This document shows positions 1 through 64,000 of a stretch of DNA of 64,000 nucleotides, in pieces. The stretch covers positions 1,426,001 through 1,490,000 of the forward strand of contig NZ_CP046622.1 of NCBI RefSeq assembly GCF_009755665.1, in the 5' to 3' direction. Source of the DNA: Variovorax paradoxus (lineage in GTDB: Bacteria; Pseudomonadota; Gammaproteobacteria; Burkholderiales; Burkholderiaceae_C). The notes under the pieces are model-generated. The model was given only the letters and a program-made list of their open reading frames with translations. It searched no databases and was not told the origin of the DNA. Every line of letters begins with the position of its first letter. The stretch's first letter is position 1. The translations under genes were made by a program, and so were the position numbers.

Positions 1-7
1 CCGAAGC

Positions 8-235
8 ATGCAAATTGATCGCGAACTCGACACGCGGGGCCTGAACTGCCCGCTGCCCATTCTCAAGGCGAAGAAATCGCTCAACGACATGGCCAGCGGC
101 CAGTTGTTGAAGGTGGTGTCGACCGACCCCGGCTCGTTGCGCGACTTTCAGGCCTTTTCGCGGCAGACCGGCAATGAACTGGTCGAGCAGCAGACCGTCG
201 GCAGCGATTTCATCCACGTGCTGAAGCGGCGCTGA
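8..235 (+). CDS. TusA/SirA-family sulfurtransferase
   Basis: Small (75 aa) protein of the TusA family, which carries sulfur as a persulfide on one cysteine and passes it between partners in the cytoplasm, for instance towards tRNA thiolation or cofactor synthesis. The family signature Cys-Pro-x-Pro is at residues 14-17 (LNCPLPILK), in the usual place after the first strand, and the length is normal. The ATG lies only eight bases into the window, so its promoter and any operon partner are out of sight. It converges with galU, with a strong hairpin between them. Several TusA paralogues exist in this group, so the exact relay cannot be named. Confidence 0.85.
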   Translation: MQIDRELDTRGLNCPLPILKAKKSLNDMASGQLLKVVSTDPGSLRDFQAFSRQTGNELVEQQTVGSDFIHVLKRR

Positions 236-261
236 GCAGCAAAAAGCCGACCGGCAAAAGA

Positions 262-283
262 AAAGGGCCCCGTGGGGCCCTTT
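262..283. terminator. Bidirectional intrinsic terminator between tusA-like gene and galU
   Basis: A perfect inverted repeat with 10-base arms (AAAGGGCCCC / GGGGCCCTTT) around a GT loop lies between two converging genes. The outer A/T bases give a U-run on either strand, so it can stop transcripts from both sides. Seen directly in the sequence. Confidence 0.85.
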
Positions 284-289
284 CGTCTT

Positions 290-1180
290 TCAGAGCTCCA
301 GGCTCTTCAGGTATTCGCGGAACTGCCCGCCCACCTCCGGGTGCGCCAGCGCAAGCTCCACCGAAGCCTGCAGAAAGCCTTCCTTGCTGCCGCAGTCGTA
401 GCGGATGCCCTTGTAGGCATAGGCGTAGACCGATTCCTTCGTCATCAGCGACGCAATGCCGTCCGTGAGCTGGATCTCGCCGCCCGCGCCCTTGGGTTGG
501 TTGCGGATCTCGTCGAACACGCCGGGCGTGAGGATGTAGCGGCCCGCCACGCCGAGGCGCGAAGGTGCCTTGTCCGGCGACGGCTTCTCGATCATGCGGT
601 CGACCTTCACGAGATCGTCGCCGATGGATTCGCCCGCCACGATCCCGTAGCGCTTCACGTGCTCGAGCGGCACTTCCTGCACTGCCAGCACCGAGGCGCC
701 CAGCTTGCCGAAGGCGGCCGTCATCTGCGCGAGCACCGGTGCCCCGCCCACCGGGCCGACCATCAAGTCGTCGGCCAGCAGCACGGCAAAGGGTTCGTTG
801 CCGACCAGGTGTTCGGCGCACAGCACTGCGTGGCCAAGGCCCAGCATGCGCGGTTGGCGCACGTAGGAGCAGGTCATGTCGTCGGGCATGACCGACCGCG
901 CTATCTCGAGCAACGCGTGCTTGCCGCTGGCTTCGAGCTGGCTCTCGAGTTCGTACGCGGTGTCGTAGTGGTCTTCGATGGCACGTTTGTTTCGGCCAGT
1001 TACGAAAATCATGTCGCGAATGCCCGCCGCGTAGGCTTCCTCAACCGCGTACTGGATGAGTGGCTTGTCGACAACCGGCAGCATTTCCTTTGGCTGCGCC
1101 TTGGTGGCGGGCAGAAAGCGGGTGCCGAAACCTGCAACAGGAAATACGGCCTTGCGGATGCGTGTCGAGGGAGTGGGCAT
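290..1180 (-). CDS. galU: UTP--glucose-1-phosphate uridylyltransferase
   Basis: GalU makes UDP-glucose from UTP and glucose-1-phosphate in the cytoplasm, feeding lipopolysaccharide, exopolysaccharide and trehalose synthesis. The 296-residue protein has the full family length. The nucleotide-binding start is near residue 14 ([20 protein letters not shown]), followed by the typical VDKPLIQY segment and the product-side motif GEIQLTDGI. It lies about 107 bases downstream of valS on the same strand, so it could be read through from valS or use its own promoter in that gap. Its end meets the shared terminator with the TusA-like gene. Identification is secure. Confidence 0.96.
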
Positions 1181-1287
1181 GGACAGATTGGGCGTCGGTT
1201 CGTTCGGTTGAGGAAAAAGGTTTTACAGCCAATGGCGACCCAAAAAGCCGCCGTTGCCATGCTAAACCCAGGCCCGATCCATGTGTG

Positions 1288-4185
1288 TCAGCCGAGGCGC
1301 CTAAGCTGTTCGCCCAAACGTTCCAGCATGGCCGTGAAGTCAGCCAGACGTTTGCGTTCCTGCTCGATCACGGCGGGCGGTGCCTTAGCTACAAAGGCCT
1401 CATTTCCCAGCTTGCTGTTCACCTTGAGGATCTCGCCCTCGATGCGAGCAATTTCCTTGCCGATGCGGGCACGTTCGGCCGCTTTGTCGATTTCCATGTG
1501 CAGGCACAGGCGTGCCGAGCCGACCACGGCCACGGGCGCCGCTTCAGCCGCCGCAGACCACGAAGCCTCGTCGTCGAAGACCTTCACTTCCTTGAGCTTG
1601 GCCAGCGCCTGCAGCACCGGCGCCGCATCGCGCAGGAAAGCCGCGCCCTCGGCATCGTCGGCCACCGCATAAAGGGGCAGGCGCACCGCGGGCGACACGT
1701 TCATTTCGCCGCGCAGGGTTCGGCAAGCATCGACCAGCGCCTTCAGCCGCGCCACGTGCGCCTCGGCCGCCTCGTCGATCTTTTCGGGCTGGCTCTTGGG
1801 ATAGGCCGCCACCATGATCGATTCGCCCTCGCGTCCGGCCACGGGCGCGACCTTTTGCCAAAGCTCTTCGGTAATGAACGGAATCACCGGATGCGCAAGC
1901 CGCAGCAGCGCTTCGAGCGTGCGGATCAGCGTGCGGCGCGTGGCGCGCTTCTGCGAATCGTCGCCGGTCTGGATCTGCACCTTGGCAATTTCCAGGTACC
2001 AGTCGCAGAACTCGTCCCACGCAAACTGGTAGATGGCGTTGGCCACGTTGTCGAGCCGGTATTCCTCGAAGCCCTTGGCCACCTCTGCCTCGACGCGTTG
2101 CAGCTGCGAGGCGATCCAGAAGTCTGCGCGGCTGAACTTCAGGTAGCCGTGGGCCGGGCCGCCGACCGCGCACTCTTCCTTGGTGTGCTCGCGCAGGCCG
2201 CAATCCTGGCCCTCGCAATTCATCAGCACGAAGCGCGTGGCATTCCAGAGCTTGTTGCAGAAGTTGCGGTAGCCCTCGCAGCGCTTGCTGTCGAAGTTGA
2301 TGCTGCGCCCCAGCGACGCGAGCGACGCAAAGGTAAAGCGCAGCGCATCGGCGCCGAACGCCGGGATGCCATCCGGAAATTCTTTCTGCGTGTTCTTGCG
2401 CACCGCAGGCGCGGTCTCGGGCTTGCGCAGGCCCTGCGTACGCTTGTCGAGCAGTTCGGGCAGCGCAATGCCGTCGATCAGGTCCACCGGGTCGAGCACG
2501 TTGCCTTCGGACTTGCTCATCTTCTTGCCCTGCGCATCGCGCACCAGGCCGTGGATGTACACGTCCCTGAACGGCACCTTGCCGGTGAAGTGCTTGGTCA
2601 TCATGATCATCCGGGCGACCCAGAAGAAGATGATGTCGTAGCCCGTTACCAGCACGCTCGAAGGCAGGTACAGCTCCAGGTCCTTGGTCTTCTCGGGCCA
2701 GCCGAGCGAAGAGAAGGGCACCAGCGCCGACGAATACCAGGTGTCGAGCACGTCTTCGTCGCGGCGCAGTTTCTTGCCCGCTGCCTTGGCCTGTGCCTCC
2801 GCCTCGTCGTGCGCCACGTACACATTGCCTTCGTCGTCGTACCAGGCCGGAATCTGGTGGCCCCACCAGAGCTGGCGCGAAATGGTCCAGTCCTGGATGT
2901 TCTCCATCCAGTGGTTGTAGGTGTTGACCCAGTTCTCGGGCACGAAGCGCACCTCGCCGGTTTTCACCACATCGATGGCCTTCTGCGCGATGGACTGGCC
3001 GTCGGCTCCCGGACGGGTCATGGCCACGTACCACTGGTCGGTGAGCATCGGCTCGACGATGGCGCCCGAGCGCGCGCAGCGCGGCACCATCAGCTTGTGC
3101 TTCTTCACCTCGACCATGAGACCGAGCGCCTCCAGGTCGGCCACGATGGCCTTGCGCGCCACGAAGCGGTCCATGCCGCGGTATTTCTCGGGCGCGTTGT
3201 CGTTGATGGTCGCGTCGAGCGTCAGGATGCCGATCAGCTCGAGCTTGTGCCGCTGGCCCACGGCATAGTCGTTGTAGTCGTGCGCGGGCGTCACCTTGAC
3301 CACGCCGGTGCCGAATTCCTTGTCGACATAGTCGTCGGCAATGATGGGAATCAGCCGATCCACCAGCGGCAGCTTCACGCGCTGGCCGATCAGGTGCTTG
3401 TAGCGTTCGTCTTCGGGGTGAACCATCACGGCGGTGTCGCCCAGCATGGTTTCGGGGCGGGTGGTGGCCACGGTGAGCCTGCCGCTGCCGTCCTCGAGCG
3501 GATAGGCGATGTGCCAGAGCGAGCCGTCTTCTTCTTCGCTTTCGACTTCGAGATCGCTCACCGAGGTCTTGAGCACCGGGTCCCAGTTGCCCAGGCGCTT
3601 GCCGCGGTAGATCAGGCCTTCTTCATAGAGCGAGACGAAGGTTTGCGTGACCACCTTCGACAGGTCGTCGTCCATCGTGAAGTATTCGCGGCTCCAGTCG
3701 ACCGTGTCGCCCATGCGGCGCATCTGGCCGGTGATGGTGTTGCCGCTCTTTTCCTTCCACTCCCACACCTTGGCAACGAAGTTCTTGCGCGCCTCGGCGG
3801 GCGTGGGGCCCATGTCGTGGCGGCTGATCTTCTGCTCCTGCAACTGCCGCTCCACCACGATCTGCGTTGCAATGCCCGCATGGTCGGTGCCCGGCACCCA
3901 CAGCGTGTTGTCGCCCTTCATGCGGTGGTAGCGCGTGAGGCTGTCCATGATGGTCTGGTTGAACGCATGCCCCATGTGCAGCGTGCCCGTCACGTTGGGC
4001 GGCGGCAGCTGGATGGCGAAGGAATCGGCGCCTTCCTTGGGCTGCTGGGTGCCGCGGAAGCCTGCCTTGGCATAGCCGCGCTTTTCCCACTCCGGGCCCC
4101 AGTGCGCCTCAATGGCGGCGGGTTCGAACGATTTGGACAGGCTGTCCAGTCCAGGTTGGGCGGTGGGAGTGGTGGATTCGCTCAT
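1288..4185 (-). CDS. valS: Valyl-tRNA synthetase
   Basis: Class I aminoacyl-tRNA synthetase charging tRNA-Val with valine in the cytoplasm, with an editing domain that clears mischarged threonine. About 965 residues, full length. The HIGH-type signature appears near the N terminus ([13 protein letters not shown]) and the KMSKS loop in the second half (KKMSKSEGN); a C-terminal coiled-coil arm ends the protein. I place the start at the ATG giving MSESTTP. A GTG seven codons upstream is possible but sits inside a hairpin. Neither start has a recognisable Shine-Dalgarno sequence, which is unusual for such a gene. galU follows downstream. Confidence 0.95.
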
Positions 4186-4196
4186 GGGGAGAATGC

Positions 4197-4219
4197 AAAA
4201 CGGCACCCGCGGGTGCCGT
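4197..4219 (-). promoter_or_regulatory. Hairpin with short U-run in the valS leader
   Basis: A 20-base perfect palindrome (arm ACGGCACCC, centre GC) occupies 4200-4219. On the valS strand it is followed by TTTTGCATT and, 14 bases after the hairpin, by the valS ATG. It looks like a weak intrinsic terminator or an attenuator-like fold in the 5' leader, or a terminator of older minus-strand transcription. No leader peptide rich in valine codons was found, so a regulatory role is only inferred. Confidence 0.4.
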
Positions 4220-4293
4220 CGGTCACAGGGTGGGAATGGCGGTGATTTTACCGGGGAGGTACCCCGTCATCGGCGCGCCCGATAATTCCGCGA

Positions 4294-5076
4294 ATGCTGT
4301 TTCTGCTCTCCCCTGCGAAGTCGCTCGACTACGACACGCCAGTTCCCGATGAAATCCCCTCCACCAAACCCCATTTCGAGGCCCCCCGCGGCCCTTCGGC
4401 CGAACTGATCAAGCTGCTGCGCGAGAAGTCGCCGCAGCAGATCTCGGAGCTCATGCACCTGTCGGACAAGCTCTCCACCCTCAACGTGGCCCGCTACCAC
4501 GCCTGGGCCGGCAAAAGCACGCCGAAGAACGCCCGCCAGGCCGCATTCGCGTTCGATGGCGATGTGTACGGAGGCCTCGATGCCCGGACGCTCACGCCCG
4601 CGCAGCTGGAGTGGGCGCAGGAGCATGTCTGCATCCTGAGCGGCCTCTACGGCCTGCTGCGCCCACTCGACCTGCTGCAGCCCTACCGGCTCGAGATGGG
4701 CACGCCGCTTGCCAACAAGCATGGCAAGGACCTGTATGCCTTCTGGGGCTCGCGCATTGCAGAGCACTTGAATGAGCGCCTGGCGGCGGACCGCACGCCC
4801 GTGGTGGTCAACGTCGCCTCGCAGGAATACTTCCGGTCGGTCGACCTGAAGGTGCTCAAGGCCCGCGTGGTCGAATGCGTGTTCGAGGAATGGAAGGGCG
4901 ACCGGTACAAGATCGTGAGCTTCTACGCCAAGCGTGCCCGCGGCCTGCTTGCACGCTGGGCGGTGCTGCACAAGGCGGCCACGCCCAAGGCGCTGGAAAA
5001 ATTCGATCTCGAAGGTTATGGTTTCGATGCCGAGGCTTCGACGGCCCAAAGGCTTGTGTTCAGAAGGAAGACTTGA
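4294..5076 (+). CDS. yaaA: Peroxide stress protein YaaA (DUF328)
   Basis: Cytoplasmic YaaA protein, known in E. coli to limit damage during hydrogen peroxide stress by lowering unincorporated iron; it binds DNA in vitro. The 260-residue length and the family segments LLSPAKSLDY at the N terminus, SGLYGLLRPLDL in the middle and VNVASQEYF are all present. It opens a four-gene run in which the next gene starts one base after its stop. The neighbouring iron(II)-dependent dioxygenase makes an iron-related theme plausible, but that is inference. Confidence 0.93.
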   Translation: MLFLLSPAKSLDYDTPVPDEIPSTKPHFEAPRGPSAELIKLLREKSPQQISELMHLSDKLSTLNVARYHAWAGKSTPKNARQAAFAFDGDVYGGLDARTLTPAQLEWAQEHVCILSGLYGLLRPLDLLQPYRLEMGTPLANKHGKDLYAFWGSRIAEHLNERLAADRTPVVVNVASQEYFRSVDLKVLKARVVECVFEEWKGDRYKIVSFYAKRARGLLARWAVLHKAATPKALEKFDLEGYGFDAEASTAQRLVFRRKT

Positions 5077-5077
5077 A

Positions 5078-5917
5078 ATGTCACAGGCGATCAGTCCCGA
5101 GCTGAGGGAATGGCTGGTGTCGCAGCTCGCGGCGGGGCATTCGGTGCCCGCGCTGCGCGCCTCGATGCGCGCGGCCGGCTGGCAGGACGCTGCCACCGAC
5201 CTCGCGCTGGCGCAGCTCGAAGCCGGGTTCCCCCATGTCGAAGCTGCCAAGCCGCGCCGCACCGACATGCCCGGCCCCAATCTGGACGGTGCGCCGCTCT
5301 ACATAGACGCCGGCGACCGCCGCGTTCAGGTGCTGCACACCATGCAGCATCCGCGCGTGGTCGTCTTCGGCAACCTCTTGTCGCCGGAAGAGTGCGAAGG
5401 CCTGATTGCGGCCGCGCGGGTGCGGCTCGCGCGCTCACTCACGGTCGAAACACGCACCGGCGGCGAGGTGCTGAACGTCGACCGCACCAGCGACGGCATG
5501 TTCTTCGAGCGCGGTGAAAACGAAATCGTCGCGCGCCTGGAGCAGCGCATTGCCGTGCTGCTCCGCTGGCCGGTGGAGTTTGGCGAGGGACTGCAGATCC
5601 TGCGCTACGCACCCGGCGCGCAGTACCGACCGCACTACGACTACTTCGACCCTGGCGAGCCGGGCACGCCCACCATCCTCAAGCGCGGCGGGCAGCGCGT
5701 GGCCACGCTGGTCATGTACCTGCAGGAGCCCGAGCAGGGCGGCGCCACCACCTTCCCCGATGTCGGCCTGGAAGTGGCGCCCGTGCGCGGCACCGGCGTG
5801 TTCTTCAGCTACGACGAGCCCGACCCCGCCACCCGCACGCTGCACGGTGGCGCACCGGTGCTCGCGGGCGAGAAGTGGGTGGCCACCAAGTGGCTGCGCG
5901 AACGCGAATTCAAATAA
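5078..5917 (+). CDS. 2-oxoglutarate/Fe(II) dioxygenase, prolyl 4-hydroxylase type
   Basis: Iron(II)- and 2-oxoglutarate-dependent dioxygenase with the prolyl 4-hydroxylase alpha-subunit fold (279 aa). The metal triad reads H186-x-D188 (YRPHYDYFDP) and H256 (TLHGGAP), with the 2-oxoglutarate-binding lysine at 266 (GEKW), so it should be active. An N-terminal segment of about 70 residues looks like a helical add-on. The start chosen is the ATG two bases after the yaaA stop, giving MSQAISPEL; upstream in-frame starts would overlap yaaA. Substrate unknown: bacterial members hydroxylate proline in proteins such as EF-Tu or small molecules. Confidence 0.88.
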   Translation: MSQAISPELREWLVSQLAAGHSVPALRASMRAAGWQDAATDLALAQLEAGFPHVEAAKPRRTDMPGPNLDGAPLYIDAGDRRVQVLHTMQHPRVVVFGNLLSPEECEGLIAAARVRLARSLTVETRTGGEVLNVDRTSDGMFFERGENEIVARLEQRIAVLLRWPVEFGEGLQILRYAPGAQYRPHYDYFDPGEPGTPTILKRGGQRVATLVMYLQEPEQGGATTFPDVGLEVAPVRGTGVFFSYDEPDPATRTLHGGAPVLAGEKWVATKWLREREFK

Positions 5918-5926
5918 AACGAACCC

Positions 5927-6826
5927 ATGAAGCTCCAAGCCAACGGATTGCAGATCGAGGTCGAGGACACCGGCGGCGAAGGGCGCCCCGTCGCATTGCT
6001 CATCATGGGCCTGGGCATGCAGCTCGTCGGCTGGCCTCAGCCTTTTGTGCAGGGGCTGGTGGATGCGGGCTTTCGCGTGGTGCGCCACGACAACCGTGAC
6101 ATCGGCTTGAGCCAGGGCTTCGATCATGCGGGCACCGGCAACATCGTGTGGGAAAGCATTCGCCAGCGCCTTGGCCTGCAGGTGCGCTCGGCCTACACCC
6201 TGCAAGACATGGCGCGCGATTCGCTCGGCGTGCTCGACGCGCTCGGCATCAAGCATGCGCACGTCATCGGCGCCTCGATGGGCGGCATGATCGCGCAGCA
6301 CTTGGCCGCCGACGCGCCTGAGCGCGTGACCAGCCTCGTGAGCATCATGAGCTCGAGCGGCGCGCGCGGCCTGCCGGGGCCCCGGAGCGACGTGGCCGCC
6401 ATGCTGCTGCGCCGTCCGCTGGGCGGCGGCGAGGCCGAACTGGTGGCGCACAGCATCAAGCTGCTCAGGCTCATCCAGAGCCCCGCCTACCCGCAAAGCA
6501 CCGAAGAGCTGGCCGAGCGCCTTACCTTCAGCATGCGACGCGCCTACCGCCCGGCCGGCATGTTCCGCCAGATGCTCGCCATTGGCGCCGATTCGCGCCG
6601 GCCCGAAGTGCTGCCGCGCATCAAATGCCCGACGCTGGTGCTGCACGGTGAAGCCGATGCGCTGGTGCCCATGGTCTGCGGGCAAGACACCGCCAAGCGC
6701 ATTCCCGGCTCGAAATTCATCAGCATTCCCGGCATGGGCCACGACCTGCCGCCCGAGGTGTGCGCCATCCTCGTCAATCACATCGCCCCGTTCCTGCACG
6801 CGGCCGAAGAACACCACAAGCCATGA
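5927..6826 (+). CDS. Alpha/beta hydrolase
   Basis: Serine hydrolase of the alpha/beta fold (299 aa), an esterase or lactonase of unknown substrate. The nucleophile elbow GASMGG places the catalytic serine at about residue 117; the oxyanion strand is [10 protein letters not shown]; a late Asp (GEADALV) and His (GMGHDLP) complete a credible triad. It begins 9 bases after the dioxygenase and its stop overlaps the queF start (ATGA), so the genes are probably co-translated. Nothing in the sequence links it to queuosine chemistry; the pairing may simply be operonic. Confidence 0.87.
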
Positions 6827-7710
6827 GCCTGGACAACACTCCCCCCAACCCGAGCGCAAACCCGAACACGCCCGAGCAGTCGCAGCTGGGCCGCGCCTCG
6901 GCCTATGCGGACAAGTACGACCCCTCGCTGCTTTTTCCGATTGCGCGCGCCACCCAGCGCGAATCCATGGGCATTGCCGCCGGCGCGCTGCCTTTCTTCG
7001 GCGCCGACCTCTGGACCGCGTTCGAAGTGAGCTGGCTCAACCTGCGCGGCAAGCCGCAGCTGGCCATCGCGCACTTCACCATTCCGTGCGAAACGCCCAA
7101 CATCATCGAGAGCAAGTCGTTCAAGCTGTACCTCAACAGCTTCAACAGCACCGCTTTTGCAAGCATCGATGCCGTGCGCGACCGCATGCGCACCGACCTG
7201 GCCGAGGCGCTCTGGCGCGGCAGCGACCAATCCGCCGGCATTGGCGTGAAGCTGCTCGCGCCAGACATGTTCGACCGCGAGCCGGTGCATGAACTCGACG
7301 GGCTCGACCTCGACCGGCTCGACATCGAGTGCACCCACTACCAGCCCGCACCCGAGCTGCTGTCGAGCGATTCAACCCAGCCGCCGGTGAACGAAACGCT
7401 CACCAGCCGCCTGCTCAAGAGCAATTGCCTCGTTACCGGCCAGCCCGACTGGGGCAGTGTGCAGATCCGCTACAGCGGCCCTGCCATCGACCAGGCCGGC
7501 CTGCTGGCGTACATCGTGAGCTTTCGCAACCACAACGAGTTTCACGAGCCATGCGCCGAGCGCATCTTCACGGACATCTGGACCCGCTGCAAACCGAACA
7601 AGCTTGCGGTGTATGCGCGCTACACGCGGCGCGGCGGGCTCGACATCAATCCGTTTCGCACCAGCTGGCCGCAGGCGCTGCCGCCAAACATCCGCACCGC
7701 GCGGCAATAA
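6823..7710 (+). CDS. queF: NADPH-dependent 7-cyano-7-deazaguanine reductase QueF
   Basis: Reduces preQ0 to preQ1 with NADPH in queuosine tRNA modification. This is the long, E. coli-type QueF with two tunnelling-fold halves (295 aa). The catalytic cysteine is residue 202 and the acid Asp 209 ([13 protein letters not shown]); the substrate-binding [12 protein letters not shown] motif is in the first half. The start is the ATG overlapping the previous stop by four bases, which gives MSLDNT. No preQ1 riboswitch is visible upstream, and no other queuosine genes lie in the window. Confidence 0.95.
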
Positions 7711-7738
7711 CGAAGCGGGCGCCGCCGAAGCCCCTCTT

Positions 7739-7810
7739 CGGAAATCCGGAACTCGCCAGCCGGCCCCTGTGGCATTCTGGAACTGCCCGTGAACTGCGGG
7801 CGGATTTCCG
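7739..7810. repeat. 10-bp inverted repeat around the queF/SDR spacer
   Basis: CGGAAATCCG at 7739-7748 is perfectly complementary to CGGATTTCCG at 7801-7810, and a shorter GCCCG/CGGGC pair lies inside. The right arm ends 12 bases before the ATG of the next gene. It could be a folded queF 3' end or a regulator-binding pair; there is no U-run. Confidence 0.35.
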
Positions 7811-7822
7811 GAGCAGACACAC

Positions 7823-8728
7823 ATGGTTGAAGGAAAAGTGGTCGTCGTGACTGGCGCGGGCGGTGGAATCGGGCGCGACATTGCGCTGGCAATGGCGAAG
7901 AGCGGCGCCAAGGTGGTGGTCAACGACATCGGCGCCGCGCTCGATGGCGCGGGCGGCAGCGCCGGCCCCGCGCAGCAGGTGGTCGACGAAATCCGTGCCG
8001 CCGGCGGCCAGGCCGTGCCCAACACCGACAGCGTGGCCGAAGCGGCCAGTGCAGCACGCATTGTCGAATGCGCGGTCGAGAGCTTCGGCCGCGTCGATGC
8101 CGTGGTCAACAACGCCGGCATCCTGCGCGACCGCTTCTTCCACAAGATGTCGGTCGACGAATGGGACGCGGTAATCAAAGTGCACCTCTACGGCGCCTAC
8201 TACGTGAGCCGCGCGGCCGCAACGCACTTCAAGGAGCAGAACTCGGGCGCCATGGTGCACATGACCTCGACCTCGGGCCTCATCGGCAACTACGGCCAGG
8301 CCAACTACGCGGCGGCCAAGCTCGGCATCGCGGCGTTGTCGAAGTCCATTGCCCTCGACATGCTCAAGTTCAACGTGCGTTCCAACTGCATCGCGCCCTT
8401 CGCATGGAGCCGCATGATCGGCGCCATTCCCACCGACACCGACGAGCAGCGCGCCCGCGTCGACAAGATCAAGCAGATGACGCCCGCCAAGGTGGCGCCG
8501 CTTGCGGTGTACCTTGCCAGCGATGCGGCCGGTGCGGTCAACGGCCAGATATTTGCGGTGCGCAACAACGAGATCTCGCTCATCAGCCAGCCGCGGCCGG
8601 TGCGCTCCATTCACCGTTCCGAAGGCTGGACGCCCGAGAGCATTGCCGAGCATGCCATGCCCGCCATGCGTGCGAGCTTTTTCCCGCTGGACCGCTCGGC
8701 GGACGTGTTCAGCTGGGACCCGGTCTGA
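7823..8728 (+). CDS. SDR-family dehydrogenase (beta-oxidation type)
   Basis: Short-chain dehydrogenase/reductase (301 aa) with the NAD(P)-binding glycine motif near residue 10 (TGAGGGIG), the NNAG motif and an active-site Tyr-x-x-x-Lys in NYAAAKLG. The extended C terminus and overall pattern match SDRs similar to the 3-hydroxyacyl-CoA dehydrogenase part of peroxisomal multifunctional enzymes. It is followed by a LysR regulator, and acyl-CoA dehydrogenases and a CoA ligase lie within 9 kb, so a role in oxidising a hydroxyacyl-CoA intermediate is plausible. The actual substrate is not visible. Confidence 0.88.
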   Translation: MVEGKVVVVTGAGGGIGRDIALAMAKSGAKVVVNDIGAALDGAGGSAGPAQQVVDEIRAAGGQAVPNTDSVAEAASAARIVECAVESFGRVDAVVNNAGILRDRFFHKMSVDEWDAVIKVHLYGAYYVSRAAATHFKEQNSGAMVHMTSTSGLIGNYGQANYAAAKLGIAALSKSIALDMLKFNVRSNCIAPFAWSRMIGAIPTDTDEQRARVDKIKQMTPAKVAPLAVYLASDAAGAVNGQIFAVRNNEISLISQPRPVRSIHRSEGWTPESIAEHAMPAMRASFFPLDRSADVFSWDPV

Positions 8729-8807
8729 GGTCAAACCCCGAAAAGGGCGCGTACAGCGCCATTCGGCCGACAATGCACGCTTCTTTCCTTCTTCGCGCGC
8801 TTGTCCG

Positions 8808-9698
8808 GTGAACCTGCATTTCGACCTGTTCGACCTGAAACTGTTCGTCTACGTGGCGGACGCGCGCAGCCTCACCCGCGGCGCCGAGAAAGCCTGCATC
8901 TCGCTCGCGGCGGCCTCCACGCGCATCAAGCAGATGGAAGAAGCCGTGGGCGGCAAGCTGCTGCACCGCAGCGCGCAGGGCGTGAGCCTCACGGCCGCGG
9001 GGCAGGCGGTGCTCTATCACGCCAAGCGCGTGATGCAGCAGATGGAGCACCTGCGCTGCGACATGCAGGACTTCGGCAAGGGCATCAAGGGCCATGTGCG
9101 CGTGTTCGCCAACACCACTTCAATTACCGAATACCTGCCGCAAAAGCTCGCGGGTTTTCTCACGCAGCATCCGGCCGTGCAGGTCGACCTGCGTGAATAC
9201 CTGAGCGAAGAAATCGTGCGCGCCGTGGCCGATGGCGAGGCCGACATCGGCATTCTGGCGGGCGATGTGCACACCGGAGAATTCGACGCGCGTCCCTTCG
9301 GCAGCAATCAGCTCGTGCTGGTGGTGCCCGAGACGCATCACCTGGCAGGGGCTTCTTCGGTGGCCTTTGCCGACACGCTCGACGAGCAGCATGTGGGCTT
9401 GCACCACGGCAGCGCCATCCACCGCTTTCTGCAGCGCCGTGCCGAGCTGGCCGGCCGCGGCTTCAACCCGCGCATCCAGGTCAGCAGCTTCGAGGCCATC
9501 TGCCTGATGATCGAGGCGGGCGTGGGCGTCGGCGTGCTGCCGGCCTCGTCGGCGCAGCGGCTGTCGATGGCGATGCGGATCTCGACGGTGGCCCTCAGCG
9601 ATGCATGGGCGGAGCGAGAACTCAAGTTGATTGCACGCGACCGCGAGCAGCTGCCGGCTTCGGCGCGCGAGCTGTTCGATCACCTCGTCGCGCCTTAG
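8808..9698 (+). CDS. LysR-family transcriptional regulator
   Basis: LysR-type regulator (296 aa): N-terminal winged helix-turn-helix, here beginning VNLHFDLFDLKLF with the recognition helix around residues 20-45 (LTRGAEKACISLAAASTRIK), then a periplasmic-binding-protein-like effector domain. I chose the GTG at 8808, because longer in-frame starts would run far into the SDR gene. It sits between the SDR and the divergent catabolic genes, so it is the best candidate regulator of this cluster. Ligand unknown. Confidence 0.88.
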   Translation: MNLHFDLFDLKLFVYVADARSLTRGAEKACISLAAASTRIKQMEEAVGGKLLHRSAQGVSLTAAGQAVLYHAKRVMQQMEHLRCDMQDFGKGIKGHVRVFANTTSITEYLPQKLAGFLTQHPAVQVDLREYLSEEIVRAVADGEADIGILAGDVHTGEFDARPFGSNQLVLVVPETHHLAGASSVAFADTLDEQHVGLHHGSAIHRFLQRRAELAGRGFNPRIQVSSFEAICLMIEAGVGVGVLPASSAQRLSMAMRISTVALSDAWAERELKLIARDREQLPASARELFDHLVAP

Positions 9699-9724
9699 CT
9701 GGCGCTAGCACCTTGCCGCTGGCT

Positions 9725-11086
9725 TCAGGGCAGCCAGCGTTCCACCCGGGGCGCGTCGGCCAACTGCCAGATACGCTGGCACAGCGCCTTGGCCTCTTCG
9801 GCCGTGGCGCCTTCGCCGTAGTGCGCAAGACGCTGCATCTTGTCTTCGATTTCGGCGCGGCTCAGCGTGTTGCCGGGGTCGCCCTTGGGCTCGTCCACGC
9901 GGCCCTGCAGCGTGCGGCCGTCGCGGGTCTGCACGCTCACCTTGCCAATCCAGCGCGCGGGGTAGGCGGTATCGACCTCGGTATCAAGCTCCATTGCCAC
10001 CTTGTCGCGGAACGCGGCCACCTCGGGCGCCACAAAATCGCGGTCGAACTCGCCCAACCCGGCGCGGCCGTGCACCGCAATAAGGCCCAGCACGGTGCCC
10101 ATCGAGAACTTGCCCTGGTGCACCGTGGCCGGCACCGTGACGCGGCCCAGCACGTCGATGGCGCCTTGGTGCACATGCGTGGTCACGCGGGCCACATCGT
10201 CGGGCTTGAGGCTGTGCTGCGTCATTACCTGCAGCAACGCATCGGCCGCGGGATGGGTGTGGCGGCACGAGGCGTGGTACTTGAACGAGGTTTCGGCCAG
10301 TGCCCAGCGGGTGCCAAGGCGATCGGTGAGGCGGGCCGGATCGGCATCGCTCGACATGCCCACGCCAAGGCCTTGCGCACCTTCGAGCACCTTGGCGGCG
10401 CCCGTGAAGCCGTCTTGCGCAAGGTAGGCCGACATGAGCCCGCTGGCTGCCGCATGGGCACAGTGCAGCTGCTTGGAGTCGGCCGCATCGCGCAGAAACT
10501 CCCACACGCCTGCTGACTGCGTGCCGGCCGAGCCGAAGGCATGCAGCATCTGCTGCGGCGTGAGCTTCAGCAGGCTGCCCACCGCGGCGGCCGCCGCCAG
10601 CGTGCCCGCCGTTGCAGTGGTGTGAAAGGTCTTGTAGTGAGAGCGGCCCAGGAATTCGCCCACGCGGATGCCCACCTCGTAGCCCGCGACCACGGCCACC
10701 AGCAGTTGCGCACCGCTCGCGCCCATGCTCTGCGCCACGGCCAGCGCGGGTGCAATGACCACTGCGGCGGGGTGGAACACCGAGCCGTTGTGCACGTCGT
10801 CCTGTTCCACGTAGTGCGAGGCCGCGGCGTTGACCAGCGCTGCGAACACCGGCGAGCTGGTGCGGCGCGAGGTGAGTATTTCACTCGGCCCATCGGCGGG
10901 GCCCATCATCTGCGCAAAGCGCTCGATGGAGCGCACCGGCCGCGCAGTGCGGGCCGCGAGCACCGAGCCCAGCCAGTCGAGCATCAGGTCTTCGGTGCGG
11001 CGCAGCACGGGCGCGGGAATGTCCGCGAACTGCAGTTCGGCGGCAAAGGTGGCGAGCACCTTGCTCGGATGATTTGAATCGGTCAT
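9725..11086 (-). CDS. MmgE/PrpD family protein
   Basis: Member of the MmgE/PrpD family (453 aa), which includes 2-methylcitrate dehydratase and cis-aconitate decarboxylase. The all-helical N-terminal domain (HYVEQDDVHNGSVFHPAAVV carries the conserved D-x-x-H-N...HP region) and the C-terminal lid domain are both present. It starts 12 bases after the acyl-CoA dehydrogenase upstream, so the two are co-transcribed. In such clusters the enzyme usually hydrates, dehydrates or decarboxylates a tricarboxylate-like acid; there is no prpB/prpC nearby, so a true 2-methylcitrate cycle role is unlikely. Confidence 0.87.
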   Translation of the reverse strand: MTDSNHPSKVLATFAAELQFADIPAPVLRRTEDLMLDWLGSVLAARTARPVRSIERFAQMMGPADGPSEILTSRRTSSPVFAALVNAAASHYVEQDDVHNGSVFHPAAVVIAPALAVAQSMGASGAQLLVAVVAGYEVGIRVGEFLGRSHYKTFHTTATAGTLAAAAAVGSLLKLTPQQMLHAFGSAGTQSAGVWEFLRDAADSKQLHCAHAAASGLMSAYLAQDGFTGAAKVLEGAQGLGVGMSSDADPARLTDRLGTRWALAETSFKYHASCRHTHPAADALLQVMTQHSLKPDDVARVTTHVHQGAIDVLGRVTVPATVHQGKFSMGTVLGLIAVHGRAGLGEFDRDFVAPEVAAFRDKVAMELDTEVDTAYPARWIGKVSVQTRDGRTLQGRVDEPKGDPGNTLSRAEIEDKMQRLAHYGEGATAEEAKALCQRIWQLADAPRVERWLP

Positions 11087-11098
11087 GGATCAGTTCCT

Positions 11099-12262
11099 TC
11101 AGAACGAGCGGGGCAGGCCGAGCATGTGCTCCGCCACGTAGCTCAGGATGAGGTTGGTCGAGATCGGCGCGACTTGATACAGCCGCGTCTCGCGGAACTT
11201 GCGCTCGATGTCGTATTCGCAGGCAAAGCCAAAGCCGCCATGGAACTGCAGGCAGGCGTTGGCGGCCTCCCAGCTGGCCTTGGCCGCCAGGTACTTGGCC
11301 ATGTTGGCCTGCGCGCCGCAGGGCTCGCGCGCATCGAACAGGCGGCAGGCTTCATAGCGCATGAGGTTCGCGGCTTCGATTTCGATGAAGGCTTCGGCAA
11401 TGGGGAACTGCACGCCTTGGTTCTGGCCGATGGGCCGCCCGAACACCACGCGCTCTTTCGTGTATGCGGTGACCTTGTCGATGAACCAGTAGCCGTCGCC
11501 GATGCATTCGGCCGCAATGAGCGTGCGCTCTGCATTGAGACCGTCGAGGATGTACTTGAAGCCCTGGCCCTCTTCGCCGATCAGGTTCTCGGCCGGGATC
11601 TCGAGGTTTTCGAAGAAGAGTTCGTTGGTCTCGTGGTTCACCATGTTGAGAATGGGCCGCACCGTCATGCCGTTGCCGATGGCCTCGCGCAGGTCGACGA
11701 TGAAGATCGACATGCCTTCGGACTTTTTCTTCACGTCCGCCAGCGGCGTGGTGCGCGCCAGCAGGATCATCAGGTCCGAGTGCTGGATGCGCGAGATCCA
11801 CACCTTCTGCCCGTTGATCACGTATCGGTCGCCCTTCTTCACGGCCGTGGTCTTGATCTTGGTGGTGTCGGTGCCCGTGCTGGGCTCGGTCACGCCCATT
11901 GATTGCAGGCGCAGCTCGCCGGTGGCAATGCGCGGCAGGTAGTTGCGCTTTTGCGCCTCGCTGCCGTGGCGCAGCAGCGTGCCCATGTTGTACATCTGGC
12001 CGTGGCAGGCGCCGGAGTTGCCGCCCGAGCGGTTGATTTCTTCCATGATTACCGAAGCCTCGGTGAGCCCGAGGCCCGAGCCGCCGTACTCCTGCGGAAT
12101 GAGCGCGGCCATCCAGCCGGCCTTGGTGAGCGCATCGACGAACTCGGCGGGGTAGCCGCGCGCTTCGTCGACCTTGCGGAAATACTCGTTGGGAAACTGC
12201 GCGCACAGGTCGCGCACGGCGTCGCGGATATCGGAAAAACGGGTGTCGTTGCTGCTGTTCAT
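11099..12262 (-). CDS. Acyl-CoA dehydrogenase
   Basis: FAD-dependent acyl-CoA dehydrogenase (387 aa), which introduces the alpha-beta double bond in an acyl-CoA and passes electrons to ETF. The mid-domain signature GVTEPSTGTDTTKI and the NGQKVWIS strand are seen, and the C-terminal helical domain carries QFHGGFGFACEYDIER. Length is normal. It leads the minus-strand pair with the MmgE/PrpD gene and is divergent from the fused dehydrogenase gene, with about 106 bases between the starts holding both promoters. Substrate unknown. Confidence 0.93.
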   Translation of the reverse strand: MNSSNDTRFSDIRDAVRDLCAQFPNEYFRKVDEARGYPAEFVDALTKAGWMAALIPQEYGGSGLGLTEASVIMEEINRSGGNSGACHGQMYNMGTLLRHGSEAQKRNYLPRIATGELRLQSMGVTEPSTGTDTTKIKTTAVKKGDRYVINGQKVWISRIQHSDLMILLARTTPLADVKKKSEGMSIFIVDLREAIGNGMTVRPILNMVNHETNELFFENLEIPAENLIGEEGQGFKYILDGLNAERTLIAAECIGDGYWFIDKVTAYTKERVVFGRPIGQNQGVQFPIAEAFIEIEAANLMRYEACRLFDAREPCGAQANMAKYLAAKASWEAANACLQFHGGFGFACEYDIERKFRETRLYQVAPISTNLILSYVAEHMLGLPRSF

Positions 12263-12368
12263 CCACCGAATCTATGCCTCTCCCGCGCGAGGCGGTTCTG
12301 TGATTGCGAAACCCTCCCTTCGCCAAATGCAAATGCCGCGCAAGGGGGCGTTCTGTCACGCTGCGGCG

Positions 12369-14696
12369 ATGGACACCGAATCACTCTCCGCAATACGCGA
12401 AGCCGCGCTCGACTACTTCGTGCGCAGCCGTTCCATCCAGCGCCGGCGCGAGCGCATGGAACACCCCGATGCCGACGAGGCGCAAGGCTGGAGCGCGCTG
12501 GCCGAACTGGGCTGGACCGGCATGCTGGCACCTGAATCGACCGGCGGTATGGCCTTGGGCCTCACGGGTGCCGCGCAAGTACTGCGGGCGGCCGGCGAGC
12601 ACGTTGCGCCCGAACCGCTGCTGGCGGTGGCGGGCCTCAGCGCGCTGCTGCTGGCGCGGCTCGAATCGAAGAGCGCGCAGTCGCTGCTTGCGGACCTCGT
12701 GGCCGGCCGCAGCCTGCCCGCATTGGCTTGGCAGGAGAGCGCGGGCGACCTGAGCGCCGTGCCGCTGGCCTGCGGCTGCGAGCCGCGCGCGGGCCATGCG
12801 GGCGGCGTGCTGCTGCAGGGTGAAAAGCTCATGGTGCTGCCCGGCGCGGCGGCCAGCGGCTGGCTGGTCTCGGCGAGGGGCAGCGACGACGCGGTGCTGC
12901 TGTGGGTGCCGCGCGGCACTGCCGGCGTGAGCGAAACCCTGATGCCGCTGGTGGACGGCAGCCAGGCCGCGAGCCTGCGTTTCGAACAAGTGGAGTTGCC
13001 GCCCGAAGCGGTGCTGGCGGAAGGCCCCGCCGCGCAAGATGCGCTGCGCCATGCGCTGGCTGCCGGCCAGATTCTGCAGGCGGCCGAGCTGCTGGGCGTG
13101 GGGCAGGCCATGCTCGCGCAGACGCTGGCTTACCTGCGCACCCGCTCGCAGTTCGGCAAGCCCATCGGCAGCTTCCAGGCGCTGCAACACCGCTGCGTGG
13201 ACATGTTCATTCACCTCGAAGTGGCGCAAGCCACGTTGGCGGAGGTGCTGTCGCTCGCCAACCAGGAGCTCGCCGCCGACCGGCTCGAAGCCGAGGCCAG
13301 CCGCGTGAATGCCCGCTGCAGCGCCGCGGCGCTGCAGGTCTCGCGCGCGGCGTTGCAGTTGCATGGCGCCATCGGCTACACGCAGGAATGCGACCTGAGC
13401 CTGTACTACAAGCGCACGCTGTGCCTTTCGGCGTGGCTCGGCAATGCCGCTGCGCACCAGCGCCGCCATGCCACGCTGGCTGAAGGCGGGGAAGCACGAA
13501 CGGGCGCAGCCGAATGGGAGGGCGAGTTTCCGCGTACTGCCGACTGGAGCGAAATGCCCGAGGCGGAATTCCGCCGCATGGTGCGCGGCTTTCTGCAGAA
13601 GCGATATCCGCAACAGCTGCGCTACCTCTCGCATCGGGCCCGCTGGAGCGAGATACGCGACTGGTATCTCACCCTCTCGGAGCAAGGCTGGATCGCGCCG
13701 GCGTGGCCGCAGGCGCATGGCGGCATGGGCCTGCCCGCCGACAAGCTCATTGCATGGATCGAGGAACTGGAGCAGTACGGCGTCGCGCGCACGCCAGACC
13801 AGGGCATCGTGATGATCGGGCCGCTGTTGATTCAGCATGGCACGCCCGAACAGCAGGGCCGCTTTCTGCCGCGCATATTGAGCGGCGAGCATGTGTGGTG
13901 CCAGGGCTATTCGGAGCCCAACGCCGGCTCCGACCTGGCCGGGCTGCGCACCGAAGCCGTGGCGGGGCGCGATGCAGAGGGCGACCACTTCATCGTCAAC
14001 GGCCAGAAGATCTGGACCACGCTCGCGCAGGACGCCAACCACATCTTCATGCTCGTGCGCACCGACAAGGCCGCGCGCAAGCAAGAGGGCATCAGCTTTC
14101 TGCTGTGCGACCTGCGCACGCCGGGCATCACGGTGCGACCGATTCACACGCTCTCGGGCGAGCCCGAGTTCTGCGAGGTGTTTTTCGACAACGTGCGCGT
14201 GCCGGCCGAAAACCTGGTCGGCAAGCTGCACGGCGGGTGGACCATTGCCAAGGCGCTGCTGGGCTTCGAGCGCATCTTTCTCGGCAGCCCCAAGCAGTCG
14301 CAGTACGCACTCGGCCAACTGGCGAGGCTTGCACAGGCGCGGCGCCTTTTTGCAGACCCGGTGTTCGCGCAGCGCTTCGCGGCCCTGCGGCTCGACGTGC
14401 TCGACCTGTCGGCCGCGTACACAGGCTTTGCCGACATCGTGCGAGCGGGCAAGCCGCTGCCCGCATCGGTGTCGCTGCTGAAGATCTGGGCCAGCGAAAC
14501 CTATCACCGCATCGGCGCAATGCTGATCGAGGCCGGGGAAGAGCAGGGCGCCGTGGCCGGCGACCAGGTGCTCGACGGGCAAACCTTCAACGTGCTGTCG
14601 CCGTTGATCGGTTCGACGGCCGCAATGATCTACGGCGGCACCAACGAGATCCAGCGAAACATCCTCGCGCGGCAGGTGCTCGATCTGCCTGTTTGA
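12369..14696 (+). CDS. Tandem (two-domain fused) acyl-CoA dehydrogenase
   Basis: A 775-residue protein made of two complete acyl-CoA dehydrogenase units. The first (about 1-380) is diverged in its middle domain but keeps TRSQFGKPIGSFQALQHR near 258 and HGAIGYTQE near 332. The second (about 395-775) has the canonical YSEPNAGSDLAG near 515, NGQKIWTT and the terminal GGTNEIQRNI. Many steroid- and side-chain-degrading acyl-CoA dehydrogenases act as two different subunits, so this may be a fused heterodimer with only one competent FAD site; that is inference. Start taken at the ATG giving MDTESL; an ATG 12 codons earlier is possible. The Bug receptor and CoA ligase follow. Confidence 0.88.
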   Translation: MDTESLSAIREAALDYFVRSRSIQRRRERMEHPDADEAQGWSALAELGWTGMLAPESTGGMALGLTGAAQVLRAAGEHVAPEPLLAVAGLSALLLARLESKSAQSLLADLVAGRSLPALAWQESAGDLSAVPLACGCEPRAGHAGGVLLQGEKLMVLPGAAASGWLVSARGSDDAVLLWVPRGTAGVSETLMPLVDGSQAASLRFEQVELPPEAVLAEGPAAQDALRHALAAGQILQAAELLGVGQAMLAQTLAYLRTRSQFGKPIGSFQALQHRCVDMFIHLEVAQATLAEVLSLANQELAADRLEAEASRVNARCSAAALQVSRAALQLHGAIGYTQECDLSLYYKRTLCLSAWLGNAAAHQRRHATLAEGGEARTGAAEWEGEFPRTADWSEMPEAEFRRMVRGFLQKRYPQQLRYLSHRARWSEIRDWYLTLSEQGWIAPAWPQAHGGMGLPADKLIAWIEELEQYGVARTPDQGIVMIGPLLIQHGTPEQQGRFLPRILSGEHVWCQGYSEPNAGSDLAGLRTEAVAGRDAEGDHFIVNGQKIWTTLAQDANHIFMLVRTDKAARKQEGISFLLCDLRTPGITVRPIHTLSGEPEFCEVFFDNVRVPAENLVGKLHGGWTIAKALLGFERIFLGSPKQSQYALGQLARLAQARRLFADPVFAQRFAALRLDVLDLSAAYTGFADIVRAGKPLPASVSLLKIWASETYHRIGAMLIEAGEEQGAVAGDQVLDGQTFNVLSPLIGSTAAMIYGGTNEIQRNILARQVLDLPV

Positions 14697-14740
14697 GCCG
14701 GTTGCGTTCGCCCAAGAAATAAACAACAGGAGACAAGCCA

Positions 14741-15733
14741 ATGGAAACCACGGACATCACACGGCGGCAAGCCGTCGCCGCGCTGGCAGGCAGCGCACTG
14801 CTGGCCGCACTGCCTTCGCGCGCCTTCGCACAGCAGCAACAACAGCTGCCGCCGCTCATCAAGCTGGTGGTCGGCTACTCCGCGGGCGGTCCGGTGGATG
14901 GTGCGGCGCGCCTGCTTGCGCCCGCGCTCGGCCAGGAGCTCGGCACGCAGGTCATCGTGGAAAACCGGCCTGGCGCCAGTGGTTCGGTGGGTGGTGACGC
15001 GGTCGCCAAGGCTGCGCCCGATGCCGCGATGCTGTTCTTCGGCGCGAGCCCGACGATCACCATCAACCCGAACATCCAGCGAAAGATGCCCTTCGACCCG
15101 ATGAAGGACCTGACGCCCATCGCGCCGCTGGTGGACTACACCAACGTGCTCGTGGTCAACAAGGACTTGCCGGTGCACAGCGTGGCCGAACTGCTGGCCT
15201 ACGCGAAGGCGCGGCCGGGCAAGGTGTTCTACGGCTCGGCCGGCATCGGCGCCTCGAACCACCTGAGCGGCGCGCTGCTCGAGAAGATGACCGGCGTGCA
15301 GCTCACGCATGTGCCGTACAAGGGCAGCGCGCCCGCCCTGGCCGACGTGATGGGCGGCACCGTGACGATGATGTTCGACATCATCGCCACCTCGCGCCCG
15401 TTCATTCAATCGGGCAAGCTGCGCGCGCTGGCCGTCACATCGCGCCAGCGCAACCGCATGCTGCCCGAGGTGCCGACGATGATCGAATCCGGCGTGGCCG
15501 GGTATGACGTGGGCGGCTGGTTCGGCCTCTACGGCCCCGCGCGCATGGACCCGGCGCTGGTCGCCCGCCTGAATGCGGCCGCGCACAAGGCCATGGCGCG
15601 CGACGATATCGCCAATCGCCTGCGAGAGCAGGGCTACGAAGTGTGGACGGGCGCCGCGGAACTGCTGGCCACCAAGGGCCAGGCCGACCGGAAGCTCTGG
15701 GCCACCGCGTCCAAGGGCATCGAAGCGGAATAG
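14741..15733 (+). CDS. Bug-family substrate-binding protein (tripartite tricarboxylate transport)
   Basis: Periplasmic receptor of the Bug/TctC family (330 aa), expanded in Burkholderiales, which binds carboxylic acids. The N terminus has a twin-arginine-like signal peptide (TRRQAVAALAG...) ending near SRAFAQ, and the mature part shows VVGYSAGGPVDGAARLL and VENRPGASG, both typical. No tctA/tctB membrane genes lie nearby, so it is an orphan receptor, as is common in this lineage. It sits 44 bases after the fused dehydrogenase and 3 bases before the CoA ligase, suggesting that it captures the acid which the ligase activates. Confidence 0.92.
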   Translation: METTDITRRQAVAALAGSALLAALPSRAFAQQQQQLPPLIKLVVGYSAGGPVDGAARLLAPALGQELGTQVIVENRPGASGSVGGDAVAKAAPDAAMLFFGASPTITINPNIQRKMPFDPMKDLTPIAPLVDYTNVLVVNKDLPVHSVAELLAYAKARPGKVFYGSAGIGASNHLSGALLEKMTGVQLTHVPYKGSAPALADVMGGTVTMMFDIIATSRPFIQSGKLRALAVTSRQRNRMLPEVPTMIESGVAGYDVGGWFGLYGPARMDPALVARLNAAAHKAMARDDIANRLREQGYEVWTGAAELLATKGQADRKLWATASKGIEAE

Positions 15734-15736
15734 CCA

Positions 15737-17233
15737 ATGGTGCCCACGCGAATCCACGGGCTGCTCGAAGCGCGCGCATCGCGCTCGCCCGATGCGGTTT
15801 TTCTTTTCGAGCCCTCGGGCACCGTGTCCTATGCGGCGTTGCAGGCCATGGCCGAGGCCGCCGCCCAAGACCTGCTGGCCGCAGGCGTGCGGCCAACCGA
15901 CCGCGTGCTGCTGCTGGCCGAGAATTGTGCCGCGCACATTGCACTGATCATGGCGTGCAGCCGTGTGGGTGCCTGGTCGTGCGGCGTCAATGCGCGCATG
16001 TCGCCGGGCGAGATCGCGGCCATTGCCGAGCGCGCCGACGCGCGGCTGTGCTACTTCACCACCGGCGCCTCGGAAGCCGCGCGCCAGCACGCGATTCGCG
16101 CCGGCGCCACATCGTCGGCACTGCCCGGCGTGATGCGCTCGGCCGCGTGCGCCGAGGCCCGTCCGGAGACCGACCCCGCGCTGGCGGACGCGGCCGCCAT
16201 CATCTTCACATCCGGCACATCGGGCACGCCCAAGGGCGTGATGGTGTCGCACCGCGGGCTGCTGCATTTCGGCCGCGTCTCGGCCCGCGTGCGCTCGCTG
16301 GGCGAGCGCGACCGGGTCTACGCCTTCTTGCCGATGACGCACATCTTCGGCATTGGCACGGTGCTGATGGCGGCGCTCACCGGCGGCGCTGCGCTGGTGC
16401 TGCGCGCGAGCTTCTCGCCCGCCGACATGCTGCAGGCGCTTGCGCATGAACAGGTGTCGAACCTGCTCGGCCCGCCCACCATGTATGCGCGCCTGCTGGC
16501 GCACGTCGAGGCGGAGCGCGCTGCGATTCGCTTTCCGGCGCTGCGCTACGTCTATACGGGCTCCGCGCCGCTCGACCTGGGGCTCAAGCAGCGCGTCGAG
16601 GCGCTGTTCGGCCAGCCGCTGCACTATGGCTACGGCCTTTCGGAATACGCGGGCTCGGTGTTCCTGACGCGCGTCGAGGCTCCGCGCGCGGACACGGCCG
16701 CGGGCTACGTGGTGGAGGGCGGCGAGGCGCGCATCGTCGACTCCGGCGGCAACGATGTCGCGCCGGGAGAAACAGGCGAGATCTGGCTGCGCGGCCCCGG
16801 CCTCATGCTGGGCTACTTTCGCGATGCGGCATCCACAGCGCAGGTCATGCGTCCGGGGGGCTGGTACGCGAGCGGCGACCTCGGCCGCTTCGACGCGGAC
16901 GGCGCGCTGTTTGTGGTCGGCCGGCTCAAGGAGATGATCATCCGCTCGGGCTTCAACGTCTACCCCGCCGAGATCGAAACGGCGATCGGCCGTTTCGACG
17001 GCGTCCACCTTTGCGCGGTGGTCGGCGTGCCCGAATCGGACGGCAACGAGCAGATCGTCGCCTTCGTCGAAATGAAGCCAGGCGTGGTGCTGGACGAGCC
17101 CGCGCTCCGCACCTACCTGGCGCAGCATCTGTCGCCTTACAAGCGCCCCGCGCGCATCGAGGCGATCGGCGCAATGCCGACCACAGCCAACGGCAAGGTG
17201 CTCAAGCGCGAACTGCAGGCGCGCTGCAGATAG
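15737..17233 (+). CDS. AMP-dependent acyl-CoA synthetase/ligase
   Basis: ANL-superfamily ligase (498 aa) activating a carboxylic acid to its CoA thioester through an acyl-adenylate. The P-loop-like motif FTSGTSGTPKGV is near residue 156, the YGYGLSEYAGSV loop contacts AMP, the hinge YASGDLGRFDADG follows, and the C-terminal catalytic lysine sits in NGKVLKREL. It starts three bases after the Bug receptor gene. With the acyl-CoA dehydrogenases and SDR it makes a full activation and beta-oxidation-like route; the acid cannot be deduced from sequence alone. Confidence 0.92.
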   Translation: MVPTRIHGLLEARASRSPDAVFLFEPSGTVSYAALQAMAEAAAQDLLAAGVRPTDRVLLLAENCAAHIALIMACSRVGAWSCGVNARMSPGEIAAIAERADARLCYFTTGASEAARQHAIRAGATSSALPGVMRSAACAEARPETDPALADAAAIIFTSGTSGTPKGVMVSHRGLLHFGRVSARVRSLGERDRVYAFLPMTHIFGIGTVLMAALTGGAALVLRASFSPADMLQALAHEQVSNLLGPPTMYARLLAHVEAERAAIRFPALRYVYTGSAPLDLGLKQRVEALFGQPLHYGYGLSEYAGSVFLTRVEAPRADTAAGYVVEGGEARIVDSGGNDVAPGETGEIWLRGPGLMLGYFRDAASTAQVMRPGGWYASGDLGRFDADGALFVVGRLKEMIIRSGFNVYPAEIETAIGRFDGVHLCAVVGVPESDGNEQIVAFVEMKPGVVLDEPALRTYLAQHLSPYKRPARIEAIGAMPTTANGKVLKRELQARCR

Positions 17234-17254
17234 CGGCCCAGTGCGGTGCATGCA

Positions 17255-17671
17255 TCAGCCAAAGATGCAGGCCCGGCCTTTCTGCGTATCCATGTACTCG
17301 CGCATGCGGGCGATGCGTCCGTCCCTGAGCTCGAAGATGAAGCAGTAGTCGTTGTCGTATTTTCCGCCGTTCGCAAGCGTGGCCTGCATGCGCAGTTCGA
17401 GGATCACGGTGTCGCCTTCGCAGTACCTGCTGCGGAAATCGACGGTGACATCGGAGACGAAAAGCTTCGGGAACATCTCCGCCAGGAAGTGCACGATGGC
17501 TTTGGGTCCGATCATGTGGTCGGGGATGCCGAGCGCCAGCGCGGTGGCGTTACGCTGCGGCGCGAGCCACTCGGCGTCTTCCGTGAACCAGGCGGCAATG
17601 CGTGCCGCATCGTGGCTTGCGAAGGCCTTCCATGCATCGGAAATGGTGCGCTTGTTCTGTTCGGGTGTCAT
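17255..17671 (-). CDS. SnoaL/NTF2-like protein
   Basis: 138-residue protein with the cone-shaped SnoaL/NTF2 fold pattern: helical N terminus (NKRTISDAWKAFASHD), central AWFTEDAEWLAP segment, and C-terminal beta strands ending FIFELRDGRIARMREYMDT. Members are small-molecule isomerases, cyclases or binding proteins. I start it at the ATG giving MTPEQN; a longer reading frame upstream runs through a region with unlikely composition. It converges with the CoA ligase, with 21 bases between stops, so it is probably a separate unit. Function unknown. Confidence 0.8.
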   Translation of the reverse strand: MTPEQNKRTISDAWKAFASHDAARIAAWFTEDAEWLAPQRNATALALGIPDHMIGPKAIVHFLAEMFPKLFVSDVTVDFRSRYCEGDTVILELRMQATLANGGKYDNDYCFIFELRDGRIARMREYMDTQKGRACIFG

Positions 17672-17876
17672 GCGGTATTCAGTGAGGGAAGTGATCGAGC
17701 GCTGAAGATAGGCGCGAGGCCATCGCCGCACCCGCCGCTTCCGGACATCTCCAACGCCCGCGGGGCACTCGCCCCCTGCTCGGACTTTTCCTGCATCGAG
17801 CCGCGCCGCCGTCCTCCAGTGCCGCGCTGAAAACGGAAGCATCCTGTCTGCATCGATCAAGGAGCATCCGACCACC

Positions 17877-18056
17877 ATGGCAGACGATCCCAGCAAGCGC
17901 GGCCCGCAAGACCGGAGCCGCATCAACGTCAACGAGCCGCACGAGGTGCGGTATTGGACCCAGACCCTCGGCGTGACCGAGGCGCAACTGCGCTCGGCTG
18001 TTGCAGCCGCGGGCGTGGAGGTGAAGGACGTGCGGGTCTACCTCGGCAAACCGTAG
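17877..18056 (+). CDS. DUF3606 domain protein
   Basis: A 59-residue protein matching the DUF3606 pattern: short polar N terminus, then NEPHEVRYWTQTLGVTEAQL and a final VEVKDVRVYLG. Such proteins are frequent in beta- and alpha-proteobacteria and have no known function. A GGAG (ribosome site) lies upstream at about 17860. It stands alone between a divergent SnoaL-like gene and the next plus-strand gene 238 bases further on; that gap holds no gene I can support. Confidence 0.8.
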   Translation: MADDPSKRGPQDRSRINVNEPHEVRYWTQTLGVTEAQLRSAVAAAGVEVKDVRVYLGKP

Positions 18057-18294
18057 CCTTGCGTCCCGACTGTTCCGCGTCGTGCCCCCGCCCTGAAGAC
18101 CCGGTTTCCCCGAGGGCCAAAGCGTAGGCACGCTCCTACACCCGCCGAAGGAGGCGGGGCCGATACTTGTTGACTTTCCTTCGCTTCAGGAAGCGCAAAG
18201 TGAACGTGCCCATTGCCGTCCCCCGACCTGCAGGCCGCAGCCGTCTGCCGGCCTGTCCACAAAACGAGGCGAAGCCTTCAGGCGCCGCCGTGCA

Positions 18295-18972
18295 ATGAAG
18301 GCCTCGCCAGGAGCCCGCAGCTGGATCGCCGCCGGCGTCCGCCATGAATTGCTCACTCGCGCCTTGCCGGCATTGCGGCACGACATGGCGGCACCGGTCT
18401 CGGTCATCCGCATGGCATTGCTCATGCTCAAGCGCCAGGTCGGCGCCACACCCATCGACTCCTCCGCTTGCGAGGAGCGCGTGGCGCTCATCGACAACCA
18501 GGTGTCCGAGCTCGTGGAAGGCATCCGCTCGCTGCGCGACTGGGAGCTGGCCACGGCGGATGACGGCATCACGCGCAGTGCGTTGGTGGCGCAGTGCGTC
18601 GGGCTGATGCGCGCAGCCTTCGACATGCACGGCGTGACGCTGGACGTCGACGCCGCGCTCGATCCGCTCGAGGGCGAACCCCGCCGGCCACAGGGAGCCG
18701 CATTGCGCTATCTGCTTCTCGGAGGGCTCGGCTATCTGCACGACAGCGTGCCCGAGGCCGGCGCCATACGCATCGATGCCGATGGGGCTGACGCGCTTCG
18801 CTTGAGCGCCTTGCCGCGCGAATCCGGTGGCGTGAGCCCGGTGCTCGGCGCGCATCGTGCGCCGCGCGCATTGGCCATCGACGCCATTGCGCTGCAAAGC
18901 CTGGCCGAAGACCTGGGCTACACGGTGGCGCTGGAACGCGACAGCGTTCGCTTCTCGCTCGCCGCCGGCTGA
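18295..18972 (+). CDS. Histidine-kinase-like dimerisation/phosphotransfer protein without an obvious ATPase domain
   Basis: Unassigned 225-residue protein. Residues 24-45 (PALRHDMAAPVSVIRMAL) look like the phosphoacceptor helix of a histidine kinase, with H29 as the candidate site followed by the usual acidic residue and proline. A second helix follows (ALIDNQVSELVEGI), as in a DHp hairpin. The rest resembles a worn ATPase-like domain, with no clear N box or glycine-rich G boxes. It could be a histidine phosphotransferase of the ChpT type or a degenerate kinase. Its last 55 bases overlap the 3' end of the convergent topoisomerase gene. No response regulator is adjacent. Confidence 0.6.
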   Translation: MKASPGARSWIAAGVRHELLTRALPALRHDMAAPVSVIRMALLMLKRQVGATPIDSSACEERVALIDNQVSELVEGIRSLRDWELATADDGITRSALVAQCVGLMRAAFDMHGVTLDVDAALDPLEGEPRRPQGAALRYLLLGGLGYLHDSVPEAGAIRIDADGADALRLSALPRESGGVSPVLGAHRAPRALAIDAIALQSLAEDLGYTVALERDSVRFSLAAG

Positions 18973-20198
18973 GCAGGCCTTTGCCGCGGCGCGGGGCGCC
19001 GGGTGGGCCGGGGTGCGACTGTCGGGCTGCGTTTGCCGTTCGTCTTGCGAGCCTTGGATGCCTCGCGCAGTTCGCGCGCCAGCCGTTGCCGGTGCGCCCG
19101 CAAAAAGGCGAGCAGCCGCTCTTCCGCGGCATGCAGCCCGCGCGTGCGCCGGGCCGCGGTGCGGGCCGACATCTTTCGCAGCACCTCCGCGGATTCGTCT
19201 TCGCCGTCGCCCGCAAGTGCGCTTCCCAGCGCCAGCACCGCGGGATGCACATAGGCCTTCTTGCACACCGCGGGCGTGTTGCCCAACTGCTTGGCCACGG
19301 CCGTCAGGATCTCCTTGGCGCTGTAGCGGCTGCCGTCGGCGGCGGTCCGGCCCGGCTCGCAGGCCAGCCGCGTGAGCTCCAGCGCCTGCACGGTGCCATG
19401 CCAGGTCCTGAAGTCTTTGGCTGTAAAGCGCTCGCCCGGTGATGCTTCGGCGAGGTAGTCGTTCACGTCGGTTGAAGACACGCTGCGCAGCTCGCCGTCT
19501 TCGTCCTGGTACTGAAAGAGCGCCTGGCCGGGCAGCTGCTGGCATTGGCGCACCACCTTCGCCACGCGCGGGTCATCCAGCAGGGCTTCGTGCATGACGC
19601 CGCTCTTGCCGCGAAAGCGCAGCCGCAGCGCCGCGCCCTGCACGGCGGCATGCCGGTTGCGCAGCGTGGTGAGGCCATAGGAGCCGTTGCTGCTCGCGTA
19701 CTCTTCATTGCCCACGCGCAGCAGCGTGGTGTCGAGCAGGCGCACCAGCGCGGCCAACACCTGCTGGCGGCCCGGCGCGGCCCCCTTGCCGCCCTCTTGC
19801 AGGTCGCGCGCCACGCGTGCGCGGATGCGCGGCAGCGCAAGCCCGAAGGCTTCGAGCCGCTCGAACTTGGTTTCGTCCTTGAAGAGCCGCCAGTCGGGGT
19901 GGTAGCGGTATTGCTTGCGGCCCCGTGCGTCGATACCGGTGGCCTGCAGATGGCCGTTGGGCAGCGGGCAGATCCACACTTGCGCATAGGCCGGCGGAAT
20001 CGCCAGCATGCGGATGCGCGAGAGCTCGTCCGGGTCGCGCACCCACTGCCCCTGCGCATCGCGGTAGCGAAAGTGGTCCCCGTGCTTCAGGCGCCGGATG
20101 CCGGGCATGTCGGGGTTCACATAGACCAGGCCGTTGGCGATCGGCGTCGGCTTGGAAGGCGGCGAGGACGGTGGAGACGATGTGGAGCGTGCCGGCAT
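18918..20198 (-). CDS. DNA topoisomerase IB (poxvirus-like)
   Basis: Type IB topoisomerase (about 426 aa) relaxing supercoils through a 3'-phosphotyrosine. The N-terminal domain has GDHFRYRDAQG and RIRMLAIPPAYAQVWI; the catalytic core carries the conserved arginine in LRFRGKSG, the KDFRTWHGT motif and the active-site tyrosine in VCKKAYVHPAVL. A basic Arg/Pro-rich tail of about 40 residues ends the protein. I chose the ATG giving MPARSTSS; longer frames upstream have no homologous content. The tail overlaps the convergent kinase-like gene. Bacterial members are scattered and probably accessory to gyrase and TopA. Confidence 0.92.
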   Translation of the reverse strand: MPARSTSSPPSSPPSKPTPIANGLVYVNPDMPGIRRLKHGDHFRYRDAQGQWVRDPDELSRIRMLAIPPAYAQVWICPLPNGHLQATGIDARGRKQYRYHPDWRLFKDETKFERLEAFGLALPRIRARVARDLQEGGKGAAPGRQQVLAALVRLLDTTLLRVGNEEYASSNGSYGLTTLRNRHAAVQGAALRLRFRGKSGVMHEALLDDPRVAKVVRQCQQLPGQALFQYQDEDGELRSVSSTDVNDYLAEASPGERFTAKDFRTWHGTVQALELTRLACEPGRTAADGSRYSAKEILTAVAKQLGNTPAVCKKAYVHPAVLALGSALAGDGEDESAEVLRKMSARTAARRTRGLHAAEERLLAFLRAHRQRLARELREASKARKTNGKRSPTVAPRPTRRPAPRQRPAQPAASEKRTLSRSSATV

Positions 20199-20319
20199 GT
20201 GGTTTGCTTGGTGAAGGTACCCAGCGCTTGTGCCTGCACCGACAATGGCCGCCTGTAGGACGCCGCAATCGCCGCTGGTGCGATGGAGGCGCTTTGTTCT
20301 TTCCTGGAGTCCCAAAGAA

Positions 20320-21402
20320 ATGATGTTCTTCCATCGGCCGTTCCCGTCCTCTTGCGTGCGCTGGCTCTCGGCTTGCAGCGCGGCGCTGCTTGTCACGGCC
20401 TGTGCTTCGCCGGTCTCGCCTGTTTCGACCACCGCGCCGGTGCCCGCTGCGCGCTCCGCCGCCGCCACGGCCGCCCCCATCAAGGTGAAGGTCTTCGTCG
20501 CGGCCATGTTCGAGATCGGCCAGAACAGCGGCGACAGGGCCGGCGAGTTCCAGCACTGGTACGAGCGCTACTGGAAGGGCGCCGCGCCGATGGCCGTACC
20601 CGGCGCATTGCAGCCGGTGTATTGCAATGCCGACGGCGTGTGCGGCGCGGTGCTGGGCATGGGCAAGGTCAATTCCTCGTCGTCGATGCAGGCCATCCTG
20701 CTGAACCCGCAGTTCGATTTTTCGCAGGCCTACTACGTCATTTCCGGCGTGGCCGGTACGCCGCCCGCGCGCGGCACCATCGGCGAAGTGAGCTGGGCCA
20801 CCTGGCTCGTGGACTACGACCTCGGCCACCGCTGGGCGCCCGAAGAGAACAAGCCCGGCGAGCCCACCTTCATGCCGCGCAAGGGCTACGAGGAATATCG
20901 CCGTTTCAAGCTCAACCCCGACCTCGTGGGCTGGGCGATGAAGCTCTCGTCCAATACGCCGCTCAAGGACTCCGACAGCGCACGCAAGTACCGGCTGCGC
21001 TACCCCGACGCGGCGGCGCGGCGCGCGCCTTTCGTGGGCACCGGCACCCACATGACGGGCGACACCTTCTTCCACGGACCCGGCATGTCGAAGCAGGCGC
21101 AGTACATCGCCAAGCTCTACGGCGCCGACGACTATGTGATCACCGAAATGGAAGCCGCCGCCATTACTCTCGTGATCAAGCGCACCCATGGCACCGACCG
21201 CGTGATGAGCCTGCGCGGTGCCGTCAACTTCGACCAGGGCAACCCGAAGGAAAGCACGCTGCAGCACCTGGACCCGGCGCCGGGCGAGACGGCGGGCGGC
21301 TTCGCCGAGACGGTAGAGAACATCGCGCAGGTGGGCACGCGCGTGGTGGACCACATCGTCGCCAACTGGCCGCAGTGGCAGGCCGGCGTGCCGAAGCCCT
21401 GA
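20320..21402 (+). CDS. Purine nucleoside permease-like (NUP) lipoprotein
   Basis: 360-residue protein of the NUP family, named after fungal purine nucleoside permeases and related to nucleoside phosphorylase folds. The first 33 residues are a lipoprotein signal ending in a lipobox (LLVTAC), so it should be membrane anchored and act outside the cytoplasm. Family segments KVFVAAMFEIGQN, YYVISGVAGTPP, and MEAAAITLVI are clear. It starts with two consecutive ATGs; the first is used here. It is divergent from the topoisomerase gene and converges tightly with the next gene (6 bases between stops). Substrate not proven for bacterial members. Confidence 0.85.
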   Translation: MMFFHRPFPSSCVRWLSACSAALLVTACASPVSPVSTTAPVPAARSAAATAAPIKVKVFVAAMFEIGQNSGDRAGEFQHWYERYWKGAAPMAVPGALQPVYCNADGVCGAVLGMGKVNSSSSMQAILLNPQFDFSQAYYVISGVAGTPPARGTIGEVSWATWLVDYDLGHRWAPEENKPGEPTFMPRKGYEEYRRFKLNPDLVGWAMKLSSNTPLKDSDSARKYRLRYPDAAARRAPFVGTGTHMTGDTFFHGPGMSKQAQYIAKLYGADDYVITEMEAAAITLVIKRTHGTDRVMSLRGAVNFDQGNPKESTLQHLDPAPGETAGGFAETVENIAQVGTRVVDHIVANWPQWQAGVPKP

Positions 21403-21408
21403 GCGGGT

Positions 21409-22101
21409 TCAGGGCCGCACCGGCTGCAGGTGCCACGTCACGTTGAAATCGAAGGGCGTCCAGCGGCTCACCGTGACGCCCGCCTGCCGCAGGCCGCGGC
21501 CGGTCCAGGTGTTGCAGGTCTCGAAGAGGTGGTAGCCCCCCTCGGCTTCGTAGAAGGCGTCGTCGTTGCCGTAGTGGGCGCCGGCAATCGGCGTTGCGAG
21601 GCCTGCCGGCAGCGCGGCACGCACGTAGTCCGCGAGCTGTGCGTACTGCGCCTCGGAGAGCGGGAGGTGGAAGGCGTTGTGCCGTAGCTGCGCGCGGCGC
21701 AGGTAGGTGATGTGCAGCAGGGCGCGGTTGCCGCCGAGCATTGCGCCGAATGCGCGCGACACCGTCAGGTCGCCCCACGTCGGCGTGTTCAGGTAGAACT
21801 CGCGGTCGCCCCAGCCGATGGCGATGAACTCGGCATCTGCCGGCGCGGCTTTGAAATGTGCGAACGGAAAGAGCTGCCGCCAGTCGACGGTTGCCGAGCG
21901 GATCGGAAACACCAAGTCGGTGTGTACGCCGTTGCTCAAGACCCAGGCCTGCACTCTGGGCGTGATTGCGGTGGTGGCGTCCCGGGGCGTTGCGTTGGCT
22001 GGCCAGAACATCAACGCGCAGGCCGTGCCCACATAAAGCCCGGCCAGCAGCGGCAGCGCCAGCAGTGCAATGGCAATGCGCCTGGGCCAGCGGTTCGGCA
22101 T
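21409..22101 (-). CDS. DUF2459/TIGR02117 family membrane-anchored protein
   Basis: About 230 residues with one N-terminal membrane segment (IAIALLALPLLAGLYVGTA) and an extracytoplasmic domain carrying SNGVHTDLVFPI, GWGDREFYLNTP and FETCNTWTGRGL. These are hallmarks of the TIGR02117/DUF2459 family, which has conserved His and Cys residues and is suspected to be a cysteine hydrolase, but is uncharacterised. Start taken at the ATG giving MPNRWPRR, just before the membrane helix. It lies five bases downstream of dinB on the same strand and may be co-transcribed with it. Confidence 0.82.
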   Translation of the reverse strand: MPNRWPRRIAIALLALPLLAGLYVGTACALMFWPANATPRDATTAITPRVQAWVLSNGVHTDLVFPIRSATVDWRQLFPFAHFKAAPADAEFIAIGWGDREFYLNTPTWGDLTVSRAFGAMLGGNRALLHITYLRRAQLRHNAFHLPLSEAQYAQLADYVRAALPAGLATPIAGAHYGNDDAFYEAEGGYHLFETCNTWTGRGLRQAGVTVSRWTPFDFNVTWHLQPVRP

Positions 22102-22106
22102 CGAGC

Positions 22107-23351
22107 CTAGAAGAGCGACGCGGTGGTCGCCGCGTCCGCTGGCGCACGTGGCGCACCCGCGCCTGCAGGCGCCGTTGCCTCGGGGCTGCCCGCCTTCGCA
22201 AGCGCACCCACGCGCACGCCCAACAGGCGCAGCGGCCGCTCGAGCGGCACGCGCTTCAGGCACAGCCCGCCGACCTGCCGAATGGTCCTGCCGTCGGCGG
22301 TGTAGCGGTCGATGGTCTGGTCGCGCGTGGCAATCTTGAAGTCGTCATAGCGCAGCTTGATGCCGATGGTCTTGCCCACATAGCCCTTTCGCTGCAGGTC
22401 TTCGGCCAGCTTCTCGCACAGGTGCGTGAAGATGGCGCCGAGCTCTGCGCGGTCGCGCACGGCATGCAGGTCGCGGTCGAACGTGGTTTCGCGGCTCATC
22501 GACACGGGCTCGCTTTCGGTCACCACCGGCCGGTCGTCCCGCCCCCAGGCCACTTCGTGCATCCACGCGCCGGTGGACTTGCCGAAATTCTGAATGAGCC
22601 AATCCCTTTCGCGCGCCGCGAGCTGGCCCACCGTCTCGATGCCGAAGCGCTTGAGCTTTTCGTCGGCCTTGGGCCCGATGCCGTTCACCTTGCGGCAAGG
22701 CAGCGGCCAGATGAGCGTCTGCAAGTCGTCCTCGTAGACCACCGAGATGCCGTTGGGCTTGTTGAACTCGCTCGCCATCTTGGCAATGAGCTTGTTGGGC
22801 GCCACGCCAATGGAGCAGGTGAGGCCGGTCGCGTCGAGGATCGCTTTCTGGATCAGCCGCGCGAGCGAGCGCCCGCCGTCGCGCTGTCCGCCGGGCACGT
22901 CGGTGAAGTCGATGTACACCTCGTCCACACCCCGGTCTTCCATCAGCGGCGCAACCTCCCTGATGATCTGCTTGAAGGTGCGCGAATACTTGCGGATCTC
23001 GTCGAAGTCCACCGGCAGGATGATTGCCTGCGGGCACAGCTTGGCCGCCTTCATGAGCCCCATGGCCGAGCCCACGCCGAACTGCCGCGCCGGGTAGGTG
23101 GCGGTGGTGATCACGCCGCGGCCCGCGTAGTCCTTCAGGCGCGGAAAGGCGTCGACCGGAATGTCGGCCAGCGTGCCGCCCTCAGGCACATGGCGAATCG
23201 CCTCGTCCACGCTGCGCCGCCCGCCGCCAATCACCACCGGCAAGCCCTTGAGCTGCGGATAGCGAAGTAGCTCGACGGACGCGAAGAAGGCGTCCATGTC
23301 GAGGTGGGCGATGCGGCGTATCGGCGGCTTTGGCAAAGGCTGGGAACTCAC
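22107..23351 (-). CDS. dinB: DNA polymerase IV (Y family)
   Basis: Error-prone Y-family polymerase for translesion synthesis. The palm motif LDMDAFFASVE opens the protein and the second catalytic motif is DRGVDEVYIDF; the little-finger domain follows with KGYVGKTIGIKLRY. The very C terminus (TTASLF) resembles a weak beta-clamp-binding peptide. The GTG giving VSSQPLPK is preferred; an ATG 16 codons upstream is an alternative. I found no LexA-type CTGT-n8-ACAG box upstream, so SOS control is not evident here. DUF2459 gene follows; an RNase-like toxin gene is divergent. Confidence 0.93.
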   Translation of the reverse strand: MSSQPLPKPPIRRIAHLDMDAFFASVELLRYPQLKGLPVVIGGGRRSVDEAIRHVPEGGTLADIPVDAFPRLKDYAGRGVITTATYPARQFGVGSAMGLMKAAKLCPQAIILPVDFDEIRKYSRTFKQIIREVAPLMEDRGVDEVYIDFTDVPGGQRDGGRSLARLIQKAILDATGLTCSIGVAPNKLIAKMASEFNKPNGISVVYEDDLQTLIWPLPCRKVNGIGPKADEKLKRFGIETVGQLAARERDWLIQNFGKSTGAWMHEVAWGRDDRPVVTESEPVSMSRETTFDRDLHAVRDRAELGAIFTHLCEKLAEDLQRKGYVGKTIGIKLRYDDFKIATRDQTIDRYTADGRTIRQVGGLCLKRVPLERPLRLLGVRVGALAKAGSPEATAPAGAGAPRAPADAATTASLF

Positions 23352-23470
23352 AGGCCGATTGTCTCGCGGCCGGGCCGTGTCTGCTGCGGTTGAGTGCATG
23401 CCAGAATGCGGCGGACTGCGGTTTCGGCCGCCCGATGGCATCGAAAGCATGGCAAGGAAAGGGATCTGGC

Positions 23471-24310
23471 ATGAGTGACGAAGTCGAAGGCATGACCATT
23501 GCGCTGACGCCGGTGCAGATGGCCGGCGTTCTGGGCGGGCAGGACGTGCCCGAATCCGCCAGCCTGAGCAACCGGCTGTGGGGTACGGTCGGGCTGGTGG
23601 GCGGTGTCGTGGAACTGGTGGGCGCCGGCGTGCTGTGCCTCGCGCCCGAGCCCACGATGGTCACCAAGGCCGGCTGCGTGGTGCTGGGCGTGCACGGCTT
23701 CGATACCCTGGCCACCTCGGGCCGCCAGGTCTGGACGGGCACCCCGCAGCGCACCGCCACCGCAGTTACCGCCAGCTCGGCGGCCGAGGCGCTGGGGGCT
23801 TCGCGCGAAACGGCCGACAGCATCGGGCTTGCGGTCGACGTGGCGGTGCCGCTGGTGGTGGCCGCGGGGCTCGGAGCCGCCCGCATCATTGCCGTGACGC
23901 GCGGCGGCCGCATTCGCCTGGCCGAGCATGAAGCCGCCGCCGGATCGAGGCTCGGCGGCCACACCATGGCGCGGCATGTCGGCCAGACCGACGCGCAACT
24001 GCTGGCCAGGGTGCGAACCGCCACCCGGCCGGGCCCCAAGGCCGTATCTACGTTTACCGACCTGGCCACGGCGGAACGCGCGATCACCGAAACCCTGCGC
24101 GCCAATGCAGCCGCGGTGCAGGCGTGGTCACGCGGTGCGGCAGCGGGCAGCAAGTCGCCGGGGCTGGAGCACGTGCTGGGCTACGTGGTGGGGCGGGGCG
24201 TGCAGTTCGGCAGCACGGCCGTCAATGATCTTTCCGGAGTGCGGATCATCCTCAAGATGGAAAGCTACAACGGCAAGCCGTTCTACATTCTGACGGCGTA
24301 TCCGATCTGA
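23471..24310 (+). CDS. Polymorphic toxin with C-terminal RNase A-like domain
   Basis: 279 residues in two parts. Residues 1-140 are a hydrophobic Gly/Ala-rich pre-toxin region (GLVGGVVELVGAGVLCLAP and AVDVAVPLVVAAGLGAA), of the kind found ahead of toxin domains in secreted effectors. Residues 150-279 match the bacterial RNase A-like toxin domain first characterised in Yersinia CdiA-CT: GGHTMARHVG (H164, R168, H169), STFTDLATAERAI, and the closing YILTAYPI with T275-x-Y277, equivalent to the Thr-x-Tyr catalytic pair. It should degrade RNA in target cells. No secretion gene, PAAR or chaperone is adjacent. No same-strand immunity gene follows; a convergent gene of unknown function ends 16 bases away. 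Confidence 0.78.
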   Translation: MSDEVEGMTIALTPVQMAGVLGGQDVPESASLSNRLWGTVGLVGGVVELVGAGVLCLAPEPTMVTKAGCVVLGVHGFDTLATSGRQVWTGTPQRTATAVTASSAAEALGASRETADSIGLAVDVAVPLVVAAGLGAARIIAVTRGGRIRLAEHEAAAGSRLGGHTMARHVGQTDAQLLARVRTATRPGPKAVSTFTDLATAERAITETLRANAAAVQAWSRGAAAGSKSPGLEHVLGYVVGRGVQFGSTAVNDLSGVRIILKMESYNGKPFYILTAYPI

Positions 24311-24326
24311 GCTCCGAGGCCCTGCG

Positions 24327-24950
24327 CTAAGGAAACGAAGGCAACTCGCCCGTGGTCCACACGTCGGCGCCGAACTCCTTTGCAAGCTGGGCCACGACCT
24401 TTACGGTGCGCTCGCGCAGCGGTGCGATGCGAGCCTGCAGGCCCGCCCTGGGCAGCGTCACGGCCTGGCCGGGGTCATCGTCCGCCTCGGGATCGCTTTG
24501 GCGGATGTAGAGCGTACCGTTCCGAGCCCAGACCTCTATGGCCCAGCCCTGGTCCTGGTCGTCGTAGATCATGCCCTGGTCGTTACCGGCTATTGCGGCA
24601 AGAAAATGGTCCATCGTGGCAAAGGTGTCATACCAGGGGAACGACAGCTCAACGCCGGCTCCGTCGTTGTCCAGCCGCAGATCCATCCAGAAGTAATGCC
24701 GCACCTGATCGGGTTTGAGCGCGTGGCGCCGGGCTGCCGCAACCACCTGTGCGTAGTACGCGGCAAGCTCCGCCTCGTGCCCTACCACCTCGGAGGTGCG
24801 CGCCAGCAAACGCTCGGCGCGCGGAAACCCGGGCAAGGCGAGCGGTTCGGCCGGGCCGCCCGACACGGGACGGAACTCGTCCTGCAAATGAAAAGCGATC
24901 TCGGGCTCCAGCGAGTCGATCGGCTTGGCATGGGCGAACCAGGGTTCCAA
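24327..24950 (-). CDS. Hypothetical protein, possible immunity partner of the RNase A-like toxin
   Basis: 207-residue protein I do not recognise. It is soluble and acidic, with a central YFWMDLRLDNDGAGVELSF stretch, a GMIYDDQDQGWAIEVWAR strand pair and a charged C-terminal helix. The start is decided by the ribosome site: AGGAG lies 7 bases before a TTG at 24950, and no nearer ATG fits. It faces the toxin gene tail to tail. Immunity genes usually follow their toxin on the same strand, so the guess that it neutralises the toxin is weak; its acidic character and position are the only support. Confidence 0.6.
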   Translation of the reverse strand: MEPWFAHAKPIDSLEPEIAFHLQDEFRPVSGGPAEPLALPGFPRAERLLARTSEVVGHEAELAAYYAQVVAAARRHALKPDQVRHYFWMDLRLDNDGAGVELSFPWYDTFATMDHFLAAIAGNDQGMIYDDQDQGWAIEVWARNGTLYIRQSDPEADDDPGQAVTLPRAGLQARIAPLRERTVKVVAQLAKEFGADVWTTGELPSFP

Positions 24951-25044
24951 TTGCGCGCTCCTCTGAATGGTCGGGCGTACGATGTTAGCTCGCCATGCAC
25001 GACAAGGCTTGCCTGTTGCTCCCGCACGCGCCATCATCCGCGGC

Positions 25045-25608
25045 ATGCAAACCGTCGCTTCCATCCTGTGGCGCAGGCTCGATGCACCGGGCCATGACGC
25101 CTGCCGCCTCGAACGCAACGCCACCGCATGGCAGCTCGACGGCGCCGCCGTCTTCCGCCTTGAAGACCGCCGCATCGCGCAACTGCACTACCGCGTGCGC
25201 TGCGACCTGCACTGGCACACGCAATGGGGCACCGTGCGCGGCTGGCTCGGCGCCGACGCCGTCGACCTGTCGATTGCCCGCGATGCGCGCGGGCATTGGA
25301 AACTCAACGACGAGGCGGTGCCGGATCTCTCGCATTGCGTGGACCTCGACCTGGGCTTCACTCCCGCCACCAACCTGCTGCAGCTGCGCCGGCTCAACCT
25401 TGCGCAAGGCGAGGGCGCCGACGCGCCAGCGGCATGGGTCGACCTGGATGGCGGCGGCGTGCTGAGCGAACTGATGCAGCGCTACGAGCGCACTGCGAGC
25501 GATGAATACGCCTATGACGCGAAGCGCTTCGACTATGCGGCAACGCTGAGCGTCACCTCCGATTGCTTCGTGCGCGACTATCCCGGTCTCTGGATCGCCG
25601 AAGAGTAA
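25045..25608 (+). CDS. Putative glycolipid-binding family protein
   Basis: 187-residue cytoplasmic-looking protein of the family named putative glycolipid-binding (PF06475 type). Typical segments are WRRLDAPGHDACRL at the start, GTVRGWLG, VDLDLGFTPATNLLQLRRL in the middle and a final RYERTASDEYAYDAKRF. The function of the family is not established. The start at ATG 25045 gives MQTVASILW. It is divergent from the preceding minus-strand gene and converges with the MFS transporter gene, 26 bases between stops. Confidence 0.82.
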   Translation: MQTVASILWRRLDAPGHDACRLERNATAWQLDGAAVFRLEDRRIAQLHYRVRCDLHWHTQWGTVRGWLGADAVDLSIARDARGHWKLNDEAVPDLSHCVDLDLGFTPATNLLQLRRLNLAQGEGADAPAAWVDLDGGGVLSELMQRYERTASDEYAYDAKRFDYAATLSVTSDCFVRDYPGLWIAEE

Positions 25609-25634
25609 CGCTCGCCCCTTTGCACGGCCCGGGG

Positions 25635-26969
25635 TCAGTGGTCGTGATGCAGATAGGCTGCTTGCCGCGGCAGACGCAGGCTCACCAGGAACGCAATCAC
25701 CATCATCGCGCTCACGTACCAGAAGAACGCCGATTCGTGCCCCAGCGACTTGAGGCCTAGGGCCACGTACTCGGCCGAGCCGCCGAAGATGGCATTGGCA
25801 ACCGCATAGGCCAGACCCACGCCCAGTGCACGCACTTCCGGCGGAAACATCTCCGCCTTCACGATGCCGCTGATCGAGGTGTAGAAACTCACGATCGCCA
25901 GCGCGACGATGATCAGCACGAAGGCCACCACCGGGTTGGTGGTGTGCTGCAGCGCCGTGAGAATCGGCACCGTGGCCAGCGCGCCAAGTCCGCCGAACAG
26001 CAGCATGTTGTTGCGCCGCCCGATGCGGTCCGACAGCGCGCCGAACACCGGCTGCATGCACATGTAGAGGAAGAGCGCGCCGGTCATCACGTAGCTCGCG
26101 GTCTTGATCGGCAGGTGCACCGTGTTCACCAGGTACTTCTGCATGTACGTGGTGAAGGTGTAGAAGATGAGCGAACCGCCGGCCGTGAAGCCCAGCACGG
26201 TAAGAAACGCCGGCATGTGGTGCTTGAACAGCCCGGCCATGCTGCCGGCTTCCTTGTTGGCCTTGGCTTCGGCGCTCTGGGTTTCGTGCAGCGTGCGGCG
26301 CAGCAGAAGAGCCACCACCGCGGCCACCGCACCAATGACGAAAGGAATGCGCCAGCCCCAGGCCTTGAGCTCGGCCTCGGTGAGCAGCTGTTCGAGCACC
26401 ACGATCACCAGCACCGCAAGCAGCTGCCCGCCGATCAGCGTGACGTACTGGAAAGACGAGAAGAAACCGCGCTGCCCGCGCAGCGCCACCTCGCTCATGT
26501 AGGTGGCGGTGGTGCCGTATTCGCCGCCCACCGAAAGGCCCTGGAACAGCCGGCACACCAGCAGCAGAAAGGGCGCCCACGCGCCGATCTGCGCATAGGT
26601 CGGCAGGAACGCGATGACCAGCGAGCCTCCGCACATCATCGTCACGGAAATCAGCATCGAGGTCTTGCGCCCGATCTTGTCGGCAATGCGGCCGAAGAGC
26701 CAGCCGCCGATGGGCCGCATCAGGAAGCCGGCCGCGAACACGCCGGCGGTGTTCAGCAGCTGCACCGTCGGATCCGACTTGGGAAAGAAGGCCGAGGCGA
26801 AGTACAGCGCCGAGAAGGCGTATACATAAAAGTCGAACCACTCGACCAGGTTGCCCGACGAGGCCGCCATGATCGAGAAAACGCGGTGGCGCTTTTCTTC
26901 TGCCGTGTAGTGGCGGGGAGGCGATTCGGAGGCCGAAGGGCCTTTCCTGTCAGGCGTGACTGCGCTCAT
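25635..26969 (-). CDS. MFS transporter, metabolite:H+ symporter (MHS) family
   Basis: Twelve-helix inner-membrane symporter of the MHS group (like KgtP, ShiA and ProP), about 444 aa. The opening [15 protein letters not shown] and the loop motif [13 protein letters not shown] between helices 2 and 3 are characteristic, as is [13 protein letters not shown]. It probably imports an organic acid or betaine. The start at the ATG giving MSAVTPDRK is used; a longer frame exists but lacks support. It lies downstream of an inserted EamA/LysR pair, and the trace of an lldD 3' end just upstream suggests that it originally followed a lactate or hydroxyacid dehydrogenase gene. Confidence 0.92.
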
Positions 26970-27068
26970 GATGGGTCTTGCCGCCCGTGCGGGGCGATGT
27001 TGTTGGAAGCAACATTTTCTCAACGCGCGGATTCATGCGCTGTCGGCCAGCGCCGCAAGCCTGATGCC

Positions 27069-27089
27069 CGAGGGGGCTTAGAAGGTACC
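27069..27089. repeat. Left copy of a 21-bp imperfect direct repeat flanking the EamA/LysR pair
   Basis: This copy shares 19 of 21 bases with 29023-29043, including the core GCTTAGAAGGT. Read on the minus strand it would encode a C-terminal Pro-Val-Ala-Gly-Thr-Phe-stop, close to the Leu-Leu-Pro-Gly-Thr-Phe-stop of lldD, so it looks like a remnant lldD end. Confidence 0.6.
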
Positions 27090-27153
27090 TGCCACCGGCT
27101 CGCTACCGCTCATGCTGTGGCTCCGCTATCGAAGCGGGGTTTGCGCCGAAAAG

Positions 27154-27996
27154 TTATAGACGGAGCTTTACCAGCAAGATGCCCGCAAAGATGAGCACAG
27201 TGCACGCGATGCGGTGCTTGCCTAGTTTTTCTTTCAGAAGATAGGTGGATATCAGCGCCACGAAGAGAACGCTGCTCTCCCGCAGGGCCGACACGGTAGC
27301 CATGGGCGCCTGCGCGAGTGCCCACACGGCAATCCAGTACGCGCCTATCTGCATGGTGCCGGCGATTGCGCTCATCGAGAGCGTTCGGCGGTCGACAAGA
27401 AACGCGGCGCGTCCTCTCCACCACAGGACGATCAATGCAGTCGCAATGCCGTCGCCAATGGTCAGCAGCACGGCGAAGCCCAGTGCCGATTCCGACCTGC
27501 GCGCGCCCAGCGCGTCCACGACGGTGTAGGACGCGATCAGCAAGCTGATTGCCATTGCATAGAGCGTTCCCCGGTGGGCTCCCCCCTGCGCCCGGTGCTG
27601 AAAGGCGAACGCCAACACACCGATGCTGAGACACAGGACTCCGGCGATCTCCCCCGGTGAGGGCAACTCTCCCACCACAGAGGCTGCGGCCAGCGTCACA
27701 AGCAACGGGGCTCCACCCCGCGCGATGGGGTAGACGTGCCCCAGGTCGCCGTGCTGGTAGGCGATAGGAAGAGCAAAGTGGTAGACGGTGTGAATGCCTA
27801 TCGAGAGAGCGAGCAGAAGCCAGTCCGTCGATGCAAAAACACCAATGAATGGCAGCGCGACAAGAGAAATTCCGCTCCCGATCAATGTAGTAAGCGCCAT
27901 AACGGCAACCTTGTCGCCGCCGATTTTTATGGCGCTGTTCCATACGGCGTTCATGAGCGCCGCCAGAAGAATGGCCAGGAATACACCGTCGCTCAT
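27154..27996 (-). CDS. EamA-family (DMT) transporter
   Basis: Ten-helix drug/metabolite transporter (280 aa) built of two EamA halves, probably an exporter of a small metabolite or amino acid. Helices alternate with short loops; a characteristic first-half element is NAVWNSAIKIGGDK and the second half ends with the typical LKEKLGKHRIACTVLIFAGILLV. It is divergent from the LysR gene at 28123, 126 bases apart, the classic layout of a regulator and its target exporter. GC content is visibly lower than in the flanking genes, and the pair is framed by a direct repeat, suggesting arrival together. Confidence 0.87.
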   Translation of the reverse strand: MSDGVFLAILLAALMNAVWNSAIKIGGDKVAVMALTTLIGSGISLVALPFIGVFASTDWLLLALSIGIHTVYHFALPIAYQHGDLGHVYPIARGGAPLLVTLAAASVVGELPSPGEIAGVLCLSIGVLAFAFQHRAQGGAHRGTLYAMAISLLIASYTVVDALGARRSESALGFAVLLTIGDGIATALIVLWWRGRAAFLVDRRTLSMSAIAGTMQIGAYWIAVWALAQAPMATVSALRESSVLFVALISTYLLKEKLGKHRIACTVLIFAGILLVKLRL

Positions 27997-28122
27997 GCGC
28001 CAACCGCCTTATTCGATGAACTCATTCCCGCTCCCTGTCGTTTTGTCGATGCGAGCAATGGTGGTTTCTCGGTACCATTCCGTAAAGTTGAATTTCCTGC
28101 TCGTTAAAGTCAGAAATCCTGA

Positions 28123-29007
28123 ATGCGCAATCTCAACCTGGACCAGGTTCAAACGCTCATCGCCATCGCCGACCTTGGCACTCTGGCGGCAGCGGCGAAG
28201 GCGCTGCACTTCGCACCGCCCACGGTCAGCCTGCACATCCGCGAGCTGGAATCGAGGCTTGGTGCGGTGCTTGTCGAAAGAGGGCGGCGCCAAGCTCGCC
28301 TGACCCCCGCCGGGTTGGCCCTCGTGGAAGGCGGCCGAAAGCTCCTAGCAAGTGCGGAGGAACTGAGCGATCAGGTCCGCAGAAAAGCGGAGGGGCGCGA
28401 AGGCGTCGTCCGAATCGGCTCATCTGCCGGCGTCAGCGCGCATCTGCTGCCGGCACTGTTGGCCCGCCTATCGAAGCGCAGCCCGGGTGTCGACGTTACT
28501 GTCAGCATCCTGAGTTCGGTCGAGGCCATTGCGCGGCTGCAAGCCGGAACCCTCGATATCGGCATCGTCGCGATGCCCCAGGCTCCCTCCGCGGGTGTGC
28601 AGCTGATCGCGTGGCGCAATGACCCGATGGTGGCCATCTTGCCTCGCAGCTGGAAGGCCCCGAAGCTGGTCACCCCCCAATGGCTGGCAGAACGAGCTTG
28701 GATCTCATTTGATCCTGGCACGCAGATGTACAGGCTCATCGCTGCATGGTTCGGCCAGGCCGGTCTCAACCCGCAGGCTCGGATGCATCTCAACTATCCG
28801 GAAGCCATCAAGAGCCTGGTTGCCGCAGGCCACGCGGCGGCCATCCTGCCATTTGAGCCGCACAGCAAGGAGGCCATGGCGGACGAGTTGGTGGTTCGGC
28901 ATCTGAAGCCGATGCTCAGTCGCCCCCTGGGCCTTGCCTTTCGCGTGACCAAGAGTCGCGACAACGCTGTCCAGAGCGTGCTGCAAACCTTGGGCGAGTT
29001 CGGGTGA
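28123..29007 (+). CDS. LysR-family transcriptional regulator
   Basis: LysR-type regulator (294 aa) with helix-turn-helix residues 20-45 (TLAAAAKALHFAPPTVSLHI) and a normal effector-binding domain. The palindromic TCAG-n5-CTGA immediately before the ATG (28110-28122) fits a T-n11-A LysR box and could mediate autoregulation. It is divergent from the EamA transporter, which is the likely target. Base composition matches the EamA gene more than the surroundings. Confidence 0.88.
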   Translation: MRNLNLDQVQTLIAIADLGTLAAAAKALHFAPPTVSLHIRELESRLGAVLVERGRRQARLTPAGLALVEGGRKLLASAEELSDQVRRKAEGREGVVRIGSSAGVSAHLLPALLARLSKRSPGVDVTVSILSSVEAIARLQAGTLDIGIVAMPQAPSAGVQLIAWRNDPMVAILPRSWKAPKLVTPQWLAERAWISFDPGTQMYRLIAAWFGQAGLNPQARMHLNYPEAIKSLVAAGHAAAILPFEPHSKEAMADELVVRHLKPMLSRPLGLAFRVTKSRDNAVQSVLQTLGEFG

Positions 29008-29022
29008 AGGTCTGGGGTAAGT

Positions 29023-29043
29023 CGAGGGAGCTTAGAAGGTGCC
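29023..29043. repeat. Right copy of the direct repeat, overlapping the lldD stop
   Basis: Nineteen of 21 bases agree with 27069-27089. This copy includes the lldD stop codon and its last codons (Gly-Thr-Phe), so the repeat most likely arose when the segment between was inserted at the 3' end of lldD. Confidence 0.6.
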
Positions 29044-30189
29044 CGGCAGCAGGATGCCCGAATCCACGTTCTCGATATTGGTGTGGCCGCAAAAGGCCAT
29101 GGTGATGTCGAGTTCCTTGTGGATGATTTGCAGTGCGCGCGTTACGCCGGCTTGCCCGTAGGCGCCCAGGCCATAGAGAAAGCTGCGGCCGATGAGCGTG
29201 CCGCGGGCGCCGAGCGCGCGGGCCTTGAGCACGTCCTGCCCGCTGCGGATCCCGCCGTCCATCCACACCTCGATGTTGCTGCCGACGGCATCGACGATGG
29301 CGGGCAGCGCCGAGATGGAAGAGGGCGCGCCGTCGAGCTGCCGCCCGCCGTGGTTGGAAACGATGAGCGCATCGGCCCCGCTGTTGGCGGCCAGGCGTGC
29401 GTCTTCCTCGTCCATGATGCCCTTGAGAATCAGCTTGCCGCCCCAGCGCTTCTTGATCCATTCCACATCTGCCCAGCTCAGCGCGGGGTCGAACTGCTCG
29501 GCCGTCCACGACGACAGCGACGACAGGTCCTTCACGCCCTTGGCATGGCCCGCGATGTTGCCGAAGGTGCGGCGCTTGGTGCCCAGCATGCCCAGGCACC
29601 AGTGCGGCTTGGTCGCCAGGTTGATCATGTTGGCGATGGTCGGCTTGGGCGGCGTCGAGAGGCCGTTCTTGATGTCCTTGTGGCGCTGCCCGAGGATCTG
29701 CAGGTCGAGCGTGAGCTGCAGCGCCGACACGTTCGCCGCGCGGGCGCGCTCGATCAGCCGCTCGATGAAGTCGCGATCCTTCATCACGTAAAGCTGAAAC
29801 CAGAACGGATGCCGGCCGGTGTTTTCCGCAATGTCTTCCAGCGAGCAGATGCTCATGGTCGACAGCGTGAACGGAATGCCGAAGGCCTTGGCCGCGCGCG
29901 CACCGAGTATTTCGCCGTCGGCATGCTGCATGCCGGTGAGGCCGGTGGGCGCGATGGCCACGGGCATGGCCACGTCCTGGCCGATCATGGTGGAGCGGGT
30001 GGAACGGCCCTCCATGTTCACCGCCACGCGTTGGCGCAGCTTGATCTTCTGGAAGTCGCTCTCGTTGGCACGGTAGGTGCCCTCGGTCCATGCGCCGGAG
30101 TCGGCATAGTCGTAGAACATCTTCGGCACGCGCCGCTTGGCGATCACCCGCAGGTCTTCGATGCAGGTGATCTTGGAAAGGTCTGGCAC
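29032..30189 (-). CDS. lldD: FMN-dependent alpha-hydroxy acid dehydrogenase, L-lactate dehydrogenase type
   Basis: Oxidises L-lactate (or a related 2-hydroxy acid) to the 2-oxo acid with FMN, passing electrons to the quinone pool at the membrane. About 385 aa, TIM-barrel fold: MFYDYADSGAWTE at the start, QLYVMKDRDF, the FMN-binding ILKGIMDEEDA, and the active-site motif SNHGGRQLDGAPSS. The GTG at 30189 is chosen because AGGAG sits 8 bases before it. A LysR gene is upstream on the same strand. Related hydroxyacid oxidases cannot be excluded from sequence alone. Confidence 0.88.
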   Translation of the reverse strand: MPDLSKITCIEDLRVIAKRRVPKMFYDYADSGAWTEGTYRANESDFQKIKLRQRVAVNMEGRSTRSTMIGQDVAMPVAIAPTGLTGMQHADGEILGARAAKAFGIPFTLSTMSICSLEDIAENTGRHPFWFQLYVMKDRDFIERLIERARAANVSALQLTLDLQILGQRHKDIKNGLSTPPKPTIANMINLATKPHWCLGMLGTKRRTFGNIAGHAKGVKDLSSLSSWTAEQFDPALSWADVEWIKKRWGGKLILKGIMDEEDARLAANSGADALIVSNHGGRQLDGAPSSISALPAIVDAVGSNIEVWMDGGIRSGQDVLKARALGARGTLIGRSFLYGLGAYGQAGVTRALQIIHKELDITMAFCGHTNIENVDSGILLPGTF

Positions 30190-30331
30190 GAGGCGGTCTC
30201 CTGTTGTGTGTTCTACGTTTGCGCAAGGCGGGGCCACGTCTGGCTCGACGGACCTGTAACGGCGCCGAGTGTGATCTACCCGCCTGCCGGCGACCTGAAA
30301 TTTACCCCGCCCTGGCCTGAAAAGAATTCAG

Positions 30332-31216
30332 CTAGCTGCGCAGCGCCTCGCGCAGCCATTCGACGAAGGTCGCGCATTCCCAGCGCTCCATGGCGCCCGG
30401 CCGCCAGCAGATGAAATAGGCATTGGGCGAGGGAACGCTCACATCCGAAAGCCGCACGAGCCGGCCGCTCTCAACCCAGGCGCTTCCCAGCTTCAGGTGC
30501 ATGAGCACCACGCCGAAGTCTTCGGCCGCCGCATCGAGCGCCAGGCCCAGGTCATGGAACTGGTGGCCGGCGGCCGGCTCGGGCAGGCCGATGCCGCAGG
30601 CCTTGAACCAGGTGCGCCAGGCTTCCAGCGGCGTTCGCAGCAACTGCGCGCGGGCAACCTCCGCATCGGTGGCAAAACCGTCAAATGGGCCGTAGCGCTC
30701 CAGGTAGGCCGGGCTGCACACCGGCGAAATCTCATCCGCGAGCAGCTGGAAGGACTCGCGGTCATGAAACGGCCCGGTGCCGAAGCGCAGCTCGATGTCG
30801 GCCTCCTCGGCCGTCATGTTGCGCACCGGCGTCGTCACCTGGAGCATGAGTTCGATGTTCGGATAGGCGTCGCGGAACAGGGCCAGCCGGGGCAGAAGCA
30901 TCTGGCGCGAGAAGGTGGGCGTTACCGCCACGCGAAGCCGCCGCACCTGCGATTCGGGCTCGCGCCCGGGCACCTGCTGCAGCGCCGCAATGGCTTCGCG
31001 CACGCGCGCCAGGTAGGCAATGCCTTCGGCGCTCAGGCTGAAGTCGTTGCCGCTGAAGAACTTGAGCGCGAGCTGCGATTCGAGCTGCCGTATGCGGTGG
31101 CTCACCGCGCTGGGGGTAACGCTGAGCTCCTCCGCCGCAAGGTTCACGCTGCGCAGACGTGCCACGGCCTCGAAGGCCTGCAGGCCCTGCGTCGAGGGAA
31201 GTCGCGTCGAAGCCAT
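30332..31216 (-). CDS. LysR-family regulator, GcvA-like
   Basis: LysR-type regulator (294 aa) of the GcvA-like subgroup, opening with LPSTQGLQAFEAVARLRSVN and a helix-turn-helix in LAAEELSVTPSAVSHRIRQL. The effector domain is normal. It lies 26 bases downstream of the TetR gene on the same strand, so both may be read from the operator-controlled promoter at 31.86 kb, and 142 bases upstream of lldD, which may be its target. Ligand unknown. Confidence 0.9.
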   Translation of the reverse strand: MASTRLPSTQGLQAFEAVARLRSVNLAAEELSVTPSAVSHRIRQLESQLALKFFSGNDFSLSAEGIAYLARVREAIAALQQVPGREPESQVRRLRVAVTPTFSRQMLLPRLALFRDAYPNIELMLQVTTPVRNMTAEEADIELRFGTGPFHDRESFQLLADEISPVCSPAYLERYGPFDGFATDAEVARAQLLRTPLEAWRTWFKACGIGLPEPAAGHQFHDLGLALDAAAEDFGVVLMHLKLGSAWVESGRLVRLSDVSVPSPNAYFICWRPGAMERWECATFVEWLREALRS

Positions 31217-31242
31217 GTGTGTTGCCGTGTCCGGAACGGATG

Positions 31243-31845
31243 TTATCGAGTCGGGGGCGGTGCCGACGCGGCAACCAGTGCCTCGAGCAGGCGGCGCAGA
31301 TCGTCCACGGCTTCGCGCGCCAGGACCGGGCCGCCCATCTGCGCCTTGACGATGGCGCCATCCACCCCCAGTGCCGCAGCCTGCGCCAGCGGCATGCGCG
31401 AAGCAGCGCCGGCAGGCAGCAAGCCCGCGATGACCTCGACCATCTCGCGCTTGTGCTCGCGCGCGCGCTCGGCAGCGCCTTGCACGCTTGCGCCCACCTC
31501 GGCCACCGAATTGATGAACGCGCAGCCCCTGAAGACCGGGTCGGCGAACCATTCGGCCATGACCTCGGGCAGCAGCAGCAAGGCCTCCGCGCCACCGGTG
31601 CATTCGTGGGCCCCGCGCCGGCCCAGCGCATCGACGAACCATGCCATCCAGCGCGCATGGCGATGATCTAGAAACTCGCGCACCAGGTCGTCCTTCGACG
31701 GAAAGTGCCGATAGAAGGTGACCTTGGTCACGCCCGAGGCCGCAATGACACGGTCGATGCCCGTGGCGCGAATGCCGTCGGCATAGAAGAGGTCGTGCGC
31801 CGTGTGCAGGATGCGCTCGCGCGCGGGCAGTGCGGAGATGTCCAT
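31243..31845 (-). CDS. TetR-family transcriptional regulator
   Basis: TetR-type repressor (200 aa). The DNA-binding domain spans residues 8-55 (ERILHTAHDLFYADGIRATG, then VTKVTFYRHFPSKDDLV); the C-terminal ligand domain is helical and variable. Start chosen at the ATG giving MDISALPAR. Eighteen bases upstream lies a perfect GTAGACAG-GT-CTGTCTAC palindrome, almost certainly its own operator, and the divergent NTF2-like gene shares that region. The ligand is not evident. Confidence 0.92.
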   Translation of the reverse strand: MDISALPARERILHTAHDLFYADGIRATGIDRVIAASGVTKVTFYRHFPSKDDLVREFLDHRHARWMAWFVDALGRRGAHECTGGAEALLLLPEVMAEWFADPVFRGCAFINSVAEVGASVQGAAERAREHKREMVEVIAGLLPAGAASRMPLAQAAALGVDGAIVKAQMGGPVLAREAVDDLRRLLEALVAASAPPPTR

Positions 31846-31862
31846 GGCCGTATTGTAGGCAT

Positions 31863-31880
31863 GTAGACAGGTCTGTCTAC
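31863..31880. promoter_or_regulatory. TetR operator palindrome in the divergent promoter region
   Basis: A perfect inverted repeat with 8-base arms and a 2-base centre (GTAGACAG GT CTGTCTAC) lies in the 96-base gap between the TetR gene and the NTF2-like gene. The TAGACAG-type half-site is widespread among TetR operators. Position and symmetry make it the likely binding site controlling both genes. Confidence 0.8.
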
Positions 31881-31941
31881 GTGTGGCACATTGCGAGGCT
31901 TCGCCATCCCTTCCCCCTTTGTCATTCAAAGAAAGACCGCC

Positions 31942-32364
31942 ATGGAATCCCGCCCGCCGCTGCCTCCCTTCACCCTTGAAACCGCAACCAGGAAAGTGCA
32001 GGCGGCCGAAGATGCCTGGAACACGCGCGACCCGGTTCGCGTGAGCCTGGCCTACACGCCCGACACCGAATGGCGCAACCGCGCCGACTTCGTCAACGGC
32101 CGCGAACAGGTGGTGCAATTTCTCACCCGCAAGTGGGAGCGCGAGCACGACTACCGCCTGAAGAAAACGCTCTGGGCCTTCATGGACAACCGCATTGCCG
32201 TGCGCTTCGAGTACGAATGGCACGACGCGGCGGGGCAATGGTTTCGCAGCCACGGCAACGAGAACTGGGAGTTCGCAGAGAACGGGCTGATGCAGCGGCG
32301 CTACGCGAGCATCAACGACCAGCCCATTTCCGAATCGGAGCGCAAGTTCCGCTGGGAACGCTGA
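31942..32364 (+). CDS. DUF1348/NTF2-like protein
   Basis: 140-residue protein of the DUF1348 group in the NTF2-like superfamily: [20 protein letters not shown] at the start, then [14 protein letters not shown], a core EYDYRLKK-like strand region and the closing [18 protein letters not shown]. Function unknown; the fold often binds small hydrophobic molecules. It is divergent from a TetR gene across a shared operator, so it is probably induced by the TetR ligand. Cyanase follows 58 bases downstream on the same strand. Confidence 0.85.
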
Positions 32365-32422
32365 CCATGCCCGGCCTCCGGGCACGGGTGTTGCTTGCTA
32401 AAGGTGCAAGGAGCAAACCCCA

Positions 32423-32866
32423 ATGAACCGCAACGACGTTACCGAGAAGATCATCACCGTGAAGGTGTCCAAGGGCATTCAATGGGCCGACGTGGCCAGG
32501 AAGGTGGGCCTCTCGAAGGAGTGGACCACCGCCGCGTGCCTGGGGCAGATGACGCTGGACGACAAGCAGGCGAAGATCATCGGCAAGATCTTCGGCCTGA
32601 CCGTGGAAGAGCAGAAGTGGCTCAAGGTCGTGCCCTACAAGGGCTCGCTGCCCACGCCCGTGCCGACCGATCCGCTCATCTACCGCTGGTACGAGGTGGT
32701 GAGCGTGTATGGCACCACCATCAAGGAGCTGATCCATGAAGAGTTCGGCGACGGCATCATGAGCGCCATCGACTTCAGCATGGACATCCAGCGCCAGGCC
32801 GATCCGAAGGGCGACCGCGTCAACGTGGTGCTGTCGGGCAAGTTCCTGCCCTACAAGACCTACTGA
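32423..32866 (+). CDS. cynS: Cyanate hydratase (cyanase)
   Basis: Converts cyanate and bicarbonate to ammonia and carbon dioxide, detoxifying cyanate and releasing nitrogen; works as a decamer. The 147-residue protein has the N-terminal helix-turn-helix-like domain and the catalytic set R88, E91 (LIYRWYEVVS) and S114 (GIMSAIDF), matching R96/E99/S122 of E. coli CynS. An AAGGAG ribosome site lies 9 bases before the ATG. No cynT or cynR is adjacent; a CynX-like transporter occurs 25 kb away, and the TetR operator upstream may govern expression. Confidence 0.96.
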   Translation: MNRNDVTEKIITVKVSKGIQWADVARKVGLSKEWTTAACLGQMTLDDKQAKIIGKIFGLTVEEQKWLKVVPYKGSLPTPVPTDPLIYRWYEVVSVYGTTIKELIHEEFGDGIMSAIDFSMDIQRQADPKGDRVNVVLSGKFLPYKTY

Positions 32867-32895
32867 CCCGCGGCCGCTCGGAAGACCGCGCCCCC

Positions 32896-33648
32896 TCAGA
32901 ACGCCGCGTGCTCGGCCGGCTTCGGCCGCCACGCCTGGCGCCGGGGCGCCGAGATGCTGCCGCCTTCGATGGCGCCTGCAATCGAGCGGGCCACGGCGTC
33001 TGCCGGCACCGCAATGCGCCGCCGGGTGACCATGCGCTCGAAGGTGCTGCAGGCGGCAATGCGTTCGGCCAGGGTGTTGTGGTCCTCGCTCACGTCGGGG
33101 CGCACCACCGTCACCCGCACCCGCCCCGCATGCTCTTGCCGCAGCCCTTCGGAGATGGCGTCCACTGCGTACTGCGTGCCGCAATACACCGCGGAGTTGG
33201 GCGACACGCCGTGCGCCGGCACCGGCGCAACGTTCACGATGTGGCCCCAGCCCTGTTCCTGCATGGTCGGCAGCACCGCCGCAATACCCAGCAGCACGCC
33301 GCGCAGGTTCACGTCGATCATCAGTTCCCATTCATCGATCTTGCGCGTCCACAGCGGCGAGACCGGCATCACGCCCGCGGCGTTCACCAGCACGTCGATG
33401 CGGTCGTGCTGCTCGAGTGCGAACTCGGCAAACGCTTCCACGTCGGGCCGGTAGGTCACATCGAGCCGCTGGAAGCTCGCCGTTCCTCCCGCCGCCGTGA
33501 TTTCTTCGGCCAGTGCTTCCAGCTGGTGGGTGCGGCGCGCGCCGAGCACCACCTTGGCACCGCGCCGTGCCAGCAGCCGTGCGGCCGCTGCGCCAATGCC
33601 ACTGCTTGCGCCCGTGATGAGGACGACTTTTTCCTGGATTGCGCTCAT
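32896..33648 (-). CDS. SDR-family protein with altered catalytic residues
   Basis: Classical short-chain dehydrogenase scaffold (250 aa): TGASSGIG near residue 13, the arginine pair for NADPH after strand 2 (GARR) and NAAG. However, the active site is changed: where homologues have Tyr-x-x-x-Lys, this reads Tyr-Cys-Gly-Thr-Gln (AVYCGTQYAVDAI), and the catalytic serine region reads NVAPVPAH rather than N-[IV]-S-S. A single A-to-C change would account for Lys to Gln. It may be inactive as an oxidoreductase or use another mechanism. GAGGAG precedes the ATG by 6 bases, so it is translated well. Confidence 0.85.
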   Translation of the reverse strand: MSAIQEKVVLITGASSGIGAAAARLLARRGAKVVLGARRTHQLEALAEEITAAGGTASFQRLDVTYRPDVEAFAEFALEQHDRIDVLVNAAGVMPVSPLWTRKIDEWELMIDVNLRGVLLGIAAVLPTMQEQGWGHIVNVAPVPAHGVSPNSAVYCGTQYAVDAISEGLRQEHAGRVRVTVVRPDVSEDHNTLAERIAACSTFERMVTRRRIAVPADAVARSIAGAIEGGSISAPRRQAWRPKPAEHAAF

Positions 33649-33791
33649 AAGAAACTCCTCGTGCTGGTCTGTGTGAACCATGGCGCAACGCTGCGCCGGC
33701 ATGATGACAAGTCTCGCGCCGATGGTGCCTCGGGCGTTATACGAATCGAACGGCGTTCTTGCCTGATTCTGCAAAACGCGCGTCTTCGGGC

Positions 33792-34154
33792 TCAGCGCCG
33801 CGGTGTACTTTCGCGGTAAAGCACCATGCCGCCGTGGTACAGCACGCCGTCGCGAAAGTCGCCGTCGGCCGTAAAGCCGGTGTCGTCCACGTAGTCGATG
33901 TGATCGCCGCGCAGCGTGTAGCGGCCCTGGTAGGCGCTGCGGCGGTTGCCACGCGCCTCGTCGTAGCGGCCGCCCGGCAGCAGCTCGTGGCGGATGTAGC
34001 CGTCCTTGGTGACCCACATGCCGACATAGCGGTTCTGATCGGTCGGCGCGTGGGCCGGTTCGGTCTGCGAATGCGATGGCGCCGACGCCATTGCCAGGGA
34101 GAGCGAGAGTGCGGCCAGGGTGCTGCCGCGGTGCGTGGTGGTGCCGGTGGACAT
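33792..34154 (-). CDS. Atu4866-family secreted protein
   Basis: 120-residue protein with a signal peptide (residues 1-30, ending near PSHSQT) and a beta-rich domain of the Atu4866 family: YVGMWVTKDGYIRHELLPGG, then YTLRGDHIDYVDDTGF and GVLYHGGMVLYR. These small proteins are often next to SDR genes and have no settled function. It lies 143 bases upstream of the SDR gene on the same strand, possibly one unit. Confidence 0.8.
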   Translation of the reverse strand: MSTGTTTHRGSTLAALSLSLAMASAPSHSQTEPAHAPTDQNRYVGMWVTKDGYIRHELLPGGRYDEARGNRRSAYQGRYTLRGDHIDYVDDTGFTADGDFRDGVLYHGGMVLYRESTPRR

Positions 34155-34342
34155 GGTGTGCGCCTTTCATTCGATGGTGTGGATCGATCGGCCGGTTGGC
34201 TTCTCGTGCCAGTCCATTGTGAAAAGAGCGCCCCTAGGAGAGGTATCCGCTTCGTGTCGATTTTTTGCCCGAATCTGCGAAAGTTCTGCGGAAGAATAGG
34301 GCGCCCCGAGGCTCACCATTGAAAACCTCCAGACGCCGAACC

Positions 34343-35344
34343 ATGCATATCGCCCTGGGAGTCGCCGCATTCGCAGCGTTGCTCGTCCTGGCGGGCGTCG
34401 TCTACGAGCGCCTGGGCCAGTACCGGGCCGCACGGGACTTTCCTCCGCCCGGAACAATGATCGACATCGGCGGCCGGAAGATCCAGCTGGATTGCCGGGG
34501 CTCGGGCTCTCCCACCGTCGTGTTCGAGTCGGGGCTGAGCGTCGAAGGTTCGCTGAGCTGGTCCGCCGTCCAGCCGAAGATCGCCGCCCACACGCGCGCC
34601 TGCGCGTACAGCCGCGCGGGCCTGATGTGGAGCGATTCTTCGAGGGCCCCTCACAGCGCCAGGCAGGTGGCGCAAGACCTTCATGCGGCGTTGACCAAAG
34701 CCGGCGAGCGCGGTCCCTTCGTGCTGGTGGGCCAGTCCATCGGCGCCCTTTATGCCATCGGTTTCACGAGGCACTTCGGCCCGGAGGTCGCGGGGCTTGT
34801 CTTGGTCGATCCCTCGCATCCCGAACAGGTCGAGCGGGTGGCGGGCTTCATGACCGAATCGCGGTCCATGTTGTCGCGGGTCGGTGTGGCGCTCGCGTGG
34901 ACCGGTGTGCTGCGCGCGGCGGCGCCGGTGCTTCTGCCTCGGTCGCCACACCGGACTGCACGCGATGCACAGGCCATATGGGCCTACGCGCCCAAGTCAT
35001 TGAGCACGCAGCTCGCGGAGAGCGATTCGACGGACAGTACGCTCGCCGAGGCGCGGGGCTTCCAGGATCTGGGCAACCGCCCGCTGGTGGTGCTCACGGC
35101 GATGGCTCCCTACACAGCGGCCGAACTGCGTGGAATGAAGATCACGCCGGAGCAAGGCAGGGAGGTCCAGGCCATCTGGAAGCAGCTGCATGAAGAGCAG
35201 GCGACCTGGTCATCCCGAAGCACCCACCGCGTGCTGCCGGATTCAGGGCACAACATCCAGCTCGAAGATCCGGATGCCGTGGTCGAAGCGGTGCTGTCGG
35301 TGGTGCGTGCGGTGCGCGCGGGCGGAGGTGCCGAGTCTCCGTGA
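34343..35344 (+). CDS. Alpha/beta hydrolase with N-terminal membrane anchor
   Basis: About 333 residues. The N terminus is a single membrane segment (IALGVAAFAALLVLAGVVY), followed by an alpha/beta-hydrolase domain with oxyanion segment VVFESGLSVEGS, nucleophile elbow GQSIGA, VLVDPSHPEQ and the late catalytic histidine in PDSGHNIQLEDP. The active domain should face the periplasm. Two starts are possible: the ATG at 34343 used here, or a TTG 8 codons earlier. It is divergent from the Atu4866-like gene. Substrate unknown. Confidence 0.82.
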   Translation: MHIALGVAAFAALLVLAGVVYERLGQYRAARDFPPPGTMIDIGGRKIQLDCRGSGSPTVVFESGLSVEGSLSWSAVQPKIAAHTRACAYSRAGLMWSDSSRAPHSARQVAQDLHAALTKAGERGPFVLVGQSIGALYAIGFTRHFGPEVAGLVLVDPSHPEQVERVAGFMTESRSMLSRVGVALAWTGVLRAAAPVLLPRSPHRTARDAQAIWAYAPKSLSTQLAESDSTDSTLAEARGFQDLGNRPLVVLTAMAPYTAAELRGMKITPEQGREVQAIWKQLHEEQATWSSRSTHRVLPDSGHNIQLEDPDAVVEAVLSVVRAVRAGGGAESP

Positions 35345-35428
35345 CATGAGTCGCTACCTACATTGCCGACCAGCTAGTTGAGTGAGAGAAGCTGCCGGTT
35401 TCTACAATCTTCGAGGAAGGAGTCGATC

Positions 35429-35674
35429 TTGCCCTTATCTTTCAAAGACTATGTTCTGACCGGTCGCTTCAACAAGGTGGCCAGTGAAGCCGTGGCGGAT
35501 GCGATCGCCCGAACCAAGGCCGCGGGCCTTCCGGTTGAAAGTTGTGTCGACGACGTGTCAACCTCGGACAACCGACCTGTACAAGCGGGCTCGACCAATA
35601 AGCCTTCCGACCGGCTATCGCGCAGACAAGATGCGATGAGCGCCGGGTCCAACGGGTCGAAGACAGCTCGCTAG
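35429..35674 (+). CDS. Hypothetical small protein
   Basis: 81-residue protein with no recognised domain; a short helix (EAVADAIARTKAAGLP) is followed by a Ser/Asp/Arg-rich, probably disordered tail. A good AAGGAG ribosome site stands 6 bases before a TTG start at 35429, which is better than any ATG. Composition is less GC-biased than the core genes. It ends 4 bases from the convergent next gene. Confidence 0.45.
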   Translation: MPLSFKDYVLTGRFNKVASEAVADAIARTKAAGLPVESCVDDVSTSDNRPVQAGSTNKPSDRLSRRQDAMSAGSNGSKTAR

Positions 35675-35678
35675 CGAA

Positions 35679-36377
35679 CTACTCCACCCGTATTGCGACA
35701 TAGTCAACGCCAATCCCTGGCAAGTCCTGCCCCGTCGCGTGGAGAGTTGTTGCCGTCAACTCGAGTACCGAGTATTCCTGCGATGTGCCTCGTGGAGTGG
35801 CATCTTCAAGACGAAAAAAGCGTGAAGTGCCCGGGACGGAGGCCGCGGCTTTGTCCAGGTCAACGTCCGCTTTGCCGGGTTGGCGCAACACGGTTCTGAC
35901 CGTTTTCACATCGGCCAGCGTAATGGAATACTTGTCGTCCGTGGCGCGCCATGTCCCAGCGGCGGCGACCTGCGAAACAACTGCCGTGTCCGGCCCCAGT
36001 TTTTCGACGTTGCGAAACGTGAACTCCCCGCTGAAGTTGTACTCGCCGTTTTGCAGGAATTGGGAATAGCCACTGGAGGAGAGCTCTCCCGCTGGCACGG
36101 CGTACTGGGATGTGCCCTTCCATTTCCCTACCAGCGGGGACACGGCGCGTCGAGATTGGCTCTCCTCTTCGTTCCCATACACGACTGTGTTGTGGGAGCC
36201 GTTGATGATGGCATTCCGACTCACTGGATTCCCATTTCCATGAACCACGAGACTGCCATTCGGTGCAGCCGATGAGGCGCTCACAGTTGTGGGCTCGGAG
36301 CCAATGAACGCGGCGACAACTGCGCCAATGGCTGAGATGACAGACCCGATAACGACGCGTTTTCCACTAGTTTTCAT
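35679..36377 (-). CDS. Hypothetical membrane-anchored protein
   Basis: 232 residues. An N-terminal hydrophobic segment (VVIGSVISAIGAVVAAFIG) suggests an anchor or signal, followed by a polar stretch rich in Asn and Ser (GNGNPVSRNAIINGSHN) and a beta-rich C-terminal domain starting VGKWKGTSQY that resembles the start of lipocalin-like barrels. I do not recognise the family. It marks the start of the accessory region before the CDI locus and has a lower GC content than the metabolic genes. Confidence 0.6.
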   Translation of the reverse strand: MKTSGKRVVIGSVISAIGAVVAAFIGSEPTTVSASSAAPNGSLVVHGNGNPVSRNAIINGSHNTVVYGNEEESQSRRAVSPLVGKWKGTSQYAVPAGELSSSGYSQFLQNGEYNFSGEFTFRNVEKLGPDTAVVSQVAAAGTWRATDDKYSITLADVKTVRTVLRQPGKADVDLDKAAASVPGTSRFFRLEDATPRGTSQEYSVLELTATTLHATGQDLPGIGVDYVAIRVE

Positions 36378-36917
36378 AAGTTGTTGGATCTTCCGCTAAG
36401 TGACCAGAGTCACACAAAAATGGGTTAGCGAAGCAAGCAAGTTGTCACATCGCGATTGGAAAAGCTTGGACCACAACGCCTTCACGCGTCTGCATCTAAA
36501 CCTCTCTCCACTCCACCGAAGCTCGAGGGCGTCCAAGTGGATTCTTCCTGCCCACAAAACGGGACTCGCCTCGCAGCAGGTGACCCCGTGTCCAATACCG
36601 CCCCGTGCTCCTGGGCAGTGCTGCAAGAAACGTGGAGACCACGATCGCCACAGCGCTGTCCAGCGCCAGGATGTCGGCCACAGCGAGCGTGCGCAATGCG
36701 GTGTGGCCCCGAACGTCAGCAGATTGGCTGACCTCGATGAGTACCTCCGCCGCGAGTTCACGGTCGCTGCGCGGCGTGCCGTTCGGATGCATCACCCATT
36801 GATCGCGTCAAGCATGACGGGCAGCCCCATCGCGCACGTGCAGTATCTCGCGGGGGCTTCGTCTTCAGGCCAGATGCTCGCGGTGCGTCGTGATTTTTCG
36901 CACGCAACGTGCGATGG

Positions 36918-36952
36918 AAAAAACCCGCCGCGACGAGATTCGTCGAGGCGGG
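36918..36952 (-). terminator. Orphan intrinsic terminator (minus-strand orientation)
   Basis: Stem CCCGCC-g-CGACGA / TCGTCG-a-GGCGGG with a 3-base loop at 36924-36952, followed on the minus strand by six T bases (A at 36918-36923). It has the form of a strong intrinsic terminator, yet no minus-strand gene ends here; the nearest sequence upstream on that strand is the CDI leader. It may block antisense transcription or be left from a lost gene. Confidence 0.6.
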
Positions 36953-37127
36953 TCAAAAGGCAGCCTCACTCAGGGAGGAGGGATTCGTGACTCATGGCTG
37001 CCGGCGCAAATCGTAGCCGCCAAGCCACGGCCAAGTCGCGCCGATGACGACTTAATGATTCATGTCCCGGCCCGGGTGTGTGCGATATGTGGCGCTTTCC
37101 GGCTCAATCTGCGCGCACTGAGATTCC

Positions 37128-37156
37128 TTGACATTTCTTACGGCAGCTCGAACCCA
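37128..37156 (+). promoter_or_regulatory. Possible promoter of the CDI locus
   Basis: A perfect TTGACA -35 element at 37128-37133 stands 17 bases before a poor -10 (AACCCA), about 100 bases ahead of the exoprotein ATG. Only the -35 match is strong, so this is a candidate at best. Confidence 0.25.
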
Positions 37157-37254
37157 GAATCCGGGCCTGCCGATGTGGATGTCGGCGAATCAGCACGGTC
37201 GCTTGTCGCGGCGTGCATGGCTGTCACGCAGAGAGATCAGGGAAGAAGAACGAC

Positions 37255-38787
37255 ATGAATAAGAATTTGCACCGTATTGTGTTCAATGCGAAGCGCGGGC
37301 TGCGCATGGTCGTGCAAGAAACGGCCAAGAGCACCGGTAAGGGATCCTCCAAGGCCACGACCGTGGCGGCCGGTGCGGCTGCCTTTGCGCCGATGCTCGT
37401 GGGCGCCGCGCTTGCAGGCATGCTGTCAGCCTCGCCCGCTCAAGCCCAGATCGTCGGTGCCCCCAACGTTCCCGGCAACCTGCGGCCCACCGTGATGGTC
37501 GCACCCAACGGCGTGCCGCTCGTCAACATCCAGACGCCCAGCGCCGCCGGTGTCAGCAGAAATATATTCAACCAGTTCAATGTTGCCCCCAATGGGGCCA
37601 TCCTGAACAACAGCAGAACAAGTGTAGGTACGCAGCTTGGCGGCATCGTCCAGGGCAATCCGTATCTCGCGACCGGCCCCGCACGCATCATCGTCAACGA
37701 GGTAAACGGCGGCAGCCCGAGCCAGCTGCGCGGCTACATCGAAGTCGCGGGACAGCGTGCCGAAGTGATCATCGCCAACCCTGCGGGCATCAGCATCAAT
37801 GGCGGCGGCTTCATCAACGCGTCTCGCGCCACGGTGACCACGGGCACGCCGCAATTCAACGCCATCGGCGGCCTCGACAGCTTCCTCGTGCGCGGCGGCA
37901 CCGTCACCATCGATGGTGCGGGCCTCGATGCCAGCAAAACGGACTACGCGGCCATCCTGGCTCGCGCCGTGCAGCTCAATGCAGCCATCTACGCCACCGA
38001 TCTCCAGGTGGTCACAGGCGCGAACCAGGTCAGCGCCGACCACAGCCAGATCACGCCAACCGCCGGCACCGGCGCCGCTCCCACCTTTGCTCTGGACGTG
38101 GCCGCGCTCGGCGGCATGTACGCCGGCAAGATCACGCTCATCGGCACCGAGGCTGGCCTGGGCGTGCGCAATGCCGGCAGCATTGGCGCCAGCACCGGCA
38201 GCCTGGTCGTGACAGCCGCAGGTCGGCTGGAGAACACTGGCACCCTCGAGGGCCAGAGCGTGCAACTGGCCAGCACCGGTGGCGACATCGACAACCGCGG
38301 CGGCATCATCCGCCAGACCAGCAGCGTTGCCCTGACCATCGCCGCACCGACACTGAGCAACACCAGCGGCGGCGTGATTGGCCTCGAGCCGGCACCGGCA
38401 CCGACCGCCGGAACGGGCGGTACCGGCACAGGCGGCGCGTCGGGCGCCGGGACAGGATCGACGTCCTCCGGCAGCACCCCATCGACGACCGGCGGAACGA
38501 CCGCGACGACAAGTGCGCCCGCCCCGGCACCAGCGCCCATCGAACCGGGCCGCATCACTGCCGCAGGGACGATCTGGAACGACGGCGGCAAGATCTACGC
38601 TGGCGGCCCCATCACGCTGCAAAGCGCCAACCTGATCAACAACGGCGGCACGCTGAGCGTCGCCAGCATGGCCGTGAGCCAGCCGACGTTCGACAACCAC
38701 GGCGGCACGCTGAATGTCAGCAACGGCTTCAGCGCCAATGTCGATCGGTTCGACAACACTGGCGGCACGCTCAACGCGGGAGCCTGA
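37255..38787 (+). CDS. cdiA: CDI exoprotein (TpsA/BcpA/CdiA), N-terminal part, ends at a frameshift
   Basis: 510 residues forming the secretion end of a two-partner-secretion exoprotein. Residues 1-25 are an extended signal peptide (MNKNLHRIVFNAKRG), then a hydrophobic core ending SASPAQA. The TPS domain follows with NQFNV, NPYL, and IIANPAGISINGGGF, the signals recognised by the TpsB transporter. A Pro/Thr/Gly linker precedes the first hemagglutinin repeats (DNTGGTLN type). The frame stops at TGA 38785-38787, while the repeat pattern continues uninterrupted in another frame from about 38780, so one base appears to be missing. As read, the product would be secreted without shaft or toxin. Confidence 0.88.
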   Translation: MNKNLHRIVFNAKRGLRMVVQETAKSTGKGSSKATTVAAGAAAFAPMLVGAALAGMLSASPAQAQIVGAPNVPGNLRPTVMVAPNGVPLVNIQTPSAAGVSRNIFNQFNVAPNGAILNNSRTSVGTQLGGIVQGNPYLATGPARIIVNEVNGGSPSQLRGYIEVAGQRAEVIIANPAGISINGGGFINASRATVTTGTPQFNAIGGLDSFLVRGGTVTIDGAGLDASKTDYAAILARAVQLNAAIYATDLQVVTGANQVSADHSQITPTAGTGAAPTFALDVAALGGMYAGKITLIGTEAGLGVRNAGSIGASTGSLVVTAAGRLENTGTLEGQSVQLASTGGDIDNRGGIIRQTSSVALTIAAPTLSNTSGGVIGLEPAPAPTAGTGGTGTGGASGAGTGSTSSGSTPSTTGGTTATTSAPAPAPAPIEPGRITAAGTIWNDGGKIYAGGPITLQSANLINNGGTLSVASMAVSQPTFDNHGGTLNVSNGFSANVDRFDNTGGTLNAGA

Positions 38788-38858
38788 ACATCACCACGAC
38801 CGGCGACCTGGTCAACGTCGATGGCAAGCTGACCGGTGCGTCCGATGCCACCCTGGCG

Positions 38859-41800
38859 GTGAGCGGCCAAGCCGACAACACGCGCGGGACGATTTCGGCA
38901 ACGGGCGCGCTGACGGCCAATGTGGCGGGTGCGCTCAACAACACCGGCGGCACGCTGGTGGCGAACCAGGGCGTTGCGCTCGGCGCGGGCAGCCTGGACA
39001 ACACGCAGGGCAGCATCCAGTCGGCGCGAGCCGGGGTGCAGCTGGCGGTGGCGAGCCAACTGACCAACGGCAGCGGCGGCACGATCGGGGCGGCCACCGA
39101 CCTGAAGGTACAAGCCAGCTCGCTCGCCAACGGCGGCAGCCTGCGCGGCGGCAACGATGTCGGCGTTGCGGTCGGCGGGGCGCTGACCAACGACGGCAGC
39201 ATCACGGCCGGACGGCACGCGACGGTCGCCGCAGGCAGCCTGCAAAGCGGCACCACAGGCGTGCTGGGCGCGGGCATCCAGAGCGACGGCCAACTCGGTG
39301 CGGCGGGTGACCTGGTGGTGACGACGACTGGCGCCCTGGTCGCCAACGGGACCAACCTGGCGGCCGGCAACGCCACGCTGCAGGGCGCGAGTGTCGACCT
39401 CTCGGCCAGCCAGACCAGCGCGGCCAACATCGCCGTCACGGCCACGCAGGTCAACGTGACCACCAGCGGCGCGACCGTGGCCACGCCCGGCACGCTCGCC
39501 ATCAGTGCCAACGGCAACGCCGCGCAGACCCTCGTCAACGCGGCCGGGCAACTCAACGCCGGCCAACTGCAGGTCAACGTCGCGAACCTCGCCAACACCA
39601 ACGGCGGCCAGATCGTGCAGACCGGCACCGGAGCAACGGTCATCGCGACCAGCGGCACCCTGAACAACGACGGCGGGCGCATCGCCAGCAACGGCCAGGA
39701 CCTCACGCTGCAAGGCACCAGCATCACCAACGCAGCCGGCAAGATCGAGCATGCCGGCACCGGCACGCTCGCCGTCGCGGGCGGCAACTTCAACGGCGCC
39801 AATGGCCAGATCACGGCCAACGGCGCGCTGACCGTGGCCCTGTCGGGCGCCTTCAGCCAGGATGGCGGCACGATCAGCGCCAAGCAGATCACCATCGATG
39901 CAGGCTCTTTGAGCAATCGCGGCGGCCAGCTGATCCAGACCGGCGCCGACGCCACGCGCGTCACGGTGGTGAGCGCGCTGGACAACAGCGGCGGGACGCT
40001 GGCCAGCAACGGCAACACGACCATCGCGGCCGGCAGCCTGGCCAACCAGGGCGGCACCATTCGGGCTGCCGAGACCTCCGACCTCGGCCTGACCGTGGGC
40101 GGCTTGCTCGACAACAGCAACCAGGGCGTGATCGGCGCGGGCGGCAGCACCACCATCGCGGCTGGCAGCCTGAACAACAACGCGGGCAGCGTGACCGCTG
40201 TGGGTGATCTGAACGCCACCATCGGCGGGGCCGCAACCAACGTGGGCGGCACGCTGGCGGCCAACGGCAACACCACGCTCGTGGCCGGCACGCTGGACAA
40301 CAGCAGCGGAACGGCCGCGGCCGTCACGGGCAACCTGAGCGTCACGACCTCGGGTGCGACGACGAACAACGGCGGCACCCTGCAGGCCGGCGGCGCGACC
40401 ACGCTGCTCAATAGCGGACTGAGCAATGTCGGGGGCAAGGCTTTCGGCAACAGCCTGTCCGTGAACACGCGCGCGAACGGGCAGAACAATGCGCTGAACA
40501 ACACGCAAGGCACGCTGGCCGCCACTACCACGGTGGCAGTGAGCTCGGGCGCACTCGCCAATGATGCGGGCCTGATCCAGTCGGGCGGCGCGATGACCAT
40601 CAACACCAATGGTCAGAACCTCAGCAACACCAATGCGGCAGGCTATGCCTCGGGCCAAGGCGGCATCACCAGCGGCGATACGCTCAGCCTGACTACCGGC
40701 GCGGTCACCAACACCGCCGGCTTCATTGGCGCCAAGAACGCATTGGTCGCCGACACGCAGGCCTTCTCCAATACGGGTGGAGGCCAGGTGCTCGGGCAAT
40801 CCACTGTGGCCATCAACACCAACGGGGCAGGCTACGACAACAGCGGCGGGCAGACGCAGGCGGTGGGCGATCTCAGCATCAACGCCGGCAGCATCGTCAA
40901 CAACGGCGGCCTCGTCCGGTCGATCGGCACGACGACGCTGAACGCCGGCACCATCGTCAACACGAACACGTTGGGCACTGACCAAGGCATCGAAGGCAAG
41001 AACCTGGCCATCGGCGTTGGCGATCTGAACAACACCTCGGGCGCCATCCGCGCCGACGTCAACGCCACCCTCACCAGCGGCGGCACCATCAACAACACGA
41101 ACGGATTGATCTCAGCCTGCAACGAACTGGGCATTCTCGATCCGAAGCGTGCGAATCCCGCTGCCAAGACGCTGAACGTGATCAACACGGGCGGCACCCT
41201 GGTCGCCGGCACGGCCGCCGCACTCGGCGCAGACGGCAAGCAGATTGCTGCTTTCGGCAAATTGGAGATCGACGCCAAGAGCTTCAGCGGCGACGGCACG
41301 ACCGTCGGCGTCAACGACCTGAGCATCGCACTCGCGCAGGACGTGACGAACAACGCCGAGGTCAAGGCGGGCGGCAATCTGACCTACGCGACCACTGGCA
41401 AGCTGACCAACAACGGCAAGCTGCTCGCGGGCGGCACGGTCACCGCCAGCGGCAACGAGGTCGACAACACCGTGACCGGCGAGATCACGGGCGACACCAC
41501 CATCGTCAGCGCAGCCAGTACGCTAACCAACCGGGGGCTGATCGACGGCTACAACACGCAGATCAACGGTGGCACGGTCAACAATGTGGGCACGGGCCGC
41601 ATCTATGGCGACATCGTTTCGGTCGCAGCAGGCACGCTGAACAACGACAGCGAGACCCTCGGTAGCGAGACCAGGGCGGGCACCATTGCTTCGCGCGATA
41701 CCTTGGACATTGGTGCCCAGACCATCAACAACCGCGAGCACGCACTGCTCTTCAGCGTGGGTGAGATGTTCATCGGCGGCGGCCTGGATGCCAACCGCCA

Positions 41801-44800
41801 GGCCGTCGGCAAAGGCGGCACGCTCAACAACCTGAGCGCCACGGTCGAATCGCTGGGCGACATGTCCATCACGATGGGCCAAATCAACAACTTCGACAGC
41901 CACTTCGCCGTGGTCCGGACCAGCAGCGGTCCGATCAATGGCGATCACACCATCACGCCGCTCGGAGGGATCGAACTCCCCGCCGACCAGTTCGTGCTGG
42001 ACCGCGGCGGCCGAACCTGGACGACCATCATCAATGGCCAGGTGCTAAGTGGCAGCGGCTGGATCGAACGCCAGTACACAACCACCACCGAGGTCGACCA
42101 GCCCGCCAATCCGCCCGAACCGGGCCGCATCTACTCGGGCGGCAACATGACCATCGACGGCAAGCTGCGCAACCGCGACAGCCAGGTGATGGCGGGCGGC
42201 ACCTTCACCATCGACCCGGCCAATGTCGACAATACGCCGACGCAGGGTCAGAAAATCGTGACCGTCGGCGGCCTGGAGGTCTATGCCCCTCCCGAGAAGG
42301 GCAACAACCTGGTGCCTGGTTTTATCCCGGAGCAAAAATCGGTCTACACGATCGACGTGGGCGCGAGCTGCATCAACGACTGCACCGGTGTGACCCCCTC
42401 GGGCACGAAGCTGAGTGCCGCCCAAGGCGTCGCGGTCAGCGACCGTGCCGGCATGGCCGGCGCAGTGACTGCGGGCACACGTGCACGCGCCATCGTGGAG
42501 GTGCCATCGGCGGTCGGAGGCTCCATCAAGACGAGCGGCAATACCGCCAATGGCGCGGGCGGCGCCGACGGCGCCTCAGGCACGGGCGGCACCAGCACCA
42601 TCGCGCTGGTGGTGCGCACCAGCCTGCCCAACACGACGGTTCCCACCACCAGCCTCTTCGGCATTCACGCCGGTCCTGGCGGCTACCTGATCGAGACCGA
42701 TCCTCGCTTCACTGACCGTCGTCGTTGGCTCAGCAGTGATTACATGCTGAACAGCCTCGGACAAGACCCGAACAACATCCTCAAGCGCCTGGGTGACGGC
42801 TTCTACGAGCAGAAGCTCATCCGAGAGCAAGTGGCCCAACTCACGGGTTATCGCTATCTCGACGGTTACTACAGTGATGAGGAGCAGTACACCGCCCTGA
42901 TGAATGCGGGCGTGACTTTCGCGAAGGAATACGGCCTGCGCCCCGGCATCGCGCTGACACCGGCACAGATGGCCCAACTCACCAGCGACATCGTCTGGCT
43001 GGTCGAGCAGACCGTGACCCTGCCCGATGGCACGACCCAGCAGGTGCTCGTACCGCAGGTGTATGTGCGCGTGCAGCCCGGCGACATCACGGGCTCGGGC
43101 AGCGTGCTGTCGGCCGACCGGACGATCATCAAGGGCAAGGGCGACCTGACCAACAGCGGCACCATCGCCGGGCGCACCTTGGTTTCCATCAACGCCGACA
43201 ACATCAACAACCTCGGCGGCCGCATCGCCGGCGGCAGCGTCGCGCTGGATGCAACCAACGACATCAACAACATCGGCGGCACCATCACCGCGGCCAACTC
43301 CGTGTCACTGAAGGCCGGACACGACATCAACATCGACACCACCACCAGCGCACAAAAGGGCTGGCTGGCCAACAAGACCAACATCGACCGCGTCGCGGGC
43401 GTTTACGTCACCAATCCTGGCGGCACGCTGGTCGCGAGCGCGGGCAACGACGTGAACGTGATCGGCGGCATCCTGTCGAACAAGGGGCCGGGCAGCTTCA
43501 CCTCCGTGACGGCCGGCAAGAACATCAACCTGGGCACCGTCACCGAATCCAGCAGCCGACTGTCGATCTTCAACGCCGGCACCTACCACGGCGATGCTTC
43601 CAGCAAGGAAACCGGCAGCACCATCGTCGGCAACGGCACCGTGTCGCTCAACGCCAAGGGCGGTGACATCAATGCGCGAGCGGCGACGCTGGATTCCGGA
43701 AGCGGGTTGCTGAGTCTTGCCGCGACGGGGGACATCAACATCATGTCGGGCGTCGAAACGCATGCCACCATGGGCGCCGGCCAGTCGACCAAGAAGGGAT
43801 TTCTCAAGTCCACTACCAACAGCGTTTCGGGCACCTCCGAGGTCACGACCACCATTGGCAGCCGTCTCTCGGGCCAAGCTATCGGCCTGTCGGCCGGCCG
43901 CGATATCAACGTCGTGGGCAGCGACATCGAAGCGCGAGGGAACGCCACACTTACAGCCGGTCGCAACGTGAACATCGTGTCTGCGGTGGACAGCGTTTCC
44001 GGAAGTCTGGATCGTTCCCGCGAGACCAAGGGCTTCATCCTTCCGAAGCTGGGCGGCTCCAGCATCGACAGCGGAATCCGCTACGAGCAGCATGCCGAAG
44101 TCTCAAGCCAGGTCGAGCGGGCCTCCAACGTCAAGGCGGGCGGAAACCTGGGCGTCACTGCAGGCGAGCAGGTCAATATCTACGCCAGCAATCTCAGCGC
44201 TGGTGAAGACCTGAAGATCTCGGGCAAGGAAGTGACGATCCTGAGTGGCATCAACCAAGTCCACAAAGAAATCGGGAGCAAGAACTCCAAGAAGTCCATT
44301 GGCACGATGGGCAACTTCAAGCGCGTCGGCAAGGGCATGAACGGCAAGGACAGTGTGACCGACACGCTCGATCAGACTACGCTCGCCGCGGCCACGCTGA
44401 ATGGAAAGAATGTCACCGTCATCGCCACCGATGGCGATCTGACGCTGGGCGCGGCGCGTATCAAGGCCCAGGAAACCGTGGCACTGAATGCGCCCAAGGG
44501 GGCCGTGAACTTCGACGTAGTCAAGACAGGTATCGAACTGGGCCAGAGCCGGGGCGAGAGCGATCCGATGTACCAGCGCACGCGCGACACCGGTGCGCAT
44601 GTTGAAGTCGCCAACTACACCCAGATCGAAAGCAAAACGCTGACGCTGGACACCCCGACAGTGAACGTTCAGGTGGGACAGAACGCGATCAAGGGGCCGG
44701 GCGACATCTATGTCGCACAACAAACCATCGAGCAGGTGCTGCAGAGCCAGCGCAGCCAGCCCGGCATGGGGTGGCTGAACCAGATCCAGAACGATCCGGC

Positions 44801-46646
44801 GCTCAACAAGGTGCCGATCAACTGGCAAGGCGTGCCGCTGGAGCAGCGCCAGTGGGCGGAGAGCCAGGGCAGCCTGACCGAGGCCGGTGGCGCGGTGGTG
44901 GCGATCGTGGCCACTGTCATGACATGGGGAGCCGCCAGCAGCATCGGAACGGTGGCCGGCAGCGCCGTTGGGGGCGGCACCACAGGCGCCGTGGTCGGAG
45001 CCGCGGTCGCTGCCGGCGTATCGAGCATCGCCTCGCAAGCCGCAGTGGGCCTGATTAACCACAACGGCAATATCAGCGCGGTGCTGGAAGATCTGGCTTC
45101 GAGCCGGGGGATCAAGAACATTGCCACTGCGATGGTGACGGCTGGAGCCGTGCAAGGGCTCAACATCGGTCTTGGCCTGAGCGGCGCAGCCTCCACGTTG
45201 ACCACCCCTCAACTCATCAGTCGGGGCCTGATCGACGGTGCGGCCGCGGGCCTGATCCGTGCGGCCATCAATGGCACGAGCCTCGAAACCGAATTGGCCA
45301 ATGGGATGCTGAATGGTCTCCTCAGTTCGGCTGCAGCAGGCGGAGCCAATTGGATCGGCGCAAACACTGAAGGGTTTGCTCGAGAACTGGCGCATGCGCT
45401 GGTGGGCTGTCTCGCTGGCGTGGGGAGTGCGGCAGTCAATGGGGGAACCAATTCGGGCAGCGCCTGTAGCGCCGGTGCTGTGGGGGCCGTCGTGGGCCAC
45501 TTGGCGGGGCAATATTTCAATCCTACCGGTGACCTCGCGCTGAGCGCCGAGAGCATCGCGCTGGGACAAATGGTGGGCGCACTTGCAGGCTTGCTGGTGG
45601 GCGGTGATGCGGCCAGTGTGAACATCGCTTCCGCCGCTGGCGGCAACGCGGTGGAGAACAATTGGCTCAGCGGAGAGCAGCAAAGGCAGCGGGACGCCGA
45701 GCTTGCAGGTTGCGCGAAGGAACCCAACCCGGCCAGCTGCCAGTTCCGGGTCTCCGAACGTTGGAGCATGGTGGACTACAACCAGCAGGCGGTGTACGAC
45801 GCCTTGTCGGCTGCCAAAGAGAGAGCATTGCTAAAGCCAACCGCAGCCAACGTGATCGCGCTCAACAACGCGATCACGGACATGGTCAGCCTGTACGGAG
45901 AGTTCCAAGCAACGGGAGACACACGCGGCGCTCGCACGATCAGCGCGGCGTTGGTGTCCGGCGTCCTGTCTAGAGCACAAAGCTGTGCCGCGATACAAGG
46001 CGGTCCCGGCTGCGGCACGATTGTGCTCACGTCCGCAGAACGTAGTGCGGTAGCGAACGCTTTTGTGGAGTTTGGGCTTGCCGCCGAAGGCAACATCGCT
46101 GCGAGCGACCTACGCACGATACGGGCTATTGGCGAAGCGATCGGATCGGGCTCAGCTTCGGCGTGGCGGACAATTTCAGCGGCATTTGAGGACCTAAGTG
46201 CCTCCGCCCGTCAGGTGGTCCGGCAATTGGTGCGACCAGAGGGGACCCCGGCTAATTTAGGCACGAGACTGGGTGGTGATAAGGACACTATCAACGCGGC
46301 AAAATGGCTGAAGCCTGAGCCTGGCTACTACGATGTCGTTATTCACGGAAATGCTGAATCAGCCATGATTCTTAGAAATGGGGAGTGGATCAAGGTAGAT
46401 CAACGTGCATTAGCCACCTATATTGGGAAGCAATCTGACTATTCAGGAGGGGCCGTGCGACTAGCATCGTGCTCGACTGGTTCATGCAGTACGGCGTATG
46501 CCCAAGATCTTGCAAATAAACTAGGTGTTACAGTCATGGCTCCTACCGATTTATTGTTCGTTTATCCAAATGGTGTTGTGGTTATTGGCCCTAATTCGTG
46601 GACCAATACCGGGAGTTGGCAGGTATTTAAGCCCACCCCCAATTAA
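38859..46646 (+). CDS. cdiA: CDI exoprotein (TpsA/BcpA/CdiA), shaft and C-terminal toxin part
   Basis: 2,595 codons from the first usable start; the homologous frame is open from about 38770. Residues 1-1100 are filamentous hemagglutinin repeats (LNNTGG type). Around 1275-1390 is a conserved CdiA module (YLIETDPRFT, RLGDGFYEQKL, VLVPQVYVRV). A second hemagglutinin repeat block spans about 1400-1900, and a DUF637-like pre-toxin follows at 1950-2100. The VENN motif is at 2265-2268. The last 110 residues are a variable toxin domain with H2496 (VVIHGN) and C2538 (LASCSTGS), a spacing typical of caspase/CHAT-type cysteine peptidases. Codon use turns AT-rich from about 46,240, marking a swapped toxin tip. 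Translation needs repair of the upstream frameshift or an internal start. Confidence 0.9.
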   Translation: MSGQADNTRGTISATGALTANVAGALNNTGGTLVANQGVALGAGSLDNTQGSIQSARAGVQLAVASQLTNGSGGTIGAATDLKVQASSLANGGSLRGGNDVGVAVGGALTNDGSITAGRHATVAAGSLQSGTTGVLGAGIQSDGQLGAAGDLVVTTTGALVANGTNLAAGNATLQGASVDLSASQTSAANIAVTATQVNVTTSGATVATPGTLAISANGNAAQTLVNAAGQLNAGQLQVNVANLANTNGGQIVQTGTGATVIATSGTLNNDGGRIASNGQDLTLQGTSITNAAGKIEHAGTGTLAVAGGNFNGANGQITANGALTVALSGAFSQDGGTISAKQITIDAGSLSNRGGQLIQTGADATRVTVVSALDNSGGTLASNGNTTIAAGSLANQGGTIRAAETSDLGLTVGGLLDNSNQGVIGAGGSTTIAAGSLNNNAGSVTAVGDLNATIGGAATNVGGTLAANGNTTLVAGTLDNSSGTAAAVTGNLSVTTSGATTNNGGTLQAGGATTLLNSGLSNVGGKAFGNSLSVNTRANGQNNALNNTQGTLAATTTVAVSSGALANDAGLIQSGGAMTINTNGQNLSNTNAAGYASGQGGITSGDTLSLTTGAVTNTAGFIGAKNALVADTQAFSNTGGGQVLGQSTVAINTNGAGYDNSGGQTQAVGDLSINAGSIVNNGGLVRSIGTTTLNAGTIVNTNTLGTDQGIEGKNLAIGVGDLNNTSGAIRADVNATLTSGGTINNTNGLISACNELGILDPKRANPAAKTLNVINTGGTLVAGTAAALGADGKQIAAFGKLEIDAKSFSGDGTTVGVNDLSIALAQDVTNNAEVKAGGNLTYATTGKLTNNGKLLAGGTVTASGNEVDNTVTGEITGDTTIVSAASTLTNRGLIDGYNTQINGGTVNNVGTGRIYGDIVSVAAGTLNNDSETLGSETRAGTIASRDTLDIGAQTINNREHALLFSVGEMFIGGGLDANRQAVGKGGTLNNLSATVESLGDMSITMGQINNFDSHFAVVRTSSGPINGDHTITPLGGIELPADQFVLDRGGRTWTTIINGQVLSGSGWIERQYTTTTEVDQPANPPEPGRIYSGGNMTIDGKLRNRDSQVMAGGTFTIDPANVDNTPTQGQKIVTVGGLEVYAPPEKGNNLVPGFIPEQKSVYTIDVGASCINDCTGVTPSGTKLSAAQGVAVSDRAGMAGAVTAGTRARAIVEVPSAVGGSIKTSGNTANGAGGADGASGTGGTSTIALVVRTSLPNTTVPTTSLFGIHAGPGGYLIETDPRFTDRRRWLSSDYMLNSLGQDPNNILKRLGDGFYEQKLIREQVAQLTGYRYLDGYYSDEEQYTALMNAGVTFAKEYGLRPGIALTPAQMAQLTSDIVWLVEQTVTLPDGTTQQVLVPQVYVRVQPGDITGSGSVLSADRTIIKGKGDLTNSGTIAGRTLVSINADNINNLGGRIAGGSVALDATNDINNIGGTITAANSVSLKAGHDINIDTTTSAQKGWLANKTNIDRVAGVYVTNPGGTLVASAGNDVNVIGGILSNKGPGSFTSVTAGKNINLGTVTESSSRLSIFNAGTYHGDASSKETGSTIVGNGTVSLNAKGGDINARAATLDSGSGLLSLAATGDINIMSGVETHATMGAGQSTKKGFLKSTTNSVSGTSEVTTTIGSRLSGQAIGLSAGRDINVVGSDIEARGNATLTAGRNVNIVSAVDSVSGSLDRSRETKGFILPKLGGSSIDSGIRYEQHAEVSSQVERASNVKAGGNLGVTAGEQVNIYASNLSAGEDLKISGKEVTILSGINQVHKEIGSKNSKKSIGTMGNFKRVGKGMNGKDSVTDTLDQTTLAAATLNGKNVTVIATDGDLTLGAARIKAQETVALNAPKGAVNFDVVKTGIELGQSRGESDPMYQRTRDTGAHVEVANYTQIESKTLTLDTPTVNVQVGQNAIKGPGDIYVAQQTIEQVLQSQRSQPGMGWLNQIQNDPALNKVPINWQGVPLEQRQWAESQGSLTEAGGAVVAIVATVMTWGAASSIGTVAGSAVGGGTTGAVVGAAVAAGVSSIASQAAVGLINHNGNISAVLEDLASSRGIKNIATAMVTAGAVQGLNIGLGLSGAASTLTTPQLISRGLIDGAAAGLIRAAINGTSLETELANGMLNGLLSSAAAGGANWIGANTEGFARELAHALVGCLAGVGSAAVNGGTNSGSACSAGAVGAVVGHLAGQYFNPTGDLALSAESIALGQMVGALAGLLVGGDAASVNIASAAGGNAVENNWLSGEQQRQRDAELAGCAKEPNPASCQFRVSERWSMVDYNQQAVYDALSAAKERALLKPTAANVIALNNAITDMVSLYGEFQATGDTRGARTISAALVSGVLSRAQSCAAIQGGPGCGTIVLTSAERSAVANAFVEFGLAAEGNIAASDLRTIRAIGEAIGSGSASAWRTISAAFEDLSASARQVVRQLVRPEGTPANLGTRLGGDKDTINAAKWLKPEPGYYDVVIHGNAESAMILRNGEWIKVDQRALATYIGKQSDYSGGAVRLASCSTGSCSTAYAQDLANKLGVTVMAPTDLLFVYPNGVVVIGPNSWTNTGSWQVFKPTPN

Positions 46647-46664
46647 ATTGAAAGAGCTATTTTT

Positions 46665-47027
46665 ATGTTGATTCCCGTCGGAATGTTTAAAGAGCATTGT
46701 GGGGAGAGGTTTCCCTCTATCCTGGATTTTGAAGGAGTATCGCTAGACTCGGAGGAGCAGCAAAAGGTTGTGAAATATCTTGCCTCATGCCCGGTAGTTA
46801 TTGCGAGTCCTGGCGTTATCCAAAGTGTTTTTGACAACTCCAAAATTGCAGGGACACCGTCCATGCGAACTGATGGGTGTTGGATTTGGCAGGATACATA
46901 TGCTTATTATGTGAGTCAGCAAAAGGTCAACGTGGACAAGGACTTTTTGCATCACATACGGGAGCGTTTATATATCACCCCAATTGACGAGGAAATTGAT
47001 TTCTCGGCAATTAAATTCCCGTGGTAA
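46665..47027 (+). CDS. cdiI: Candidate CDI immunity protein
   Basis: 120-residue soluble protein starting 18 bases after the exoprotein stop, exactly where CdiI/BcpI lies. It is acidic, has no signal peptide, and contains MRTDGCWIWQDTYAYYV, a Thr-Asp-Gly-x-Trp pattern seen in other small immunity-like proteins. Base composition is strongly AT-rich compared with the exoprotein shaft and matches the toxin tip, as expected of a co-inherited toxin-immunity pair. The family could not be named; the call rests on position, size and composition. Confidence 0.72.
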   Translation: MLIPVGMFKEHCGERFPSILDFEGVSLDSEEQQKVVKYLASCPVVIASPGVIQSVFDNSKIAGTPSMRTDGCWIWQDTYAYYVSQQKVNVDKDFLHHIRERLYITPIDEEIDFSAIKFPW

Positions 47028-47082
47028 TTTTGCAAATTCGCCCAGTTTTGGCGAAATATATGCAGCCTTGAGGTCGACGTCG

Positions 47083-47319
47083 ATGTATAAATTGCGAAAA
47101 ATTAATTATGCCGAAAAATCCAAATACACAGTAAATCTGGAGAAGGATGGCGACGTGATTGCGGCAATGTGCGAAGTCAAAGAAATCGAGAGCGACACAA
47201 TCGAAGGACTTGAACTTATTTCATTTGAGTCATCACGCTTTGATGATTTGTGCATTAAGGGGTTGGTTGATTTGAGGCTGCTAAGAGCAGCAATATTCTC
47301 ATTTCACCGATGTGCATGA
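47083..47319 (+). CDS. Small AT-rich protein in the CDI cassette
   Basis: 78 residues, start taken at an ATG with GAGG nine bases upstream; a longer frame back to 46984 would overlap the immunity gene. The protein is mixed charged with likely beta strands (KYTVNLEKDGDVIAAMCEV). It shares the AT-rich composition of the immunity gene, so it arrived with the cassette. It might be a second immunity protein, a leftover from an earlier toxin module, or a non-coding stretch. No family recognised. Confidence 0.5.
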   Translation: MYKLRKINYAEKSKYTVNLEKDGDVIAAMCEVKEIESDTIEGLELISFESSRFDDLCIKGLVDLRLLRAAIFSFHRCA

Positions 47320-47410
47320 GTCTTGCTCACTCGGCGCAACAAGCAAGATTTTGGCTCTCTGCCTGCAGAAAATTAAATGAATTCGGTAGTCAACCGGAAA
47401 TAAGGGAAAA

Positions 47411-48013
47411 ATGAAGCTGTCACACATTCATTCCGTTCGGAATATCCCTCTCGCGCTGGTGCTCGCCACTAGCACGTTGCTCGCCGGTTGCGCCACTCGC
47501 CTTTCGCAGCCCGTCACCGGCTACACCTGCTGCAACCTGCGGCCCGACTACGGCTGGGTCTCCAGCACCAACATGCTGGGCGGCCCCATCGTGCCGTTCG
47601 GCGAACCCGCGGTGCTCGACACCATGAAGCGGGACCGCTACCTCTACGGCACCATCGGCAGCGACTACGTCTCGCTGCGCGACGACACATCGCGCAGCAG
47701 GGAAGACATGCTGCGCTGGGCGCGCCAGATCGTGGTGCCCGCCGATCCCAAGCTGACACTCGCCAGCTGGAGTCCCGAGGTGCAGAAGGCCGTGTACTCC
47801 GCCAAGGTCATGGTCGGCATGACCCGGCCCCAGGTGCTGATGGCGCTGAGCTATCCCTCGCGCAACGACACCAAGGACCTGAACGCCGGCAGCTGGCGCT
47901 ACTGGACGGTGCAGGAAGACGAGCCGGTCGATGTGCTCTTCGGCGCCGACGGCACCGTCAGCGGCTTCTCCGGCAAGCCGTCGGCGGTTCGCACGGTCGA
48001 ATTCCGGCGCTGA
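47411..48013 (+). CDS. Lipoprotein with BamE-like domain, BcpO position
   Basis: 200-residue lipoprotein: signal peptide with lipobox LLAGC at residues 22-26, then an unusual Cys-Cys pair (GYTCCNLRPDYG) and a C-terminal segment VGMTRPQVLMALSYPSRND...WRYW resembling the BamE/SmpA/OmlA fold. It sits between the immunity genes and the transporter gene, the place of bcpO in Burkholderia bcpAIOB loci, where a small lipoprotein supports CDI. The GC-rich composition matches the exoprotein shaft and cdiB, so it belongs to the stable part of the locus. Role in outer-membrane delivery is inferred. Confidence 0.72.
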   Translation: MKLSHIHSVRNIPLALVLATSTLLAGCATRLSQPVTGYTCCNLRPDYGWVSSTNMLGGPIVPFGEPAVLDTMKRDRYLYGTIGSDYVSLRDDTSRSREDMLRWARQIVVPADPKLTLASWSPEVQKAVYSAKVMVGMTRPQVLMALSYPSRNDTKDLNAGSWRYWTVQEDEPVDVLFGADGTVSGFSGKPSAVRTVEFRR

Positions 48014-48018
48014 TCACC

Positions 48019-49812
48019 ATGGTGCATTCCTCGGTCGTGCCTCGGCGCACGCGCATGGCGCTGGCCGTGGCTCTCACTGCTTCTCCGTTGTGGGCGGTCG
48101 CGCAGCAAACGCCCACCACCCCCCAATCCTTCGTCGAACAACAACGCCAGCAGGAACGCGAACGCGCCCTGCGCGAGCAGAACGAGCGCACCGTCGACCA
48201 GCGCCTGCAGGCGGCCCCGCCCGCACCGGTGGCACGCATTCCCGCATCCGAAGCCCCGTGCTTCCGCATCGATCGCGTGCTGCTGGTGGGCGAGCAGGCC
48301 GAATTGTTCCAATGGGCAGTTTCCGACTTGTCCGGTCCTGACGGCAACGATTCGCCGCTCGGCCACTGCCTGGGCACCGCAGGCGTGAACGTGGTGCTCG
48401 CCCGCGCCCAGCAGGCGGCCATCGCGCGCGGCTTCGTCACCACCCGGGTGCTGGCCGCGCCGCAGGATCTCTCCACCGGCACCCTGACCCTGTCGCTGGT
48501 GCCCGGGCGCATCGCGGCCATCCGCCTGACGCCGGATTCTTCCTCGACGCTGCTGGGCAGCGGCGCCTTGCTGGGTTCGGCCATTCCCGCCCGGCCGGGC
48601 GCTCTCTTGAACCTGCGCGACATCGAGCAGGGGCTGGAGAACCTGAAGCGCGCCCCCACGGCCGAGGCCGACATCCAGATCGAGCCCTCGACGGCACCCA
48701 ACGCCCGGCCGGGCGACAGCGACCTGGTGGTCAAGTACGTGCAGGCCAAGAAGTGGCGCGTGGCCCTGAGCCTGGACGACAGCGGCACCAAGGCCACGGG
48801 CCGCTACCAGGCCGGCGCCACGGTGTCGGTGGACAACCCCTTCGGGCTGAACGACCTGTTCTACCTGAGCGCCAACCACAGCATCAACAGCCACTTTCTC
48901 TCGGAGCCGAGCTACGGCACCGAGGGCCAGACGGTGCACTATTCGCTGCCGTACGGTTACTGGATGCTCGGGTTCACGGCCTCGAACAGCCAGTACCACC
49001 AGAGCGTGGCGGGGCTGAACCAGGACTATGTCTACGCGGGCAAGACCAACAACGCCGAAGTCAAGCTCTCGCGCCTGCTGTACCGCGACCAGAGCCGCAA
49101 GACCACGCTGGCGCTCAAGGGCTTCCGGCGCGAGTCGCGCAACTTCGTGGACGACACCGAGGTCGATGTGCAGCACCGGGTGGTGGGTGGCTGGGAGCTC
49201 GGCCTGAACCACAAGGAGTTCATCGGCGAGGCCACGCTGGAAGGAACGCTGGCGCTCAAGCACGGCACGGGCGGCTTTGGCGCCCGGACCTCGCCGCAGG
49301 AGATCTACCACCGCAACCACCCTGACGAGCCGCTGGAAGGCACTTCGCGCATGAAGCTGTACACGGCCGAGGTGAGCCTGAATGCGCCGTTCAAACTCGG
49401 GGCGCAGAAGCTGCGCTATTCGGGGCTGATCCGCGCGCAGTGGAACCGCACGCCGCTGATGCCGCAGGACCGGTTCGCCATCGGCGGGCGCTACACGGTG
49501 CGCGGCTTCGATGGCGAGACGAGCCTGATGGGGGAGCGGGGCTGGCTGATCCGCAACGACATCGGGTGGGCGATCCCCACGGGGTCAGGCCAGAGCGGGG
49601 CGGAACTGTATGTCGGCGCCGACTACGGGCATGTGGGCGGGCGCTCGACGGTGGATGGGCTGGGGCGCAGCCTCGCGGGCGCGGTCATTGGCGTGCGGGG
49701 GCAGTGGAGCAAGCTGAGCTATGACTTCTTCATGGGGGCGCCGATCCGCAAGCCCGAGGGGTATCGCACGGCCAGGACCACGTTTGGGTTCAATCTCAAC
49801 GCAAGTTTCTGA
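48019..49812 (+). CDS. cdiB: TpsB outer-membrane transporter (CdiB/BcpB, FhaC type)
   Basis: 597-residue Omp85-superfamily transporter that secretes the exoprotein. Signal peptide to about residue 29 (PLWAVAQ), an N-terminal helix rich in Gln/Arg/Glu (QQRQQERERALREQNERT), two POTRA domains (CFRIDRVLLVGE and VTTRVLAAPQDLSTGTLTL), then a 16-strand barrel with the conserved RFAIGGRYTVRGFDGE loop motif that plugs the pore. It starts 5 bases after the lipoprotein gene. Gene order A-I-O-B is that of Burkholderia, not that of E. coli cdiBAI. Confidence 0.94.
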   Translation: MVHSSVVPRRTRMALAVALTASPLWAVAQQTPTTPQSFVEQQRQQERERALREQNERTVDQRLQAAPPAPVARIPASEAPCFRIDRVLLVGEQAELFQWAVSDLSGPDGNDSPLGHCLGTAGVNVVLARAQQAAIARGFVTTRVLAAPQDLSTGTLTLSLVPGRIAAIRLTPDSSSTLLGSGALLGSAIPARPGALLNLRDIEQGLENLKRAPTAEADIQIEPSTAPNARPGDSDLVVKYVQAKKWRVALSLDDSGTKATGRYQAGATVSVDNPFGLNDLFYLSANHSINSHFLSEPSYGTEGQTVHYSLPYGYWMLGFTASNSQYHQSVAGLNQDYVYAGKTNNAEVKLSRLLYRDQSRKTTLALKGFRRESRNFVDDTEVDVQHRVVGGWELGLNHKEFIGEATLEGTLALKHGTGGFGARTSPQEIYHRNHPDEPLEGTSRMKLYTAEVSLNAPFKLGAQKLRYSGLIRAQWNRTPLMPQDRFAIGGRYTVRGFDGETSLMGERGWLIRNDIGWAIPTGSGQSGAELYVGADYGHVGGRSTVDGLGRSLAGAVIGVRGQWSKLSYDFFMGAPIRKPEGYRTARTTFGFNLNASF

Positions 49813-49820
49813 GCCTGGTC

Positions 49821-50582
49821 ATGCGCAAATGGACTCGCAAGTCCAGCCTGATGTATGGCATCGACAGGTTGGATGCCAGTTGGCTTGTCTCCCTCATTCG
49901 CGACCGGGAGCGACTGGTCAAATCTTTCGCATTCAGCATCTACGGCGGCCCCGAGGCGGCCTTGAGGGCAGCCCAGGCGTGGCGCGACGAGGTGCTGCGC
50001 ACCCATCCTCCGCTGCTCAAACAGGAGAAAGCACAGCGGGCACGCAATGACAACAAGTCCGGCGTGCCGGGTGTGGTGTGTCTGTACAAGCCGGATGGCA
50101 CAGTGGAGCGATGGCTCGCGAAAACGCAGCTGGAACCAGGGAAGATTCTGCAGAAGAGTTTTGCCGTGGGCCGCTATGGACGCCAGGCCAAGGCGCTGGC
50201 AATCGTGGAACGCCAACGGCAGCTCGCGCAGATGACGGGGCATGTGATCCTCCATCCAGCCGCGGACCCCAGCAGGGTCCCGCCGCCTGCCAAGGTACGG
50301 GCCAATCCGCCGGCCATCCATCGTGTCGAGGTCTTGCGGCGGGACAACACGACCGGCATCGCTGGCGTGTCGTGCAAATTGAGCCCGGACGGCCACCCGC
50401 GCGTCTGGGTCGCCAAGACCGTGCTCCCCTCCGGCCAGACACTCCGGAAGGATTTTTCTGTCGCACGCCACGGCGATCGGGCCCAGGCCCTTGCCATCGC
50501 GGAGCGCCAGAAGCAGCTGCTGCAGAGAGCGGAATTTACGGCCGCCGGGAAGTCCCGAGGGGGACGTAGTTCTCGCTCATGA
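49821..50582 (+). CDS. Protein with three AP2-like repeats
   Basis: 253 residues containing three copies of an AP2/ERF-like DNA-binding unit: residues about 10-60 (YGIDRLDASWLVSLIRD, with GGPEAALRAAQAWRDE), 75-140 (NKSGVPGVVCLYKPDG, with YGRQAKALAIVERQRQL) and 180-240 (NTTGIAGVSCKLSPDG, with HGDRAQALAIAERQKQL). The Gly-Val-x-Gly-Val start and Tyr/His-Gly...Ala...Ala helix are AP2 hallmarks. It starts 8 bases after the transporter stop, so it is in the CDI operon and may regulate it; that is inference. Its last 47 bases overlap the 3' end of the next, convergent gene. Confidence 0.75.
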   Translation: MRKWTRKSSLMYGIDRLDASWLVSLIRDRERLVKSFAFSIYGGPEAALRAAQAWRDEVLRTHPPLLKQEKAQRARNDNKSGVPGVVCLYKPDGTVERWLAKTQLEPGKILQKSFAVGRYGRQAKALAIVERQRQLAQMTGHVILHPAADPSRVPPPAKVRANPPAIHRVEVLRRDNTTGIAGVSCKLSPDGHPRVWVAKTVLPSGQTLRKDFSVARHGDRAQALAIAERQKQLLQRAEFTAAGKSRGGRSSRS

Positions 50583-51009
50583 CCGCCTGCAGTGCCTCTC
50601 TCTCCTCGTCTGGCATCTCCGTGCCCAACTTGGCAGTGAGCTGCTCGGAAAGCTGGGCCGCACAAACTTGGCTCACTTCTTCAGCAATTGCCGGCCCCGT
50701 TACGCCGGGACGGCTGAACACGTCCACTGCAGCCACAGTGATCAACTGCCTTGATAAATCCAGCATTAGATCCTCCGGCACCTTATCGAGTCTTGACTGG
50801 AACTCCGCCAAGTTCATCCCTTGAGATTTCTTTTCATCGAACATACCTGCGAAGCGCCCCATCAGGGGACAGATGCCATCGCGAGACAGCAACGCCAGCA
50901 ATAAGGCTGTCTGGGTTGAAAACCGGCTGCGAAAATCCTGCGCAACCGCTGGTTGCAGGAGACCTGCGCAAACAAGAGCTAGGGCGACTTGTGTGATTCT
51001 GGGAGTCAT
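50536..51009 (-). CDS. Hypothetical secreted protein
   Basis: About 157 residues with a clear signal peptide (ITQVALALVCAGLLQPAVAQ) and a helical mature domain with two to three cysteines (GICPLMG, VCAAQL). I do not recognise the family. An ATG six codons further upstream is an alternative start. The gene converges on, and overlaps, the AP2-repeat gene by 47 bases. It closes the GC-poorer accessory stretch on the minus strand. Confidence 0.6.
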   Translation of the reverse strand: MTPRITQVALALVCAGLLQPAVAQDFRSRFSTQTALLLALLSRDGICPLMGRFAGMFDEKKSQGMNLAEFQSRLDKVPEDLMLDLSRQLITVAAVDVFSRPGVTGPAIAEEVSQVCAAQLSEQLTAKLGTEMPDEEREALQAVMSENYVPLGTSRRP

Positions 51010-51171
51010 GTTTCTGTTTGGCGCCACTCAAGGCGACGGAGGTATTGCCAGACTTCATTCCAAAGCGGCAACTGTTTAGATGGTCAAGCAAGTCGACGAG
51101 GGACAGCCTGATCACGTCCTTATCGTCTTCTGCTGTTTGTCGATCAGCGCCCCGACAAGGTTCGCACGTCG

Positions 51172-51372
51172 ATGAGACCGGCCGGGCCTCGACGTGGCTC
51201 GACAACAACTGACCCGGTGGAATTCTCCACACTTCACAGCCACGGTTGTGCGAAGCGACCAAATCTCCATCCGGTCTGCGCATTTTGCAATGAGGCGTAT
51301 GCCAAGAAATGTCCGGCATGCATAAGATTCCAGCCTCTGACCTGCACGGTCATCGATAGAGAAGAAACTTGA
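51172..51372 (+). CDS. Possible small zinc-ribbon-like protein
   Basis: 66-codon frame whose second half has a Cys-x-x-Cys...Cys-x-x-Cys arrangement (CAFCNEAYAKKCPAC), the pattern of a small zinc ribbon. The N-terminal part has unlikely composition, so a shorter gene is possible. Its stop overlaps the TTG start of the next frame (TTGA), which hints at translational coupling. Very tentative. Confidence 0.25.
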   Translation: MRPAGPRRGSTTTDPVEFSTLHSHGCAKRPNLHPVCAFCNEAYAKKCPACIRFQPLTCTVIDREET

Positions 51373-51500
51373 AAACCGCCATCACTGTCTTGGCTTTCGG
51401 AATCGCTTTAGTTCTGATTGCAGCCCTTCCTCCCACGGCACCCACGGCTCCGCCGATCGACTTCACGAGTTCGAGTGCGAGCGAAGTGCACAATCCATAA
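51369..51500 (+). CDS. Possible 43-residue secreted or membrane peptide
   Basis: Begins at a TTG with AGAAGAA just upstream and reads MKTAITVLAFGIALVLIAA, a textbook signal-peptide or single membrane helix, then a Pro/Thr/Ser-rich tail of about 20 residues. Below the usual size limit for gene callers. Could be real, or chance in a gene-poor stretch. Confidence 0.3.
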   Translation: MKTAITVLAFGIALVLIAALPPTAPTAPPIDFTSSSASEVHNP

Positions 51501-51802
51501 GCGTAGCGATAATCAGCACCGTTGCGCGCTCGCCTCGAGCCGGAACGCATCTCGTCCAAACGCAGTTGCTGGCCGGCTCGCACTTGACTCGGCTCATCCC
51601 CGTTGCCTCGCCGAAGTTCATACGAAGAGCATCTGTGTCTTGATGCAATTCGTGGGTCACCTAAAACTCGGCAGGAAATTTGATGCATGACGCTCGCACT
51701 GCAGCGGGCCGGATTCACGACGATGTTGTTACTCCCCGCTGCACTCCCGAGTGAATAGAGTCGTCTTGCGGCGCCATCCGAAGTGCGCCACAAGGACCGG
51801 CG

Positions 51803-52159
51803 ATGACCCGTAAGAGAAGCAACAACAAAGACCTTGTGAGCTGCGACGAGCAGGCTCCCGGCCGAGTCGCGCAGGCGCTCGAAATCCATCGAAGCATTGC
51901 GCTGTGCAATGCGTACCTTGAACGCGGCAACGACGTCCACGCGCTCACGGCTGCGCTGATGCGGCCCTGCTACCAGGCCGAGTTCAGGAGCCTGGTGCTC
52001 AAGCTGACCGAAGTGGAGGAGAGCGAACTCAGGTCCGTTCTTACGCGCGCCCATCCGTGGCCGAGGGCGGCTTGGCTCAACCCGTATATCCCGCCAGCCT
52101 CGGCAGAAACAACACCATGTCCGGCCACACCGTTACCAGCGCCAGCGCGCCCAGCATGA
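51803..52159 (+). CDS. Hypothetical protein overlapping the dctM 3' end
   Basis: 118-residue frame with a plausible helical middle (RVAQALEIHRSIALCNAYLE, then AEFRSLVLKLTEVEESELRS) and a Pro-rich end that lies inside the convergent dctM gene (83 bases overlap). No domain recognised and only a weak ribosome site. The first 85 residues look like protein; the end may be read-through. Confidence 0.35.
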   Translation: MTRKRSNNKDLVSCDEQAPGRVAQALEIHRSIALCNAYLERGNDVHALTAALMRPCYQAEFRSLVLKLTEVEESELRSVLTRAHPWPRAAWLNPYIPPASAETTPCPATPLPAPARPA

Positions 52160-53378
52160 CCATGAGAAAGGGAAAGGTCTCGCGGATCAGCACCATCAGG
52201 GACACGTTCGCTATCTTCGCCATCATGAACAGCAGCAGGCCATAGGGCGGTGTCACCAGCCCGATCATGATGTTCAGCACCGCCATCACGCCGAAGTGCA
52301 CGGGGTCGATGCCCAGCGCGGTGGCGGTCGGCAGCAGCACTGGCAGCATGATCAGGATGATCGTCGAGCCCTCGAGGAACGCGCCCATCACCAGCAGCAG
52401 AACGTTGACCAGCAGCAGAAAGCCGAGCGGGGAAAGATCCAGCCCCTTCATTGCCGTGCTGAGCGTCGCGGGAATGTTCTCGGACGTGATGACGTAGTTG
52501 AACACCATCGCCCCCGCGATGAGCATCCCGATCGAGATGCTCATGCGCGCACTGGAGAGCAGCGACTGGTACAGGTCGGCCCAGCGCATGCTGCGATACA
52601 GCCCCGCCGAAATGAGCAGCGCGTATGCGGCGGCAAGGCCTGCCGCCTCGGTGGGCGTGGTCACGCCGCTGTACAGGCAGCCCAGCAGAATGACGGGCAG
52701 CATGAGCGCCGGCAGCGCCTCGCGGGTGATGCGGGGCATTTCGCGCAGCGGCACCCGCGGCTCGACCGGAAAGCGGCGCCGGCGCGCCAGCACGTAGATC
52801 AGGCCCATCTGCACGGCGCCCAGCAACAGGCCCGGCAGCAGGCCGGCGATGAACAGGTAGCCGATCGAAGTTCCGGACACCAGCGCATACAGCACCAGGG
52901 GAATGGAAGGCGGCAGGATCGGCCCGATCACGGACGACACCGCGCTCAATGCCGCGGCAAAGCCCGGCGTGTACTTGCCGTTCCTGGTCATCATCTCCTG
53001 CATCAGCTTGCCCGAGCCGGCCGCGTCGGCCAGCGCGGAGCCCGACATGGTGGCGAACACGATGCTCTGCAGCACGTTCACCTGCGCCAGCCCGCCCGGA
53101 AAGCGGCCCACGATGGCGTTGCAGAAGCGCAGCAGCCGGTCCAGGATGCTGCCCGAACTCATGATCGTGGCCGCCAGGATGAAGAGCGGAATCGCCAGCA
53201 TCAGAAAGCTGGAGTAGGTGCCGTTGAGCAACTGCTCCGCGGCGGCGCCCATGTCCATGCCCTTGAGGTACAGGTAGAGAACGGAGCCGCCGATCATTGC
53301 GTGGCCGATGGGCACGCCCAGGAGACTGAGCGCCACGATCACGTAGAGCGCCAGCGAAAAAGGACTGGTGAAATTCAC
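52077..53378 (-). CDS. dctM: TRAP transporter large permease subunit (DctM type)
   Basis: Large membrane subunit (433 aa, about 12 helices) of a tripartite ATP-independent periplasmic transporter importing an organic acid with sodium. Typical segments: SLLGVPIGHAMIGGSVLYLY at the start, MSGSALADAAGSGKLM, IGPILPPSIPLVLYAL and TPTEAAGLAAAYAL. The start is a GTG overlapping the small-subunit stop by four bases (GTGA), which decides between several frames and implies translational coupling. Last gene of the aroQ-dctP-dctQ-dctM unit. Confidence 0.93.
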   Translation of the reverse strand: MNFTSPFSLALYVIVALSLLGVPIGHAMIGGSVLYLYLKGMDMGAAAEQLLNGTYSSFLMLAIPLFILAATIMSSGSILDRLLRFCNAIVGRFPGGLAQVNVLQSIVFATMSGSALADAAGSGKLMQEMMTRNGKYTPGFAAALSAVSSVIGPILPPSIPLVLYALVSGTSIGYLFIAGLLPGLLLGAVQMGLIYVLARRRRFPVEPRVPLREMPRITREALPALMLPVILLGCLYSGVTTPTEAAGLAAAYALLISAGLYRSMRWADLYQSLLSSARMSISIGMLIAGAMVFNYVITSENIPATLSTAMKGLDLSPLGFLLLVNVLLLVMGAFLEGSTIILIMLPVLLPTATALGIDPVHFGVMAVLNIMIGLVTPPYGLLLFMMAKIANVSLMVLIRETFPFLMVMLGALALVTVWPDMVLFLPRLAGYTG

Positions 53379-53878
53379 AATGCGGATGAGGAAGAAGAAG
53401 GTGGTTCGTCCGTCAGCGGCGCGGGCCCGCGAACGAGTTGGCGCAGGCTCCGGGCAATCACCGCCACGACGAAGACCAGGTAGATGGCGTACATCACGTC
53501 CATGCGAATGCCCAGGTACGAGCTCTTCTCGACCTTCATGAAGCTCACGTAGGCGTAGGAGGCCGGCAGCGACATGCCGAACAGCACGATCACGCCCAGC
53601 GCCGCAATGGCGCCGACGACGCGGCGCATGCGCGGGCCGGCATTCGCGGCGACGAAGTCCATCCGGATTTCGTCGGAGTCCTTCAGCACGAAGGCGGCGC
53701 CCCAGAGCACCAGCCACAGCCACGCCGCCAGCGAAACCTCGGAGGTCCAGCCCACCGGCCAGTTGAACAGGTAGCGCAGTGCGATCTGCACGATGAACGC
53801 GACGAAGATCACTCCCAGGAAAAGCGCGGCCACCGCTTCGGCGAAGCGGTGCAGCAACGAAAGCGCGCGGTCGAACAT
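53375..53878 (-). CDS. dctQ: TRAP transporter small permease subunit (DctQ type)
   Basis: Small membrane subunit (167 aa) with four helices: the N-terminal AVAALFLGVIFVAFIVQIAL, then the conserved WTSEVSLAAWLWLVLWGAAF, followed by GAIAALGVIVLFGMSL and IYLVFVVAVIARSL. It starts 10 bases after the receptor gene and overlaps the large-subunit start. Ser-rich tail of no evident function. Confidence 0.92.
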   Translation of the reverse strand: MFDRALSLLHRFAEAVAALFLGVIFVAFIVQIALRYLFNWPVGWTSEVSLAAWLWLVLWGAAFVLKDSDEIRMDFVAANAGPRMRRVVGAIAALGVIVLFGMSLPASYAYVSFMKVEKSSYLGIRMDVMYAIYLVFVVAVIARSLRQLVRGPAPLTDEPPSSSSSAL

Positions 53879-53888
53879 GGCTTTCGGG

Positions 53889-54878
53889 TTACTTCATGGC
53901 GTTGATCTTGTCGAGCATGCCGGGCGGCCAGTTCTTCGCGTCGTCGGAGGCGAGGTAGGCCTTTTGCGCGTACTCGCGAAAGGCGTTGATGTTGGGCACA
54001 TACACCTCCAGCCCCTGCTTGCGGAAACTCTCGGCGAGCTCGGCCTCGCGCTTCTGGTGCTCGGCCGTGCTCCAGGCAATGGCCTTGTCCGCGGCGGCCT
54101 GAAAGCTGCGCTGCTTTGCGGGCGCCATGCCCTGCCAAGTCTTCATGTTCACCGTGAGCAGGTCGAAGGCCACCAGGTGCGAGGTCAGCACGATCTGCGA
54201 CATCACCTCGTTGAACTTCATGTTCTGCACATTGGGCAGCGGGTTGTCCTGCCCGTCGATGGCGCCGGTCTGCAGGCCGGTGTAGGTCTCTGCGTAGGCC
54301 ATGGGCGTGGGATTGGCGCCGAGCGAGCGGCCCAGCATCTGCCAGGTGTCGCCGGGCGGCATGCGCAGCTTCACGCCTGCGAGGTCGGCAGGCGTGCCGA
54401 TGCGCTTCTTCGTCTTCAGGCCCACGTGGCGGGTTCCGAAGAAGGTCGGCCCGAGGATCTTCACCTTCAGCTGGTCTTCCACCATCTTCTTCATCTGCGC
54501 GCCCAGGTCGCTCGCGAAGAACTTGCCGAGGTGATCGGGGTCGCGGAACAGGTAGGCCGAGGTGAGCAGCGACCACGCCGGCACCTGCTTGGAAATATCC
54601 TGCGGCGCGATGTTGCCCATCTCCAGGTTGTCGCGCTGCAAGGCGACGAGCTCGGTGCCCTGGCGGAACAGCGTGGAGTTCAGGAACATCTCGACCTTGT
54701 AGTCGGCCTCGATGTCCTTGGCGAACATCTTCATCATGTCGGCGCGGATGTCCTTGTCCGAAAACACCGCGGCAAACCGCAGCGTGGGCTGCGCCTGCGC
54801 GCCGGCCGGCAAGACTGCGCCTGCGGCCAGCGCGGCCCCTGCGCCCAGCAGCGTGCGGCGATCGATGGAAAAGGTCAT
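53889..54878 (-). CDS. dctP: TRAP transporter solute receptor (DctP type)
   Basis: Periplasmic receptor of the TRAP transporter (329 aa). Twin-arginine-like signal (SIDRRTLLGAGAALAAGA) ending near AGAQAQ; the mature domain has the DctP pattern with the substrate-carboxylate arginine in VKLRMPPGDT and the GAIDGQDNPL loop. A good AGGAG ribosome site precedes the ATG. It follows the dehydroquinase-like gene by 47 bases. A cyclic hydroxy acid such as quinate or shikimate would suit the neighbour, but this is inference. Confidence 0.93.
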   Translation of the reverse strand: MTFSIDRRTLLGAGAALAAGAVLPAGAQAQPTLRFAAVFSDKDIRADMMKMFAKDIEADYKVEMFLNSTLFRQGTELVALQRDNLEMGNIAPQDISKQVPAWSLLTSAYLFRDPDHLGKFFASDLGAQMKKMVEDQLKVKILGPTFFGTRHVGLKTKKRIGTPADLAGVKLRMPPGDTWQMLGRSLGANPTPMAYAETYTGLQTGAIDGQDNPLPNVQNMKFNEVMSQIVLTSHLVAFDLLTVNMKTWQGMAPAKQRSFQAAADKAIAWSTAEHQKREAELAESFRKQGLEVYVPNINAFREYAQKAYLASDDAKNWPPGMLDKINAMK

Positions 54879-54925
54879 GGTGGTCTCCTGTCGTGTTGTG
54901 ATGATGAGGCGGGAACTCGGGGAAC

Positions 54926-55378
54926 TCAGGCCGCTGGCGCAGCCGCCAGGCGCTGCGCCAGCGCCCGGATCGCCAGCTCGTAGCCGAACGGGCCAAAGCC
55001 GCAGATCACGCCCGTGGCCGCCAGCGACACCAGCGAATGCTGATAGAGCGTATCGCGGCGGTGGATGTTGGTGATGTGCACTTCGGCGATGGGCTGGTCG
55101 AGCGTCTTGAGCGCATCGAGCAGCGGAATGGAGCGGAACGACAACCCCGCGGGATTGATGGCGACGGCCGCGGCGCGCTCGCGGGCCTCTTGCACCCAGT
55201 CCACCATCACGCCTTCGTGGTTGGTCTGGCGAAACTCGCAGTCCAGGCCCAGCTCGCCGGTCACGCGGCGGCACAGCTGCTCCACCTGCGCCAGCGTGGT
55301 GCTGCCGTACAGGTGCGGCTCGCGCACCCCCAGCAGGTTGAGGTTGGGGCCGTTGAGGATGTAGACGATGGAACTCAT
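54926..55378 (-). CDS. Type II 3-dehydroquinate dehydratase-like protein, divergent active site
   Basis: 150 residues with the full type II dehydroquinase (AroQ) fold: ILNGPNLNLLGVREPHLYG carries the conserved Arg and Tyr, INPAG the Asn, and VHITNIHRR the catalytic-loop His. Two usually invariant positions differ: the segment normally Thr-His-Thr-Ser reads SFRS (His lost), and the usual Phe-Arg-Arg-His-Ser reads LYQHS (substrate Arg lost). So the chemistry or the substrate may differ from ordinary shikimate-pathway AroQ. It leads a TRAP operon and faces an IclR regulator, pointing to catabolism of an imported acid rather than biosynthesis. Confidence 0.85.
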   Translation of the reverse strand: MSSIVYILNGPNLNLLGVREPHLYGSTTLAQVEQLCRRVTGELGLDCEFRQTNHEGVMVDWVQEARERAAAVAINPAGLSFRSIPLLDALKTLDQPIAEVHITNIHRRDTLYQHSLVSLAATGVICGFGPFGYELAIRALAQRLAAAPAA

Positions 55379-55410
55379 GCGGCCGATTCTTCGGCGCAGC
55401 GACGAAAGAC

Positions 55411-55425
55411 TTTCCAGATTGGAAA
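55411..55425. promoter_or_regulatory. IclR-type operator between aroQ-like gene and IclR gene
   Basis: A perfect palindrome TTTCCA-GAT-TGGAAA lies in the 58-base gap between the divergent starts, 11 bases before the IclR ATG. Its half-sites match those described for IclR-family operators (TGGAAA/TTTCCA). It probably lets IclR control both itself and the TRAP operon. Confidence 0.7.
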
Positions 55426-55436
55426 CAGCTTTCATA

Positions 55437-56240
55437 ATGCAGGATATGAGCATTTCACTCGACCGCGGCCTCTCGATGGTGGAACACCTTGCACGGCATC
55501 CGCAGGGCTTGCCGCTCACGCTGCTCGCGTCGGAGCTCGACATTCCGCTCGGCGCCTGCCACCGCTTGCTGGCCGACCTGCAGCGCTGCGGCTACGTTCG
55601 CCAGACGCGCAAGCAGGGCGACTATGTGCTGACGACCAAGGTGGTGTCGCTGGGCCTCGGCTTCCTGAGCGGCGCCGGCATCGTGAACATTGCCGAGCCG
55701 CTGCTGGAGCGGCTCGCGCAGGCATCGGGCGAACTGGTGCGCCTTTCGATCGTGGACGAAGACCGCCTCACCTGGGTGGCCAAGTCGCAAGGCACACGGC
55801 AAGCGGGGCTGCGCTACGACCCCGACATGGGCATGGATGCGCGCCTGTCGTGCACGTCGTCCGGCCACGCCTGGCTGATGACACTGAGCGACGAGCGCGC
55901 GCTGGAGCTCGTCTCGCGACAGGGCTTCGGCACGCCGGCGGAATACGGCCCGAAGGCACCGACGACCATTCGCGCGCTGCTGGGTTTTCTGCATGCGGCG
56001 CGGGTGCGCGGCTACGCCATGATCGACGAGGTCTTCGCGCCCGGCATGGCCGCCATGGCGGCGCCGGTGTTCCGCCGCAAGGAAGTGATCGGCGTCATCA
56101 GCATTGCCGGGCCGCGCACGCGCCTTGGCAGCGAGCGCATGCATGAGCTGGCGCCCGCGCTGCTGGCCGCAACGGCCGAGCTCGGGCCGATCAGCAACGC
56201 GTCGAGCCTGTTCGGGCGTCCTTCGCTGGGCAAGGGCTGA
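55437..56240 (+). CDS. IclR-family transcriptional regulator
   Basis: 267-residue IclR-type regulator: N-terminal winged helix-turn-helix (DRGLSMVEHLARHPQGLPLT, DIPLGACHRLLADLQ) and a C-terminal effector domain with the conserved RLSCTSSGHAWL and ARVRGYAMIDEVFAPGMAAM. Two ATGs, at 55437 and 55446, are equally plausible; the first is used. It is divergent from the aroQ-TRAP operon and separated from it by a perfect palindrome, so it almost surely controls uptake and use of that substrate. Confidence 0.91.
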   Translation: MQDMSISLDRGLSMVEHLARHPQGLPLTLLASELDIPLGACHRLLADLQRCGYVRQTRKQGDYVLTTKVVSLGLGFLSGAGIVNIAEPLLERLAQASGELVRLSIVDEDRLTWVAKSQGTRQAGLRYDPDMGMDARLSCTSSGHAWLMTLSDERALELVSRQGFGTPAEYGPKAPTTIRALLGFLHAARVRGYAMIDEVFAPGMAAMAAPVFRRKEVIGVISIAGPRTRLGSERMHELAPALLAATAELGPISNASSLFGRPSLGKG

Positions 56241-56247
56241 ACGGCGT

Positions 56248-56838
56248 TCAGTAAGGTGGCGCCTTGCGCGCCCGCTGCTCGCGCGCGGCTTCGGTCCACC
56301 AGGCCAGGTCGTCGGCAAAGCGGCCGAACGAGCGCTGGAGAGATTCGCCCGCGCTGCCCGTGGGCTTGCCGTCCGCGTCGAGTGTTTGCGAAATCGGCCC
56401 GACGGCGAGCGTGCTCGAGACGACGACCATGCCCATTTCCGAGAGGATCGAATGCCACACGGTGCCCGAGCGCACGCCGGAAAACCGGCCCGCCGAATAG
56501 CTGGCAACCGCAGCGGGCCGCCAGAACCATTCTTCGAGAAAGTGGTCGGTCAGGTTCTTCAGGCCGGGCTGCGGGCCCCAGTTGTATTCGCCCGTCACGA
56601 AGACGAAGGCGTCCGCGCCGCGGATCTTCTGCGCCAGCGCTTCCATGGGGGCGGGCGCGGTGCCCTCGGGGTACTCCTTGTACATGCGGTCGAGCATGGG
56701 CAGGCCCACCGCCTGCGCGTCGATCAGTTCGGCATCGGCACCTCGGGCGCCGAGGCCCGCCACCAGGTAATCGGCCAGGCGAATGCCCATGCGGTCCGAC
56801 CTGTAGGAACCGTAGAAAACCAGGATCTTGTCAGCCAT
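56248..56838 (-). CDS. NAD(P)H-dependent FMN reductase family protein
   Basis: Flavodoxin-like reductase (196 aa). The phosphate-binding loop of FMN is VFYGSYRSDRMG at residues 7-18, and the second FMN motif is TGEYNWGPQPGLKN near residue 80. Members reduce FMN, quinones or chromate. It converges on the IclR gene, with 7 bases between stops, and is divergent from the next plus-strand gene. Natural substrate unknown. Confidence 0.88.
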   Translation of the reverse strand: MADKILVFYGSYRSDRMGIRLADYLVAGLGARGADAELIDAQAVGLPMLDRMYKEYPEGTAPAPMEALAQKIRGADAFVFVTGEYNWGPQPGLKNLTDHFLEEWFWRPAAVASYSAGRFSGVRSGTVWHSILSEMGMVVVSSTLAVGPISQTLDADGKPTGSAGESLQRSFGRFADDLAWWTEAAREQRARKAPPY

Positions 56839-56947
56839 TCGTCGCTCCGTTGTCGAGGCCGGGCGGCCACGGGGCGAAGGCTACAACATTGGCATGTCGG
56901 CGCATTTGGTAGCAGCATCTTTCGAATCCTCTGGCTACCATTCCGGC

Positions 56948-57733
56948 ATGAACAAGCTGCCTGCTTTTTGCACTGCCGCCATGGTGCTTGCCGCGTCGGC
57001 GGGCCAGGTGTTCGCCGCCCCCTCGGCGCAGGTGCTCGATGCCGTCAAGAAGCCGCAGTCGGTCGATCCCGATTGGCGCGCCCGCCTGTGCGCGTTGCTG
57101 CCGCAGCCTTGCGATCCGCATGCGCTGGGCTTGTACCGGCTGCGAGGCGCCGCGGCAAACAGCTTTGCAGTGCTCTCGGCCGAGCCGCTGGCCATGGCGC
57201 GCATCACGCGCGACAAGGACGCGAAGACCTGGCAGCTCGAGCGCCTGCACGACTTCACCGGCTATGTGGCCGGCATGAAGAAAGACGCCGCAACGGGCCT
57301 GTCCGACACGCGCCTTTCGCTTGCGCCGGCACTCTATCCGCTGGCTGAAGGGCAATGGGCCATGGCCGTGCTGCAGACTGTGTCCGAGATGTACTCGGGC
57401 GGTGGCGCATCGTTCAGCAAGGCGGACTTCGTGCCGCTCGACGACACCCGGGCCGTGCACGAAGGCATTCCTTTTTCCTGCTCGAAGATGATCCGCGCCT
57501 GCTTCAGCGAAAAGGAATACAAGAGCTCGAAGCATTGCCACGACGAGAGCAACGGCAGTCTTCGCATCGCCTACGAACCAGCTGGCAAGCCGGGCGGACC
57601 CTACACGTGGCAATACACGTGGCTGCAGAGCGAATGGCCCGCGAACACGCCCGCAAGCGGCACCACCACCACTCGCCTTCACTTCACCGCCAAGACCACC
57701 GAAAGGGTGAGCTTCTGTGGCGGACCGCAGTAG
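56948..57733 (+). CDS. Hypothetical secreted protein
   Basis: 261 residues with a clear signal peptide (AAMVLAASAGQVFAAPS). The mature part has six or more cysteines (RLCALLPQPCDPH, SCSKMIRACFSEKEYKSSKH and a final SFCGGP), suggesting disulfides in the periplasm, and a Trp-rich stretch YTWQYTWLQSEW. I do not recognise the family. It stands alone between divergent and convergent neighbours. Confidence 0.65.
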   Translation: MNKLPAFCTAAMVLAASAGQVFAAPSAQVLDAVKKPQSVDPDWRARLCALLPQPCDPHALGLYRLRGAAANSFAVLSAEPLAMARITRDKDAKTWQLERLHDFTGYVAGMKKDAATGLSDTRLSLAPALYPLAEGQWAMAVLQTVSEMYSGGGASFSKADFVPLDDTRAVHEGIPFSCSKMIRACFSEKEYKSSKHCHDESNGSLRIAYEPAGKPGGPYTWQYTWLQSEWPANTPASGTTTTRLHFTAKTTERVSFCGGPQ

Positions 57734-57774
57734 CTGCCGGCCCGCTCGTTCGCAACTGACGCGGAGGGGTTACC

Positions 57775-59055
57775 TCAGCGCCGGGGAACCGTCACCGCGC
57801 CCACAAGCATCGTGCGCCCCGCGCCAAGGCCTGCAATCACCAGCGCAATGCCCAGCCCGATGAAGAGCCACGACGATGCGCGGAAGCTCCCGGTCCAGCC
57901 ATGCAGTAGGCCGGCAAGCAGCGGGCCGCACGCGGCCACCATGTAGCCCACGCCCTGCGCCATGCCCGAGAGGTGCGCCGCCACGTGCGAATCGGGCGAG
58001 CGCAGCACCATGAACGTGAGCGCGAGGGCAAAAGTGCCGCCTTGCGCAATGCCCAGCAGCACGGCCCAGAACCACACGCCCGAGAGCGGCGCGAACAGCA
58101 TCGCCAGCATCGCGGCCAGGGTGAGCATGGCCAGCCCCACGGCAAGGCCGCGCTGGTTGCGCAGCTTGACCGCCACCGCGGGAACGACGAGGCAGGTCAC
58201 CACCTGCGTCATCACGGCGAGCGACACCACGTAGCCCGCGGTTTCGCCGCCCAACCCGCGCTCGCGCAAGATGGGCGCGAGCCAGCCCATCACGATGTAC
58301 GCGAGGGCCGACTGCAAACCCATGAAGAACGTGACTTGCCAGGCCAGGCGGTCGCGCCAGAGTCCGCGCACGGTAAAGCCCGATTCGCTTGCCACCGGCT
58401 TCAGCGGCAGGGCCTGCGGCGCCCAGATCAGCGTGACCAGCAGGGCCGGCAGCGCCCACATGGCCAGCGCGGAGGTCCAGCCGCCGCCCAATGCATGTTC
58501 GAGCGGCACTGTGAGCCCCGCGGCGCTGGCCGCGCCGCCGCACACCGCCATGGTGTAGAGGCCCATCATCAGCGCCGCCTGTCCGGCGAAATCGCGCTTC
58601 ACCAGGCCCGAGAGCAGCACGTTCGACACCGCGATGCCGCTGCCCGCAATGGCCGATGCCAGGAACAGCAGCGGGATGTTGCCGGTGCCGCGCAGCGCGG
58701 TGCCAATCAGAATGAGCACCATGCAGCCGAGCAGCGTGCGCTCGGTGCCGAAACGCCGGCCCAGGCCCGGCGCCAGCGGTGCGAACGCGCCTAGGCAGAC
58801 GATCGGCAAGGTGGTCAGCAGGCTCGCGGCGGTGGCAGAAAGGCCCGTGGCTGCCATGATTTCGGGCAGCATCACCGAGAGGCTGGCAAACACCGGCCGC
58901 AGGTTGAATGCAATCAGCACCACGCTTGCACCCAGCAGGATGCGGCGGGCCAGGCTCGGCGCCGGCGTGGGGTGCGGCGCGGGCATGCTGTCCGCCTCGG
59001 CGTCGATCAGCAGTTCACCGGCGGCCCGGTTGGTGGAAAAAGGCACTGCGCTCAT
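57775..59055 (-). CDS. MFS transporter, CynX/NimT-like
   Basis: Twelve-helix transporter (426 aa) of the CynX/NimT subgroup of the major facilitator superfamily, whose named members are linked to cyanate or nitroimidazole handling. Early hallmarks are LIAFNLRPVFASLSVMLPEI and LGAFAPLAPGLGRRFG; VGYMVAACGPLLAGLLH sits in the last third. It follows the GntR gene by 10 bases and is surely under its control. A cyanase gene exists 25 kb upstream, but there is no direct link, so the substrate remains open. Confidence 0.88.
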   Translation of the reverse strand: MSAVPFSTNRAAGELLIDAEADSMPAPHPTPAPSLARRILLGASVVLIAFNLRPVFASLSVMLPEIMAATGLSATAASLLTTLPIVCLGAFAPLAPGLGRRFGTERTLLGCMVLILIGTALRGTGNIPLLFLASAIAGSGIAVSNVLLSGLVKRDFAGQAALMMGLYTMAVCGGAASAAGLTVPLEHALGGGWTSALAMWALPALLVTLIWAPQALPLKPVASESGFTVRGLWRDRLAWQVTFFMGLQSALAYIVMGWLAPILRERGLGGETAGYVVSLAVMTQVVTCLVVPAVAVKLRNQRGLAVGLAMLTLAAMLAMLFAPLSGVWFWAVLLGIAQGGTFALALTFMVLRSPDSHVAAHLSGMAQGVGYMVAACGPLLAGLLHGWTGSFRASSWLFIGLGIALVIAGLGAGRTMLVGAVTVPRR

Positions 59056-59065
59056 TGAATGCCCT

Positions 59066-59746
59066 TCATGGCTCGGCTTTCGACAGTGCGTCGATCATGG
59101 GCGCCATGAAAGCGCGAACCGCTTCCGCGGCGCGGTCGGGGTCGCGGCTGGCAATGGCTTCGACGATGGACGCGTGTGCCGCCTGGTCGGGTTCGGGCAG
59201 GCTGGTGCCCATGGAGCTGGCGATGGTGTCCTTGATGTAGCCGGTGATGAAGCGGCAGGTTTCAGCCAGCGCCAGGTTGCCCGAAACGTCGACGATGGCC
59301 AGGTGGAAATCCAGGTCGCGCTGGATGAAGCTTGCACCGCCGTCGCTTGCATCCGGCAAGCCACGCCGCTCGAGCAGGGCCCTGAGGTTGCGCAGGTCCT
59401 TGGCTGTGTGGCGCACGGCGGCAAGCCGGGCGGCTTCTACCTCGAGTGCGCGGCGCACCTCGAACTGGTCGCGCAGGCTCGCGCGCCGCATCTTCTGCAA
59501 GTTGGCCGACGGATCGAAGCCGGAGCGCACATAGGTGCCGGAGCCCTGCCGCACCTCGAGCAGCCCGCGCGAGACCAGTGTTTTCACGGCTTCGCGCACG
59601 GTGCCGCGGCTCACGCCCAGAAGCAGGGCGAGCTGCGGCTCGACGGGAATGCGCGAACCGACGGCCCAGCGGCCGGCCGAGATCTCGGCGCGAATGCTGT
59701 TGGCGGCGCTGTCGGCAAGGGAAGTTCGGGGTGCTTGGGCCAGCAT
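59066..59746 (-). CDS. GntR-family regulator, FadR (FCD) subgroup
   Basis: 226 residues: N-terminal winged helix (SAANSIRAEISAGRWAVGSR, GVSRGTVREAVKTLVSRGLL, then the wing VRQGSGTYV) and an all-helical FCD effector domain with the metal-binding residues Asp and His in RDLDFHLAIVDVSGN. It is co-transcribed with the CynX-like transporter. A short inverted repeat, ATTCAT-n11-ATGAAT, lies 18-40 bases upstream of its start. Confidence 0.91.
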   Translation of the reverse strand: MLAQAPRTSLADSAANSIRAEISAGRWAVGSRIPVEPQLALLLGVSRGTVREAVKTLVSRGLLEVRQGSGTYVRSGFDPSANLQKMRRASLRDQFEVRRALEVEAARLAAVRHTAKDLRNLRALLERRGLPDASDGGASFIQRDLDFHLAIVDVSGNLALAETCRFITGYIKDTIASSMGTSLPEPDQAAHASIVEAIASRDPDRAAEAVRAFMAPMIDALSKAEP

Positions 59747-59763
59747 ATGAGTCAGAAAGGCCT

Positions 59764-59786
59764 ATTCATTGAATCATTGGATGAAT
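59764..59786. promoter_or_regulatory. Possible GntR operator
   Basis: ATTCAT and ATGAAT form a perfect inverted repeat 11 bases apart, with TCATTG occurring twice in tandem inside. It lies just upstream of the GntR gene in the short AT-rich gap, where autoregulation would act. Pattern only; no homologous site was compared. Confidence 0.35.
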
Positions 59787-59830
59787 TGTCGGCCGGCTTC
59801 AATGCCGCAGTCGCAAGCAGGGGATTGCAG

Positions 59831-61228
59831 CTACCAGCTGCCGGATGCCCCGCCGCCGCTGCTGGAGCCGCCGCCGCCCGATGAAGATGACGAAGACGAC
59901 GATGAGGAAGAAGAGCTGCTGGAGGAGCTGCCGCTCCACCCCCTGTCGCTCGAACTGTAGCGAACGCGGCCCGCGCCGTTCCCATTGCCGAAGGCGAGCG
60001 GAAGAAAGGCAAAGGCCGATGTCACGACGGCCACCAGCGTGAGCGGCATCCACACCGTGTCGGCCGCAATCTCCCGGAAGGCCGTCACGCCCAACACGGC
60101 CATGGCGCCCAGCACGAAGAGAAGGCGCAACCCGAAGCTGGCCACGCTCGTACGCCAGGCATTGCGCATGCCGAATGCCACGCCCGAGGCGAACGCAAGG
60201 CCGATCGCGGCGGCGAACAGATGCATGGCGCCCTGCAGCAGCACATCCGCTCCCACCCTGCGGGCCGCCACGACGAGCAGCACGATCAGCAGCACCGCGG
60301 CGGCGGTGACGCGCCGCGCGGTACGCGAGCGGGCGCAGGCCATTCCCAGCGCGAAGCCGAGCGGGGCGGGCATCGTCGCAAGCATGAAGAGCATCGCGGG
60401 TTCGCGCAGGATGACGGCGGCCGCCAGCGCAGCGGCCACGAGCATGCCGAACGACAACTTCCAGTGGGAATGAGCGCGCAAGAACGTATCCGGGGCCGGG
60501 GCGGCCGCGCGCCTGCGCTTCGGCTTGCCGGACCGCCGGCCGTGCCAGACGCCGACGCCAACACTCCAGAGCAACACGCCGAAGACGGCCCAGCCCGCAG
60601 GCGTCACCCGGCCCCTACCGGTGGGGCCGCTTTCTTCCGGCTCTTCCTGCGCCTGCAGGGTCTGCTCTTCGTCCTCCGGCGTTTCCGACTCGGCGACCAT
60701 CATGGAGGGCTGCGCGCCGGCCCGCTGCGACAGCACTTGCAGCGTCGCCTCGATGCCCTCCGCGAACTCGCCCTTGCGAAAGGCCGGCACCATCTGCTCG
60801 TCGATGACGCGGGCGGCCTGTATGTCGGTGATCGCGCCTTCCAGACCCGTGCCCACCTCGATGCGCATGCGGCGGTCCTTCAGCGCCACCAGCAGCAGCA
60901 CGCCGTCGTCTTCTTGCTCGCGGCCCAGCTTCCAGGCGGCGAAGACACGCGTGGCGTACTGCTCGATCGAATCTTCCCCGGTGGTCGGCACGATCAGTAC
61001 CGCAAGCTGCGCCTGGGTTTCGTTCTCGATGGATGCAATCTGCTGCCGCAAAGCCTCGGCTTGGGATGGCTTCAGCGTGTTCGTCAGATCGACCACGCGC
61101 GACTGCATTGGTGGAACCGGCACAGGTTTGGCTTGCGCCGGCAAGGGCCACGCGAGCAACGCAGCCACATGCAGGCTCAACCACCACCAGAGCCGCAGAG
61201 TCCGCACGCCGCAGATGACTGCCTTCAT
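59831..61228 (-). CDS. TPM-domain (YgcG/Psb32-type) membrane protein with Ser/Gly-rich tail
   Basis: 465 residues. Signal peptide to about residue 34 (AWPLPAQAK), then a TPM domain (VVDLTNTLKPSQAEALRQQI, AWKLGREQEDDGVLLLVALK, RVIDEQMVPAFRKGEFAEG), an acidic linker, seven or so membrane segments, and a tail with a run of about 18 serines followed by glycines. The Ser/Gly tail is common in this family. TPM proteins are linked to envelope or membrane-protein quality control, without a proven reaction. Start ATG overlaps the pbpC stop (ATGA), so the two are co-translated. Confidence 0.82.
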   Translation of the reverse strand: MKAVICGVRTLRLWWWLSLHVAALLAWPLPAQAKPVPVPPMQSRVVDLTNTLKPSQAEALRQQIASIENETQAQLAVLIVPTTGEDSIEQYATRVFAAWKLGREQEDDGVLLLVALKDRRMRIEVGTGLEGAITDIQAARVIDEQMVPAFRKGEFAEGIEATLQVLSQRAGAQPSMMVAESETPEDEEQTLQAQEEPEESGPTGRGRVTPAGWAVFGVLLWSVGVGVWHGRRSGKPKRRRAAAPAPDTFLRAHSHWKLSFGMLVAAALAAAVILREPAMLFMLATMPAPLGFALGMACARSRTARRVTAAAVLLIVLLVVAARRVGADVLLQGAMHLFAAAIGLAFASGVAFGMRNAWRTSVASFGLRLLFVLGAMAVLGVTAFREIAADTVWMPLTLVAVVTSAFAFLPLAFGNGNGAGRVRYSSSDRGWSGSSSSSSSSSSSSSSSSSGGGGSSSGGGASGSW

Positions 61229-63516
61229 CGGCGGGCGCTTTTCGCGACCACGCCCGCACCGCGCACTTCGAGCCTGCGCTGGTCGACCACCTTGCCCGTC
61301 GCGTCGACGAGTTCGATCACGTGGCGCCCCGGCCAGGGCAGCCATTGCGCGCTGTTGCCGCGCGCAAAGTATTTGCCGTCGATGCGCCATTGCACGCCGC
61401 GGCCTTCGGACTCGAAGCGCACGCGCTGGTGCAGGGGCGGAATGTCCGGATCGAGCGCGATGATGGTGCCGTCGACCGGCGCGATGATGCGCGCCGCCGC
61501 GGTGTTTGCCGCCGGCGTGCCCGCGGCGGTGTCGAGCGCAAAGAGCGGCTGCTCCGTGCCTTGCAGGAACCACTCGCTGCGCGCGGCTTCCAGCGGGTTG
61601 CCGTCGGCACCGGGTCCGAAAGCCACGCGCGCTTCGACCAGGCCGGCGGGCGGCCTGGGCGCGCGGCTCGGCTCGCGTGCGTGCAAAAAGCGCATCACCT
61701 CGGCCCACACCGGGGCCGCGCCGCTGGTGCCGCTCACGTCCCACATCGACGCGCCGCTCGCATTGCCGACCCACACGCCCACCGTGTAGCGCTGCGACCA
61801 ACCCACGGCCCAGTTGTCGCGCATGTCCTTGCTGGTGCCGGTTTTCACCGCGGTCCAGAAGCGCGTGGAAAGAATGCTGTCTAGCCCGAAGGTGCGCGTG
61901 CGTGCGTTCGCGTCGGACAGGATGTCGCCGACGATGAAGGCCGCGGCCGGGTCGAGCATGGGCGCGGCGGCGGTGGATGCGCTGTCGGCGGCCTTGGGCT
62001 TGGCAGACGAGGCCGGCGGCGGCGCGGGCATGCGCGCGGTGAGCGTGGTGGTCCCGTAGCGCCCGCCATTGGCCAGCATGCGATAGGCATTGGTGAGCGA
62101 CAGCAGCGACACCTCGGCGCTGCCGAGCGCGAGGCTGTAGCCGTAATAGTCGCCGCTTTCGCGCAGCGGCAGTCCGGCCGCGCGCAGTTGCCGTGCGAAC
62201 GATTCGGGCGACACCATCACCAGCGTGCGCACGGCGGGCACGTTGAGCGATGCGGCAACCGCCGTGCGCGCCGACACCGGTCCTTTGAACTGGCGGTCGT
62301 AGTTCTGCGGAATGTAGAGGCCGCTGGCGGTGTTGATCTGCGCCGACGAATCGTCGATCAGCGATGCCGCGGTGAGCCGCCGTTCGGCAATGGCCTGGGC
62401 ATAGAGCAGCGGCTTGAGCGTGGAGCCCGGCTGGCGCAGCGCGGTGACCGCATCGACCTCGGCCGCCTGGCTCAGCGGGCCCGACGAACCGACCCACGCG
62501 AGGACTTCGCCGTTCGCGTTGTCGAGCACCACCAGCGCGCCGTCTTCCACATGGCGGCCGCGCAGTTCCTTCAGGTGGCGCTGCAGCGCGTCGAGCGCAA
62601 AGCGCTGCAGCGGCGCGCGCAAGGTGGTGCGCACGGCGGCTTCCCTGGCGCCGGCTTGCCGCGCGGGCGCCGTGGGCTTTGCGGTGGCTTCGGCCTCGCC
62701 CAACTCCTTCAGCACGCGCCGCGCCGCATGCGGCGCAATGCCTTCGTTCGCATCGAACGCCCGCCGGTGCACCGCCGCGCTGGTGAACATATCGAGCGCA
62801 TCGCAGTCGATCTTCTGGCCGGGCTCCATTGCGCGCATGACCTCGCACGCGCGTTGCGCCACCTGCGCGGGCTTGGCGTTGGGCGCGCGCACCAGCGCCG
62901 CGGCCACGGCGGCCTCGCGCGCGTCCAGCCCGCTCGGCGCCTTGCCGAACAGCGTGCGCGAAAGCGCGTCGATGCCCACGATCTCGCCGCGGAACGGCAC
63001 GGTGTTGAGGTAGGCCTCCAGGATCTGGTCCTTGCGCCAGTTGCGCTCCAACTGAGTGGCCGCCACGGTCTGGCCGATCTTCTGCGTGAAGGTGCGCCCG
63101 CTGTTGGCGCGGCGCAGGTCTTCGTCGAGCAGGCCCGAGAGCTGCATCGTGATGGTCGAGGCGCCGCGCGTGCGGGTGTTCCACAGGTTGGCCCATGCCG
63201 CCGACGACACCGCACGCCAGTCGATGCCGCTGTGCTCGTAGAAGCGCCTGTCCTCGCTCAGCACCATGGCCATGCGCAGCGCCGGCGATACATCGGACAG
63301 CGCAATCCATTGGCCGCGCCGCACCGTGGCATCGGTGCGCACGCGCTGCAGCAGTTCGCCGCTGCGGTCGAGCACCGCGGTGTCCGACGAGCGGAACCCG
63401 CGCTTCACCTCGTCGAAGCTCACCGCACCGGCGGCAAACGCCAGGGTCGGCTGCATGCAGCTCGCCGCGATCAATGCAGCGGCAAGATGGCTGGCGGTAA
63501 GTGACGGGCGATTCAT
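61225..63516 (-). CDS. pbpC: Penicillin-binding protein 1C
   Basis: Bifunctional class A penicillin-binding protein (763 aa) making and cross-linking peptidoglycan in the periplasm. Glycosyltransferase domain with the catalytic glutamate in SEDRRFYEHSGID and GASTITMQL; transpeptidase with serine motif GSTLK, SLN, and KTGTSKDMRDNWAVG; then the C-terminal BiPBP domain typical of PBP1C. The N terminus (HLAAALIAASCMQPTLAFAA) serves as anchor or possibly a cleavable signal. No alpha-2-macroglobulin gene (yfhM) accompanies it here, at least not within the window. Start ATG chosen at MNRPSL; a longer frame lacks support. Confidence 0.93.
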   Translation of the reverse strand: MNRPSLTASHLAAALIAASCMQPTLAFAAGAVSFDEVKRGFRSSDTAVLDRSGELLQRVRTDATVRRGQWIALSDVSPALRMAMVLSEDRRFYEHSGIDWRAVSSAAWANLWNTRTRGASTITMQLSGLLDEDLRRANSGRTFTQKIGQTVAATQLERNWRKDQILEAYLNTVPFRGEIVGIDALSRTLFGKAPSGLDAREAAVAAALVRAPNAKPAQVAQRACEVMRAMEPGQKIDCDALDMFTSAAVHRRAFDANEGIAPHAARRVLKELGEAEATAKPTAPARQAGAREAAVRTTLRAPLQRFALDALQRHLKELRGRHVEDGALVVLDNANGEVLAWVGSSGPLSQAAEVDAVTALRQPGSTLKPLLYAQAIAERRLTAASLIDDSSAQINTASGLYIPQNYDRQFKGPVSARTAVAASLNVPAVRTLVMVSPESFARQLRAAGLPLRESGDYYGYSLALGSAEVSLLSLTNAYRMLANGGRYGTTTLTARMPAPPPASSAKPKAADSASTAAAPMLDPAAAFIVGDILSDANARTRTFGLDSILSTRFWTAVKTGTSKDMRDNWAVGWSQRYTVGVWVGNASGASMWDVSGTSGAAPVWAEVMRFLHAREPSRAPRPPAGLVEARVAFGPGADGNPLEAARSEWFLQGTEQPLFALDTAAGTPAANTAAARIIAPVDGTIIALDPDIPPLHQRVRFESEGRGVQWRIDGKYFARGNSAQWLPWPGRHVIELVDATGKVVDQRRLEVRGAGVVAKSARR

Positions 63517-63786
63517 GGAGGGCGTGAACTGGAGGAGGGCAAATCGATGGCGAAGCCGCGCCATTCTCGGCGATGCGCCCACGGGAACTGCACCTACTCC
63601 GACTCGGGCGTGCCGCCGCCTCCCTCGCTCAGCAATTACCGCCAAAGTTCGCAGCACGGTTCCACATCCGGTAACGAACTTCACGCCCGAGCGTCATTCG
63701 GGATACGCAGCCGAGACGGAGGTGGCCTTCAATGCGGACGTCGGCTTGCGGAGGCAGGCCGCGTTTCAAAACTCCAAGGAGAAATC

Positions 63787-63996
63787 ATGAAGAAGACATT
63801 GGCTGTTCTGCTCGCCGCATCGGCTGTTCTGGCCGGCTGCGTGGTTGCGCCCTATGACCGTCCGCCGCCGCCGCGCGGCCAATACTACGGGGGCGACCGC
63901 GACCGCGACGGCGTGCCCAACCGGTATGACCGCGACCGCGATGGCGACGGCGTGCCCAACCGCTACGACCGCAGGCCCAACAACCCCAGCCGTTGA
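63787..63996 (+). CDS. Small lipoprotein with Asp-rich repeats
   Basis: 69-residue lipoprotein: signal with lipobox VLAGC at residues 14-18, a Pro-rich linker and two to three tandem units of the form DRDGDGVPNRYD. The alternating Asp pattern resembles thrombospondin type 3 or similar calcium-binding repeats. AAGGAG precedes the ATG. It is divergent from pbpC with about 270 bases between; that gap holds no further gene I can support. Complete, ending just before the window edge. Confidence 0.8.
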   Translation: MKKTLAVLLAASAVLAGCVVAPYDRPPPPRGQYYGGDRDRDGVPNRYDRDRDGDGVPNRYDRRPNNPSR

Positions 63997-64000
63997 TCCT

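Follow-up and report, generated by a model that had tools for sequence, protein, structure and literature searches.

A Variovorax contact-dependent inhibition locus with the bcpAIOB gene order, a probable cdiBAI ancestry and a BamE-like lipoprotein gene before the TpsB gene

The chromosome of the soil bacterium Variovorax paradoxus carries a locus of the contact-dependent inhibition (CDI) type in which the genes for an exoprotein, an immunity protein, a small protein, a lipoprotein and TpsB follow one another on one strand, that is, in the order A-I-O-B. We consider it probable that this is a Variovorax CDI locus of the cdiBAI lineage, whose order has turned to A-I-(orphans)-lipoprotein-B and whose BamE-like lipoprotein aids TpsB. 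An earlier note on the window, the whole 64,000-nucleotide stretch of DNA analysed, had assigned the locus to the Burkholderia bcpAIOB type. The gene order it reported was borne out by coordinates and domain searches, as were a variable tip and an immunity gene in a Comamonadaceae chromosome, but the assignment was not: TpsB groups within the lineage of the B-A-ordered (E. coli cdiBAI-type) systems, separately from BcpB, and the TPS domain is nested among B-A rows.

The proposed span, 37255..50582, contains the locus, but its end takes in an AP2-like gene that lies outside bcpAIOB (Table 1); this gene is a recurrent downstream neighbour, and of the 34 loci scored, 15 have it close to TpsB. The described contrast in GC content is also present, with values of 0.66-0.67 for A, 0.66 for the lipoprotein gene and 0.68 for the TpsB gene against 0.56 from VENN to the end of A, 0.45 for the immunity gene and 0.40 for the small gene. 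An exoprotein with ESPR and TPS domains and FHA repeats is accompanied by its TpsB, and the tip, which varies from locus to locus, by a cognate immunity gene.

Table 1. Features of the CDI locus and its downstream neighbour (positions are those of the window)
Feature	Position	Strand	Evidence or remark
Exoprotein gene, whole (two frames)	37255-46646	+	
Exoprotein N-terminal piece (TpsA/CdiA-like), 510 aa	37255..38787	+	Pfam ESPR 2.6e-11 (residues 1-48), TPS 3.1e-52 (74-326)
Frame-break region	38770..38858	+	first frame stops at 38785-38787, coding resumes in another frame
Exoprotein remainder: FHA-type repeats, pretoxin region, tip	38859..46646	+	TIGR01731 repeats, 11 stretches; Fil_haemagg_2 7.5e-13; 2595 aa, counted from the first possible start in its frame
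VENN motif, before variable tip	45651..45662	+	
Toxin tip	46209..46646	+	conserved His 46344-46346 (VVIHG), Cys 46470-46472 (SC.TG)
Immunity protein candidate, 120 aa	46665..47027	+	homologue beside tip homologue on 3 plasmids
Small gene, 78 aa	47083..47319	+	without family match
Predicted outer-membrane lipoprotein, 200 aa	47411..48013	+	lipobox LAGC, Cys27 at 47489-47491, Ala at +2
TpsB/CdiB outer-membrane transporter, 597 aa, two POTRA domains	48019..49812	+	ShlB 2e-104, POTRA_3 9.3e-16, POTRA_2 6.4e-12
AP2-like gene, 253 aa	49821..50582	+	AP2 2e-7, 31.7 bits, below cut-off 33.3

Judging by their neighbourhoods, the tip and the immunity candidate form a genuine pair that travels together in unrelated hosts, homologues of both being adjacent on CP050516, NZ_CP108578 and NZ_CP025014, plasmids of two phyla; the lipoprotein had no match on plasmids. 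Among five aligned tips, the Cys is present in all and the His in all four that reach its position. In clan CD cysteine peptidases, a His-Gly and a Cys each follow a hydrophobic stretch. The tip shows a similar arrangement, with His-Gly downstream of a first hydrophobic stretch and Ser-Cys downstream of a second, and is probably a cysteine-peptidase-like enzyme. Its family matches are weak and scattered, the window tip has no PDB sequence match, a tip profile found no PDB match better than E 0.28, and the AlphaFold model (pLDDT 41) is too poor for use. The small gene, for which tblastn gave no match in 25 named loci, is possibly an orphan immunity gene.

The lineage of the locus was read from two trees. 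In the TpsB tree (65 rows), the 12 Variovorax/Pseudacidovorax A-B loci form one clade (97/99) and the five Burkholderia-type BcpB rows, to which the window TpsB is 34-38% identical, form their own (100/100); the union of the bcp rows with the Variovorax A-B clade has a p-AU of 0.028, where AU p-values are moderate and the groups tested had been suggested by an earlier tree. When L214 is added, A-B order is not one clade. The bcp rows also group in the TPS-domain tree (51 rows, 100/100), in which 12 of the 14 A-B rows fall within a 21-row set together with nine B-A rows (96/94); the p-AU of 0.029 obtained there may reflect A-B rows not forming one clade. A BcpB query matched 0 of 399 in the GTDB family at E 1e-180 and 6 of 389 in the order at E 1e-150. 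Since TpsB and the TPS domain belong to the B-A lineage and not to that of BcpB/BcpA, the order common to Variovorax and Burkholderia is most likely convergent, and membership in bcpAIOB by order alone was rejected on both trees. A true bcpAIOB member, inherited or transferred and with an enlarged BcpO, would share the gene order with a lipoprotein in the O place, and the lipoprotein combines a variable signal peptide with a conserved mature part, as BcpO does (Anderson 2012, PMC3415462). In addition, the slot lipoproteins of Paraburkholderia loci measure 213-243 aa, and Variovorax family 2 is weakly akin to these. However, the trees speak against such membership and the lipoprotein has no blastp similarity to the small ORFs before BcpB-like genes of 16 loci (best E 2.7; the B. 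thailandensis type BcpO was not among them), leaving this origin quite unlikely. The motif argument against it is weak: VENN at 45651 stands in place of Nx(E/Q)LYN before the tip, but the motif separates the two sets poorly, each form occurring in one of five Burkholderia-type loci. VENN was present in all three gamma-proteobacterial loci read, and among the Variovorax A-B loci, many frames of which are unread, in the window only, with NEVTNN in three others. Kinship with tipless FhaB adhesins, which the earlier note had named as a refuting outcome, did not emerge, as the other B-A exoprotein of the genome, which has no same-strand gene directly after it, is served by a TpsB only ~30% identical. 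While its FHA repeats would suit a toxin-free adhesin of the ordinary FHA type, the pairing of tip and immunity homologues in unrelated hosts and the variation of tips between loci make this reading very improbable.

The exoprotein gene is split over two frames, with a break near 38.78 kb that the earlier note had overlooked; the same stretch is unbroken, in one frame, in the paralogues L015 and L017. As assembled, and unless the break is an assembly error, the window copy encodes no full exoprotein and therefore does not export its toxin tip; it is probably disabled. The TPS-bearing frame is shorter than 2100 aa in 6 of the 17 loci checked (the window, L016, L021, L036, L038 and L131), some perhaps being genuinely short. 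Among environmental Variovorax, L132, L133 and L135 are examples of intact A-I-lipoprotein-B loci. A programmed frameshift is not supported, because the breaks in L016, L021 and L131 lie at other places. The possibility that the locus is decaying, with a broken exoprotein and with its remaining genes merely carried along and homogenised with those of three paralogous loci, comes close to an even chance. It draws on the break, on the short frames of other loci and on a TpsB that is 98% identical to that of L015 over the mature part, but the other genes and the 2595-codon remainder are open, the unbroken exoproteins of the paralogous loci could make use of this TpsB, and the break may be an assembly error. 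Decay concerns the state of this copy and is compatible with the CDI explanation. A different alternative, that the lipoprotein provides a second immunity against a toxin acting in the envelope, is suggested by the 230-aa lipoprotein of L017, counterparts of which stand beside the same tip in both L133 (77%) and the B-A locus L041/L253 (50%). Immunity lipoproteins do seem to exist in these loci, and the L017 protein was dropped as an accessory because it travels with its tip. By contrast, family-1 lipoproteins accompany unrelated tips, are missing beside near-identical ones (the same tip occurs with one in L133 and without in L017, 86%, and with one in L024 and without in L029, 94%), and are conserved in one block with TpsB. 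An immunity role for family 1 is disfavoured by these pairings, and the second-immunity alternative is unlikely.

The lipoprotein appears to carry a degenerate BamE-like region at about residues 131-192, which aligns along most of the outer-membrane assembly factor BamE/SmpA (PF04355; VGMT..QV..L..P...NTW.Y). The label BamE-like, used in the earlier note, holds weakly for the window protein itself, which reaches E 0.026 and 14.8 bits, below the Pfam gathering score of 23.2, and which was not among the matches when the genome was scanned for BamE at E 0.1. Unlike BamE/SmpA, it has ~100 extra N-terminal residues and the Cys-Cys pair that the earlier note had pointed out, which lies at residues 40-41 and is invariant in 9/9 aligned family members. 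Closer to BamE yet under the cut-off are its relatives in L138 (E 2.7e-4, 21.1 bits) and L137 (6.4e-4, 19.9 bits), whereas a 35% paralogue in the same genome exceeds it (27.6 bits); other BamE-domain genes sit elsewhere in the genome. When the family profile was compared with the PDB, 15 of 16 matches were BamE/'Small protein A', largely versions of one protein, and none fell below E 0.27; the AlphaFold model (pLDDT 37) is too poor for use. At 200 aa and dissimilar to the small ORFs before BcpB, the protein appears to be distinct from the small BcpO, which has 73-74 aa in class I bcpAIOB (PMC3415462).

We hypothesize that a CDI locus of cdiBAI descent was rearranged to A-I-(orphans)-lipoprotein-B in Variovorax/Pseudacidovorax and came to match the Burkholderia bcpAIOB order by convergence. 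TpsB would export the filamentous exoprotein, the C-terminal tip would enter a neighbour on contact and inhibit its growth, and the gene just downstream of the tip would protect kin. The lipoprotein would be a toxin-independent outer-membrane accessory and not the tip's immunity; its most likely role is to assist the Omp85-family TpsB in folding or in exporting its long substrate, as proposed for BcpO. TPS export is usually held to require TpsB alone, BcpO being a known exception in the available text of PMC3415462 and PMC9086364. Against this explanation stand the frame break, the score of the lipoprotein below the BamE cut-off, the exceptions to the order and the data of PMC7662968, in the available text of which class II bcpO genes are mutually unlike and their deletion is of little effect. 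More doubtful, and in our judgement more likely wrong than right, is the broader idea that the place beside a CDI TpsB is a functional slot and not a gene family, into which unrelated lipoproteins, two families of them BamE-like and sometimes in tandem, were repeatedly recruited, before TpsB in A-B and after it in B-A loci, their role towards this Omp85 protein being that of the BAM lipoproteins towards BamA; BcpO would be an example, and A-I-O-B would have re-arisen in Variovorax. Of 46 A-B loci, 20 have a lipoprotein gene in front of TpsB, and of 50 B-A loci, 9 have one behind it (the latter judged by eye); three relatives have a further BamE-like lipoprotein ahead of the family-1 one. Families 1 and 3 align with an hhalign probability of 3%, and the BamE likeness of each therefore rests on separate matches. 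The slot idea is weakened because the class II deletions have little effect and the slot contrast is one-sided, and partly regains ground because of the tandem lipoproteins and those after TpsB in B-A loci. Repeated association of BamE-like lipoproteins with TpsB, if true, would give accessories of the BcpO type a mechanism that can be tested.

The earlier note had left a choice between a recent transfer and an under-described branch. Recent transfer was rejected because the genome holds four paralogous A...B loci with TpsB 91-97% identical and because the system is spread through the genus, 34 of 101 genus genomes encoding a TpsB that is at least 82% identical with at least 80% of the query covered. 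The order has exceptions: L137 reads B-A-I-x-lipoprotein, L138 has the lipoprotein alone, and in L143 the lipoprotein follows TpsB. In L242, the remnant of a TpsB gene directly precedes A, and an intact TpsB gene follows A. This locus was set aside as a transitional form, since the remnant is most similar to the intact TpsB downstream in the same locus (87%) and could have arisen by tandem duplication; it does not reveal how the order flipped. Exchange of tip-immunity cassettes takes place between conserved flanks; on the right, the border lies close to where signal peptide and mature part meet in the first conserved gene, the lipoprotein gene if present and otherwise that of TpsB.

The second option, an under-described branch, is a fair description: the A-I-B order (cdiAIB) in Variovorax is already in print, in one sentence of the available text of PMC4364669, which does not cover the lipoprotein, phylogeny or cassette borders for this genus. 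According to the same source, cdiAIB goes with absence of orphan modules, whereas several loci here have extra small genes between I and B. A review places cdiAIB in most beta-proteobacteria except Neisseria (PMC9086364, in the available text), a statement to which the B-A-ordered relatives found here lend no support. The locus resembles bcpAIOB (PMC3415462) in its order, in having a predicted outer-membrane lipoprotein encoded ahead of TpsB and in its variable tip with immunity. With E. coli-type cdiBAI it shares the TpsB and TPS-domain lineage, VENN and an immunity gene directly after the tip, but B follows A and I and a lipoprotein gene intervenes. Convergence of this kind would mean that 'Burkholderia-type' should be assigned by lineage and not by order. 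An accessory gene within a CDI operon is also known from class IV cdiBCAI (PMC9086364), where CdiC is an acyltransferase and not a lipoprotein; the Enterobacter and Rahnella loci examined have a lysine-acyltransferase gene between B and A.

The Variovorax genome is a single contig of 5.57 Mb (window, C1:1426001-1490000) and contains six TPS domains and six TpsB-like genes. In four of its loci (the window locus, L015, L016 and L017) the exoprotein gene (A) precedes the TpsB gene (B), and the TpsB proteins of the other three are 91-97% identical to that of the window; the remaining two TpsB genes (25-30% identity to the window TpsB) stand before their A. The genes between A and B differ among all four A-B loci, and the 200-aa lipoprotein, here called family 1, is present in the window locus only. 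The window exoprotein begins with ESPR and TPS domains, followed by FHA repeats, a VENN motif and the variable toxin tip. Its pieces lie in two frames, the first ending at a stop codon and the other frame continuing, and the same stretch is unbroken in the paralogues L015 and L017. We treat the window copy as disabled as assembled; the frame break may be an assembly error.

Features of the window locus and of the loci compared with it
Feature	Locus	Position	Remark
Whole locus	window	37255-50582	+ strand: exoprotein, 120-aa gene, 78-aa gene, 200-aa lipoprotein, TpsB, AP2-like gene
Stop ending first exoprotein piece	window	38785-38787	
VENN motif	window	45651	
Toxin tip	window	46209-46646	
120-aa immunity candidate	window	46665-47027	
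Family-1 lipoprotein	window	47411-48013	
Lipobox Cys codon	window	47489	
Similarity end, lipoprotein-bearing loci	window	47462-47501	12/14 unfragmented loci; exceptions L133 (47398), L028 (47410)
Similarity end, lipoprotein-less loci	window	48084-48121	8/8 compared
AP2-like gene	window	49821-50582	also near TpsB in L016, L017, L020-L023, L026-L028, L031, L039, L043, L131, L132
Exoprotein	L015		3378 aa
Lipoprotein between A and B	L016		160 aa, DUF2846; A broken
Lipoprotein between A and B	L017		230 aa; A of 2842 aa
Lipoprotein-like gap gene of B-A loci	L158, L173, L189, L190, L192, L197, L199, L201, L202		by eye except L158, L199
Family-1 lipoprotein alone	L138	8318-8917	
OXA-678 annotation	L185	23917-24216	
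TpsB relic	L242	483-1142	G384 contig 18
Displaced 5' piece of TpsB	L243	12234-12626	
Full TpsB	L243	13469-15220	

The accessible text of two papers assigns the cdiAIB order to Variovorax, in one sentence (PMC4364669), and to most beta-proteobacteria (PMC9086364). Gene order was scored per locus by the TPS domain lying before or after TpsB; ten loci were labelled A-B on an upstream exoprotein body, and seven with no TPS in reach (L032, L143, L186, L194, L209, L210 and L215) were left unlabelled. TPS lies upstream, wherever in reach, in Variovorax loci with a TpsB of at least 82% identity, and also in three Pseudacidovorax loci, L175 (a Variovorax SRS16 plasmid), the distant L214 and five Burkholderia-type loci; it lies downstream in Variovorax loci at 58-70% and in L205 at 47%. 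The window TpsB has relatives at 25 loci, in Variovorax and, more distantly, in Pseudacidovorax. The earlier note had called the locus Burkholderia-type, a placement that the TpsB phylogeny speaks against. In a 65-row tree, from which six long-branch rows (L214 included), the seven unlabelled rows and 18 of the 30 A-B rows had been removed, the 12 A-B rows group in a single clade (97/99) and the five BcpB rows in a second (100/100), and a tree constrained to unite the two is 29 log units worse (p-AU 0.028). In the full 96-row tree L214 is placed apart, so that the A-B order requires two changes in addition to the bcp clade. The TPS-domain tree (51 rows, two short rows left out) likewise has the Burkholderia set as one clade (100/100), with Variovorax A-B and B-A rows mixed: the A-B label takes five changes, and 12 of 14 A-B rows fall inside a 21-row set with nine B-A rows (96/94). 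Its union test (p-AU 0.029) is less informative, since the A-B rows do not form a single clade in that tree. The Variovorax A-B loci thus most likely derive from B-A relatives. Both orders occur in one genome, G375 (L135 A-B, L191 B-A), in contrast to the statement in the available part of Anderson 2012 that both types were never found in one strain (PMC3415462).

L214 (genome G126), A-B-ordered and outside the Variovorax clade of the 96-row tree, may represent a third origin of this gene order. In L242 a TpsB relic stands directly upstream of the exoprotein gene and an intact TpsB downstream; in L243 a displaced 5' piece of TpsB lies ahead of the full gene, as if an inserted cassette had brought its own TpsB start.

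A lipobox ORF within 450 nt upstream of TpsB was found in 20 of 46 loci with A-B order, 3 of 54 with B-A order and 3 of 12 of Burkholderia type; order was assumed for 14 of the A-B loci, which have a 1.5 kb flank only, and for four B-A loci that show no TPS, L078 and L039 are apparently the same locus, and L017 and L097 are missed by the lipobox pattern and so uncounted. The A-B versus B-A contrast (Fisher p 7.5e-6) is nominal because the loci are related, and one-sided because in B-A loci a gene before TpsB stands at the outer edge of the operon. Of 17 readable B-A loci (20 fetched, three unreadable), three have a lipobox ORF in the 3 kb that follow the exoprotein, and one of these ORFs resembles a membrane protein when judged by eye. 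A gap of more than 350 nt separates TpsB from the exoprotein in 14 of 50 B-A loci; the strict pattern finds two lipoproteins in these gaps, and by eye nine of the 14 open with a signal peptide that ends lipobox-like (e.g. HACGGG, QACGGG, QGCGGG), several with poly-Gly after it. Lipoproteins beside TpsB are therefore not confined to A-B loci, and a poly-Gly lipoprotein resembling those of B-A loci also follows TpsB in L017.

The 20 A-B slot lipoproteins belong to family 1 (10), family 2 (4), family 3 (2) and four singletons, with no cross-family blastp matches among those compared. Family 2, with relatives also in the B-A loci L260 and L263, shows a weak kinship to the Paraburkholderia slot lipoproteins of L174 and L227 (hhalign 68.5%, E 4.6e-5, 79 columns), so that one family may, by sequence, serve both lineages. 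Class II bcpO genes are described, in the part of PMC7662968 available, as unlike each other and dispensable. Literature searches on bcpAIOB, CDI in Comamonadaceae/Variovorax, BcpO with lipoprotein, CdiO/CdiB/CdiA, Burkholderia-type gene order, and two-partner secretion with BamE gave, among the matches listed, mostly outside subscription papers and seen in part, neither a recurrent TpsB lipoprotein slot nor a convergent origin of the A-I-O-B order. A Variovorax strain from a consortium expresses CDI genes, according to the available text of PMC5911999.

Family 1 (at least 66% identity, fragments included) is present in 15 of 101 genus genomes, and by coordinates directly precedes a TpsB gene in 11 of those 15. 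Exceptions in order are L137 (B-A-I-x-lipoprotein) and L136 (A then lipoprotein, near the contig start), and in L138 neither an exoprotein nor a TpsB match lies within some 8-9 kb of the gene. In the wider family any match to the lipoprotein occurs in 20 of 299 genomes; of the closer matches from other genera, that of L143 lies 0.5 kb after a TpsB, and L142, L144 and L145 have no TPS or TpsB in reach. In L146, also outside the genus, the lipoprotein adjoins TPS and TpsB fragments. A relative at about 35% is found in many genus genomes (any match in 64 of 101). In this genome that relative scores 27.6 bits for BamE, above cut-off, and three other genes also exceed the cut-off; the window lipoprotein scores 14.8 bits, under cut-off, and is absent from the genome scan's BamE list. 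A profile of nine family members gave 16 PDB hits to E 1 (best E 0.27). Of these, 15 are entries for BamE or, under its older name, 'Small protein A', and most of them represent the same protein in different versions. We conclude, from the PDB ranking and the intermediate and not from a significant direct match, that the window lipoprotein carries a predicted degenerate BamE domain at residues ~131-192. Family 3 has BamE as its best Pfam match (E 0.0062, under cut-off), and BamE accounts for both of its PDB hits (E 0.26, 0.4). Its member directly precedes family 1 in L020, L024 and L028, a tandem pair of BamE-like lipoproteins of different families before TpsB.

The family-1 lipoprotein is probably not the tip's immunity. 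No tips match among the ten family-1 loci with a readable end (exoprotein taken as the longest frame upstream; the broken L021 and L131 uncounted, L147 unscorable), and family-1 loci share tips with loci lacking it (L133 with L017, 86%; L024 with L029, 94%). The 230-aa lipoprotein of L017 is probably immunity, since it adjoins the same tip in L133 and L041/L253. In the B-A locus L254 the exoprotein is followed by three lipoprotein ORFs in tandem, perhaps immunity lipoproteins of the same kind.

When the comparison with the window is followed upstream from TpsB, DNA similarity stops close to the lipobox Cys codon in nearly all lipoprotein-bearing loci and at the start of mature TpsB in lipoprotein-less ones; between the window and L015 the first ~30 TpsB residues are 27% identical and the mature part 98%. 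Signal peptides do vary more than mature parts among family-1 lipoproteins (39% against 82% on average, 36 pairs), and for class I BcpO the available text of PMC3415462 confines variation to the signal peptide. TpsB starts share 56% identity within a set of six lipoprotein-bearing loci, from which L131 and L132 fell out, 36% within 14 lipoprotein-less loci and 26% between the sets. Fast signal-peptide evolution can hardly be the reason for 27% beside 98%; cassette exchange up to the signal/mature border can explain it.

Tip homologues occur in five plasmid records (Rhizobium 38%, Streptomyces 42%, Rhodococcus, E. coli and a Rhizobium fragment), with weak ones in 3 of 398 other family genomes, and 120-aa gene homologues in ten plasmid records. 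The two stand side by side on CP050516, NZ_CP108578 and NZ_CP025014; at the search thresholds the other two tip and seven immunity records have no partner. The Streptomyces tip is preceded by a stretch ending YYVLAGATPVLVHN, presumably typical of HINT pretoxin domains. A conserved Cys (5/5) and His (4/4 that reach it) suggest a cysteine peptidase, for or against which family and structure searches gave no support.

In 15 of the 34 loci scored, among which were one B-A locus and some with a short flank, TpsB is followed by an AP2-like gene at a distance of up to about 3.5 kb. Three of the four places where such genes were found in this genome are beside CDI loci. The AP2-like gene could encode a regulator or a mobility factor; searches linking AP2 with contact-dependent and hemagglutinin, mostly outside subscription papers and seen in part, gave none among the matches listed. 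L174 and L180 have a DUF746 gene in its place. On the plasmid locus L185, an annotated OXA-678 resistance prediction overlaps the end of a CDI exoprotein and is probably false.
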